Below are positions 1-41,340 of a stretch of DNA of 41,340 nucleotides, in pieces. Source of the DNA: Chloroflexota bacterium (GTDB lineage Bacteria > Chloroflexota > Anaerolineae > Anaerolineales > Villigracilaceae); the NCBI GenBank assembly GCA_021824575.1, contig JAKAKJ010000055.1:1-41340 (forward strand), given 5' to 3'. Below the pieces are notes generated by a model that was given only the letters and a program-made list of their open reading frames with translations, was not told where the DNA came from and ran no database searches. How positions within the stretch are numbered: the first letter of the stretch is position 1; the number at the start of each line of letters is the position of its first letter. The translations under genes were made by a program, and so were the position numbers.

Positions 1-134
1 TGTGAAACGGAGTCCGCTAAAACGTCGGCGCGTGAGACGATGGTATTCGTCGCCGTGATCGCCAATGCCAAAATGATTCCCATTGCAACGATTAAGGCAG
101 TGATTTGTTTTTTGAGAAATTTTCTTGCTAACAT
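1..134 (-). CDS. N-terminal fragment of an exported or membrane-anchored protein (partial)
   Basis: Reading leftward from an ATG at 134, the frame stays open to the window edge and encodes about 44 residues. It starts with basic residues (MLARKFLKKQ) followed by a hydrophobic stretch of roughly 18 residues (ITALIVAMGIILALAI), which fits a signal peptide or a first membrane helix. A purine-rich stretch (AAAGGGAAA) lies just before the ATG. The gene is divergent from the ACIII operon, so the two share the 135-303 intergenic region. The N-terminus alone does not identify the family; a sensor kinase, an exported lipase or a permease subunit are all possible. Confidence 0.55.
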   Translation of the reverse strand, partial: MLARKFLKKQITALIVAMGIILALAITATNTIVSRADVLADSVS

Positions 135-209
135 TTTCCCTTTAAGTATATCATGACGATAATTTGTACAATCTTCATCTACTATATGTACTTAGGAGCT
201 CTTTTGCAG

Positions 210-215
210 TATAAT
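210..215 (+). promoter_or_regulatory. Candidate -10 element of the ACIII operon
   Basis: A perfect TATAAT lies 89 bases before the actA start. The hexamer 17 bases upstream (TGTACT, 187-192) matches the -35 consensus poorly at 3 of 6 positions, so the promoter would be weak or activator-dependent. It is the best candidate in the 135-303 region. Confidence 0.35.
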
Positions 216-274
216 GCCGCCGTTAAGTTTTCGGAGGGAGTGGGTTCCTTATTTCTTGGATGTGATTTTTAGTG

Positions 275-292
275 TTGTGGAAAAATTCATTT
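275..292. promoter_or_regulatory. Rex-operator-like site in the actA leader
   Basis: The 18 bases TTGTGGAAAAATTCATTT match the Gram-positive Rex operator TTGTGAA-N4-TTCACAA at 10 of the 14 fixed positions. The left half is strong and the right half degenerate. The site ends just before the actA ribosome binding site (GAGGAG, 293-298). A rex gene is present at 22312-22932. Chance matches of this quality are expected elsewhere in 41 kb, so the weight comes from position and from the similar sites at rex and atpA. Confidence 0.3.
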
Positions 293-303
293 GAGGAGCA
301 TCC

Positions 304-897
304 ATGATCAAAAAGTTGTTCAATGTGCTGAACCAGCCACTGGGTCGGATCGGCATATTCATCATCGCGTTGGTGGTGCTTAGCGGCGCGGTTTGGGGCA
401 TCGCCCAGGCACAGAAACCGCCTCAACAGCCAATCCAATTTCCGCATAATTTGCATGTTCGATTAGGTATTCAATGTTTGTATTGTCATCCAGGCGCATT
501 GCGGGGACCATCGCCGGGCATTCCCACTGAAACAAAATGCTGGGGATGCCACCAGCAGATTGCGATCCAAGGCACGGAATTGCCGAAGCTCGCGGCTTAT
601 GTAAAGAATAATCAACCGATTGATTGGGTTCCGGTGGCGCAAGTGCCGGACTTTGTGCATTTCGTCCACCGCCCGCACATCGCCGCGGGCTTGAATTGCG
701 AAGACTGCCACGGCAATGTGAGCAACATGACTGTGTACCAGAATCCGCAGGTGATGAACATGGGTTGGTGCCTTAATTGTCATCGGGCAAAGACTGCGAA
801 CAATCCGCAGAACAATCCCACAAACGATCCGGCGGTTGCCGCGAAACTTGAAGCCTTGCGCGTCAAGCTGACGGATTGCAGTACCTGTCATTACTAG
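304..897 (+). CDS. actA: ActA, pentaheme cytochrome c subunit of alternative complex III
   Basis: This 197-residue protein has one N-terminal membrane helix (about residues 15-36) followed by five CXXCH heme-binding motifs: CLYCH 58, CWGCH 79, CEDCH 132, CLNCH 156 and CSTCH 192. Five hemes plus a single anchor, as the first gene of an act cluster, is the signature of ActA, which carries electrons from the iron-sulfur subunit towards the acceptor on the outer side of the membrane. Additional His residues (48, 51, 119, 122, 125) are available as distal ligands. The start is supported by GAGGAG five bases upstream. It is followed after 25 bases by the ActB N-half gene, so co-transcription is likely. 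Confidence 0.93.
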   Translation: MIKKLFNVLNQPLGRIGIFIIALVVLSGAVWGIAQAQKPPQQPIQFPHNLHVRLGIQCLYCHPGALRGPSPGIPTETKCWGCHQQIAIQGTELPKLAAYVKNNQPIDWVPVAQVPDFVHFVHRPHIAAGLNCEDCHGNVSNMTVYQNPQVMNMGWCLNCHRAKTANNPQNNPTNDPAVAAKLEALRVKLTDCSTCHY

Positions 898-922
898 ACC
901 GGGCGAAAGGAAGAGAGAGCAC

Positions 923-3106
923 ATGGATAAAAAGATTTCCCGGCGTGACTTTTTGAAAGTGGCCGGTGTGGGTGCGGCGACAACCGCCGTGTTGACCGGC
1001 TGCGGCCCGGCATCGCGTTATGTGACGCGTCAGCCGTACACCAAAATGCCGGAATACACCTATAACGGTTTGAGCACTTATTACGCCACAACCTGCCGCG
1101 AATGTTCCGCAGGTTGTGGTTTGATTGTTCGGACGATGCAAGGCCGTGCCCTCAAAGCAGAGGGCAATCAAAACAACCCGGTCAATCTCGGAAAAACTTG
1201 TGCGCGCGGCCAAACGACTTTGGAGGGTTTGTACAATCCTGACCGCGTGACCGATCCAATCCAGCGTGACAGCCGCGGTTCGACAATTGCGAAAAAGATG
1301 GATTGGAATTCGGCAATCCAGGTGGTTGCAGATGCGCTGAGCAAGAACAAGCCCGATGAAATTGCATTCCTCATGGGATTAGCTCCCGATCATCTCTTTG
1401 ATTTGGTGACAGATCTGACCAAAGCCATTGGCGCGGCCGCCCCAATCCGTTTCGGCGCGCTGGGCATGTTCGAGGCGCGCGCGACGTTGGTGCAAGCCGC
1501 CAGCGACATGTTTGGTCAGGAAGGTTTGCCTTTCTTCGATATCGGCAATGCCGATTTGGTTTTTTCCTTCGGTGCGAATTTCCTGGAGACCTGGCTCTCG
1601 CCCGTGGCTCAGACGCGCGGATATTCCCAGTTGCGGCGCGGCAACCCAAACAGGCGCGGCTATTTTGTGCAGTTCGAGCCGCGCATATCGCAGACAGGCG
1701 CCAAAGCCGACGAGTGGATTCCGGTCAAGCCGGGAACCGAGGCGTTGGTCGTGCTGGCGATTGGCCGCCTTGTTGCGGAAGCAAATAATATTACGCTGCC
1801 CACGGCCTTTTCCAACGCGGATGTGAATGCCGCGGCCGCGGCGGCGGACGTGAGCGTGGATACGCTGAAACATTTGGCGAGTCTGTTTGCGAGCGCCAGA
1901 CGTCCATTGGCAATTCCGGGCGGCGCGGCGCTTGGAGAAAGCAATGGCTTGCAGACTGCAGATGCGGTGCTGGCGCTAAATGCTTTGGTTGGAAATATAG
2001 GCAAGGATGGCGGCGTGTTCCTTTCGCCGGTTGCGCCGCTGACCGATGCTTATCATCGCCCGGCGAATCTTAAGGAAATGTCGGACTTCGTTGACCTGCT
2101 GAAATCGGGCAAGATCAAAGTTTTATTTGTGCATGGTGTCAATCCTGTTTTTGAATTGCCCAAGTCGCTTGGACTCGAAGATGCAATGTCCAAAGTTTTG
2201 CAGATCATTTCATTTTCGAGCTTCCCGGATGAAACGGCACTGCAATCCGATTACGTTTTCCCTGATCATCATGGGCTCGAGTCGTGGGGATACCAAAAAG
2301 TCGCAACCGGCACAAGCTCGTCCGTGCTTTCGGGCGCGCAGCCGGTTATCGTTCCGTTCTTCAACACAAAGGCCACCGCGGATGTGCTATTGGCCGCCGC
2401 GCAAAAGATCGGCGGAACGCTGGCTTCGACTTTGAAATTCACGGATGAGCTTGCCTACATTCAAAGCAAACTCAGCACTTTGATTTCGGAGCCGGATGGT
2501 TTCTTCTCCGCACCGGAGATTAACACCTTTACAGCCTCTTTCCAGCAATATGGCGGCTGGTGGAAGACAACCGACAATCGCGTCGCGCCGTCAGCTGGTG
2601 ACGCGTTGAATAAAACATTCAACACGTCCGCAGCGCAATTCAACGGCGATGGCGATTATTTCTTCCTGCCGTTCGTTGCGCCGGTGATGGCGGAAGCCGG
2701 CGCAAATAAACCGCACTTGCAGGAAACTGCTGACCCGACCACGACTGTGATGTGGAATACATGGGTGGAGATCAATCCTGATACCGCCAAGCAATTGGGC
2801 ATTCAGGATGATGATGTGGTCTCCATCACATCCAGCGCGGGGACGGTGGAAGCCTCGGTTTATGTGTATCCGGCCATTCGTCCCGATACGATCGCCATGC
2901 CCTTTGGTCAGGGACATGCCGCTTACGGTCAATTCGCCCAGGGGCGCGGCGCCAATCCAGCGGACCTGTTGAGCAATTCCACCAACGAAGCAGGTGATCT
3001 TGCTTTTGCTTCGATGAAAGTCAGCGTGAAGAAGACTGGAAAGAAGCGCCAATTGTCCCGTTTGGAAGGCGTTCTTGGCGTTTATGGAAAATTTGGACAA
3101 CAGTAG
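923..3106 (+). CDS. actB: ActB N-terminal half: molybdopterin-oxidoreductase-like subunit of ACIII
   Basis: This 727-residue protein corresponds to the B1 domain of ActB. It begins with a twin-arginine signal (SRRDFLK) followed by a lipobox-like LTGC with Cys27, so it is probably exported folded and lipid-anchored. The body resembles the molybdopterin oxidoreductase fold (residues about 50-650) and includes the C-terminal dinucleotide-binding-like domain (WVEINPDTAKQLGIQDDD). In characterised ACIII this domain carries no molybdenum cofactor and is structural. Here a Cys58-x2-Cys61-x3-Cys65-x27-Cys93 pattern, typical of an N-terminal 4Fe-4S site, is kept. In other ACIII operons B1 is usually fused to the ferredoxin-like B2; here it ends at 3106 and B2 is a separate gene 12 bases later. 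Confidence 0.88.
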   Translation: MDKKISRRDFLKVAGVGAATTAVLTGCGPASRYVTRQPYTKMPEYTYNGLSTYYATTCRECSAGCGLIVRTMQGRALKAEGNQNNPVNLGKTCARGQTTLEGLYNPDRVTDPIQRDSRGSTIAKKMDWNSAIQVVADALSKNKPDEIAFLMGLAPDHLFDLVTDLTKAIGAAAPIRFGALGMFEARATLVQAASDMFGQEGLPFFDIGNADLVFSFGANFLETWLSPVAQTRGYSQLRRGNPNRRGYFVQFEPRISQTGAKADEWIPVKPGTEALVVLAIGRLVAEANNITLPTAFSNADVNAAAAAADVSVDTLKHLASLFASARRPLAIPGGAALGESNGLQTADAVLALNALVGNIGKDGGVFLSPVAPLTDAYHRPANLKEMSDFVDLLKSGKIKVLFVHGVNPVFELPKSLGLEDAMSKVLQIISFSSFPDETALQSDYVFPDHHGLESWGYQKVATGTSSSVLSGAQPVIVPFFNTKATADVLLAAAQKIGGTLASTLKFTDELAYIQSKLSTLISEPDGFFSAPEINTFTASFQQYGGWWKTTDNRVAPSAGDALNKTFNTSAAQFNGDGDYFFLPFVAPVMAEAGANKPHLQETADPTTTVMWNTWVEINPDTAKQLGIQDDDVVSITSSAGTVEASVYVYPAIRPDTIAMPFGQGHAAYGQFAQGRGANPADLLSNSTNEAGDLAFASMKVSVKKTGKKRQLSRLEGVLGVYGKFGQQ

Positions 3107-3118
3107 GAGAGAGAATTT

Positions 3119-3880
3119 ATGCCGAAGGAATTGAAGTCTCCCACAAGTAGCGCCAACACTGCACAGGATGTTCAAGGCATTTGGGGTATGGTTGTTGACC
3201 AGGATTTATGCACTGGATGTCAGGCTTGTGTTGCGGCATGTTCCATGGAAAACAACGTCCCGTTTGTCGGTGAAGTGGACGCTGGTTATGGCCGCTCGAT
3301 GCAGTGGATCCGCATTGAACGTTTCTGGCAGGGGAGCTATCCAAACATCAAAGCAACACCTTATCAACCGGTGATGTGCCAGAATTGTCATAACGCACCA
3401 TGCGAACCAGTCTGCCCGGTTTATGCTTCTGTTCACAGCCTCTCGGAAGATTTGAATTTGCAGGTGTATAACCGCTGTGTGGGCACGCGTTATTGTGCCA
3501 ACAACTGCCCGTATGAGGCGCGTGTGTTCAATTGGCGCGATTACATGGATCCGCGACAACGCCCAGAGTTGGTGACCCTCGCAAATCATTTCAATCCCGA
3601 TGTGACCGTACGCCGACGCGGCGTGATGGAAAAATGCACATTCTGCATCCAGCGTATTCGTCATGCGGAAGATACTGCGGCCTCCGAAAACCGCGACATT
3701 CGCGATGGTGAAGTAGTTCCAGCATGTGCACAGGCTTGCCCAGCAAGCGCCATCACATTTGGAAGAATTGATGACCCAACCACAAAGGTCAGTCAGGCGG
3801 CAGATACCAGCCGCGGCAGCCATTTGTTGGAAGAGCTCGGTACGATACCTCATGTAACTTACTTGGCGGGAGGAGCTTAA
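3119..3880 (+). CDS. actB: ActB C-terminal half: iron-sulfur (ferredoxin-like) subunit of ACIII
   Basis: This 253-residue protein carries four cysteine groups: 31/34/37/41, 87/90/95/99, 120/126/130 and 173/176/203/207. Fifteen cysteines fit three 4Fe-4S clusters plus one 3Fe-4S cluster, the set known for ActB; the three-Cys group (RCVGTRYC...C) is the likely 3Fe-4S contributor. No export signal is seen, so it probably travels with the Tat-exported partner encoded just upstream. It would pass electrons from the quinol site in ActC to the ActA hemes. The start has GGAGAGAG upstream, and the stop codon shares one base with the actC start. Confidence 0.9.
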   Translation: MPKELKSPTSSANTAQDVQGIWGMVVDQDLCTGCQACVAACSMENNVPFVGEVDAGYGRSMQWIRIERFWQGSYPNIKATPYQPVMCQNCHNAPCEPVCPVYASVHSLSEDLNLQVYNRCVGTRYCANNCPYEARVFNWRDYMDPRQRPELVTLANHFNPDVTVRRRGVMEKCTFCIQRIRHAEDTAASENRDIRDGEVVPACAQACPASAITFGRIDDPTTKVSQAADTSRGSHLLEELGTIPHVTYLAGGA

Positions 3881-5310
3881 TGAGCGCAATCGCAAAAGCA
3901 TTACCTAATCTTCGTCCGGAGGAAATGGAAGATCCAAAAGAGCATTTGATGCATGACCCGCTGCCACGCGGTGAAATGAACAGAATGGTGCTGGAGTCGA
4001 TGCATACTACCACATGGAAATATTGGACAGTTGTAACCATCCTTGCATTCCTCGTTGTGACCTGCCTGGGATATGCATGGTATTACCTGATCATGCAAGG
4101 CTTGGGCGTATCTGGCGACAACCGTCCTGTCTACTGGGGTGTCTTTCTGGTTAATTTTGTTTACTGGATCGGCATCAGCCACTCTGGCACACTGACTTCG
4201 GCGATTCTGCGTGTTTTGAAGATTGAGAGCAGACGCCCTTTCACACGCGTGGCGGAATTGATGACTGCCTTCGCCATAGTTAATGCGGGTCTCAGTATCT
4301 TCATGCACATGGGACGCGTCTGGCTCGCTTATTGGTTAATCCCGTATCCGAATGAACGCGGCATCTGGCCCGATTTTCACTCGCCGTTGATGTGGGATTT
4401 TATGGCGATCACCACGTACCTGATTTGCAGTTCGCTATATCTTTACCTGCCGCTCATCCCGGACCTGGCGATGGTACGTGACCGTTCCAAAGGCTGGGTC
4501 AAAACTTTCTACAAGATCTTCGCGATTGGTTTCCGCGGCACAGAAGGTGAGTGGAAGAATCTGCATCTGGCAATGAACATCTTTGCCTTTGCGATCATCC
4601 CGGTGGCGTTCTCAGTGCATACGATCGTGGCATGGGACTTTGCGATGGCAACCCGGCCTGGTTGGTCTTCTTCAGTCCTTGGACCATACTTTGTTGCCGG
4701 AGCTTTGCTATCGGGCGTGGCGGCAGTGCCGATTGTGCTTTTTTTCGTCCGCTCCACCATGAAGAACATGAAATACTTTCTTCGCCCGGAGCATTTTGAT
4801 ACGGTTGGCAAAATGCTGCTGATCATATCCATGGGCTGGGCTTATTTTTACTTCAACGATTACATCGTTCCGTGGTACGCAGGCGATAAATGGGAAAAGA
4901 TCTTGACTCTTTTTATTGAAGCTGGTCCGCAGGCGTGGCTGTGGTACCTAATGTTATTCTGTAACATCGTCGTGCCTTGGTCAGTTTTGTGGAGAAAGAA
5001 ATGGAGGCAGACACCCTGGCTGATGGCGATTGTCGGCATCCTGATCAATGTTGGCATGTATACCGAGCGCTACATCATCGTTCCCGAAATGTCGACGATC
5101 AACCGCATGCCCTTCACTTGGCACATCTATATTCCAAGAGTGGAAGTCATACTTACCATTGGAACCTTTGCCTTATTCCTTCTGCTTTACTTTGCAGCTT
5201 CAAGAATCCTCCCATTGATCCCCAACTGGGAAGTGCAGGAGGGGCAGGAAGGTCATATCCTGCGCAAAATCGGTAAAGCCAAGATTCCGACCATAAGTCA
5301 AATTGATTAA
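3880..5310 (+). CDS. actC: ActC, NrfD/PsrC-family quinol-oxidising membrane subunit of ACIII
   Basis: This 476-residue polytopic protein shows ten hydrophobic segments (starting near residues 48, 86, 121, 165, 228, 265, 308, 345, 380 and 420), as in the NrfD-like fold. It would bind menaquinol and hand electrons to the ActB iron-sulfur chain; ACIII is also thought to couple this to ion translocation through ActC. A cytoplasmic N-terminal extension of about 40 residues precedes the first helix. The start codon overlaps the previous stop by one base (TAATG). No second NrfD-like gene (ActF) is present in this operon, so this is the only quinol-type subunit visible. Confidence 0.92.
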   Translation: MSAIAKALPNLRPEEMEDPKEHLMHDPLPRGEMNRMVLESMHTTTWKYWTVVTILAFLVVTCLGYAWYYLIMQGLGVSGDNRPVYWGVFLVNFVYWIGISHSGTLTSAILRVLKIESRRPFTRVAELMTAFAIVNAGLSIFMHMGRVWLAYWLIPYPNERGIWPDFHSPLMWDFMAITTYLICSSLYLYLPLIPDLAMVRDRSKGWVKTFYKIFAIGFRGTEGEWKNLHLAMNIFAFAIIPVAFSVHTIVAWDFAMATRPGWSSSVLGPYFVAGALLSGVAAVPIVLFFVRSTMKNMKYFLRPEHFDTVGKMLLIISMGWAYFYFNDYIVPWYAGDKWEKILTLFIEAGPQAWLWYLMLFCNIVVPWSVLWRKKWRQTPWLMAIVGILINVGMYTERYIIVPEMSTINRMPFTWHIYIPRVEVILTIGTFALFLLLYFAASRILPLIPNWEVQEGQEGHILRKIGKAKIPTISQID

Positions 5311-5328
5311 GGCGGAAGGAGTTTATGA

Positions 5329-5853
5329 ATGTCTGATTCCAATACGCTTTTGGCAGTGTTCGAAGATATTGAACCTGCAGCCGATGGTATCGGCAAGCTG
5401 CATGAACTGGGTGTCGCAGATGAAAATATGGATGTTATTTCGGGCATCCCGATCAGACCAGCCATTTTGGAACGTCCATCAGCCGTTACCCGCGTTGGCT
5501 GGATCGCATTGGCAGGCGCGATCCTTGGATTGCTATTGGCTGTCTTCTTCGTTTGGGGAATACCCTATTTATTTCCCCTGGATGCCGGCGGACAGCCGAT
5601 CTACCCTGTGCCGCAGCTGTTGATCATTATGTTTGAGATGACCATGCTTGGCTTAATGGGCTTCGCCTTCCTTGGCATGTTGGTGGATAGCGGCATTCCC
5701 TCTTATACTCCGAAAGAATATGTTCCTGAGATCAGTGATGGCAGAATCGCTGTATTGTTCAGTTGTCCAAAAGAGGAGCAAAGGAAATTTGTGGATGCGC
5801 TGACAAAATTGGGCGCTAAATCTGTGGAGCCTGCGGAGGCGCGTCAACTATGA
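5329..5853 (+). CDS. actD: ActD, DUF3341-type membrane subunit of ACIII
   Basis: This 174-residue protein has a cytoplasmic alpha/beta domain (residues 1-50, opening SDSNTLLAVFEDIEPAADG), two membrane helices (about 58-85 and 95-120, joined by a short outside loop), and a C-terminal cytoplasmic segment. Length, topology and position between actC and the cytochrome gene match ActD, whose role in ACIII is structural. The ATG at 5329 is chosen because GGAAGGAG lies 8 bases upstream; an overlapping ORF starting at 5303 in another frame lacks this support. The stop overlaps the next start by four bases (ATGA), indicating translational coupling. Confidence 0.88.
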   Translation: MSDSNTLLAVFEDIEPAADGIGKLHELGVADENMDVISGIPIRPAILERPSAVTRVGWIALAGAILGLLLAVFFVWGIPYLFPLDAGGQPIYPVPQLLIIMFEMTMLGLMGFAFLGMLVDSGIPSYTPKEYVPEISDGRIAVLFSCPKEEQRKFVDALTKLGAKSVEPAEARQL

Positions 5854-6878
5854 GCACGAGTTGGAACGTAATTCTCAAACGGTTGGGAATCGTAGCAGTC
5901 GTTGTGCTCGTGCTCTTTGGGGTCGTGGAATTATTTGCTTACGATGTGATAAAGATTCAATTCGTCAGCTTCATGGCGATTTCGCCGGCCATGCAGCCGA
6001 TGGAGAACCCGCTTCCCGTCCCGTCGCAGTCAATTCCGATTGAGGGACCAGCTTACATTCCGAACATGGGCGCGCCAAAGAACCCCGTCCCAGCGGATCA
6101 AGTTTCGATCGCGCGCGGCGCTGAATTGTTTCATATCAACTGCACCGCCTGTCACGGCGAAGATGCCAAGGGTGATGGGCCAGTCGCTCCGTTCCTGCAA
6201 AAGCAGAAGCCAGCCGATCTGACCAGCCCCACAGTCCAGTTCTTGAGCGATGGCGCAATCTTCATGGTGATCTCTAATGGGTTCGGCATGATGCCACCGC
6301 TTAACGAAAACCTGACGGTGCGCGAGCGGTGGGATGTGGTTAACTTTCTACGAACCCTTTCAAATTCATCTTCAAGTGCAGCCGCACCGACAGCAACATC
6401 CTCGACGGGTTCGTCTCCAACGCCGACAGTTTCGGGCGCGTCAGCAACTGCAACACCAGCAACTGCTGCGACTTCTTCTTCTCAAACCGAACCGGAAGCA
6501 ACCGAAGAAGTAGCGCGTCCATCGAATCCCGGTGGACCGGGTGATGCAATCAATTTGACCGGTGATCCGAATTCAGGGGCGCAGATTTTTGCGAACAATT
6601 GTCAAACTTGCCATAACGCTCAAGGCAAAGGCGGAATTCCCAATCCGGGTTCGAGTGATGGAACATTTCCATCCCTCAACCCGATTGATCCGACCATCAA
6701 AAATTCAGATCTCAAGACATTCGCATATAACCTTGATTTGTTCATCCAACATGGTTCTACACCCGAGTCGCTACCAGGGGCTGCCCCAACGTCAATGCCT
6801 GCCTGGGGTGACAAGAATGCCCTGACACAGCAGCAGATTGCGGATGTGATTGCATACATCATCAGTTTGAATCCTTAA
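5850..6878 (+). CDS. actE: ActE-like diheme cytochrome c (two monoheme domains)
   Basis: This 342-residue membrane-anchored protein has a helix at about 10-32. Domain 1 (about 83-172) has heme motif CTACH at 98 and a plausible Met ligand in FGMMPP. It is joined by a Ser/Thr/Ala/Pro linker of about 50 residues to domain 2 (about 223-342), with heme motif CQTCH at 251 and Met in SMPAWGD. Canonical ActE is a single-heme subunit corresponding to domain 1. Domain 2 belongs to the same subfamily as the three domains in the next gene and shares the conserved frame RPSNPGGPG...IADVIAYIISLNP. The fusion looks like a wired extension of the electron exit path. It overlaps actD by four bases. Confidence 0.85.
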   Translation: MSTSWNVILKRLGIVAVVVLVLFGVVELFAYDVIKIQFVSFMAISPAMQPMENPLPVPSQSIPIEGPAYIPNMGAPKNPVPADQVSIARGAELFHINCTACHGEDAKGDGPVAPFLQKQKPADLTSPTVQFLSDGAIFMVISNGFGMMPPLNENLTVRERWDVVNFLRTLSNSSSSAAAPTATSSTGSSPTPTVSGASATATPATAATSSSQTEPEATEEVARPSNPGGPGDAINLTGDPNSGAQIFANNCQTCHNAQGKGGIPNPGSSDGTFPSLNPIDPTIKNSDLKTFAYNLDLFIQHGSTPESLPGAAPTSMPAWGDKNALTQQQIADVIAYIISLNP

Positions 6879-8440
6879 AGTAGGAAGATATCATGGATGA
6901 TTTTCGCAAAATACTTTACGCCGTTGTCATCGGGTTTATTGTTGTAATCGTTGGATGGGTTTCGTTCGTCACTTTTTCAGGATGTGGTTTGTCTCTGAAC
7001 AATTGCAATGCCGCTACGATAAAAGTGGAACGAACTTCGATTCCAACATTGATTCCGGCGACGCTTCCAGCGCAGGTCCGCTTTCTTGGCGCGACTGCAA
7101 CGGTTATTTCCACGGCAACCACGCCAACAACCGAAGCGACCGCCTCGGCTTCCGGTGAAACTGAAACAGAGAATACTGTCGCGCGTCCATCCAACCCGGG
7201 CGGGCCGGGACCAGCTATTGGTTTAACGGGCGATCCGGTTTCGGGCGCGCAAATCTTCGCGACCAATTGCCAGATTTGTCATAACACGCAAGGCACCGGC
7301 GGAATTCCCAATCCGGGTTCGACCGATGGCTCGATCCCATCCCTCAATCCGATTGACCCAACCATCGCAAATGCCGACTACAAAACGTTTGCCACGAACA
7401 TTGACTTGTTCGTAGAGCATGGTTCGCGACCCGAAGGCGTCAACCCGACGTTCTCCATGCCTGCCTGGGGCGATTTGAAAAAGCTCACGCCACAGCAGAT
7501 TGCAGATGTGATCTCATATATCATTAGTCTAAATCCTGTTTCGACGACGGCCGCATCTGCAACGGAAGCGCCGACGCCAATCGGCGGCGTGGACATTGCG
7601 CGCCCATCGAATCCCGGCGGTCCCGGTGATGCAATCAACCTGACAGGCAACCCAACTTCCGGCGCGCAGATTTTCTCTCAAAATTGCGTGTCTTGTCATA
7701 ATACAGAAGGCACAGGCGGAGTTCCCAATCCCGGTTCGGATGATGGAACCATCCCGCCGCTGAATCCGATTGACCAAACCATGGTCAGTTCGGACTATAA
7801 GACTTTCGCGTTCAATATAGATTTGTTCGTTCAACATGGATCAACGCCATCTGGTCCCAGCCCAACGTTCTCCATGCCAGCCTGGGGCGACTCCGGAAAG
7901 TTGACACAGCAGCAAATCGCAGATGTGATTGCTTACATTATCAGTTTGAATCCTGTTTCACCCTCAGCAACAGAAGCACCATCCAGCGCTTCGGGGACCA
8001 CAACGCCGGCGGCTTCCGCACCGACGACAGCACCTGCCGCTACAGCTACACTCACCGCAGCTGCGCCTGCATCTTCGGGCGTGCCGCGCCCATCCAATCC
8101 CGGTGGGCCAGGCGATGCGGTCAATCTGACCGGCGATGCGAATTCGGGCGCGCAGATATTTGCCCAGAATTGTGTGCCATGTCATAACACGGCGGGCAAA
8201 GGCGGAAATCCGAACCCCGGCTCGGATGCTGGGACGATCCCGGCGTTGAACCCGATCAACCCGGCATTGAAGAGTTCAGATCATCTGACCTTCGTAACAA
8301 ATCTCGATCTGTTCATTCAGCATGGTTCCACGCCGGCGGGCCCCGGCCCAACGTTCTCGATGCCTGCGTGGGGCGATAAGAACGCGCTGACGCAGCAACA
8401 GATTGCAGATGTGATCGCGTACATCATCAGTTTGAATCCA
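6516..8440 (+). repeat. Four direct repeats of one cytochrome c domain across two genes
   Basis: The same domain of about 118 codons occurs at about 6516-6875, 7184-7537, 7601-7954 and 8087-8440. Each copy starts RPSNPGGPG, has a heme motif about 28 residues in, a PNPGS..DG loop, SMPAWGD with the probable Met ligand, and ends YIISLNP. Copies are separated by low-complexity linkers rich in Ser, Thr, Pro and Ala. Similarity extends to the DNA, suggesting fairly recent duplication or homogenisation by gene conversion. Confidence 0.85.
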
Positions 8441-8443
8441 TAA
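6893..8443 (+). CDS. Triheme cytochrome c built of three tandem monoheme domains
   Basis: This 516-residue protein has an N-terminal membrane helix (about 7-28) and a Thr/Ala-rich stalk, then three near-copies of one cytochrome c domain at 98-215, 237-354 and 399-516. Heme motifs are CQICH 126, CVSCH 265 and CVPCH 427; each domain has a Met in SMPAWGD as the probable distal ligand. It starts 14 bases after the actE-like gene and closes the operon. By context it should accept electrons from ACIII and may act as a tethered multi-heme relay to a terminal oxidase, replacing a soluble cytochrome c or blue copper protein. That role is inferred. I do not recognise an established gene name. Confidence 0.85.
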   Translation: MDDFRKILYAVVIGFIVVIVGWVSFVTFSGCGLSLNNCNAATIKVERTSIPTLIPATLPAQVRFLGATATVISTATTPTTEATASASGETETENTVARPSNPGGPGPAIGLTGDPVSGAQIFATNCQICHNTQGTGGIPNPGSTDGSIPSLNPIDPTIANADYKTFATNIDLFVEHGSRPEGVNPTFSMPAWGDLKKLTPQQIADVISYIISLNPVSTTAASATEAPTPIGGVDIARPSNPGGPGDAINLTGNPTSGAQIFSQNCVSCHNTEGTGGVPNPGSDDGTIPPLNPIDQTMVSSDYKTFAFNIDLFVQHGSTPSGPSPTFSMPAWGDSGKLTQQQIADVIAYIISLNPVSPSATEAPSSASGTTTPAASAPTTAPAATATLTAAAPASSGVPRPSNPGGPGDAVNLTGDANSGAQIFAQNCVPCHNTAGKGGNPNPGSDAGTIPALNPINPALKSSDHLTFVTNLDLFIQHGSTPAGPGPTFSMPAWGDKNALTQQQIADVIAYIISLNP

Positions 8444-8464
8444 ACGGTTTTGTGACACAATACC

Positions 8465-8493
8465 ATAGTCCCCGCCGAATTGACGGGGACTAT
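8465..8493. terminator. Stem-loop between convergent operons
   Basis: A perfect 10-bp stem (ATAGTCCCCG / CGGGGACTAT) with a 9-base loop sits 21 bases after the triheme cytochrome stop and 30 bases before the end of the oppositely oriented kinase gene. There is no long T-run on either side, so it may be an imperfect bidirectional terminator. Confidence 0.6.
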
Positions 8494-8523
8494 CTCGTTA
8501 ATAAGCCGGAGTGCGCTGGAAAA

Positions 8524-9879
8524 TCACGCCTGATGAATTGGGATTTGAACAATGATCGTCAAGCCCTCGCCCGATTTGCTCTCGGCCCAAATTTTCCCAT
8601 CGTGTTTTTCGACGATGGATTTGGCAATGGCAAAGCCGAGGCCAGAGCCGCCCTTATCGCGTGCGCGGGAGGATTCGGTCCGGTAGAAGCGTTCGAAGAT
8701 TCGATCCAGGTCTGCAGCCTCGACACCCGGGCCGCTATCCTGGACTTTCATTTCAACGCTGTGATCAACAACATTTGCCGACAAAAGGATATTTCCGTTT
8801 TCCGGCGTGTAACGCAGAGCATTGTCAATGATATTTCCAAACACCTGTTTCATGCGCTCCGGGTCCACCTCGATTTCAGGCAGCTTCGGCTCGATCTTCA
8901 TGTTGAGTGTGATATTCTTTTGGCTGGCCTGATGAGCAAAGATTTTCTGTGCGTCATTCAAAAGCTTTTCGGGCGGGTAAGGCCGGATCGCCAATTTGAG
9001 TTCGCCGGCGTCAGCCATGGACAGCGTTCGCAAGTCATCCACCAAATGCTCGAGGCGTTCGGCCTCTTCGCGGACAATTTCAAACGTTTCAGGCGAAGCG
9101 GGAAGAACACCATCATGAACGGCCTCGGCATGGCCGAGAATGACGCTGAGCGGTGTACGCAATTCATGCGCGATGTCCGCGGTCATTTGACGGCGAAGGT
9201 TCAACGAGCGCGCCAGGTCCGCGCTCATGCGGTTGAAAGATGTGGCCAGTTGGCCTAATTCATCGCGTGAGCGGACTGGGACTTGCTGCGGCAGGCTGCC
9301 TTGTGATGTAACTTGCGTGGCCGCTGTTAGTTCGCGGATGGGACGCGTGAAAGACCGTGACAAAATGATTGCCAGAACAAGCGCGATGACGATGGCTGTC
9401 AGCCCGCCCAGCAGAGTTTGCAAGTTGATCCGGTTCAGGAAATTTGACCCCAATGTATTGATGCGGAACGCGGTTCGATTGATCAGGAGCGTTCCGACTG
9501 TTTTATTGTTCACCTGGATTGGAATGCCGCCTGCGAGTTCATTCGGAGGTATATTCTGGCCCATTTGATAACCCACGCCCGCCAGCACGATTTGGCCGTT
9601 ATTATCCACGAGCGTGAATGCACCCTGCTCGAACGTGTGCGGATTGGGCGGCGGCGGTTGCTGCACAGGCAGATTGGCGTCGGAAACACCATCCCACGAA
9701 CCATGCTGCAGGTAATAATCTGAAAAGGCCGTCACCATGCTGGGGCGGTTTTGATCAATTATGAAGGAACGGAATTCCTCGCCGCTTCTCCAGCGTGTGA
9801 ACACCACAACCAGCGCGGTGCTGATTGCACTGATACTGATAAAAGCCAGGATTAGTTTAAAGGTGATGGATCGCGTCAT
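8524..9879 (-). CDS. Sensor histidine kinase (HAMP-HisKA-HATPase) of the exporter operon
   Basis: This 451-residue kinase has a first helix at about 8-28, an extracytoplasmic sensor region of about 125 residues with a proline run (QQPPPPNPH), a second helix at about 156-174, HAMP (about 175-228), a HisKA domain with phospho-acceptor His238 in AHELRTP, and a catalytic domain with N-box (NIIDNALRYTPE), DSGPGVE and GGSGLGFAI boxes. All catalytic motifs are present. Its start overlaps the stop of the response regulator by four bases, so the two are a cognate pair. As the last two genes of the exporter block they probably sense a substrate or envelope stress and regulate the operon. Confidence 0.9.
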   Translation of the reverse strand: MTRSITFKLILAFISISAISTALVVVFTRWRSGEEFRSFIIDQNRPSMVTAFSDYYLQHGSWDGVSDANLPVQQPPPPNPHTFEQGAFTLVDNNGQIVLAGVGYQMGQNIPPNELAGGIPIQVNNKTVGTLLINRTAFRINTLGSNFLNRINLQTLLGGLTAIVIALVLAIILSRSFTRPIRELTAATQVTSQGSLPQQVPVRSRDELGQLATSFNRMSADLARSLNLRRQMTADIAHELRTPLSVILGHAEAVHDGVLPASPETFEIVREEAERLEHLVDDLRTLSMADAGELKLAIRPYPPEKLLNDAQKIFAHQASQKNITLNMKIEPKLPEIEVDPERMKQVFGNIIDNALRYTPENGNILLSANVVDHSVEMKVQDSGPGVEAADLDRIFERFYRTESSRARDKGGSGLGFAIAKSIVEKHDGKIWAESKSGEGLTIIVQIPIHQA

Positions 9880-10574
9880 GATGAATTTTCTCTCGCGAAC
9901 CGGTAGCCAACGCCATAGACTGTCTCGATGTAACGCGGCGAGCGCGGTTCAGGTTCGATCTTTGCGCGCAGGTTCTTGATGTGCAAGTCTATCGTGCGCT
10001 GATAACCTTCGTAGCGGACGCCCTGAACGATGTCGAGCAGGTCGAGGCGCGAGAAGACGCGTCCCGGCGCGGACATCAGGGCGGCCAGCAGATCAAATTC
10101 CGACGGCGTCAAATCCACGTAGTGCTGGTCCACTTTTACAGAGCGGCTTTCGCGGTCGAGGGTGATATCGGAAACGGAAAGAACTTTGGCTGCCGGTTCC
10201 AATTCGCCGGCGCGGCGCAACACTGCGCGGACGCGCGCCATCAGCTCGCGGGGACGGAAGGGCTTGGTGACGTAGTCATCCGCTCCGAGGTCCAGGCCGA
10301 TCACATGGTCCTCCTCTTCAACACGCGCAGTCAACAGAATAATTGGAGTCTTGTGATCTTTTCGATACGTCTCCAAAAATTCATAGCCATCCATCTCAGG
10401 CATCATAATATCCAGGATGATGAGGTCTGGTTCTTCCTTGTGCGCGTTGTTCAGGGCCTCGCGGCCGTTGAAGGCCGTGATCACGCGAAAGCCTTCCTGG
10501 GCGAGATAACTCTCGACCAGGGAGACCAAACGCTTTTCATCGTCAACAACCATTACTGTTTTTATTGTGTTCAT
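9876..10574 (-). CDS. OmpR/PhoB-family response regulator
   Basis: This 232-residue protein has a receiver domain (1-120) with acidic pocket Asp11/Asp12, phospho-acceptor Asp55 in LIILDIMMPEMDG, a Thr/Ser switch position in LLTAR and Lys104 in TKPF. It is followed by a winged-helix DNA-binding domain (about 135-228, including LTPSEFDLLAAL and VYGVGYRF). It is complete and of the usual length for OmpR-type regulators. It lies 72 bases downstream of the Gly-rich lipoprotein gene and overlaps the kinase gene. Its likely targets are the promoter near 14917 and its own operon, which is inferred from position. Confidence 0.92.
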   Translation of the reverse strand: MNTIKTVMVVDDEKRLVSLVESYLAQEGFRVITAFNGREALNNAHKEEPDLIILDIMMPEMDGYEFLETYRKDHKTPIILLTARVEEEDHVIGLDLGADDYVTKPFRPRELMARVRAVLRRAGELEPAAKVLSVSDITLDRESRSVKVDQHYVDLTPSEFDLLAALMSAPGRVFSRLDLLDIVQGVRYEGYQRTIDLHIKNLRAKIEPEPRSPRYIETVYGVGYRFARENSS

Positions 10575-10646
10575 TGCTCATTCTTCATCCGGTCCATGCA
10601 GCCCTAGTATAAAACGCTCTTACATTCGAATCATTATTGATTCGCG

Positions 10647-11321
10647 TTATCCCGGCTGTACCTTCGATTGAAGAAGCTTCACAAGCTGCAAGATCAGCGT
10701 TGAGTTAAAGCTTCCGATACCGCCGCCGCTCGCCCCGGCACCGCTGTTGGCCGCGGCGCCATTGGCGCCTGGCGTACGAGCAGCGCCGCCCGGACCGCCG
10801 CCGAACAAGAAGCCAAGGCCACCGCCGCCTCCGCCTCGATTACCGCCGCCGAAGTTTCCGCCGTTTCCAGAACGGGTGAATCCGCCGTTTTGACCCGCAC
10901 CGCCTCCGCCGAATCCCGATGGGAACGCGCCGGATTGCTGCAGAACGGTGAAAACGTCCCGCTGTGAAATTTGCATCCCTTGAATCGCCTGTACCTGCGC
11001 GGGAGTCATCGCGGCTTGAATCGCGTTGACAGTGGCCGTCACTTCCTGTGGTGCGGTTGAACTGCTGGTTTCCAATTGATTCATCAATTGCCAGAGGGGG
11101 ATCAATTTTGCGGCTTCAGCCGCGTTCACAGCTTGCGGGGTGCCTTCCAGTTTGAATGTGCCAATCGCCAGCATGGTGGTGGGAGTGAGGGCGGCGGTGC
11201 GGGCGGAACCACCGCTCTGATTCGATGCGGTGAAGCCGGATCCGTTGGTTGTGGCTCCGCAAGCCGTTAAGATCATTGCCAAAACAACAATTAGGGTGAT
11301 GCCAAGTGTTTTCCTTCTCAT
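10647..11321 (-). CDS. Gly-rich lipoprotein of the MacAB-type exporter operon
   Basis: This 224-residue protein begins with a lipoprotein signal (LAMILTAC, Cys21). Residues about 45-130 form a predicted helical domain (LIPLWQLMNQLETSSSTAP, then MTPAQVQAIQGMQISQRDV), followed by a Gly/Asn/Arg-rich region (about 133-200) and a short hydrophobic helix at the C-terminus (STLILQLVKLLQSK). GAAGGAG precedes the ATG. It sits between the permease and the two-component genes, so a role as an extracytoplasmic partner, sensor input or cargo of the exporter is likely but unproven. I do not recognise a named family; the MTPAQ...I pattern is reminiscent of LTxxQ periplasmic stress proteins only in style. 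Confidence 0.75.
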   Translation of the reverse strand: MRRKTLGITLIVVLAMILTACGATTNGSGFTASNQSGGSARTAALTPTTMLAIGTFKLEGTPQAVNAAEAAKLIPLWQLMNQLETSSSTAPQEVTATVNAIQAAMTPAQVQAIQGMQISQRDVFTVLQQSGAFPSGFGGGGAGQNGGFTRSGNGGNFGGGNRGGGGGGLGFLFGGGPGGAARTPGANGAAANSGAGASGGGIGSFNSTLILQLVKLLQSKVQPG

Positions 11322-11353
11322 TTTTTCTCCTTCGAGAGTCGGACTGATTTCAA

Positions 11354-12589
11354 TTACTCATAACGCAGCGCTTCAATTGGATCCAACTGCGCGGCGCGAT
11401 TGGCCGGGTAGAAGCCAAAGAAAATTCCAACGATCGCGGATGATCCAAATGCCAGAAAGATGGAGCTTGGTACGATCACGGTACGCATTCCGCTAATGCT
11501 GCCGAATAATACAGAACCAACTACACCTACAACCAAGCCGATCAAGCCTCCGATGATGCTCAACAACAGCGCTTCTGCCAGGAACTGGATGCGAATATCG
11601 TCGGTCGTTGCGCCGATGGACTGGCGGATGCCAATCTCATGAGTTCGTTCCGTGACGCTGACCAGCATGATGTTCATGATGCCAATTCCGCCGACGAGCA
11701 GCGATACGCCGGCGACCCATGCCAGCAGCGAACGGAACGCGGCCGTTGTGGATTCCTGCGTGCTGATAATGTCCTGCTGGGTCGTGATGGTGAAATCAGG
11801 ATTGCTGGCAGTGACTCCATGCCGTTTGTAGAGCAGCAATTGAATCTGGAGGATGACATCGCTGAGCGTATATTTCGGATCAACCTTTACATAAATCAAT
11901 CGGACCCTGTCGCCCAGGAAACGCGCAAACTGCGAGGGCGTGAATTTTTCGAAGACCACGGTGATGGGCATGTAAACGCGGGAATCGTAATCCACGCCGC
12001 CGACTGAGCCGCGCGGCCCAAACACGCCAATGACGATCAACTGCGTATTGCCGACGGTTACATATTGCCCAACCGGATCGGAATTTCCAAAGAGCTGCTG
12101 GGCAATGCTCGATCCCAGCACTGCGACTCTTTGTTTATCGTTTACGGCCTGATCCGTAAAGAAATTCCCGTTGGTTATGGTCATACTTCGAACGGTGGGG
12201 AAGTCGGGCGTTGTTCCGAGGATGTCCACGCTGGTCAAGGTCACGCCATTACCGGTGACATTTTGGGTCGAGCCTTGTTCCACGGTTACGCCGAGTACGC
12301 CGGGAACCTGCTGGTCAATCGCCGCGGCATCGGTAAAGACCAGCCCGCCTCGATTGTTGGGAGTAAAGCTTTGGGCGCCGCCGCGGTCGAAGTTTGGCGT
12401 GATAAAGATCAAGTCCGAGCCGAGGCTGGTGATCTGGTCGCTGATGGTGGCTTCTGTCCCGGCGCTGATCGAAACCACCATGATCACTGCCGACACACCG
12501 ATAATGATTCCCAATGTGGTCAGGAGCGACCGGATTTTGTTCTTGGTCAAGGCTTCCCAGGCGAATCGGAAGACTTCAGATAATTTCAT
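11354..12589 (-). CDS. MacB/FtsX-type ABC transporter permease
   Basis: This protein of about 411 residues has an N-terminal cytoplasmic helix and first membrane helix (MKLSEVFRFAWEALTKNKIR...GIIIGVSAVIMV), a large extracytoplasmic MacB core domain (about 45-255), and an FtsX domain with three helices (about 285-400, including IGGIGIMNIMLVSVTERTHE). This is the permease architecture of MacB-like exporters, in which the ATPase drives mechanotransmission rather than ordinary transport. The ATG at 12589 is chosen because AAAGGA lies just upstream and the family starts with MxxxE..R.A; an in-frame ATG at 12652 would add 21 atypical residues overlapping the ATPase gene. It is five bases from the ATPase stop codon. 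Confidence 0.9.
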   Translation of the reverse strand: MKLSEVFRFAWEALTKNKIRSLLTTLGIIIGVSAVIMVVSISAGTEATISDQITSLGSDLIFITPNFDRGGAQSFTPNNRGGLVFTDAAAIDQQVPGVLGVTVEQGSTQNVTGNGVTLTSVDILGTTPDFPTVRSMTITNGNFFTDQAVNDKQRVAVLGSSIAQQLFGNSDPVGQYVTVGNTQLIVIGVFGPRGSVGGVDYDSRVYMPITVVFEKFTPSQFARFLGDRVRLIYVKVDPKYTLSDVILQIQLLLYKRHGVTASNPDFTITTQQDIISTQESTTAAFRSLLAWVAGVSLLVGGIGIMNIMLVSVTERTHEIGIRQSIGATTDDIRIQFLAEALLLSIIGGLIGLVVGVVGSVLFGSISGMRTVIVPSSIFLAFGSSAIVGIFFGFYPANRAAQLDPIEALRYE

Positions 12590-12593
12590 TGGT

Positions 12594-13319
12594 TCATCCT
12601 TTCGCCGAATGATCGCCTTTGCCGTTTTGTGTGACTTTGGCGATCCTCCCATCCTGTAGTTCGATGGTTCGTTGCGCGTGGGCGGCGATCTTTGGGTCGT
12701 GTGTAACGATCACAATCGTTGATCCTTGATTATGGATTTCGTGAAACAGATCGAGTATCTCCGTTCCGGAATGACTGTCGAGGTTGCCGGTTGGCTCATC
12801 GCCAATCAGCAGGACTGGGTTATTGACCAGCGCGCGCGCCACGGCAACGCGCTGCTGCTGGCCTCCGGACAATTCCTGCGGCTCGTGATCCAGACGCGTG
12901 CCCAATCCGACCCGTTCGAGAAGTCCGCGCGCCACTGCCTCACTTTCGGCCGGCGTCTTGGTATTCTCCCGATCATAAATAAGCGGTAACATGACATTTC
13001 GCAAAGCGCTCGTGCGGCTCAATAAGTTATAGGCTTGAAATACAAAGCCGATCTTGCGGTTTCGGATGAACGCCAATTGCTTGTTATCCAGATTGCTCAC
13101 ATCCTCTCCATCGAGTATGTATTGACCGGATGTCGGACGGGAGAGACAGCCCAGGATGTGCATGAGCGTGCTTTTCCCTGAACCGGATGGGCCCATGATC
13201 GCTACGAACTCTCCAGGCTCAATTCTCAGGCTGACACCATCCAGCGCCCGGACTTCGGCATCACCCATGCCGTAGACCTTGGTAAGGTCCATAGTTTCGA
13301 TAATGGTCTTGTCACTCAT
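12594..13319 (-). CDS. MacB/LolD-type ABC transporter ATP-binding protein
   Basis: This 241-residue nucleotide-binding subunit has a Walker A (GPSGSGKST), a Q-loop (FVFQAYNL), a signature motif (LSGGQQQR), a Walker B with D-loop ([12 protein letters not shown]) and a switch His (IVTHD). The DEPTGNLD form is typical of the MacB/LolD/FtsE group. It powers the permease encoded next to it, from which it is separate, as in many Gram-positive and Chloroflexota systems; in E. coli MacB the two are fused. The start overlaps the stop of the membrane fusion protein (ATGA), showing translational coupling. Confidence 0.93.
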
Positions 13320-14839
13320 TGCGATTTCGTTCCCACCAGCCCGGTGCTGACAACTTCGCCCGGCTGCAATCCGGATTTGATTTCCGCATTCACCAAATCC
13401 TGCAAGCCAACCTGAACAAAGGTTACACTCAGTTGTCCGCTTCGATCGACGAAGACGGCATATTGGTTGGGCGCATACTCGTGCAGCGCGGAAATTGGGA
13501 TGATCACCGCATTCTGTGCCTGCCCGCCGATGACTGTCACAGTGGCGTCCATGCCGATCAACAAATTAGCATTGGTGGGATCAAGCTGAACCAGGCCGCT
13601 TACAGCAGATTGTCCCGAACTGGTGTAGAGAGCCGGGCTAACCTGCACAACTTTTCCGGTGAAGGTTTGGTTGGGAAGCGCGCTGAAAACTACGTTCACT
13701 GGATTGCCGACTTTGAACAAAGCGTAGTCTGATTCGTCCACGTAAGTTTGAAGATATAACTTGCTCTCATCCGCTATTGTAATAATGGTGCTGTTGCCGA
13801 CTGTATCGCCAATTTGCGCGTTCACCGCTGTAACCACACCATCAAAGGGCGCCACGATCTGCGCGCTGCCCACATTCGTTTGAGCTGTCTGCAGGTCGGA
13901 TTTAGCTTTTAGCAGGGCGGTCAAATTGGTTCCGGTGGCATTGGCGGGAATGTCCTGGCCCTGCAACGCATCCAGATACCATTGATCTTCCTGCAGTGTG
14001 GCCTGCGCGGCCGCATAAGCAGCGCGTGCTGCAGCAATTTCCGCATCTGTCGGAGCCTGTATGGCCTTCGTCACGGAATTCCCGTTGCGTTGCATGACCG
14101 TAAAGTTATTTGGAACATAGTTCTTGACGTACCAAACCTGATTCCCAGCCAGGATGCCTTGGTCGGTCTGGAGCTTTGCTTGAGCAGCGTCAATGGCTTT
14201 TTGCTGGTCTGCAGTCGGCGACGAGCCGCCCGCTGCTTTGGCCGCATCGAGAGCTTGTTGGTCCGCTGCCACTTGTAGCTCTGATGTAAATACAGCCGGA
14301 CTAATGAGATTCATCAGGGTAAGTTTGGCATTGAGTACATTTGTTGTGTCGGTAGCGACTGCCTGTTGCGCGGTGGCAATGGCCGCCGGGGATGTGAGAT
14401 TTGCCAGGGCCTGCTGGGCCTGTTGCAGGGCGGTTTGTTGTGTGCTGTCATCAATTTCGGCGAGTACTTCCCCGGCTTTGACTTTATCACCGACAATTAC
14501 ATTTAACTTCGACAGGGTGGCACTGTTCGAAGAGCCGACTCCCTCGAATCCAAGATTCGCGGTTTGGGCTGCCTGCAAAGTCCCGGTGCCGCTTGCACTG
14601 AGGGTGATATCGCCGCGCCTCGCCACGGTTGTTTGAAGAGTGGCTTGACTCGACGCTGTTTTCTTTGACGGAAGATAAAAAGATTCATAATAAATCAACC
14701 CGCCGACGGCCGCTATCACAACAATGGCTGGAATGATCACGCGCCATCTCTTTTTGGAATCTTTGAGCAATGCGGGGATTGCTTTGATATTCGATCCGAT
14801 ACTGGAAAAGAACCCGGAGGTCTTCTTGCTGGATGCCAT
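13316..14839 (-). CDS. HlyD/MacA-family membrane fusion protein
   Basis: This protein of about 507 residues has one N-terminal membrane helix (about 37-57), a lipoyl-like half-motif ([15 protein letters not shown]), a long alanine/glutamine-rich coiled-coil hairpin (about 140-330), a second lipoyl half ([18 protein letters not shown]), and beta-barrel and membrane-proximal domains. This is the adaptor of MacAB-like exporters. The hairpin carries an insertion ([19 protein letters not shown]) within it. The ATG at 14839 is chosen because AAGGGAA precedes it and the preceding in-frame extension to 15049 is not protein-like and covers the promoter. It is the first gene of a six-gene leftward block. 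Confidence 0.88.
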
Positions 14840-14911
14840 GGGAATTCCCTTTCTTGATTGAATTATTTCAATGAGTAGTCTATCAAGATGGAGTAATTCA
14901 ACTGTTAAAAG

Positions 14912-14917
14912 ATTATA
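14912..14917 (-). promoter_or_regulatory. Candidate -10 of the exporter operon
   Basis: On the minus strand a perfect TATAAT lies 72 bases before the fusion-protein start. The -35 region is poor (TATCAA at 17-base spacing), consistent with activation by an OmpR-type regulator. A short dyad ATTGAA-TTAT-TTCAAT at 14857-14872 lies between promoter and start. The rest of 14840-15060 shows no coding potential. Confidence 0.35.
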
Positions 14918-15060
14918 TAGACACTGTGTAGGCTTTGATATGAGTACAATTGAAAGGGTACTGCCGCAAAGGTGCGAAGAATGCGAAGTTTCTTTGCAGA
15001 ATTCGCGCTTCAGCTTGTCGCTTGTTTTGAATTGCCGTCCCAAAATCAAAATATCAAGTC

Positions 15061-15096
15061 ATAAAACAAAAACGCCCCAACTGTTTGGGATGTTTT
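15061..15096 (-). terminator. Rho-independent terminator (minus strand), second after tRNA-Ser
   Basis: On the minus strand an imperfect stem (about AAAACATCCCAAA / TTGGGGCGTTTT) is followed by TTTTTGTTTTAT. It lies beyond a first terminator and beyond a short tRNA-like remnant, so it either backs up the first one or belonged to a lost RNA gene. Confidence 0.6.
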
Positions 15097-15100
15097 CTAT

Positions 15101-15116
15101 GCGGGCAGGATTTGAA
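15101..15116 (-). repeat. Short tRNA 3'-end-like remnant
   Basis: The stretch gcgggcaggatttgaa resembles the T-arm region of the adjacent tRNA-Ser (gggcgggatttgaa at 15214-15227), matching 13 of 14 bases in the core. No acceptor, D or anticodon arm can be folded around it. It may be the relic of a duplicated tRNA or an attachment-site-like repeat, or a coincidence. Confidence 0.25.
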
Positions 15117-15144
15117 TATCATCCCCTCAATGGGGACGCGTGTT

Positions 15145-15178
15145 CCCAAAAGAAAAACGCTCCCTTGCGAGGAGCGTT
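15145..15178 (-). terminator. Rho-independent terminator of tRNA-Ser
   Basis: On the minus strand the 8-bp stem AACGCTCC / GGAGCGTT with a 7-base loop is followed by TTTTCTTTT. It lies 29 bases past the tRNA 3' end. A further perfect hairpin, GGCGGA-CATA-TCCGCC, sits between the two at 15184-15199. Confidence 0.8.
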
Positions 15179-15206
15179 CTTGAGGCGGACATATCCGCCA
15201 TTCTAG

Positions 15207-15293
15207 CGGAGAGGGCGGGATTTGAACCCGCGTTCCCTTTCGGGAAACACGCTCTCCAGGCGTGCGCGCTAAACCAGACTACGCGACCTCTCC
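15207..15293 (-). tRNA. tRNA-Ser (anticodon GGA)
   Basis: The 87-base minus-strand sequence folds as a class II tRNA: 7-bp acceptor GGAGAGG/CCTCTCC with discriminator G, anticodon stem CACGC/GCGTG with loop CTGGAGA (anticodon GGA), a long variable arm (TTTCCCGAAAGGGAA), and a T-arm with GGTTCAAATCC. The CCA end is not encoded. The GGA anticodon and long variable arm identify serine for UCC/UCU codons. A minus-strand TATAAT with an extended TG lies 30 bases upstream. Confidence 0.95.
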
Positions 15294-15322
15294 ATTTACA
15301 GCTACGCCATCAGAGCGGGCGA

Positions 15323-15328
15323 ATTATA
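15323..15328 (-). promoter_or_regulatory. -10 element of tRNA-Ser
   Basis: On the minus strand TGGTATAAT (extended -10) lies 30 bases upstream of the tRNA 5' end, preceded by an AT-rich spacer. No good -35 hexamer is seen, as allowed for extended -10 promoters. Confidence 0.5.
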
Positions 15329-15376
15329 CCAGAATAAAAATGAAGGATGCGCTCATCGAGAGTGCGTCTTTGGACC

Positions 15377-16516
15377 TTACCTTTTCTTCGCTTCGGCTGG
15401 GATTTCGCGCGGCTCCAACATTCCCCAGCGGCTCGCACCCATGTAAAGAATCTCAAGGATCAGATCGTTATAAGCAATGCCTTCCGCACTGGCTTGCAGG
15501 CATAGATCACTGTAGCCCGGTGTCAGTCCGGGTAATGTGTTGATTTCCAATAGGCGCGGATTGCCTTCGGCATCGAGACGGATATCCGTTCGTGAGATAT
15601 CCAACGCGTAAAGCAGGATGTGAGCGCGCCATGCAAGATACTGGAGTTTCCTGGTAAGTTCAGGTTCGATGTTTGCAGGGCAGAAGTAACCTGGAGCACC
15701 TTCCTCGCCAACGCTTTTCGATTTTGCAGCCTGGCTGTAAATATTTGGCGTGACGGAGCGGCTGCTGTCCAACTCGAGGATGGGAAAACGGTGGAAGCCA
15801 TCCTTGTCATACCACTCGGGATGGCGGCTGTAAAGTTTGACATCCGGGCGGCCCATGATGCCTACCGTGAACTCGCGTCCGGGAAGAAATGTCTCGACCA
15901 GCGCGGGCTGGCTGTACTTCTCGATCACCCATTTGACGCGTTCGCGTAATTCCTTTTCATTCCTGACGACGGCCTTCAAGTCCACGCCCATGCCTGTCCC
16001 CTCGCGCGCGGGTTTGACGAACAGCGGATAGTTCAATTCAGGCCGCAGTGATTCATCGCCAACGATGAATTCCTGGAACGGCGCCACCGGCAAACGTCGG
16101 TCGCGCCAGATGCGTTTGGTGAGCGTCTTATCGAGCGAGATTCCGTTTGTCAGCACGCGCGAGCCGGTGTATGGAATCCGCATCATCTCGAGCAACGCGG
16201 GAATCTGCGCTTCACGCGCGTCGCCGCCTAATCCCTCGGCGATATTAAAGCAAATATCAGGTTTGTATTCTCGAAGACAAAAGGGAAGATTTTCGTCGGC
16301 CAGCAAAAATGCAGTTTCGTGCCCATCGCTTTCTATTGCTTTGCGGATATGTTCGATTGTTTCGATATGGTCGAAATCCGCGTATGCATCGGGAGGCACC
16401 CCCGGAGGCAAAGGCTGGTTTTCATCTTTGATGTTTGCCAGCACAGCGACACGCCAGTAACGTTTCGTGCGGTGACTGGGAGGCTGGTCTGCGCCAGGCT
16501 CCTTCATTGTATTCAT
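15377..16516 (-). CDS. ATP-grasp ligase of the D-alanine-D-alanine ligase type
   Basis: This 379-residue protein has an N-terminal pre-ATP-grasp domain (about 20-125; NIAEGLGGDAREAQIPALLE is the Ddl-like substrate loop), a central ATP-binding domain (PLFVKPAREGTGMGV at about 185) and the C-terminal metal and substrate region (DIRLDAEGNPRLLEINTLPG, about 315-335) with the Asp/Glu/Asn metal ligands. Ddl joins two D-alanines for peptidoglycan. Here the N-terminal domain has an unusual insertion (residues about 30-50) and the gene is not in a cell-wall cluster, so another dipeptide-type substrate is possible. GAAGGAG lies seven bases before the ATG at 16516. Confidence 0.8.
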   Translation of the reverse strand: MNTMKEPGADQPPSHRTKRYWRVAVLANIKDENQPLPPGVPPDAYADFDHIETIEHIRKAIESDGHETAFLLADENLPFCLREYKPDICFNIAEGLGGDAREAQIPALLEMMRIPYTGSRVLTNGISLDKTLTKRIWRDRRLPVAPFQEFIVGDESLRPELNYPLFVKPAREGTGMGVDLKAVVRNEKELRERVKWVIEKYSQPALVETFLPGREFTVGIMGRPDVKLYSRHPEWYDKDGFHRFPILELDSSRSVTPNIYSQAAKSKSVGEEGAPGYFCPANIEPELTRKLQYLAWRAHILLYALDISRTDIRLDAEGNPRLLEINTLPGLTPGYSDLCLQASAEGIAYNDLILEILYMGASRWGMLEPREIPAEAKKR

Positions 16517-16608
16517 TGCACGGCTCCTTCAAGGAAAATATCAGAAAGTTAGTATATAACAATGCCCACAGATTGCAAGAGGAAATTTAGTCGTTTCTCA
16601 GCATGGGT

Positions 16609-16653
16609 GTCCATTTACATTCGTCACCATCATTGCGATGGATGTAACTGGAC
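16609..16653 (+). other. Long imperfect dyad upstream of atpA
   Basis: The arms GTCCA, TTACAT and CCATC pair with GATGG, ATGTAA and TGGAC around loop ATTGC, with a one-base mismatch and a six-base bulge. The right end overlaps the -35 hexamer of the atpA promoter (16649-16654). It could be a binding site for a regulator or a DNA-level cruciform rather than an RNA structure, since it precedes the predicted transcription start. Confidence 0.4.
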
Positions 16654-16677
16654 AAGACATGTCCTTTCAGGTATCAT
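16649..16677 (+). promoter_or_regulatory. Promoter of the atpAGDC operon
   Basis: TGGACA (16649-16654) and TATCAT (16672-16677) each match the sigma-70-type consensus at 5 of 6 positions, with the ideal 17-base spacer. Transcription would start near 16684, leaving a leader of about 120 bases. Confidence 0.6.
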
Positions 16678-16685
16678 TGCCCCGC

Positions 16686-16703
16686 TTGTAACCAATTACA
16701 CAG
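16686..16703. promoter_or_regulatory. Rex-operator-like dyad at the atpA transcription start
   Basis: TTGTAACCAATTACACAG contains the perfect inverted repeat TGTAA-CCAA-TTACA and matches the Rex consensus TTGTGAA-N4-TTCACAA at 10 of 14 fixed positions. It lies just downstream of the predicted -10, the classic place for a repressor. Rex is encoded 5.6 kb away, convergent with this operon. Confidence 0.4.
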
Positions 16704-16706
16704 ACG

Positions 16707-16773
16707 CCCGGATAAAACAATTATCCGGGTTCTTGTACGTGAAAGACGAATAAAGGCCGGAAATCTCCGGCCT
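16707..16773 (+). other. Two stable hairpins in the atpA leader
   Basis: Hairpin 1 is CCCGGATAA-AACAA-TTATCCGGG (16707-16729), followed by TTCTTGT. Hairpin 2 is AGGCCGGA-AATC-TCCGGCCT (16754-16773), followed by GAATTTT. Both are perfect stems inside the predicted leader RNA and precede the strong GGAGG at 16795-16799. They resemble weak terminators, so attenuation or mRNA stabilisation are possible. Confidence 0.55.
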
Positions 16774-16782
16774 GAATTTTGA

Positions 16783-18468
<1,686 letters not shown>

Positions 18469-18471
18469 GCG

Positions 18472-19362
18472 ATGGCATCTGCGCGTGAGATGCGGTTACG
18501 CATCAAAAGTGTAAAAAACATATCGCAGGTGACGCGCGCCTTGGAGGCAGTCAGCGCATCCAAGGTTCGCAAGGCGGTTCAGGCTGTGACGGCGACGCGT
18601 TCGTACGCGACCAAAGCCTGGCAGGTGCTGACTCACGTCGCTGCTCAACCCGGGCGCCAAAGCCTGCATCCGTTATTGACGATGCGCCCCAGTCCCAAAG
18701 CGGCTCTCGTTGTCGTCATCACAGGTGACCGCGGCTTGGCTGGCGCATACAACACAAACGTCATTCGCTACGTTGCCCAGCAATTCGATCATTACTCCGT
18801 TCCGGTGAAATACATTGCGGTGGGACGCAAGGGCCGCGACCTGCTCATCCGCCGCCACAAGGATTTGCTCGCGGATTTCAGCAATCTTCCCGCCGCGCCT
18901 TCGTTTGCAGATGTATCCGCAATTGGCCGTTTGGCCGTGGACGAATTCCGCAAAGGTGAAGTGGATGAAGTTTTTTTGCTTTATACCGATTTCATCAATA
19001 TGAGCCGCCAGATGGCGACCGTGAAAAAACTTCTGCCATTGGAGATCAAAAGCGGCGAAGGACGCGTGATGGATTATGAACAGCACAGCGGTCCGTCCGC
19101 CGCGTACGAATATGAGCCGGACCAGCGTGAAATATTGGATGAAATCATCCCGCGCTTCACGGCTCTGCAGGTATATCAAGCCATTCTCGAATCACAGGCC
19201 AGCGAGCATGCGGCGCGCATGATAGCCATGCACAACGCCACGGACAACGCAAAAGAACTCGCCACGGCTTATCAGCTGCAATACAACAAGATGCGTCAAC
19301 AGACGATCACAAACGATATTCTGGATATTGTGGGCGGCGCGGAAGCGCTTGCCGCGAAATAA
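18472..19362 (+). CDS. atpG: ATP synthase F1 subunit gamma
   Basis: This 296-residue protein has the conserved N-terminal helix (REMRLRIKSVKNISQVTRALEAVSA) and C-terminal helix (ASEHAARMIAMHNATDNA) that form the rotating coiled-coil shaft inside the alpha-beta hexamer, with the Rossmann-like middle domain (VVITGDRGLAGAYN) between them. Length and order are normal. It begins three bases after the atpA stop and is followed after 12 bases by atpD with its own GGAGG, so the genes are one transcript. Confidence 0.96.
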   Translation: MASAREMRLRIKSVKNISQVTRALEAVSASKVRKAVQAVTATRSYATKAWQVLTHVAAQPGRQSLHPLLTMRPSPKAALVVVITGDRGLAGAYNTNVIRYVAQQFDHYSVPVKYIAVGRKGRDLLIRRHKDLLADFSNLPAAPSFADVSAIGRLAVDEFRKGEVDEVFLLYTDFINMSRQMATVKKLLPLEIKSGEGRVMDYEQHSGPSAAYEYEPDQREILDEIIPRFTALQVYQAILESQASEHAARMIAMHNATDNAKELATAYQLQYNKMRQQTITNDILDIVGGAEALAAK

Positions 19363-20778
<1,416 letters not shown>

Positions 20779-20819
20779 TGTTATCGTGGATTTGATTGTC
20801 GTGACTCGGATGAAATATC

Positions 20820-21254
20820 ATGCCTATTCGTTGTGAGATTGTCTCCCAGGACCGGACTGTATTCCAGGGCGATGTTGATATTGTCGTCCTGCCGGGTGCG
20901 GGCGGTGAGATGGGTGTCCTGCCTCATCACGCTCCGGTTTTGACCACGCTGAAATACGGCGTTGTCAAGGTGCGCCGCGGCGGCAAGGAAGATATTTACG
21001 CTGTGTCAGGCGGCGTGGCCGAAGTCCAGCCTGATATTGTAACGATCCTGGCTGATGCGGCTGAGAATGTCGAAGAGATTGATGTGGAGCGCGCCCAGCT
21101 TGCAAAGAAGCGCGCCGAGGAAGCGCTTGCCAAAGGCGCGCCCAAAAGTCCCGATACGCTTCTGGTTGTCGAAGCCGCATTGCGCCGGTCCAACCTGCGT
21201 ATTGACGTGGCGCGACGTTACCGCAAGGGTGAGAATCACTTTCCGGGAACTTAA
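20820..21254 (+). CDS. atpC: ATP synthase F1 subunit epsilon
   Basis: This 144-residue subunit has an N-terminal beta-sandwich (1-85; LPGAGGEMGVLPHHAPVLT is the conserved loop) and a complete two-helix C-terminal domain (90-135) that can act as an intrinsic brake on ATP hydrolysis. It binds gamma and the c-ring. It closes the F1 set proper, but the next gene begins only three bases after its stop, so transcription very likely continues into the MreB-like gene. Confidence 0.95.
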   Translation: MPIRCEIVSQDRTVFQGDVDIVVLPGAGGEMGVLPHHAPVLTTLKYGVVKVRRGGKEDIYAVSGGVAEVQPDIVTILADAAENVEEIDVERAQLAKKRAEEALAKGAPKSPDTLLVVEAALRRSNLRIDVARRYRKGENHFPGT

Positions 21255-21257
21255 TCC

Positions 21258-22265
21258 GTGGCTGTATTCTCAAAAGATCTGGGCATTGATTTGGGGACCA
21301 TATTCACCCGCCTTGCAGACAGCACACAAGTGCTGATGCAGGAACCAACAATCGTTGCGATTGAAGTTAATGAGCAAAAGATGGTGGCGGCGGGAAACGA
21401 GGCGCGCGATATGTACGGGCGTGTCCCGGATAATATCGAAGTGGCGCGCCCGCTACGGCACGGCGTCATCGCCGATTACGAAATCACCGAAACTTTGCTT
21501 TCCTATCTGCTTCAGCGTGTGAGCGGATCACTGCGCGTCTTTCGCCCGCGCGTGATGATCTCGGTGCCATACGGTGTTACCAGTGTGGAACGACGCGCAG
21601 TCTATGAGGCCGTGATGGAAGCGGGTTCGCGCGAAGCGTCCTTGATCCAGCAATCGTTGGCGGCGGCTCTTGGGATTGACCTGCCCATTGCTTCGCCCTC
21701 GGGAAATATGGTCATCTGTCTTGGCGGCGGCTGCACCGAAGCCGCGGTCATGGCGATGTATGGAATTGTTGCTGCCGATACGCTTCGGAAAGGCGGACTC
21801 GATCTTGATGATGCCATTGTGAGTTACGTCCGCCGCAAATATGGTGTGATCATTGGTCAGGCAACGGCAGAACAGCTCAAAGTCAAGATTGGTGCGGCCG
21901 TTCCTCAAGAGACCGAGAACAGCATGGAAGTGCAGGGACAGGATCAGGTCACGGGTTTGCCGCGCCCCGTCACGCTGACCACAGGCGAAATCGTCGAAGC
22001 GCTGCAGGAACCGCTCAAGGAAGTTACGGAAACCTGTCGCAAGGTTCTTGAAAAAACGCCGCCGGAACTTGTCGCAGATATCATTGACCGCGGCGTGGCT
22101 TTGTGCGGCGGCGGAGCGTTGCTGCGCGGCATTGACAAATTGCTGACCAAAACTCTGGGCATTCCCGCTTATCTGGTGGACAATCCGATGACGTGTGTGG
22201 TCGAAGGTTCGATCCGCGGATTGGGAATGATGAATATTTTGCGGCGTAATCTGCCGCAGGTATAA
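21258..22265 (+). CDS. MreB-like actin-family protein with degenerate catalytic site
   Basis: This 335-residue protein aligns along its whole length with MreB (phosphate-1 loop GIDLGTIFT near 9-17; RRAVYEAVMEAG; PSGNMVI; ADIIDRGVALCGGGALLRGID). MreB normally has LIEEPMAAAIG and DIGGGTTE. Here these read LIQQSLAAALG (131-133) and CLGGGCTE (154-161), so the acidic residues that activate water and bind the metal are replaced by Gln and Cys. It may still bind a nucleotide but probably hydrolyses it poorly. It uses a GTG start three bases after atpC, without a clear ribosome binding site, suggesting coupling. It is probably a paralogue of a genuine MreB elsewhere; its link with ATP synthase is positional only. 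Confidence 0.85.
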   Translation: MAVFSKDLGIDLGTIFTRLADSTQVLMQEPTIVAIEVNEQKMVAAGNEARDMYGRVPDNIEVARPLRHGVIADYEITETLLSYLLQRVSGSLRVFRPRVMISVPYGVTSVERRAVYEAVMEAGSREASLIQQSLAAALGIDLPIASPSGNMVICLGGGCTEAAVMAMYGIVAADTLRKGGLDLDDAIVSYVRRKYGVIIGQATAEQLKVKIGAAVPQETENSMEVQGQDQVTGLPRPVTLTTGEIVEALQEPLKEVTETCRKVLEKTPPELVADIIDRGVALCGGGALLRGIDKLLTKTLGIPAYLVDNPMTCVVEGSIRGLGMMNILRRNLPQV

Positions 22266-22268
22266 AAG

Positions 22269-22296
22269 AAAAGGCGACCGGGACCGGTCGCCTTTT
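22269..22296. terminator. Bidirectional terminator between the F1-mreB-like operon and rex
   Basis: A perfect 13-bp inverted repeat (AAAAGGCGACCGG, two bases, then its complement ending TTTT) lies three bases after the MreB-like stop and 15 bases before the rex stop. The A- and T-ends make it work in both directions. Confidence 0.88.
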
Positions 22297-22311
22297 GATT
22301 TGCGCTTTTTT

Positions 22312-22932
22312 CTAGTCCAGATAATAAGTCATTCTTTGCAGGTGGGTGGATGGATCAATATGCTGGACATGCACATCATTTGGCACGTTGATGCTGACGG
22401 GGGCGTAATTGAGAATGGCTTTTACACCCGCCTGCACTAATCTGTCGGCGACGGCCTGTGCGGCAGAAGCCGGGACAGTGATCATCGCCATTTTGATCTT
22501 CGCGGCGTGGATGCGTTCCACCATTTTGTTCGTATCTTCGACTACAAAGTCCCCAACCTTTTGCCCAATCTTGGACGCATCGTTATCGAAGACCATGACG
22601 ACCTGGAAGCCGCGGTTTTTGAAGCCTTGATAACGCGCCAGAGCATGACCCATGTCCCCGGCGCCCACAACGGCTACATCCCACATCTTGTTAACGTTCA
22701 GGATTTCGCGCAGTTTGTCCATCAGGAAGGGAATCGAATAACCAGTTCCCTGCTTGCCGAATTCTCCAAACTGGGAAATGTCCTTGCGGATCTGCGCTGC
22801 GGAAATGCCCACGTGTTCGCCCAGCTCCTGGGATGAGGTGGTCTTCATGCCTTTTTCGGACATGCGCTGCAGTGCCCGCAAATAGATTGGCAGGCGGCCG
22901 ATAATGATATCCGGAATTTTATCTGCATTCAT
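22312..22932 (-). CDS. rex: Rex, NADH/NAD+-sensing transcriptional repressor
   Basis: This 206-residue protein has the N-terminal winged helix (about 1-75; SSQELGEHVGISAAQIRKDI is the recognition helix region, then QFGEFGKQGTGY) and a Rossmann domain with GAGDMG at 90-95 (V-G-x-G-x-x-G pattern), an acidic residue in FDNDASKIG, and a C-terminal domain-swap helix. Rex binds DNA when NADH is low and releases it when NADH rises, and typically controls respiratory and fermentation genes. The gene has its own upstream region, containing a Rex-like site, so it is probably self-regulated. It converges on the ATP synthase operon. Confidence 0.95.
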   Translation of the reverse strand: MNADKIPDIIIGRLPIYLRALQRMSEKGMKTTSSQELGEHVGISAAQIRKDISQFGEFGKQGTGYSIPFLMDKLREILNVNKMWDVAVVGAGDMGHALARYQGFKNRGFQVVMVFDNDASKIGQKVGDFVVEDTNKMVERIHAAKIKMAMITVPASAAQAVADRLVQAGVKAILNYAPVSINVPNDVHVQHIDPSTHLQRMTYYLD

Positions 22933-22989
22933 TTTGATCTGCCCTCGCCTTTACTGGATTTATTTATAAATCTACCATAAAAACTGATT

Positions 22990-23007
22990 TTGTACAATTC
23001 TCCACAA
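22990..23007. promoter_or_regulatory. Rex-operator-like site upstream of rex
   Basis: TTGTACAATTCTCCACAA matches TTGTGAA-N4-TTCACAA at 11 of 14 fixed positions, with perfect TTGT and ACAA ends. It lies 58 bases before the rex start, overlapping a possible -35 (TTGTAC, minus strand 22997-22992, with TAGATT 17 bases later). Autoregulation by Rex is common. Confidence 0.5.
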
Positions 23008-23015
23008 TGTCAATC

Positions 23016-23049
23016 AAAAAAAATAAAGGCGAGCAATTTCTGCTCGCCT
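23016..23049 (-). terminator. Rho-independent terminator of the 349-residue lipoprotein gene
   Basis: On the minus strand AGGCGAGCA-GAAAT-TGCTCGCCT forms a perfect 9-bp stem followed by TTTATTTTTTTT. It starts six bases after the stop codon of the leftward lipoprotein gene. Confidence 0.92.
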
Positions 23050-23055
23050 GATTCG

Positions 23056-24105
23056 TTAGCCCGGAATACATATACAGGTTTTCGGGTCTATGCCGTAAGG
23101 ACAGGTTTTCCCTCCGCATAATGGAGTTGGCACGATCACTCCCGGAGGAGCGGGTTGCCCCTTGGGTATAACAACCTTGCATAAGCCGGGCACATAGTTG
23201 GTTGGGACAAATCCAATCGCCAGACGGCAGGTATTATCAATCTCAGCTAAAGCCTTTATCGGATAGGTTGGATAGCCGGTATTAGGGTCACCCGCTTGGA
23301 CATGGGTCATGTGGTCGTTGAAGTCAAACTGACTTGGATCGATATTGGCTCCTGCCCAAGCACCCATTGCATACGATTTTGGATTGCCCAGCATGGAAAG
23401 TTTGAATGCAATTTGTACAGTATTTGGGTCGTTGGGATCAACACGCGCCCACGCGCCGTCAACCAGATCGCCTTTACCCTGATCGAAAACCAGCGTCTCA
23501 TAGCCGTCACCGCTACTGGGATTACTGTCAGCCACAACGGGAATTGTTCCGCCGACGTCGCCATCGGAATCCTTCCAGGCCTGAACGCCCTGTGTTGTCC
23601 AGGTTGTGGACGAAGGATTGGAAGCGCGGATCAGCCAGTCGCCCCGGCCATCCTTGTTCAGGTCCAGTTCGACGGCGTACTCTGCGGAGAGATGACCGCT
23701 CTTGTCGGCTCCAGCCAGTGTGATCGTAGCGTAGCCCCATGTGTCATCCTTGAAACCTTGCGTGTTGACAATATCAATGTAAGGGAAATACGTGTCCATC
23801 GTGTTGGCGTTGAAGGGACGCTCATAAAGATCCTGAATGAAAGTGTCTCCGCCTGAAACTCTCCTGGCTGTTGCCATGTCCGATGAATCCATATCGCCAG
23901 CCTGGTCGAGTCGCTGGGATGGCAGGGCAACAGGCGAAACGCCCTGATTGACCGATATCGGTACCGCCGAAGGGGGAATGCTGGTTACTGCAGCCGGAGC
24001 TAATGTTGGCGCTGGCGTGGGAGTGTTCGTCCCCGTGCAGGCCACGATTGCCAGAAAGAGCATTAGCAGGGCCCAGGCAAAACGCATTAAATTCCCGGTT
24101 TTCAT
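23056..24105 (-). CDS. Secreted lipoprotein with calcium-loop-like repeats, function unknown
   Basis: This 349-residue protein has a lipoprotein signal (FLAIVAC, Cys22), a Thr/Pro-rich linker (24-75) and a globular domain (about 75-310). It has Asp-rich loops of the DxNxDGxGDW type (DLNKDGRGDW, DSDGDVGG), suggestive of calcium binding, and a conserved-looking YFPYIDI segment. The last 25 residues hold five cysteines (LCGGKTCPYGIDPKTCICIPG). I recognise no family. GAGGAGA precedes the ATG; an alternative start is Met7. It has its own terminator, so it is likely monocistronic. A surface-attached binding protein is a plausible role. Confidence 0.75.
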   Translation of the reverse strand: MKTGNLMRFAWALLMLFLAIVACTGTNTPTPAPTLAPAAVTSIPPSAVPISVNQGVSPVALPSQRLDQAGDMDSSDMATARRVSGGDTFIQDLYERPFNANTMDTYFPYIDIVNTQGFKDDTWGYATITLAGADKSGHLSAEYAVELDLNKDGRGDWLIRASNPSSTTWTTQGVQAWKDSDGDVGGTIPVVADSNPSSGDGYETLVFDQGKGDLVDGAWARVDPNDPNTVQIAFKLSMLGNPKSYAMGAWAGANIDPSQFDFNDHMTHVQAGDPNTGYPTYPIKALAEIDNTCRLAIGFVPTNYVPGLCKVVIPKGQPAPPGVIVPTPLCGGKTCPYGIDPKTCICIPG

Positions 24106-24201
24106 TTTTTGCTTCTCCTCATTGTTGAGTTAATTACTCTGAATATTCTATATTTGGGATTGCCGCAGTGGAATAGCCATAAAGTCATGTTTGGGTGAGA
24201 T

Positions 24202-24236
24202 AAAAAATTTCCCTTCCGTTGAGAGCGAAAGGGAAA
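24202..24236 (-). terminator. Rho-independent terminator of the SH3-domain lipoprotein gene
   Basis: On the minus strand TTTCCCTT pairs with AAGGGAAA (8 bp, 13-base loop), followed by TTTTTTATC. It lies 78 bases past the stop of the leftward gene ending at 24314. The rest of 24106-24313 holds no coding sequence that I can support. Confidence 0.7.
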
Positions 24237-24313
24237 GATGGGTGACTTGACGAAAACCGATTTTATATTTTGTGGCGCGGCTGCATCTTTGAAAGAAACA
24301 CCTTCTTCAAAAG

Positions 24314-25237
24314 TTAGGGTGGCGTGGCGACACTCAACGTGTAATGGATGTATTCCAATTGCCCGCTGCCTGTTTCAGCAGACAGGCTCATCAAATAGGC
24401 CTGGCCCGCTGAAACATTGACTTGTTGAGTCGCACCGCATAACGCTCCATTCCAGCTTTGAACTGGTGTGCCATTCTGCTGCAGGCTCACGTTCAATATT
24501 CCACTGCCGGTGCAAGTCAAATTGATAATTACACTTGTGCCATAAGGTGTGAACTGAATCCAATCCTCCGCATCGCCCTGCGGCGCGGAGACATCGCTGG
24601 AATAGATCAGCGAACGTGTGCCGGATGGCGAAAACGTAACATTGACAGCGGGCGACTGAGCTGAGTCCCCATCCTGCGGCGCGGGAATCAAAGTCGGCGT
24701 GATCGTCAGCGGGATGATTGTCGGCGCGGCGGTTTCGTTGGTTTGCATCGTCCCGGTTGCGTTCGGTGCGGGACTGTTAGGGGCTTCCGTTGGCGACGGC
24801 GTTGCCGCGTCTGCAATCGTTGGGATCGCGGTCGGGTTATCAACCTGTACGTATTGCGCGATGATCCAGCCTTTGCCGTCCTTGCCTTGCGGATAAATGA
24901 TCTGGTACCATTTTCCGCTCGAGTCTTTTCCAACGATTTGAACTTTTGCAAATGGGCCAATCATCCCCAACAGCGCGCCGGATGTTGATGGATCGCCGCG
25001 CACATTCAATTGAGTTGACGTTGTGCCGGTAACGGGTGCAAGCGTCGGTGATGGTGTTGGCAGCACAGGCGTCAGCGTTGGCGGAGGAATGGGCGTTGGA
25101 GGCAGCGTCGCCGTGATGATGAACGGTGTGGCTGTCCCGCTTGAAGATGCTGAGAGAGTCAATCCGCAAGCAGAAAGCAAAAATACCAGCATGAATGTCA
25201 CGAAAAGATATTTACGCACGCGGCAATTGTAATCCAT
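24314..25237 (-). CDS. Lipoprotein with bacterial SH3 domain and beta-sandwich C-terminus
   Basis: This 307-residue protein has a lipoprotein signal (FLLSAC, Cys24), a Thr/Pro-rich linker and a bacterial SH3 domain (about 72-132: TQLNVRGDPSTSGALLGMI...WYQIIYP...GWIIAQYVQ). A second Thr/Pro linker follows, then a C-terminal domain (about 200-305) with regularly spaced beta strands like pre-peptidase or bacterial Ig-type modules (DWIQFTPYGTSVIINLTC, then QQVNVSAGQAYLMSL). Such SH3 domains bind cell-wall peptides or other ligands. The start is uncertain: ATG 25237 or GTG six codons later; neither has a good ribosome binding site. It begins 19 bases after the tRNA-Arg terminator on the same strand. 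Confidence 0.8.
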   Translation of the reverse strand: MDYNCRVRKYLFVTFMLVFLLSACGLTLSASSSGTATPFIITATLPPTPIPPPTLTPVLPTPSPTLAPVTGTTSTQLNVRGDPSTSGALLGMIGPFAKVQIVGKDSSGKWYQIIYPQGKDGKGWIIAQYVQVDNPTAIPTIADAATPSPTEAPNSPAPNATGTMQTNETAAPTIIPLTITPTLIPAPQDGDSAQSPAVNVTFSPSGTRSLIYSSDVSAPQGDAEDWIQFTPYGTSVIINLTCTGSGILNVSLQQNGTPVQSWNGALCGATQQVNVSAGQAYLMSLSAETGSGQLEYIHYTLSVATPP

Positions 25238-25255
25238 CCATCCAAGCGGGCTTCG

Positions 25256-25281
25256 AAAAACAAAAACCGCCCGAAGGCGGT
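25256..25281 (-). terminator. Rho-independent terminator of tRNA-Arg
   Basis: On the minus strand ACCGCC-TTCG-GGCGGT, with the very stable TTCG tetraloop, is followed by TTTTGTTTTTCG. It lies 10 bases after the tRNA 3' end. Confidence 0.92.
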
Positions 25282-25291
25282 GTTCATGGTG

Positions 25292-25363
25292 CGCCCCTGG
25301 AGAGACTCGAACTCTCGCTTCCGGCTCCGGAGGCCGACGCTCTATCCGCTGAGCTACAGGGGC
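25292..25363 (-). tRNA. tRNA-Arg (anticodon CCG)
   Basis: A 72-base minus-strand cloverleaf: acceptor GCCCCTG/CAGGGGC with discriminator G, D-arm GCTC/GAGC, anticodon stem TCGGC/GCCGG with loop CTCCGGA (anticodon CCG), and T-arm GAGAG-TTCGAGT-CTCTC. The CCA end is not encoded. It reads CGG arginine codons. Confidence 0.96.
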
Positions 25364-25408
25364 GGGCGCAGAGATTCTATCATAAAGTCTTGTTTGCCCA
25401 TCCTTGAC

Positions 25409-26272
25409 TCATGGAGCTGATGAAGTCACTTTCTCGCAAAAAGTCGGCTGTGCGTAAACAATCACGCAGCTGACTGGCGTATGATCGAATTCCACCAGCA
25501 AATGAACTTCTCCCAGCGTGTTGTCGTAACTGCTCACAACCAGGTGCCGCGGACGATCAATCAACTCCGCGATGCTGTTTACTGTGGAAAGGTGCATTTG
25601 CCTTGCAACCTTTGGGTCTACGCTTTGACCCTGATGGTCGAGCGCGTACTGAATGGTTTCATTCATCGAGGTGACCGCGCTGCGTAGAGGCTCGTTATTG
25701 AAACTGTCAACCCAGGTTCCTGAAAGCCCCATCAGCACAGCGCAAATGATCAAAGGGATCAGTTTTCCGCCGGATGAACTGGAGAAGACCGCCGATTCGG
25801 TCAGCATGGGCTGCATGAGTCCCGCGATCAAACCGAAGATCAATGCCAGAATCAGGCTCAGTCCAAATCGAACTTGGAAATCCGGGTAGTACACGTAGTT
25901 TAGCAAACCCTGGATGTCTGGCCTCAGCCATACGATCAAGCGCGGCGCGAATGTAAAAGGGATTGCCAGACTGAGCCATGCGAACGCGGCCAAAGGCGCC
26001 AGCCAAATTAGGATTTTGACATACATATTTTCAAACTGAGCGGAGAGTCTCCCGCCCAGCGCTCCCACGCCCACACATAGAATGCCTCCAACGATGAATT
26101 TTAGCCAGGGATAAAGCGCGTGCGCCTGACTCAAAATGTAATCGTCAACGCCCCACGCGGCGGAGGCAAAAGCCAATCCCGCGACGGCACCGTAGAGCAT
26201 GCCGTAATTGTGTTTGGCGGATGTCAGCTTTCTCATGGCAGCTTGATCCGCGGTTCGCTTTAGAGTGTTCAT
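25409..26272 (-). CDS. Polytopic membrane protein of unknown function, paired with PrsW-like protease
   Basis: This 287-residue protein has about five membrane segments (about 25-45, 55-75, 85-112, 130-155, 170-190) and a C-terminal soluble part of about 90 residues (DQGQ.VDPKVARQMHLSTVNSIAELIDRPRHLVVSSYDNTLGEVHLLVEFD). I recognise no family. Its start is 17 bases after the stop of the PrsW-like gene, so they are probably one transcript. The ribosome binding site is weak; Met13 is an alternative start. The membrane-plus-soluble layout beside a membrane protease makes a regulatory or substrate relation conceivable, but this is only positional. Confidence 0.7.
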   Translation of the reverse strand: MNTLKRTADQAAMRKLTSAKHNYGMLYGAVAGLAFASAAWGVDDYILSQAHALYPWLKFIVGGILCVGVGALGGRLSAQFENMYVKILIWLAPLAAFAWLSLAIPFTFAPRLIVWLRPDIQGLLNYVYYPDFQVRFGLSLILALIFGLIAGLMQPMLTESAVFSSSSGGKLIPLIICAVLMGLSGTWVDSFNNEPLRSAVTSMNETIQYALDHQGQSVDPKVARQMHLSTVNSIAELIDRPRHLVVSSYDNTLGEVHLLVEFDHTPVSCVIVYAQPTFCEKVTSSAP

Positions 26273-26288
26273 AAGATATCTTTTGTGC

Positions 26289-27266
26289 CTACGCTTTGAT
26301 GTGCGGCGACAGCATCAACAACCGATTTCGCAGTGTTTGAACGATGGCAGTATTGCCGCCTTCTTCGCCAAGCTTTTGCAATTGTTCCTTTTTGTGGGCC
26401 AGTTCGCCGCAGGTCTGATAAAAGCGGACGGCGGTAAAGCCGCCCGTGAAGAGGGCGGTGCTCATTGTCAGCGGGGACAGCGACCGTTGATACTGCGCTT
26501 GCGAGATCACACCCGATGCGACTTCTCCCATCAATTGTCTTTTCATCAGCATGCGTTCGCGGGCGATAATGATGATGATGAAAATCGCCATCATAAACCA
26601 GCCTGACCAGTCTGCCAGACTGCCCAGCACAAGACCGCTCATGCCGCCGATCAAATCGCCAAAGCTGTTGTGGAATGCATGGGCGAACACCGCAAAGCCG
26701 TAACCCGTCGGGACGGCGATGATCTTCACGAGGATGTTCCGGTTCATGCGTGCAACGGCCAGCCCGATTCCCGTGAATGCTGTGAAGAACGGATGCTGCC
26801 ACGCCACGACCACGTCGCGGATGAAGACCAATTGCCATAATCCATTCCATCCGCCGTCAACGTAGCCGTGACCGTAGATGTATAGGACATTTTCCGTGGC
26901 CGCAAAGCCGAGCGCCGCAATGGCGGCATAGATGATGCCGTCGAGGATGGAATCAAATTCATTGCGGAAGAAGAGGAAGATGATCAGCACCGCGAAACCC
27001 TTTAGTCCCTCCTCCACAAACGGGGCGACCAAAGACGCTGTGGCCTGGTCGGCGATGTCTCCCGACCCGGTCAGCGCGTAGATGCCGATGCCAAAAACCG
27101 TGTTGATCACAAAAGCCGCGCCTGCCGCAACCACTGCACCCCAGAAGAACGTCGCGCCCAAAAGGATCAGCGGCTCCTTCTCGTATCGGTCGAGCCAGTA
27201 CACGAACGCGGCCATCAGGAAAACAGGGACGAACGCGAAGAACAAGGAAACGAGGAACGGTATCAT
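26289..27266 (-). CDS. PrsW-family intramembrane metalloprotease
   Basis: This 325-residue polytopic protein carries the hallmarks of the PrsW group: EExxK-like APFVEEGLKG (about residue 87), the following FDSILDGIIYAAIAALGFAATEN (E/N motif), HPFFTAFTGIG and FAHAFHNSF, with His residues positioned in membrane segments. PrsW in Bacillus cleaves anti-sigma factor RsiW; other members have unknown substrates. About eight helices are predicted, followed by a cytoplasmic tail of about 70 residues. GGAG lies before the ATG. No sigma/anti-sigma pair is in the window, so the substrate is unknown. Confidence 0.88.
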   Translation of the reverse strand: MIPFLVSLFFAFVPVFLMAAFVYWLDRYEKEPLILLGATFFWGAVVAAGAAFVINTVFGIGIYALTGSGDIADQATASLVAPFVEEGLKGFAVLIIFLFFRNEFDSILDGIIYAAIAALGFAATENVLYIYGHGYVDGGWNGLWQLVFIRDVVVAWQHPFFTAFTGIGLAVARMNRNILVKIIAVPTGYGFAVFAHAFHNSFGDLIGGMSGLVLGSLADWSGWFMMAIFIIIIIARERMLMKRQLMGEVASGVISQAQYQRSLSPLTMSTALFTGGFTAVRFYQTCGELAHKKEQLQKLGEEGGNTAIVQTLRNRLLMLSPHIKA

Positions 27267-27397
27267 ATTTCTCCGAAGAATGAGCGCAAATTTTTTGGAA
27301 ATATTCTACCGATTAAAGCCTGGAAATCAAGTGAATTATTTCCGTTTATATGCTCGATGATAATCCCCAATGCGAACACAACAATTGGACGGTCCCG

Positions 27398-29224
27398 TTA
27401 CGAATGCGTCCCAAGCACCTTATAAACGTTGACAGGTTCGCTTCTGCCTTTGACGGTGACCGAGTCCGCGAACTCAGTCTCAAATTCATCTTTGACCTGC
27501 TCATACGTGCTTTGGCTGATGAGGATCGGCCATTGATAGGTTTTGGTCAAATCCTGCAAGCGCGAAGCAAGGTTGGCGTTATCTCCGATGATGGTGTAGT
27601 TGATGCGCTGCGCCGAGCCGAGCAAGCCGACGAAGACTTCGCCGGAATTGATTCCAATCCCGATTTCAATGTGATGAGGGGTTCCCTGCTTCTCCCAAAA
27701 CTTGTGCAAATCTGCCAATGCGGAGCGCATTTCGACCGCCGTCCGGACCGCGCGCAGCGCATGATCCTCGCGCATGACGGGTTCCCCGAAAAAAGCAACG
27801 ATGGCGTCGCCTTCGTATTTGTCAACCGTCCCGCCAAATTTTTCGATGACCTTCGTCATGGCTTCGAGGTAGGGGTTCAGCACCGACACCACTTCTTCCG
27901 GCGACATTTTTTCGGAAAGGGTGGTAAAGCCCCGGATATCGGAAAAGAGAATGCTCAAGTTCGCCCGCTTGTTGAGCGAATAGATATCGCGCGTGGCAAT
28001 GAGCTGATCCACCATTTCAGGCGAAATGAACCGGCTGAACAGGTTCCGGACGCGGCGCTTTTCCAGTTCCTGCGTGACGGATTGTTCGAGAGTTGGAAGG
28101 GTCACGCCCAGAAACAACATGATCTGCGGGGCGACGATGGGGATATACAATCCATTTGCGACAAAAACGAAGTAAGTGATGCCGGCATAAAGAACCATGG
28201 CGGCTGCCATCACCGCGAGGGTCGCTGAGGGTCGCTCGATGCGCGAGATAAACCATGCCGCCGCGGCCATTGCAAGGATGATGAGCAGGTTTACCCATGG
28301 GGGCGTCTCTGTCAGGTAATTCCCAGTGATGAGCGTATCAATCGCGTTGGCGACAAGTTCCACCCCTGGCATAGGCTGCCGGGCTGAAAAGGGCGTTGCA
28401 TAAACATCGTGCAGGGTAATTGTCGTCGCGCCGATCAGAACAATCTTGCCTTTGAACGCGTTTGGATTTTCCTTCAATACATCGCCCAGTGCAACCTGAT
28501 ACACCGAATAAGTTGGATAGGTCCCAGCCGGGCCGTTAAAGTTGACCAACAGCAGGCCGTTATGCAGAGGTACGGTTTTGCCGTTGAATGTCAAGCTGTA
28601 GGCATTGGGATTGGACGGCGGGGCAATATTCAGGAATTGCGCCGCGGTCTGGAAAGCCCAGTTGTAATATACCTGTCCCTGGAAAGAATCATAAGCCTGT
28701 ATGCTGCGCGTAATGGCATCGTTGTCCTGAATAATGGTGGTGATGCCCATCGCTTTCAGCGCGCTGCGGATGGGCTGGACGGGCAGGCTCAACGAAATCA
28801 AATCCGGCCGCGGGCGGAGGATTTCCATATCCGAAACGGACGCGGGCGATTGGCTCAATGCCTGCGCCAGCGCCGCGTCCCCGCCCGGATCTTGTCCGGC
28901 CTCCGTCAACAAAACATCCACTCCCACAACCCGCGCGCCGCCCGCATTGATCTCGTCCACAATTTTGGCGAGGTAGGAGCGCGGCCACGGCCATTGATAG
29001 CCAGTCCAGTTGAAGGAGTCGTCGTCAATCGCAACGATCACAATATCCCCCGAAGTGGGGCGGACTCCGCGCAGGCGCATCAGCTCATCCCGGCCTCCCA
29101 ATTCCAGACCTCCGAGCAGTGTGTTGATGTTTGCGCTCCGTGCGAACTCAAGCGCCAACAATACAATAGCCGTGATGGCAATCAGGATCGTTCTAAAGTG
29201 GAAGATTCCCTTTTGGCGATTCAT
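27398..29224 (-). CDS. CHASE2-domain adenylate/guanylate cyclase
   Basis: This 608-residue protein has an N-terminal helix, an extracytoplasmic CHASE2 sensor domain (about 30-305; VAIDDDSFNWTGYQWPWPRS is characteristic), three membrane helices (about 312-385) and a class III nucleotide cyclase domain (about 425-605). Catalytic features are present: metal-binding Asp in LFSDIRGF and in KYEGDAIVAFF, substrate Lys in VDKYEGD, and the IGDNANLASRL block with Asn and Arg. It should make cAMP (or cGMP) in response to an external signal. The gene follows the FecR-domain lipoprotein by 23 bases, a pairing that recurs in other bacteria. Confidence 0.93.
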   Translation of the reverse strand: MNRQKGIFHFRTILIAITAIVLLALEFARSANINTLLGGLELGGRDELMRLRGVRPTSGDIVIVAIDDDSFNWTGYQWPWPRSYLAKIVDEINAGGARVVGVDVLLTEAGQDPGGDAALAQALSQSPASVSDMEILRPRPDLISLSLPVQPIRSALKAMGITTIIQDNDAITRSIQAYDSFQGQVYYNWAFQTAAQFLNIAPPSNPNAYSLTFNGKTVPLHNGLLLVNFNGPAGTYPTYSVYQVALGDVLKENPNAFKGKIVLIGATTITLHDVYATPFSARQPMPGVELVANAIDTLITGNYLTETPPWVNLLIILAMAAAAWFISRIERPSATLAVMAAAMVLYAGITYFVFVANGLYIPIVAPQIMLFLGVTLPTLEQSVTQELEKRRVRNLFSRFISPEMVDQLIATRDIYSLNKRANLSILFSDIRGFTTLSEKMSPEEVVSVLNPYLEAMTKVIEKFGGTVDKYEGDAIVAFFGEPVMREDHALRAVRTAVEMRSALADLHKFWEKQGTPHHIEIGIGINSGEVFVGLLGSAQRINYTIIGDNANLASRLQDLTKTYQWPILISQSTYEQVKDEFETEFADSVTVKGRSEPVNVYKVLGTHS

Positions 29225-29247
29225 AAGCTCAATCTGCTAGGTATGGC

Positions 29248-30459
29248 TTAGTAACCACAATACGGCGGGGGAGTTACTGGCCCCTGTTGCAAAGGTGGAC
29301 AATAACACGGAGCATTTGGATCAGTATATTGCGCATTCTGATAAGTACATACCAACGGAGGCTGTGTCGCAGGTGGTTGTGACTTCGGCCTCGACGTTGG
29401 TTTCACGTATTGCGGCTTCGAGAATGAATACTCGCTCGTCTGGCAGATTGGGGCACCAGAATTGTCATACGCCGTTATGCTCCACGAATAGGAACCGCCT
29501 GCTGGCATGGATTCTGCATAGCGGGTGATGCTTGTATCGTTGGTATAAAATGACGCGCTTGCGCCGTTCGGGTAATTGATCGTGAGCTTGTAGGAACTGG
29601 CGCCTTCTTTTGCATCCCATGAGAAAGTGGCGGGACCCGCCGAATCGAGATTTGAACCCGTACTTGGGCTGGTGATATTAAGACAGCCGAGCGAGGAAGA
29701 TGTAGCGGTGGGTGGAACAGGCGTTGGCGTGGAAGCGGGCGATTCGGTGGACGGCGGCGCCAGCGCGGTCAATGTCGCGTACGCATCGTTGATCAACGGC
29801 AGGACTTCGGGATTTTCGTTCAGCCAGTTTTGATAATCTTCCGGCGTCATCGAGCCGATAACCGGAAGAGTACATTGGCCCGTTGTGGCATCACAGTGAA
29901 ACAGCATCGTCTGCTGGCCTGTGCCAAAGTTGACACTTCCAGCCGTATTGCTCGCGCCGCAATCACCTTCCAAACAAGTGATGTAAACATTCAGCGTGTT
30001 CGGATCAACATACACTGACAGGTACGAGCCGCGTACGGAAGCCACCCCCGACGGCGTATTGACATTCAAACTGCCGCCTTTGAGGATGACAAAGATCCGG
30101 CCAAGTGTCAGACTCAATTGAGTGGATAAGCTTCCATTGTTGGGTTGGTTTGAAACGAGCGTAAAGACGGATGAGGGAGAAACGCGAATAATGGTTCCCG
30201 TTGAAAGGTCCAGGCGGGCGCGTCCGTCATCGCCGGTTTGGATCGCACCGTTTTGCTGCAAAGTCATGCCCACGGACGCGGTGGAAAAATTGCTGGCGCC
30301 CGGTTGTTTAATATCAACCGCTCCGGTTAATTCCTTCAATGCTGCCGTGAGCGCCAAAGCTGGAGATTGCTGTTGAAGCTGTTGCGGTTGGCAGGCCGTC
30401 AGGAGAATCAGGATGACCACCGGTATCGAAGTCAAAAGGCGATTATGGTTGACGCGCAT
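29248..30459 (-). CDS. FecR-domain lipoprotein upstream of the cyclase
   Basis: This protein of about 403 residues has a lipoprotein signal (ILILLTAC, Cys23), a FecR-type beta domain (about 55-165: GMTLQQNGAIQTGDDGRARLDLSTGTIIRVSP...FVILKGGSLNVNTPSGVASVRG), a linker, a fibronectin-like module (about 285-365, TFSWDAKEGASSYKLTINYP) and a Cys/Pro-rich tail. In FecR proper this domain relays a signal across the membrane; in stand-alone forms it probably senses or binds a ligand at the surface. The ATG at 30459 is chosen for its upstream GAGGA and the lipoprotein signal that follows; an ORF extending to 30558 adds 33 implausible residues. Confidence 0.85.
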   Translation of the reverse strand: MRVNHNRLLTSIPVVILILLTACQPQQLQQQSPALALTAALKELTGAVDIKQPGASNFSTASVGMTLQQNGAIQTGDDGRARLDLSTGTIIRVSPSSVFTLVSNQPNNGSLSTQLSLTLGRIFVILKGGSLNVNTPSGVASVRGSYLSVYVDPNTLNVYITCLEGDCGASNTAGSVNFGTGQQTMLFHCDATTGQCTLPVIGSMTPEDYQNWLNENPEVLPLINDAYATLTALAPPSTESPASTPTPVPPTATSSSLGCLNITSPSTGSNLDSAGPATFSWDAKEGASSYKLTINYPNGASASFYTNDTSITRYAESMPAGGSYSWSITAYDNSGAPICQTSEYSFSKPQYVKPTSRPKSQPPATQPPLVCTYQNAQYTDPNAPCYCPPLQQGPVTPPPYCGY

Positions 30460-30554
30460 ACGCTGTCCTCTTTCAGATCCCCTGCAAAATGATGGAATGG
30501 ATTTGTTCATTTGCAGCTTGTGAATGAAACCTGCCGAAAAAATTCTACCACGTT

Positions 30555-31172
30555 TCAATTTTTGAAGATCAATTCTGTTCTTTCTATCTGCACCTTTTCG
30601 ATGGGGATTCCCAATGAATCCAAAACTTCTTCGGGACGTCCCGTCGCGCCCTCGCGTGCCGCCAGCCTCATCTGGATTTTGTTTTCCGAATTCATTTCAA
30701 GCATTTCGATAAGCGGACGCAGATCGTATTGCTTTCCTCGGCGTTCGCGCGGCAAAGATTCGCTTGCGAGCAATTGATCCACCTTTCGCTTCAACGCGGA
30801 CTCGTCAGCGGCTTCCGTTAAAGTAACCTCGTACTCCGCCGCGACAACTTGTGTCTGCAGAGCGGGCGCGTGTTCATCAACCTGTTCGACTTTGATGATT
30901 CCAATCCCTGATGGCATGGCAGATTGCAGACGCGCGGGCAAACTTGTTAATTCGACATCTTCGTTGAGACGCAAATCAACGATTTCGCAATGAGATGAAA
31001 TTCCAAGTGGAAGGGGGGAAGCGATATTAATTTTCGGCTGCGGATGAAATCCCTGCGTGTACGCCAACGGAAGTCCCGCGCGGCGCGCTGCGCGTTCCCA
31101 AATCGTGTGCAGGTCGAGATTCCCGATGTATTTCAGCGCACCGGTTTTCGAAAATGTGATTCTGATTCGCAT
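30555..31172 (-). CDS. Radical SAM-associated protein (DUF2344/TIGR03936 family)
   Basis: This 205-residue protein matches the small partner family found fused or adjacent to a particular radical-SAM protein: it opens RIRITFSKTGALKYIGNLDLHTIWERAARRAGLPLAYTQGFHPQPKI, with the highly conserved F-HPxPK segment and following LPLGISS. Its biochemical role is unknown; tRNA or rRNA modification and ribosome-related tasks have been proposed because of frequent neighbours. The ATG at 31172 overlaps the last base of the radical-SAM stop codon (TGATG); an in-frame TTG one codon earlier is possible. Translational coupling is strongly indicated. Confidence 0.88.
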   Translation of the reverse strand: MRIRITFSKTGALKYIGNLDLHTIWERAARRAGLPLAYTQGFHPQPKINIASPLPLGISSHCEIVDLRLNEDVELTSLPARLQSAMPSGIGIIKVEQVDEHAPALQTQVVAAEYEVTLTEAADESALKRKVDQLLASESLPRERRGKQYDLRPLIEMLEMNSENKIQMRLAAREGATGRPEEVLDSLGIPIEKVQIERTELIFKN

Positions 31173-33133
31173 CAATCGCCAACGACTGATAATTGATTAC
31201 TGATCACTGTTTTTCTGGTTGCTGGCGACTTCACATCCGGGCATTTCCATTCTTCGCCGGGATTCTCGCGCCGCAGATTCGAGAATGTCGGCAGGATTCC
31301 GCAGGCGAAACAATTCAAGCGGCAGTCCACGCGGATTTTGCCTTCGAGCGATTGGCGGAAATCCTGGAAGAGGAAATTCTTTCGCACCGCCGCGCTGATG
31401 TGGTCCCACGGAAAAATTTCATCGGTGCGGCGCTGACGGTATGTGTAAAACGCGGGATCGAGTCCGCGTTCGTTGAACGCGTTCATCCAAACATCGTATT
31501 TCATTTGATCACCCCACGCGTCGAACTTCGCGCCATTCTTCCATGCGGTGTAAATCACTTCCGCCATGTGTCGGTCGCCGCGCGAAAGCCAGGCTTCGAG
31601 CAAGGTATCGTCCGGGTCAGTCCAGCTCAATTTGATGTTGTGATCTTTTAATTCACGCCGGAGCAATTCCTGTTTGGCGAGGATATTTTCGCGTGTGTCC
31701 ACCGAAACCCATTGAAATGGAGTCTGCGGTTTGGGCACGAACGTGCTGACACCCGCATGAAGTTTGACCTTCCATCCCGCGACTTTGCGGCCTTCGTTAA
31801 TGACGCGTTTGCATAAATCCGCGATGGCTTGCACATCTTCGAGCGTTTCAGATGGATGACCGATCATGAAATAAAGTTTGATCGTCGTCCAGCCGCGGCG
31901 ATAGATTTCGCGTGTCGTGTTGATGATGTCTTCATCGGGAATGAACTTGTTGATGATGCGCCGCATTCGTTCGGTGGCGGCTTCAGGCGCGAGTGTAAAT
32001 CCGCCGGAATAATGCTCGCGTAATTTGTCCATCAAATCAACGGAAACAGATTCGATTCGCAAGGACGGAAGAGAGATCGTGAGTTTGCGTCCCTTGAATC
32101 GTTCGCTGACTTTGTTGACGAGTTCCACAACATAACTGAAATCAGATGATGACAGGGACAGAAAAGCCAATTCTTCAAAGCCGGTCGCGTTGACCGCGGC
32201 TTCCGCAGCGTCAACGATTTCGTCCACGCTTCGTTCGCGGACCGGGCGCGTGATCATGCCCGCCTGACAGAATCTGCACCCGCGCGTGCATCCGCGCATA
32301 ATCTCCACGGAGACGCGGTTGTGGACAATTTCGATATTCGGCACGATGAAATTGGTCGGCGGGGGAGGCAGATGTGCCACGATGCGTTTGACAACCGGAT
32401 TGGCGATTCCATCCATCGTCGTTTCGACATGCGAAATCGTGCCATCGTCCATATAATGGGTTTGATAAAACTTTGGCACGTAAACGCCAGGGATCTTTGC
32501 CAACGCGCGTAAGAGATCATCACGTTTGCAGGTTTGCAGGTTTGAACGTTCTAACGTTCCAACCTGCAAACCTTTAAACTCTTGAACCGTGTTTATGATA
32601 TCGTGGATCACTTCCTCACCCTCGCCAATCACGAACGCGTCAATGAACGCGTGCATCGGTTCGGGATTTGTGGCCGCGTGTCCGCCCGCGATGATGATCG
32701 GATGCGAGTCATCGCGATCCACGCAGCGAACCGGGATGCCGGAAAGGTCAAGGATGTTGAGCGCGTTGGTGTAGAGCGTCTCATAGGGGAGGGAAAAGCC
32801 GATGAGGTCGAAGCCGCTCAAAGGTCGTTTTGATTCGAGCGAGTACAACGGGATGCCGCGCCCGCGCATCAATGCTTCCATGTCAATCCACGGCGCATAC
32901 GCGCGTTCGGCCAGCGCGTCGTCACGTTGATTGATCTGGTCGTACAGGATTTTCAATCCAACATTGGAAACGCCGATGTCATAAATATCTGGAAAGACCA
33001 GCGCGACTTTGGTTTGGATTTTGTCCCAATCTTTGACGATGATGTTGAGTTCACCGCCAACGTAGCGTCCCGGCTTTTGTACCTTTAAAAGTATTTCATC
33101 GAGGCGCGCCTCGATTTCTTGTGAAGTTAACAT
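31172..33133 (-). CDS. B12-binding-type radical SAM protein (TIGR03960 family) with repeat-derived insertions
   Basis: This 653-residue protein has an N-terminal B12-binding-like domain (about 30-170; PDIYDIGVSNVGLKILY and IIAGGHAATNPEPM), a radical-SAM core with CTRGCRFC at 282-289 that binds the 4Fe-4S cluster, and C-terminal cysteine region (CRLNCFACG, about 617-625). Residues 188-201 (GLQVGTLERSNLQT) are encoded exactly by a 42-base palindrome inserted in frame, and the last 11 residues (VISNQLSVVGD) come from an ATCAGTAATCA-type repeat. The ATG at 33133 is chosen because family members begin near EIEARLDEILLKV; a 20-residue extension to 33193 is unlikely. Confidence 0.9.
   Translation of the reverse strand: MLTSQEIEARLDEILLKVQKPGRYVGGELNIIVKDWDKIQTKVALVFPDIYDIGVSNVGLKILYDQINQRDDALAERAYAPWIDMEALMRGRGIPLYSLESKRPLSGFDLIGFSLPYETLYTNALNILDLSGIPVRCVDRDDSHPIIIAGGHAATNPEPMHAFIDAFVIGEGEEVIHDIINTVQEFKGLQVGTLERSNLQTCKRDDLLRALAKIPGVYVPKFYQTHYMDDGTISHVETTMDGIANPVVKRIVAHLPPPPTNFIVPNIEIVHNRVSVEIMRGCTRGCRFCQAGMITRPVRERSVDEIVDAAEAAVNATGFEELAFLSLSSSDFSYVVELVNKVSERFKGRKLTISLPSLRIESVSVDLMDKLREHYSGGFTLAPEAATERMRRIINKFIPDEDIINTTREIYRRGWTTIKLYFMIGHPSETLEDVQAIADLCKRVINEGRKVAGWKVKLHAGVSTFVPKPQTPFQWVSVDTRENILAKQELLRRELKDHNIKLSWTDPDDTLLEAWLSRGDRHMAEVIYTAWKNGAKFDAWGDQMKYDVWMNAFNERGLDPAFYTYRQRRTDEIFPWDHISAAVRKNFLFQDFRQSLEGKIRVDCRLNCFACGILPTFSNLRRENPGEEWKCPDVKSPATRKTVISNQLSVVGD
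31186..31209. repeat. ATCAGTAATCA-type repeat forming a C-terminal tail
   Basis: The minus strand reads CAGTGATCAGTAATCAATTATCAG, an array of ATCAG/ATTATC units of the kind dispersed in intergenic regions of many genomes. Here it encodes VISNQLS at the end of the radical-SAM protein, just before the overlap with the next gene. Confidence 0.55.
32531..32572. repeat. 42-base palindromic element inserted in frame
   Basis: Two 20-base arms (GGTTTGCAGGTTTGAACGTT and its complement, one mismatch) flank a 2-base centre. The element is exactly 14 codons and is immediately preceded by a partial direct copy of one arm (TTTGCAGG at 32525-32532). It lies between the helical segment IINTVQEFK and the conserved DDLLRALAKIPGVYVP of the radical-SAM protein, a surface position that tolerates insertion. 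Confidence 0.85.
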
Positions 33134-33249
33134 GGCAAAATTATAACCGTGTTTGTCTGGAACGGACTCACGCAGCAGAGAGATGAAATTCAAAGGTTTT
33201 TGGGTGAAATCGGGTATCTTGTTGCCCGGAATCGGATTGAAATTAACTC

Positions 33250-33279
33250 ATTGAGCTTTCAAATTTGAAAGCTCAATGG
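33250..33279. repeat. 30-base perfect palindrome
   Basis: CATTGAGCTTTCAAA followed directly by its exact reverse complement, with no central spacer. It lies in the 219-base region between the divergent radical-SAM gene and the next lipoprotein gene. It could be a mobile palindromic unit or a regulator binding site; no T-run follows, so it is not an ordinary terminator. Confidence 0.8.
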
Positions 33280-33352
33280 AAGAGGGGGATGGAAGAAATG
33301 TAAAATAGCATACAATTTCTTTGTACTTTTCGATTGACTAAAGGAGATAGTG

Positions 33353-34069
33353 ATGAAAAAGCTCTTAACTCTTGTGCTGGCGTTTTTGTTATCGGGCTGC
33401 GCGGCTATTGCGCCCGTACCGCCAACCCCAACTGCCGCGCCAACTTCTGTTCCACCCACACCGCAGGTGGTTGTTGCCACCGTGTTAGTGACCGTAGTTC
33501 CAACTCAAGAACCAACTCAACCTCCGACAGAAACGCCCGCGCCAACTCAGACGCCGCAAGTCATCGTTGTGACAGCCACAGGCGGTGCAGCAGCTCCCAC
33601 GCAGGCGCAAAGCAATCCCTCGACCAGCAGCAGCTCGGGTGCGACCGCAACGGCCACCTTGCCTTCTGACGCAGGCGGACTCTCGAAAGCAGGAGCAGTT
33701 GAGTTTAGTAATCTGACCCGTTCTGGCAGTTACTTTAACCTCCGTTGCCCACCACAGGATATTACCTTCGGCGTTTCCACTTCCGATTTAAATGTGGTTG
33801 AAGTGGATATGTGGTATCGAATGGAAGATCTGACAACCCAGCCAGTCACCATAAGCCAATGGGAAAATTTGGGCAAGATGACAAGTGATGGCCATGGAAA
33901 TTACACGATGAATGTTAATACGCTTCAAAACCTAAGCCCCGATTTAAGGGCTTCCGCCAGAGCTTGGTTTGATTACGAATTCATCAGCGTTGCCAAAGAT
34001 GGTAATTCTCTTATGCAAAACCCCGGAAAAGTTACACAGCAAGTTCTCTACTTGAAGGATTGCCCGTAG
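33353..34069 (+). CDS. Lipoprotein with Thr/Pro-rich stalk, function unknown
   Basis: This 238-residue protein has a lipoprotein signal (LAFLLSGC), a long stalk of Pro, Thr, Ala and Gln (about 20-105) and a C-terminal globular domain (about 110-238: GSYFNLRCPPQDITFGVSTSD, then DMWYRMEDLTTQPVTISQWENLGKM), which has a beta-rich look. I recognise no family. The preferred start is the ATG at 33353, six bases after AAGGAG; a GTG one codon earlier is too close to it. It is the only rightward gene between 22265 and the right edge and has its own terminator, so it is monocistronic. Confidence 0.8.
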   Translation: MKKLLTLVLAFLLSGCAAIAPVPPTPTAAPTSVPPTPQVVVATVLVTVVPTQEPTQPPTETPAPTQTPQVIVVTATGGAAAPTQAQSNPSTSSSSGATATATLPSDAGGLSKAGAVEFSNLTRSGSYFNLRCPPQDITFGVSTSDLNVVEVDMWYRMEDLTTQPVTISQWENLGKMTSDGHGNYTMNVNTLQNLSPDLRASARAWFDYEFISVAKDGNSLMQNPGKVTQQVLYLKDCP

Positions 34070-34084
34070 ATCAATTGGTTAACG

Positions 34085-34117
34085 AAAACAGCCGAGACTT
34101 TCCTCGGCTGTTTTTTT
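34085..34117 (+). terminator. Rho-independent terminator of the 238-residue lipoprotein gene
   Basis: AAAACAGCCGAG-ACTTTC-CTCGGCTGTTTT forms a perfect 12-bp stem ending in a run of T, 15 bases after the stop codon. It may also serve the convergent gene that ends at 34129. Confidence 0.93.
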
Positions 34118-34128
34118 GTTAATGAGAT

Positions 34129-35487
34129 TTACGCGGCTGGTAAAGCAGGCTTCTTGGAAAGCGCATCGCGTCCCCACAGCCAGACGGCACCAAGCCCAAG
34201 CAGGATGACTATGAAGTTCAATAATCCGCCGAGGAAGCCGGGGATAAGCGGGAACGACAGCAGCGCGATCACGACCACCGTGATGGCAACGCCGATCACC
34301 ATGGGCCAGAATCTGTGTTCAGCCAGCGGCGACTTGACTTGAATCAAAATCCATTTGCCGAGCGCCATGCCGAACACCACTTTCGTGATGAATGACGTAA
34401 CCAGCACAAATCCGACGATGAGCGCGAAGAGCGCCAGGATGCCGAGCCAGATCACCGTGCCGCTTAGGCCGCCAAGCGTCAACACGCCGAACAGGATTCC
34501 GCCAAGGATCAGCACGAACAGGATCAAAAGGATGGCGAAGAAGAACGCCGCATAAGCGACCACTCCCCACGCCAGACTCGGCCACGGCTTGGTCCCCAAT
34601 TTCTCTGTTGGCTTTTTGATCAGGGCAGGGAAAAGCCAAAGCAAAAGCAGGCCGATCAAAATCAAAGTCACGAGCGAGCGCAGCAAATTCAGTGACCAGG
34701 TCCCAACTTTCTGGGCAGGCGTTTCGACAAAACCGGAGGTCCCTTGCGCCTTCTGATTTACGGGCGGTGTGGTGCGCGAGATTTTTCCGCTGACGATGCC
34801 AGCCGGGAAGGTCAGATCATTATTTTGGGTGTAGGCAAGATTGCCGGTAATTTTCGCGGACGGATCAATCGTCAATCCGGTTTTGACCAGCGGAATGGGA
34901 ACAGTGGACGGTCCCATGAACATGGTCGGCGGTGGGCCAGCCTGACTTTGGTTGGCTTCGCCCACATCGGCTTTGACATTGCCGCCAACATTCCCCGCAA
35001 TTTCCAGCCCGCCGGTTGCGACTTGAACATTGCGAGTCACATCGCCAGCCAGAAGGATTTGGCCTCCGGCGTAGATAACGTCGCGGCCAATGGCGCTTCC
35101 TTTCCGGGACTCGAGGCTGTATCCCGCGCCGATGACATCTTTGCCGATGTTGGCTTTTTCGCCGATGAACAACACCGACCCGGCGATTCGAGCCGCGCCT
35201 GTGACTGTGCCATTGATGACGATGGTCTGCCCGGCGGCCATCAAATCGCCATTGATCGTGCCGTTGATGGTAATCATCTGCCCGCCGGCGATCACATCGC
35301 CGTTGACGGTTCCATCGAGGACGAATTCGTTCGCGCCGACATAGAGGTCATCGTTGATGACATCGCCCGATTGGATGACCACTTTGTCGCCGCTTCGGCC
35401 ATCGAATGCATAAGCCGGGGCGGCAGTTGTCAATGCCAGCAATGCAAGCAGGATCACAATACTAAAAAATTTATGGGTCTTTGACAT
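34129..35487 (-). CDS. Exported bactofilin-like (polymer-forming) domain fused to a membrane domain
   Basis: This 452-residue protein has a cleavable signal (LLALLALTTAAPAYA), then a right-handed beta-helix-like region (about 35-180) of short repeats such as DGTVNGDVIAGGQMITINGTINGDLMAAGQ, as in bactofilins. A linker follows, then five or six membrane helices (about 270-440). Classical bactofilins are cytoplasmic and polymerise; here the signal peptide places the helix outside, anchored by the membrane domain, so it may form an extracytoplasmic scaffold. Homologous proteins are annotated as polymer-forming cytoskeletal or DUF8173-like membrane proteins. The ATG at 35487 has AAGGAG six bases upstream. 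Confidence 0.8.
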   Translation of the reverse strand: MSKTHKFFSIVILLALLALTTAAPAYAFDGRSGDKVVIQSGDVINDDLYVGANEFVLDGTVNGDVIAGGQMITINGTINGDLMAAGQTIVINGTVTGAARIAGSVLFIGEKANIGKDVIGAGYSLESRKGSAIGRDVIYAGGQILLAGDVTRNVQVATGGLEIAGNVGGNVKADVGEANQSQAGPPPTMFMGPSTVPIPLVKTGLTIDPSAKITGNLAYTQNNDLTFPAGIVSGKISRTTPPVNQKAQGTSGFVETPAQKVGTWSLNLLRSLVTLILIGLLLLWLFPALIKKPTEKLGTKPWPSLAWGVVAYAAFFFAILLILFVLILGGILFGVLTLGGLSGTVIWLGILALFALIVGFVLVTSFITKVVFGMALGKWILIQVKSPLAEHRFWPMVIGVAITVVVIALLSFPLIPGFLGGLLNFIVILLGLGAVWLWGRDALSKKPALPAA

Positions 35488-35567
35488 CACATTCTCCTTG
35501 CTGAAAGACTTTCAAATGAGGAAACATTTCCACACATGTTTCTACGCAGGCAGGGAGATTGGGTTGC

Positions 35568-35601
35568 AAAACGTGCGGCGCATCAGTGCGCCGCACGTTT
35601 T
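35568..35601. terminator. Strong terminator after the M29 aminopeptidase gene
   Basis: A perfect 15-bp stem (AAAACGTGCGGCGCA / TGCGCCGCACGTTTT) with loop TCAG lies 33 bases after the leftward stop codon at 35634. The symmetric A/T ends allow termination in either direction. Confidence 0.9.
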
Positions 35602-35633
35602 GATCTCAGATTATGCTTGGGTTGAATCTAGAA

Positions 35634-36737
35634 TCAATCAATCACGGTCCTGCCATTCTTATAGAATAGATCCCCATCCACTTTGACTTCCGAGTCGGAC
35701 ATATCACACAGCATATCCCAGTGCAAACCGGACTCATTTTTGCCACCTGCTTCGGGGAAACCGAGTCCGACGGCCAGATGGATGGTCCCGCCGATCTTCT
35801 CGTCGAAGAGCATGTTTTTGGTGAAACGTGTGATGCCGTAGTTGGTGCCAATGCCCCATTCGCCAAGATAACGCGCGCCCGCATCGCTATCGAGCTGCGC
35901 GGTCAATAATTCCTGATTCTTCGCGGCTTTCTCTTTGACGATTTTTCCATTCTCGAACCACAACTCGATATCTTCTATCTCCTGCCCGTCGAAGATGGCG
36001 GGATACTTGAAACGCGCCCAGCCGTTGACCGAGTCCTCGACCGGGCTGGTGAAGATCTCACCATCCGGAAAGTTTTGATCGCCCGCGCACGGGATGAAAG
36101 TACGGCCTTCGATGGATAATGTCAAATCCACATCCGCGCCTTTGATCGCGGCTTGTTTTCGACCTTTGAGCCAGTCTGCCAGCTTCTTTTGTTTCCCGGC
36201 TTCGCCTTTCCAATATGCAACCGGATCATCCTCGTTGAGCATGCCTGCGCCGAAGACAAACTCACGGTAATCGCTCAGACTCATGTTGGCTTCCTGTGCC
36301 AGCGCTTCTGTGGGATACACCGTCAGGCACCAGCGCATGTCGCCTTTTGCGATTCGGTCAGCAAAGATCTTGAAAAGCTTCCCGGCGGCTTTGCGGTGGC
36401 GGGCGATTCGCTTTGGATCCACTCCCGAGAATTCGCGCGTGTTGGAATCGGCCTCGATGACCATGCGTGCATCGAAGGTCTCGTATATCAATTGGTGCGC
36501 AGGTGAGATGAAGTCCAATTGTTCATCGGACGCATTCTTGAGAAAAACTTCGTCCTTGCCTGGGATGTTGTTGAGCGTGAAGACATGCGCGCCGGCTTTT
36601 ATGGCTTCTTCCACAAAAGCCAGTGAGAGTTCATCTGCCAGTGGTGTGGTCTGGAGCAGAACCTGCTGACCAGGTTTCAATTGCAGCGAATAGTGAACCA
36701 TGACTTTTGCCAGTTTTAGGATGCGCGGGTCAGACAT
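35634..36737 (-). CDS. M29-family aminopeptidase (AmpS/PepS type)
   Basis: This 367-residue enzyme has the M29 N-terminal domain (VHYSLQLKPGQQVLLQTTP) and the catalytic domain containing the expected metal-ligand segments: NFPDGEIFTSPVEDSVNG (Glu ligands, about 245-262), GTNYGITRFTKNMLFDEKIGGTIHLAVG (Glu and His, about 300-327) and SGLHWDMLCDM (His and Asp, about 340-350). M29 enzymes are cytoplasmic two-metal exopeptidases that remove N-terminal residues; length is usual. AAAGGA lies before the ATG. It is bounded by a strong terminator and a 126-base upstream gap, so it is probably monocistronic. Confidence 0.92.
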   Translation of the reverse strand: MSDPRILKLAKVMVHYSLQLKPGQQVLLQTTPLADELSLAFVEEAIKAGAHVFTLNNIPGKDEVFLKNASDEQLDFISPAHQLIYETFDARMVIEADSNTREFSGVDPKRIARHRKAAGKLFKIFADRIAKGDMRWCLTVYPTEALAQEANMSLSDYREFVFGAGMLNEDDPVAYWKGEAGKQKKLADWLKGRKQAAIKGADVDLTLSIEGRTFIPCAGDQNFPDGEIFTSPVEDSVNGWARFKYPAIFDGQEIEDIELWFENGKIVKEKAAKNQELLTAQLDSDAGARYLGEWGIGTNYGITRFTKNMLFDEKIGGTIHLAVGLGFPEAGGKNESGLHWDMLCDMSDSEVKVDGDLFYKNGRTVID

Positions 36738-36863
36738 GTGAGAATCCTTTGAGTGAATTTGTCGTCTGTGGAATTATAGTTGATGGCCTGAAGCAAGCGC
36801 TTCGTGGAGCGGATACGTCCAGTTCCGGGCCGCTCATTTGTATTCCGCCAGCGAATTATACTT

Positions 36864-39779
36864 TTATCCGCTGCTGATGTCGCGGCCGGACGGCCACGGA
36901 ACATAAGCCGTCAAATGTGTACCTTTTCCCGGTTCTGATCTGATTTCGAGCCGGCCTCCGAGCAGATCAAGCCGTTCCTGCATGCCTATGATGCCAATGC
37001 CCTTTGTATCCGAACCTTGCACAAATCCTTTTCCATCGTCCTCCACGCGCAGGATGATGGAGTTGTCATTGTAATCCAGCATAACCCTGCTTTCATTTGC
37101 CTGGGCATGTTTAAGGACGTTGGTAAGCGCCTCTTGTGCGAGACGATATAAGCTGATGCTGATTTCCTCCGAGGTTGCCGGCAGCTCCCTGCCCTTGTAG
37201 CGCACTGGCAGCCCGGTCGTCTCTGAGAATTCCTGACAGAAATCCTCCAGGCCGGAATTGAGTCCCACAAAATCCAGTGTGGGAGGGCGCAGGGTATGCG
37301 CCAGGTGCCGGATGCGCTCGGTCATTTGGTCAGCCAGCATGATCATTTCCATCAGCCGTTCCCGGTGCGAAAATAGTTCGCTTGGCAGATCGGACATAAA
37401 GGCGGTCAGGCTGTATTTCAGTCCGATCAGCGCCTGGCCCGCTTCATCGTGCAGTTGACGGGAGACGCGCTGCCTCTCCTTCTCCTGGGCCATCACAACT
37501 TCATGGGTCAATTTTCGCAATTGAGTATTGCTTGCGACCAGTTCGGCTGTGCGTTCAGTCACGCGATGCTCCAATAAATCTTTTGTTTCCTCCAGAGATT
37601 GCTCAAGGAGTTTTCCCGCGCTAATATCACGCGAGACCCCCATCACGGAAACCACTTTGTCTTGTTCATCTTTTATCGGAACCAGCCACGTGCCCAGCCA
37701 TAAGTTGTGGTCCGGGAACCCCGTTTTCGTTTCCGCGTAGACCGGGTTCCCCGTTTCAAAGACCCTGTCAAGGCTGCGGGATTGTTGACCGTCCTCATCA
37801 AGTCCGAAGAGTCGCGAGTGAGAGGCTCCCACCAATTCGTCTGGCCGGGAGTTGAACTGGCTGGCTGCGAAAGTATTTGCATATTGAATCTTATCGTCGC
37901 GGTCGAGGATGAAGATCATATCATGCGCGGCCTCGGCCAGGGTCCGATAACGAGCCTCGCTTCGATGCAGGGCCTCCTCTGCCAACTTCCGTTCCGTGTT
38001 ATCTATAACGACTGCCTGGAACGTGCGCTTCAAGCCGTATTCAACTTCCTTGGCGTTAAACTCCAGCCAGCGCGTTTGCCCGTCATTCCGCACAAACCTG
38101 GCCTCGTAACGAAGTGACGCGGATTTTCCCTGGTAAAGAGCGTCTATGAGCTTCCTGAGATGCTGCTGTTCTTCGGCGGGGATGTGCTGGCGAATCAGCC
38201 CTTGCGGATATGAATATATTTCGCCGATGGTCAGGCCGACCATGTCTGAAAACGCCTGATTGCACAGCAGGATTTTTTCTTCCTGGAATAGGATCAATCC
38301 CAGTGTTGTTTGCTCGACCAGCGCGCGATAGGTTTCCTCCGCCAGTTTTCTTTCTGTAATGTCCACCCACGAGCCGACCAGTTCCAACGGATTGCCATCT
38401 GCGTCCTGCACGAACTTTCTTTCATCGCGGATCCAGCGATAATTGCCGTCCCGGTGCAGGAAGCGGTATTCGCAAACCGCCCTTCCTTTGCTGACAACTT
38501 GCTCAATCTCGCGCAGCACGTGCAGTGCGTCCTCGGGATGGATATGATCTTTCCAGAATCTCGGATCCTCGCAAAACTGTTCCGGTCTGTAACCCAGGAG
38601 ACCCAAGATATTCCCGGTTATTGTGGTGACATCATAATTTCCCGCGAGCTTGGTGCTGTAAATTACCGCGGGACTGCGTTCCACCAATTCCTCCAGTCGT
38701 TCGCTTGCGCTTCGAAGTTCCGTGGTCCTCAAGGCCACGCTTTCCTCTAATTGATCTTTTGCCCGAAGCAGGGATAGCTCTGCCTGCTTTCGCAATGTGA
38801 TGTCTTTGCCGATGCTGATGACTGCCTGGGGATTTCCTTCTGAATCGAGAATCAGAGACGCGCTGAACGCCGCAAAAAAGGGAGTGCCATCCTGCTTGAG
38901 CGCCGTACACTCGATATCTCGAATCGAACCGGTTTCCAGGACTGTCGAAAAAGCTGCCTCCATGAGCGGATGGTCGCTCAGGTCAATGAACGACAGGAAA
39001 TCCTTGCCCACCATTTCGTTTGCCGATTCGTATTCCAACAGGTTCGATCCTGATTGATTTGTTGAGATAATTTTCTTATCCAGGCCAATCAGCACGACCA
39101 GATCCGAAGACAACTCCACCAAATTGCGGTAGCGTTCCTCGCTCTCTTTTAATTTGTTGAAGGAGCGGGCGAGTTCGTTCGTCAGCCGCGTGGAATTTTC
39201 GAGGTTTGCCTCCATGCCGCGCAGCAGCATGGTGAGAGTCAGCATCAGGAGGATACCCATGATCAGGAAGATCACGCCGCCGATTCCCCAGACCAGGATA
39301 TTCGTCTGCCGCAGTCCCAACAGCGGTTCGAATCTCCCGGTTATGATGAAGAAGCTCATGACGAGGATCGTAAGAGCGCTCACCAGAAAAGCGATCACCC
39401 CGCCCCGCCAATCCACGAGCAAGGTGGTCATCGCAACCAGACTCAGGAAGAACAGGCCTGCGTCAACGTTCAGTCCGTTCAGGAAAAGATTGACGAGTCC
39501 CAGCGCGTAAAAGATGAACAACCAGCCGCTGGTGCGAATCAAATAGGGTATACGGCGGTAGAATGTGATGACAAGCAGCCAGATATATAGTACGGTATAG
39601 ATGATGGGGAATTCTGCCAGCGTTTTCGAAAACACCGGTATCAATCCCAACCCGTAAAGGAGCGCTCCGATGACGCAGGTGCTGATCATCAGCCTGTTCA
39701 GGAGACTCTTACGCAGCAACTGCGTTTGCACGTTTCCCTCAGGCATGCCGAATATTGATCTGAATGATAGGAACCTCAT
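36864..39779 (-). CDS. Large membrane sensor histidine kinase with four PAS domains (NarL-partner type)
   Basis: This 971-residue protein has six membrane helices (about 30-190) with little outside sequence, then PAS domains at about 214-332, 360-478, 485-598 and 607-725. A coiled-coil linker follows, then a HisKA_3 dimerisation domain with His777 in RQRVSRQLHDEAGQALIGLK and a catalytic domain (QEALTNVLKHA, DDGKGF, GIGIIGMQERL). The HisKA_3 type partners with NarL/FixJ-type regulators. None is encoded in the window, so it is an orphan here. The PAS domains suggest sensing of redox, ligand or light, but no heme or flavin ligand is certain. The ATG at 39779 has GGAAG upstream. Confidence 0.92.
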   Translation of the reverse strand: MRFLSFRSIFGMPEGNVQTQLLRKSLLNRLMISTCVIGALLYGLGLIPVFSKTLAEFPIIYTVLYIWLLVITFYRRIPYLIRTSGWLFIFYALGLVNLFLNGLNVDAGLFFLSLVAMTTLLVDWRGGVIAFLVSALTILVMSFFIITGRFEPLLGLRQTNILVWGIGGVIFLIMGILLMLTLTMLLRGMEANLENSTRLTNELARSFNKLKESEERYRNLVELSSDLVVLIGLDKKIISTNQSGSNLLEYESANEMVGKDFLSFIDLSDHPLMEAAFSTVLETGSIRDIECTALKQDGTPFFAAFSASLILDSEGNPQAVISIGKDITLRKQAELSLLRAKDQLEESVALRTTELRSASERLEELVERSPAVIYSTKLAGNYDVTTITGNILGLLGYRPEQFCEDPRFWKDHIHPEDALHVLREIEQVVSKGRAVCEYRFLHRDGNYRWIRDERKFVQDADGNPLELVGSWVDITERKLAEETYRALVEQTTLGLILFQEEKILLCNQAFSDMVGLTIGEIYSYPQGLIRQHIPAEEQQHLRKLIDALYQGKSASLRYEARFVRNDGQTRWLEFNAKEVEYGLKRTFQAVVIDNTERKLAEEALHRSEARYRTLAEAAHDMIFILDRDDKIQYANTFAASQFNSRPDELVGASHSRLFGLDEDGQQSRSLDRVFETGNPVYAETKTGFPDHNLWLGTWLVPIKDEQDKVVSVMGVSRDISAGKLLEQSLEETKDLLEHRVTERTAELVASNTQLRKLTHEVVMAQEKERQRVSRQLHDEAGQALIGLKYSLTAFMSDLPSELFSHRERLMEMIMLADQMTERIRHLAHTLRPPTLDFVGLNSGLEDFCQEFSETTGLPVRYKGRELPATSEEISISLYRLAQEALTNVLKHAQANESRVMLDYNDNSIILRVEDDGKGFVQGSDTKGIGIIGMQERLDLLGGRLEIRSEPGKGTHLTAYVPWPSGRDISSG

Positions 39780-39842
39780 GGGTCACTTCCTGAGAGTGTT
39801 TCTTAAATCTTTTCGGCTTTCCAACGGCAATATCACAAATTC

Positions 39843-39922
39843 TTTTGGACACGGATTTCACGGACAAGCACGGATTTTGTAGAAGATTCATCCGTGTGAA
39901 ACTGTGGCTTCCGTGTACAAAA
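39843..39922. repeat. Cluster of CACGGA repeats with nested dyads
   Basis: CACGGA occurs directly at 39850, 39859 and 39869 and inverted (TCCGTG) at 39891 and 39910. The outer arms TTTTGGACACGGA / TCCGTGTACAAAA pair with one mismatch. It lies in the 282-base gap between the kinase start and the YjbQ-family stop. It may be a dispersed repeat relic or an operator array for the kinase gene; the rest of 39780-40061 shows nothing else. Confidence 0.5.
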
Positions 39923-40061
39923 GTCTTTAAAGGGCAGTCTCCGAGACAGCCTTCTGCTTTATTGTCATCAAGCAGGACCCATTCATAAAATTCATTGGAC
40001 TCTTGCGCAAATCAATCATTGCTTTGCAAGCCGGGAAGCTTACCAAAAGATTCGACAGTTC

Positions 40062-40487
40062 TTATTCGCCAATGATTTTCACCAGCACACGTTTCCTTCT
40101 TCGGCCATCGAACTCACCATAAAAGATCTGTTCCCATGGACCAAAGTCGAGCTGGCCGTTTGTTACCGCGACAACAACATCGCGTCCCATCACCTGACGT
40201 TTGAGATGCGCGTCGGCATTATCCTCGCCGGTGTCGTTGTGGCGGTATTGACTCACCGGTTCATGCGGCGCCAACCCTTCCAGCCATTTTTCGTAATCCT
40301 GGTGCAAACCATGTTCATCGTCGTTGATAAAAACCGAAGCGGTGATATGCATCGCGTTCACCAAAACGAGCCCTTCGCGGATTCCGCTTTCGCGCAAGGC
40401 TTCCTGCACTTGCGGCGTGATGTTCACGAACCCGCGGCGGGATGGAATGTTGAACCAGAGTTCCTTGCGATAGGATTTCATAGTCAT
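40062..40487 (-). CDS. YjbQ/UPF0047-family protein
   Basis: This protein of 141 residues is full length for the family, which has a compact beta fold: [57 protein letters not shown], then [22 protein letters not shown] with the His residues of the probable active site, and [21 protein letters not shown]-like ending. Members have weak thiamine-phosphate-synthase activity, but their true role is unclear. The start at 40487 (or Met at 40481) is preferred; an upstream extension to 40685 is not protein-like. Nothing clear is seen in the 259-base gap upstream apart from the hairpin GTGCT-AA-AGCAC near 40672. Confidence 0.88.
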
Positions 40488-40746
40488 GATTTGATCCGGC
40501 TTCTTCTTAACTTCAGAGATTTTACCTGACTCTTGTGCGTTGTCGCAACAGAACCTTACGTGGAATGCCTTCCTCGCGAAGCACCCCGCAGCGAAGCGGA
40601 GTGGGCATGGCGTGTAGCGCGCCGAGTAAGTGATCTCGCCTTGTGCATCCACTAACTGGCGCGGCGTGTTGGTGCTAAAGCACAAAGAATCAACTTAAAT
40701 TCTTACCTTGGTAAATCCCCATAAGATGAATCCTTGTGTCAACTAA

Positions 40747-41340
40747 TTATGGCCCTGCTGCCCATACTGCCGGTCCAACGTCATCAAGATTCACTAATTG
40801 AATCAAATCAGTGCCATCTGGCTTTACCACATAAATTCTCCACTTGCCGTCAGGGTTAGCCGTAAACAAAATATATTTACCATCGGGCGACCAGGTTGCA
40901 GCGCCAGCTTCAGCAGGCGGTTTTATGCCCTGTATTTTGAGACAAAACCTACTACTATAGTCGTCAGATTTCATAACAACAATTGCTGTACAATCGGTAC
41001 AACAACCTGTGCGATATATGTCACCTGCAACAACAGTCTTGTTGTCTGGGGACCACTGGGGGACAATGCGTTCCGGAAAATTCGGAAGTTGCTCCTGAAC
41101 TATGCCTTCTGAATTTATGATGAATGTCACCGTAAGGTCTCGGGTAGCAGGGATTGAAACGGAGATGGAGCCATCCTTGCGGTAAGAATATGCTGAAACA
41201 TCGTCGACGAGTTTTCGCACTCCAGTTCCGTCAAAATTCATAATATACAATTCTTGCGGATTCCATCCAAATTTATTCAGAATATTTGTATTATCATGCG
41301 CGAAGATAATATTTGTTCCATCTGGAGACCAGGAGGGATC
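40747..41340 (-). CDS. TolB/WD40-like beta-propeller protein (N-terminus cut by window edge)
   Basis: The leftward frame is open from the right edge to a stop at 40747 and encodes at least 197 residues. It contains three WSPDG-type blade motifs (DPSWSPDGTNIIFA, VPQWSPDNKTVVAG, AATWSPDGKYILFTA), the signature of PD40/TolB-type beta-propellers, and sections such as RIYVVKPDGTDLIQLV. The apparent TTG start at 41250 is internal because homologous blades continue before it. Such proteins are usually exported and bind proteins or carbohydrates. Function cannot be given from this part. Confidence 0.85.
   Translation of the reverse strand, partial: DPSWSPDGTNIIFAHDNTNILNKFGWNPQELYIMNFDGTGVRKLVDDVSAYSYRKDGSISVSIPATRDLTVTFIINSEGIVQEQLPNFPERIVPQWSPDNKTVVAGDIYRTGCCTDCTAIVVMKSDDYSSRFCLKIQGIKPPAEAGAATWSPDGKYILFTANPDGKWRIYVVKPDGTDLIQLVNLDDVGPAVWAAGP

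Follow-up and report, generated by a model that had tools for sequence, protein, structure and literature searches.

The alternative complexes III (ACIII) of Rhodothermus marinus, Flavobacterium johnsoniae, and Roseiflexus castenholzii share with the locus analyzed here a pentaheme ActA, the ActB parts, an NrfD-type ActC, ActD, and the ActE core. How ACIII hands on its electrons is unsettled. In R. marinus, ActE has been proposed to pass electrons straight to caa3 (passages of PMC5928083), and auracyanin, HiPIP, or direct contact has been suggested as the route to the acceptor in other species (passages of PMC8552683). The latter passages describe ActE of F. johnsoniae as dispensable for reducing its oxidase and place a sixth heme of its ActA on an N-terminal mobile membrane-anchored domain, which was proposed to shuttle to the oxidase. 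This sixth heme is an exception to the canonical arrangement of a pentaheme ActA and a monoheme ActE, which an earlier note on the present DNA had taken as its reference. Clusters of C. aurantiacus have been described with ActG, an uncharacterized protein (passages of PMC3150298).

An ACIII-type operon with four copies of one cytochrome c module

The window (the whole stretch of DNA that was analyzed, 41,340 bases) is an entire contig, C3, of the 3.64-Mbp, 98.2% complete genome of an uncultured Chloroflexota bacterium. The act genes and the gene following them contain these features:

304..897, + strand: ActA, pentaheme cytochrome c (5 CxxCH; PF14522; QrcA match below cut-off)
923..3106, + strand: ActB1, molybdopterin-oxidoreductase-like, with TAT signal (PF00384, PF01568, PF04879, PF10518)
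3119..3880, + strand: ActB2, 4Fe-4S subunit (PF12838, PF13247; one CxxCH in Fe-S motif, by eye)
3880..5310, + strand: ActC, NrfD-like membrane subunit (PF03916)
5329..5853, + strand: ActD (PF11821 ActD, 92 bits versus a cut-off of 25.7)
5850..6878, + strand: ActE, diheme; N-terminal anchor, canonical ActE heme domain, linker, and extra module (2 CxxCH; ActE-chain matches)
6516..6875, + strand: cytochrome c module 4, at the ActE C terminus (PF00034/PF13442)
6893..8443, + strand: anchored triheme slot protein, 516 amino acids (3 CxxCH; anchor homologous to a family-wide putative slot subunit)
6893..7081, + strand: N-terminal membrane anchor and RTxIPTLxPATLPA stretch ("socket") of the triheme protein (homology to ~220–amino acid slot proteins of the family)
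7184..7537, + strand: cytochrome c module 1 of the triheme protein (repeat alignment)
7601..7954, + strand: cytochrome c module 2 of the triheme protein (repeat alignment)
8087..8440, + strand: cytochrome c module 3 of the triheme protein (nearest relative, the single module of genome G001)

ActA has the five CxxCH motifs of a pentaheme subunit and, by eye, a single N-terminal membrane segment. MopB-like and 4Fe-4S parts of ActB are present but split over two adjacent genes. The ActC frame matches the NrfD family, and the ActD frame exceeds the cut-off of a family that is seemingly restricted to ACIII (passages of PMC5928083). The ActE core matches the ACIII chains 6f0k_E, 6btm_E, and 6lod_E, the extra module standing besides. 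Scores against the Qrc profiles stayed below their cut-offs (80 versus 180 bits for QrcA, 314 versus 440 for QrcB, 209 versus 400 for QrcC, and 21 versus 570 for QrcD). ActF, the second NrfD-like subunit, was found beside the act genes neither in the window, where just 303 bases precede ActA and a very divergent ActF could escape, nor in the related loci compared; three further NrfD matches of the source genome belong to different gene clusters on other contigs. We call the cluster "ACIII-type" since no ActF was found beside the act genes, although published clusters without ActF exist, such as the Cr operon of C. aurantiacus (passages of PMC3150298). Loci L050, L074, L072, and L051 have the same gene order, with split ActB and missing ActF, as does L059 except that its ActE frame is overlaid by the ORF picker.

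The count of ten c-type hemes made in the earlier note was reproduced: CxxCH motifs number five in ActA, two in ActE, and three in the triheme protein, and Pfam recognizes two and three class I cytochrome c domains in the latter two. One additional CxxCH string in ActB2 was left out because it is part of the 4Fe-4S cysteine motif. Downstream of the triheme gene lie genes for a histidine kinase and a response regulator in the opposite orientation.

The same note had placed four near-copies of one cytochrome c domain at 6516–8440, in ActE and the gene directly following it, and these coordinates proved exact. The domain, hereafter the module, is ~118 amino acids long, starts with RPSNPGGPG and ends with YIISLNP in each copy, and belongs to class I cytochromes c by its PF00034/PF13442 match, CxxCH motif, and distal invariant Met, the putative heme ligand. 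CxxCH and one Met are present in all 68 gathered module rows (61 distinct). The four modules are 69.5 to 80.3% identical in protein and 66.9 to 75.2% in DNA, and chance similarity is excluded by tblastn of the ActE module against the other three (E 2e-56 to 4e-56). Between them, NG86 dS is 1.6 to 4.2 and dN 0.13 to 0.24; they are therefore old duplicates under purifying selection. The repeats are real, and only the wording "near-copies" was slightly strong. Identity to the ActE core heme domain is just 27 to 32%. In the PDB, the module profile matches the CcoP–cytochrome cy fusion 6xkx best; CcoP chains and chains named "cytochrome bc1 complex cytochrome c subunit" come next.

The Ser/Thr/Pro linkers reported earlier are also borne out. 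In the triheme protein, Ser/Thr/Pro/Ala-rich stretches of 66 amino acids (53% of these residues) behind the anchor, then 21 (62%) and 44 (86%) amino acids, separate the domains, and 51 amino acids (80%) precede the extra module of ActE. The triheme anchor is predicted as a helix at residues 2 to 31 (pLDDT ~80). Both AF2 predictions were of poor quality (mean pLDDT 48.6 and 41.8); the one for the triheme protein shows no more than an N-terminal helix and a like helix pattern in each module.

One other genome of the genus, G003 (locus L050), has the identical layout of three modules plus one, and the array is therefore no assembly accident. A recent tandem duplication or assembly repeat is ruled out by this second array together with the dS values. 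Among 119 clusters with a complete ActE, the diheme form occurs in these two only. In the module tree, the ActE modules of the window and G003 pair with bootstrap/SH-aLRT support of 99/91 and their modules 1 with 100/97; their modules 2 fall into one group with weaker support. Module 3 of the window pairs with the only module of G001 (100/98), not with that of G003. Position-matched modules of the window and G003 differ by dN 0.05 to 0.12 and dS 0.83 to 1.47, as under purifying selection.

The window also holds an actC-actD mosaic at 3904–6003. Nucleotide identity to L050 (G003) is 83 to 91% up to ~3.9 kb, 70 to 78% at 3.9 to 6.0 kb, and 82 to 87% up to 6.9 kb; identity to L051 (G001) is 88 to 94% at 3.9 to 5.7 kb and 68 to 82% before. 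Probably either actC-actD was exchanged between members of the genus by homologous recombination or the assembly is chimeric. Elsewhere in the window, AtpA (16804–18468) has 554 amino acids, its usual length being near 503. By eye there is an apparent insertion of ~50 amino acids near residues 302 to 310, about where many other models of the family are interrupted.

The slot after actE across the family

The earlier note regarded the triheme gene as an additional gene. When 61 genomes were searched, the first ~60 residues of its product matched a ~220–amino acid protein encoded directly after actE in other genera, and its heme modules had no match there. This protein combines a single membrane anchor with a conserved RTPIPTLxPATLPA stretch and a CxxCH domain that has two additional invariant Cys and no Met conserved above 80% (97 copies). 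One representative had no Pfam or NCBIfam match, and the sole PDB match of the domain up to E 1 was FoxE (5MAB; E 7.8e-8, residues 105 to 183). A blue-copper cargo had been considered for the ~220–amino acid proteins and was ruled out by the CxxCH motif, the lack of a Pfam family, and the FoxE match. A phylum-wide profile search of 400 genomes matched 23, of which 22 belong to the family. Every match starting at position 1 or 2 is part of an act cluster, with a single one in each genome except G419, which has two; partial matches (start positions 11 to 86) occur elsewhere in five genomes. FoxE-like domains also stand in tandem away from act genes at G007:C7:8819-10765 (four in a 685–amino acid frame), G134:C53:38499-39766, and G034:C147:22287-23204.

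To survey the slot, act clusters were collected by their ActD match, found in 119 of 152 family genomes; the control gave a match in 1 of 14 genomes. The 120 matches above the cut-off (the below-cut-off match G035:C42 was left out) gave 120 clusters: 114 fetched ones, the window, and five other loci. A same-strand anchor gene lies 0 to 298 bp (median, 19) after actE in 119 of these, the remaining one being cut by a contig end. The slot could be read in 117 clusters; not counted were G024, where it is masked by N, and two loci at contig ends, G526 and the first of G491. The old FoxE-like domain alone occupies 97 slots and the module is present in 20, as follows:

Module alone in the slot: one copy, 11 clusters; two copies, 1 (G005); three copies, 2 (the window and G003)
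Module fused behind the old domain: one copy, 3 clusters (G033, G490, G483); two copies, 1 (G487)
Module and old domain as separate genes: 2 clusters (G419, G531)

In the last two, the module gene starts 13 to 19 bp after actE and the old-domain gene 1.0 to 2.9 kb after it. Six of the 97 old-domain slots lack the heme region, and a scan of every frame over the following 1.2 kb revealed no CxxCH; in these loci (L202, L125, L140, L141, L139, L195), the anchor and the flanks of the old domain are kept and the heme-binding stretch is gone. Across the family, the number of hemes in the slot thus ranges from zero to three, and they belong to two unrelated kinds.

The interpretation given in the earlier note is partly supported and can be widened. 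Rather than having been added to the operon, the triheme gene stands at the extreme of the states taken by an anchored, exchangeable exit component, presumably a subunit. Its product is a cargo-swapped form of the family-wide slot protein, which usually carries the other, single heme domain. That the triheme gene might regularly occur away from act genes, named in the earlier note as evidence against its proposal, did not come true: both anchored triheme genes found (window and G003) adjoin actE.

Proposed electron exit and probable acceptor

With moderate confidence, we favor the reading that the triheme protein is an anchored electron-exit subunit of ACIII with exchangeable heme cargo, whose modules would serve as captive, mutually independent carriers from ActE to caa3. 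The anatomy, the homologous anchor, the different cargo, duplication, purifying selection, and recurrence of the array in a second genome are seen in the sequences; subunit status and the carrier role are inferred. The purpose-built relay of the earlier note and captive independent carriers look alike in sequence, and no specific evidence points to export to external acceptors. On the favored reading, the old FoxE-like heme domain gave way in this genus to a His/Met class I module similar to a free lipoprotein cytochrome. Duplication then brought the slot to three modules, and ActE gained a fourth on a like linker. Menaquinol would be oxidized at ActC/ActB, and electrons would pass through the Fe-S clusters of ActB and the hemes of ActA to the ActE core heme. 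From there the modules, swinging on their flexible linkers, would pick them up and deliver them to the heme c domain in subunit II of the caa3 oxidase. The multiplication of modules would probably serve a higher local carrier concentration and greater reach without a soluble carrier.

The source genome encodes one COX1 over the cut-off, together with SCO, COX3, and a COX2 bearing a C-terminal heme c, on a different contig from the act operon. A COX2 homolog occurs in 112 of the 119 ACIII genomes but in just 10 of the other 33 (Fisher P = 1e-13); among ACIII genomes, 19 of the 20 with modules and 93 of the 99 others have it. Since caa3 accompanies ACIII irrespective of modules, this distribution names the likely acceptor and leaves the multiplication of the array unexplained. 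Slot modules are acidic (median pI 4.7, 26 distinct) and the COX2 heme c domain is weakly basic (pI 8.0); as a guide to docking, pI is rough, and the ActE core (median pI 4.8) and most modules outside ACIII are likewise acidic. Two points bear on the need for this route. The six heme-less slot proteins mean that the slot heme is dispensable in some relatives, and since F. johnsoniae ActE is dispensable for oxidase reduction, the exit route may bypass ActE. At G433:C54:44261-46404, a partial old-slot match (45844-46404, + strand) lies ~0.6 kb from a caa3 COX2 gene (44261-45259, − strand), possibly a second link of the FoxE-like heme domain to an oxidase.

Instead of serving the oxidase, the array could feed a second partner, such as multiheme cytochromes or reductases in the periplasm. 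The source genome does contain multiheme gene clusters (L264:763-10487) with 7 to 10 CxxCH per protein and an octaheme protein (L266:8869-11681), weakly ExtM-like below the cut-off, beside cytochrome b and Rieske genes, and a path split at ActE was proposed for F. johnsoniae (passages of PMC8552683). However, both clusters lie on other contigs than the act operon, and together with the strong co-occurrence of caa3 and ACIII this makes a branch unlikely in our judgment.

Proposed cargo exchange, the module outside ACIII, and known systems

The minimum number of changes in module state was 12 on the ActC tree, 10 on the ActD tree, and 8 on the ActE tree, versus ~19 each with shuffled labels; the concatenation (minus two cut-off rows) gave 9 and the anchor tree 11, both without shuffles. 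Single-gene trees were made too because the apparent recombination in the window disturbs the ActC/D/E tree. These quick-method trees yield minimum changes without direction, and counting the changes as gains was dropped for this reason. By this estimate, the module state changed at least 8 to 12 times, depending on the tree.

Nearest anchors were compared for 6 of the 20 module-bearing genomes. For G419 and G506, the closest relatives of the module-bearing anchor are old-domain anchors from different genomes, suggesting that the anchor stayed in place while its cargo was exchanged; the module anchor of G531 is only 56% like its nearest, G467 pairs with G468, and the window pairs with G003. 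In the weakly resolved module tree, built from the 68 rows with 16 of 58 branches starred (rows of up to 100 bits and the duplicate loci L009, L010, L039, L040, and L053 were left out), one loose group unites 27 of the 35 ACIII rows (24 of the 28 distinct ones). This grouping speaks against many independent captures; probably modules also passed from one act cluster to another, or lineages lost genes from an old two-gene state.

In its full form, the second of these options holds that an ancestral cluster had both an old-domain and a module gene, which were lost differentially, and that copy number drifted with little functional meaning. G419 and G531 hold both genes, and the one module-tree group and the labile copy number would fit such a history. 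It agrees poorly with the old-domain-plus-module fusions in three genera (G033, G490, and G483/G487), with the affinity of the G506 and G419 module anchors to old-domain anchors of other genomes, and with the strong purifying selection on each module, and we consider it improbable as the main explanation. Least probable by our estimate, and very doubtful, is a fixed wire in which modules pack with each other and ActE in set order for long-distance conduction by close heme contact: four hemes are linked and module positions partly correspond between two genomes, but the domains are separated by low-complexity linkers of 21 to 51 amino acids, copy number is one, two, or three within one genus, and AF2 (in a poor model) places long low-confidence stretches between modules.

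Captive carriers exchanged behind a constant anchor remain our preferred reading. The module itself is not specific to ACIII. A scan of named genomes (39 loci) found it as a free lipoprotein-like monoheme cytochrome, for example, in Anaerolinea thermolimosa (L084), and as the C-terminal part of ~650– to 770–amino acid proteins in Nitrospirae and Bacteroidetes records. It also occurs in tandem behind the anchored diheme cytochrome of bc-type complexes (L069, L054, L067). The cytochrome at L069:3732-6140 has six hemes, four of them in modules on Thr/Pro/Ala-rich linkers, and its neighbors by Pfam are cytochrome b, whose C-terminal match is just under the cut-off, and Rieske; L067:4096-5598 has two modules behind the diheme part, and by eye the gene order of L054 and L067 is like that of L069. 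A 576-base stretch with a free module is identical in L052 and L053, whose records bear the titles Herpetosiphonaceae and Gammaproteobacteria, probably through misbinning.

Within the family, the module was found in 27 of 152 genomes at E 1e-12. Seven of these have it without act linkage (152– to 174–amino acid frames in G438, G540, and G017; a fragment in G529; 565– to 579–amino acid frames in G495 to G497), and none of the seven carries an act-linked copy, in numbers too small for a test. The idea that the module is the family's general free carrier, replaced by fusion, finds no support in this sparse occurrence.

The parallel arrays in bc complexes suggest that tethering several carriers to a complex may be a solution of general use. 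As a broader and more tentative proposal, which we would rate somewhat short of even, Chloroflexota may keep the ACIII anchor as a socket and repeatedly exchange, multiply, or delete its heme cargo, the same soluble-type module having been taken up in tandem copies by ACIII as well as bc, the two unrelated classes of quinol:cytochrome c oxidoreductase. A diffusible carrier would thereby become a dose-adjustable tethered array. A constant anchor with zero to three hemes of two unrelated kinds amounts to a natural comparative experiment, and the comparison bears on the need for soluble carriers, the useful number of carriers, and the requirements for an exit heme. In the open-access literature searched, no ACIII was seen with a multicopy tethered module, a precedent that the earlier note said would refute its proposal, or with an exchangeable slot subunit.

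Captive cytochrome c domains replace a soluble carrier in cytochrome cy and in the cytochrome c subunits of bc1-oxidase supercomplexes. These are captive carriers like those proposed here, but have no ACIII link and fewer copies. FoxE, a diheme Fe(II) oxidase, differs from the old slot domain, which is monoheme, anchored, linked to ACIII, and outside any Pfam family; the hemes of FoxE have Met ligands (passages of PMC10654088), whereas the slot domain has no Met conserved above 80%. Compared with the described ACIII, the window cluster has a split ActB, no ActF that was found, an extra anchored slot component, and an extra ActE module. It resembles the F. johnsoniae complex, as passages of PMC8552683 portray it, in adding a tethered mobile heme domain to ACIII, but F. 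johnsoniae has one such domain on ActA, whereas the window has four copies of one module on ActE and the putative slot subunit, and the slot of its relatives carries between zero and three hemes.
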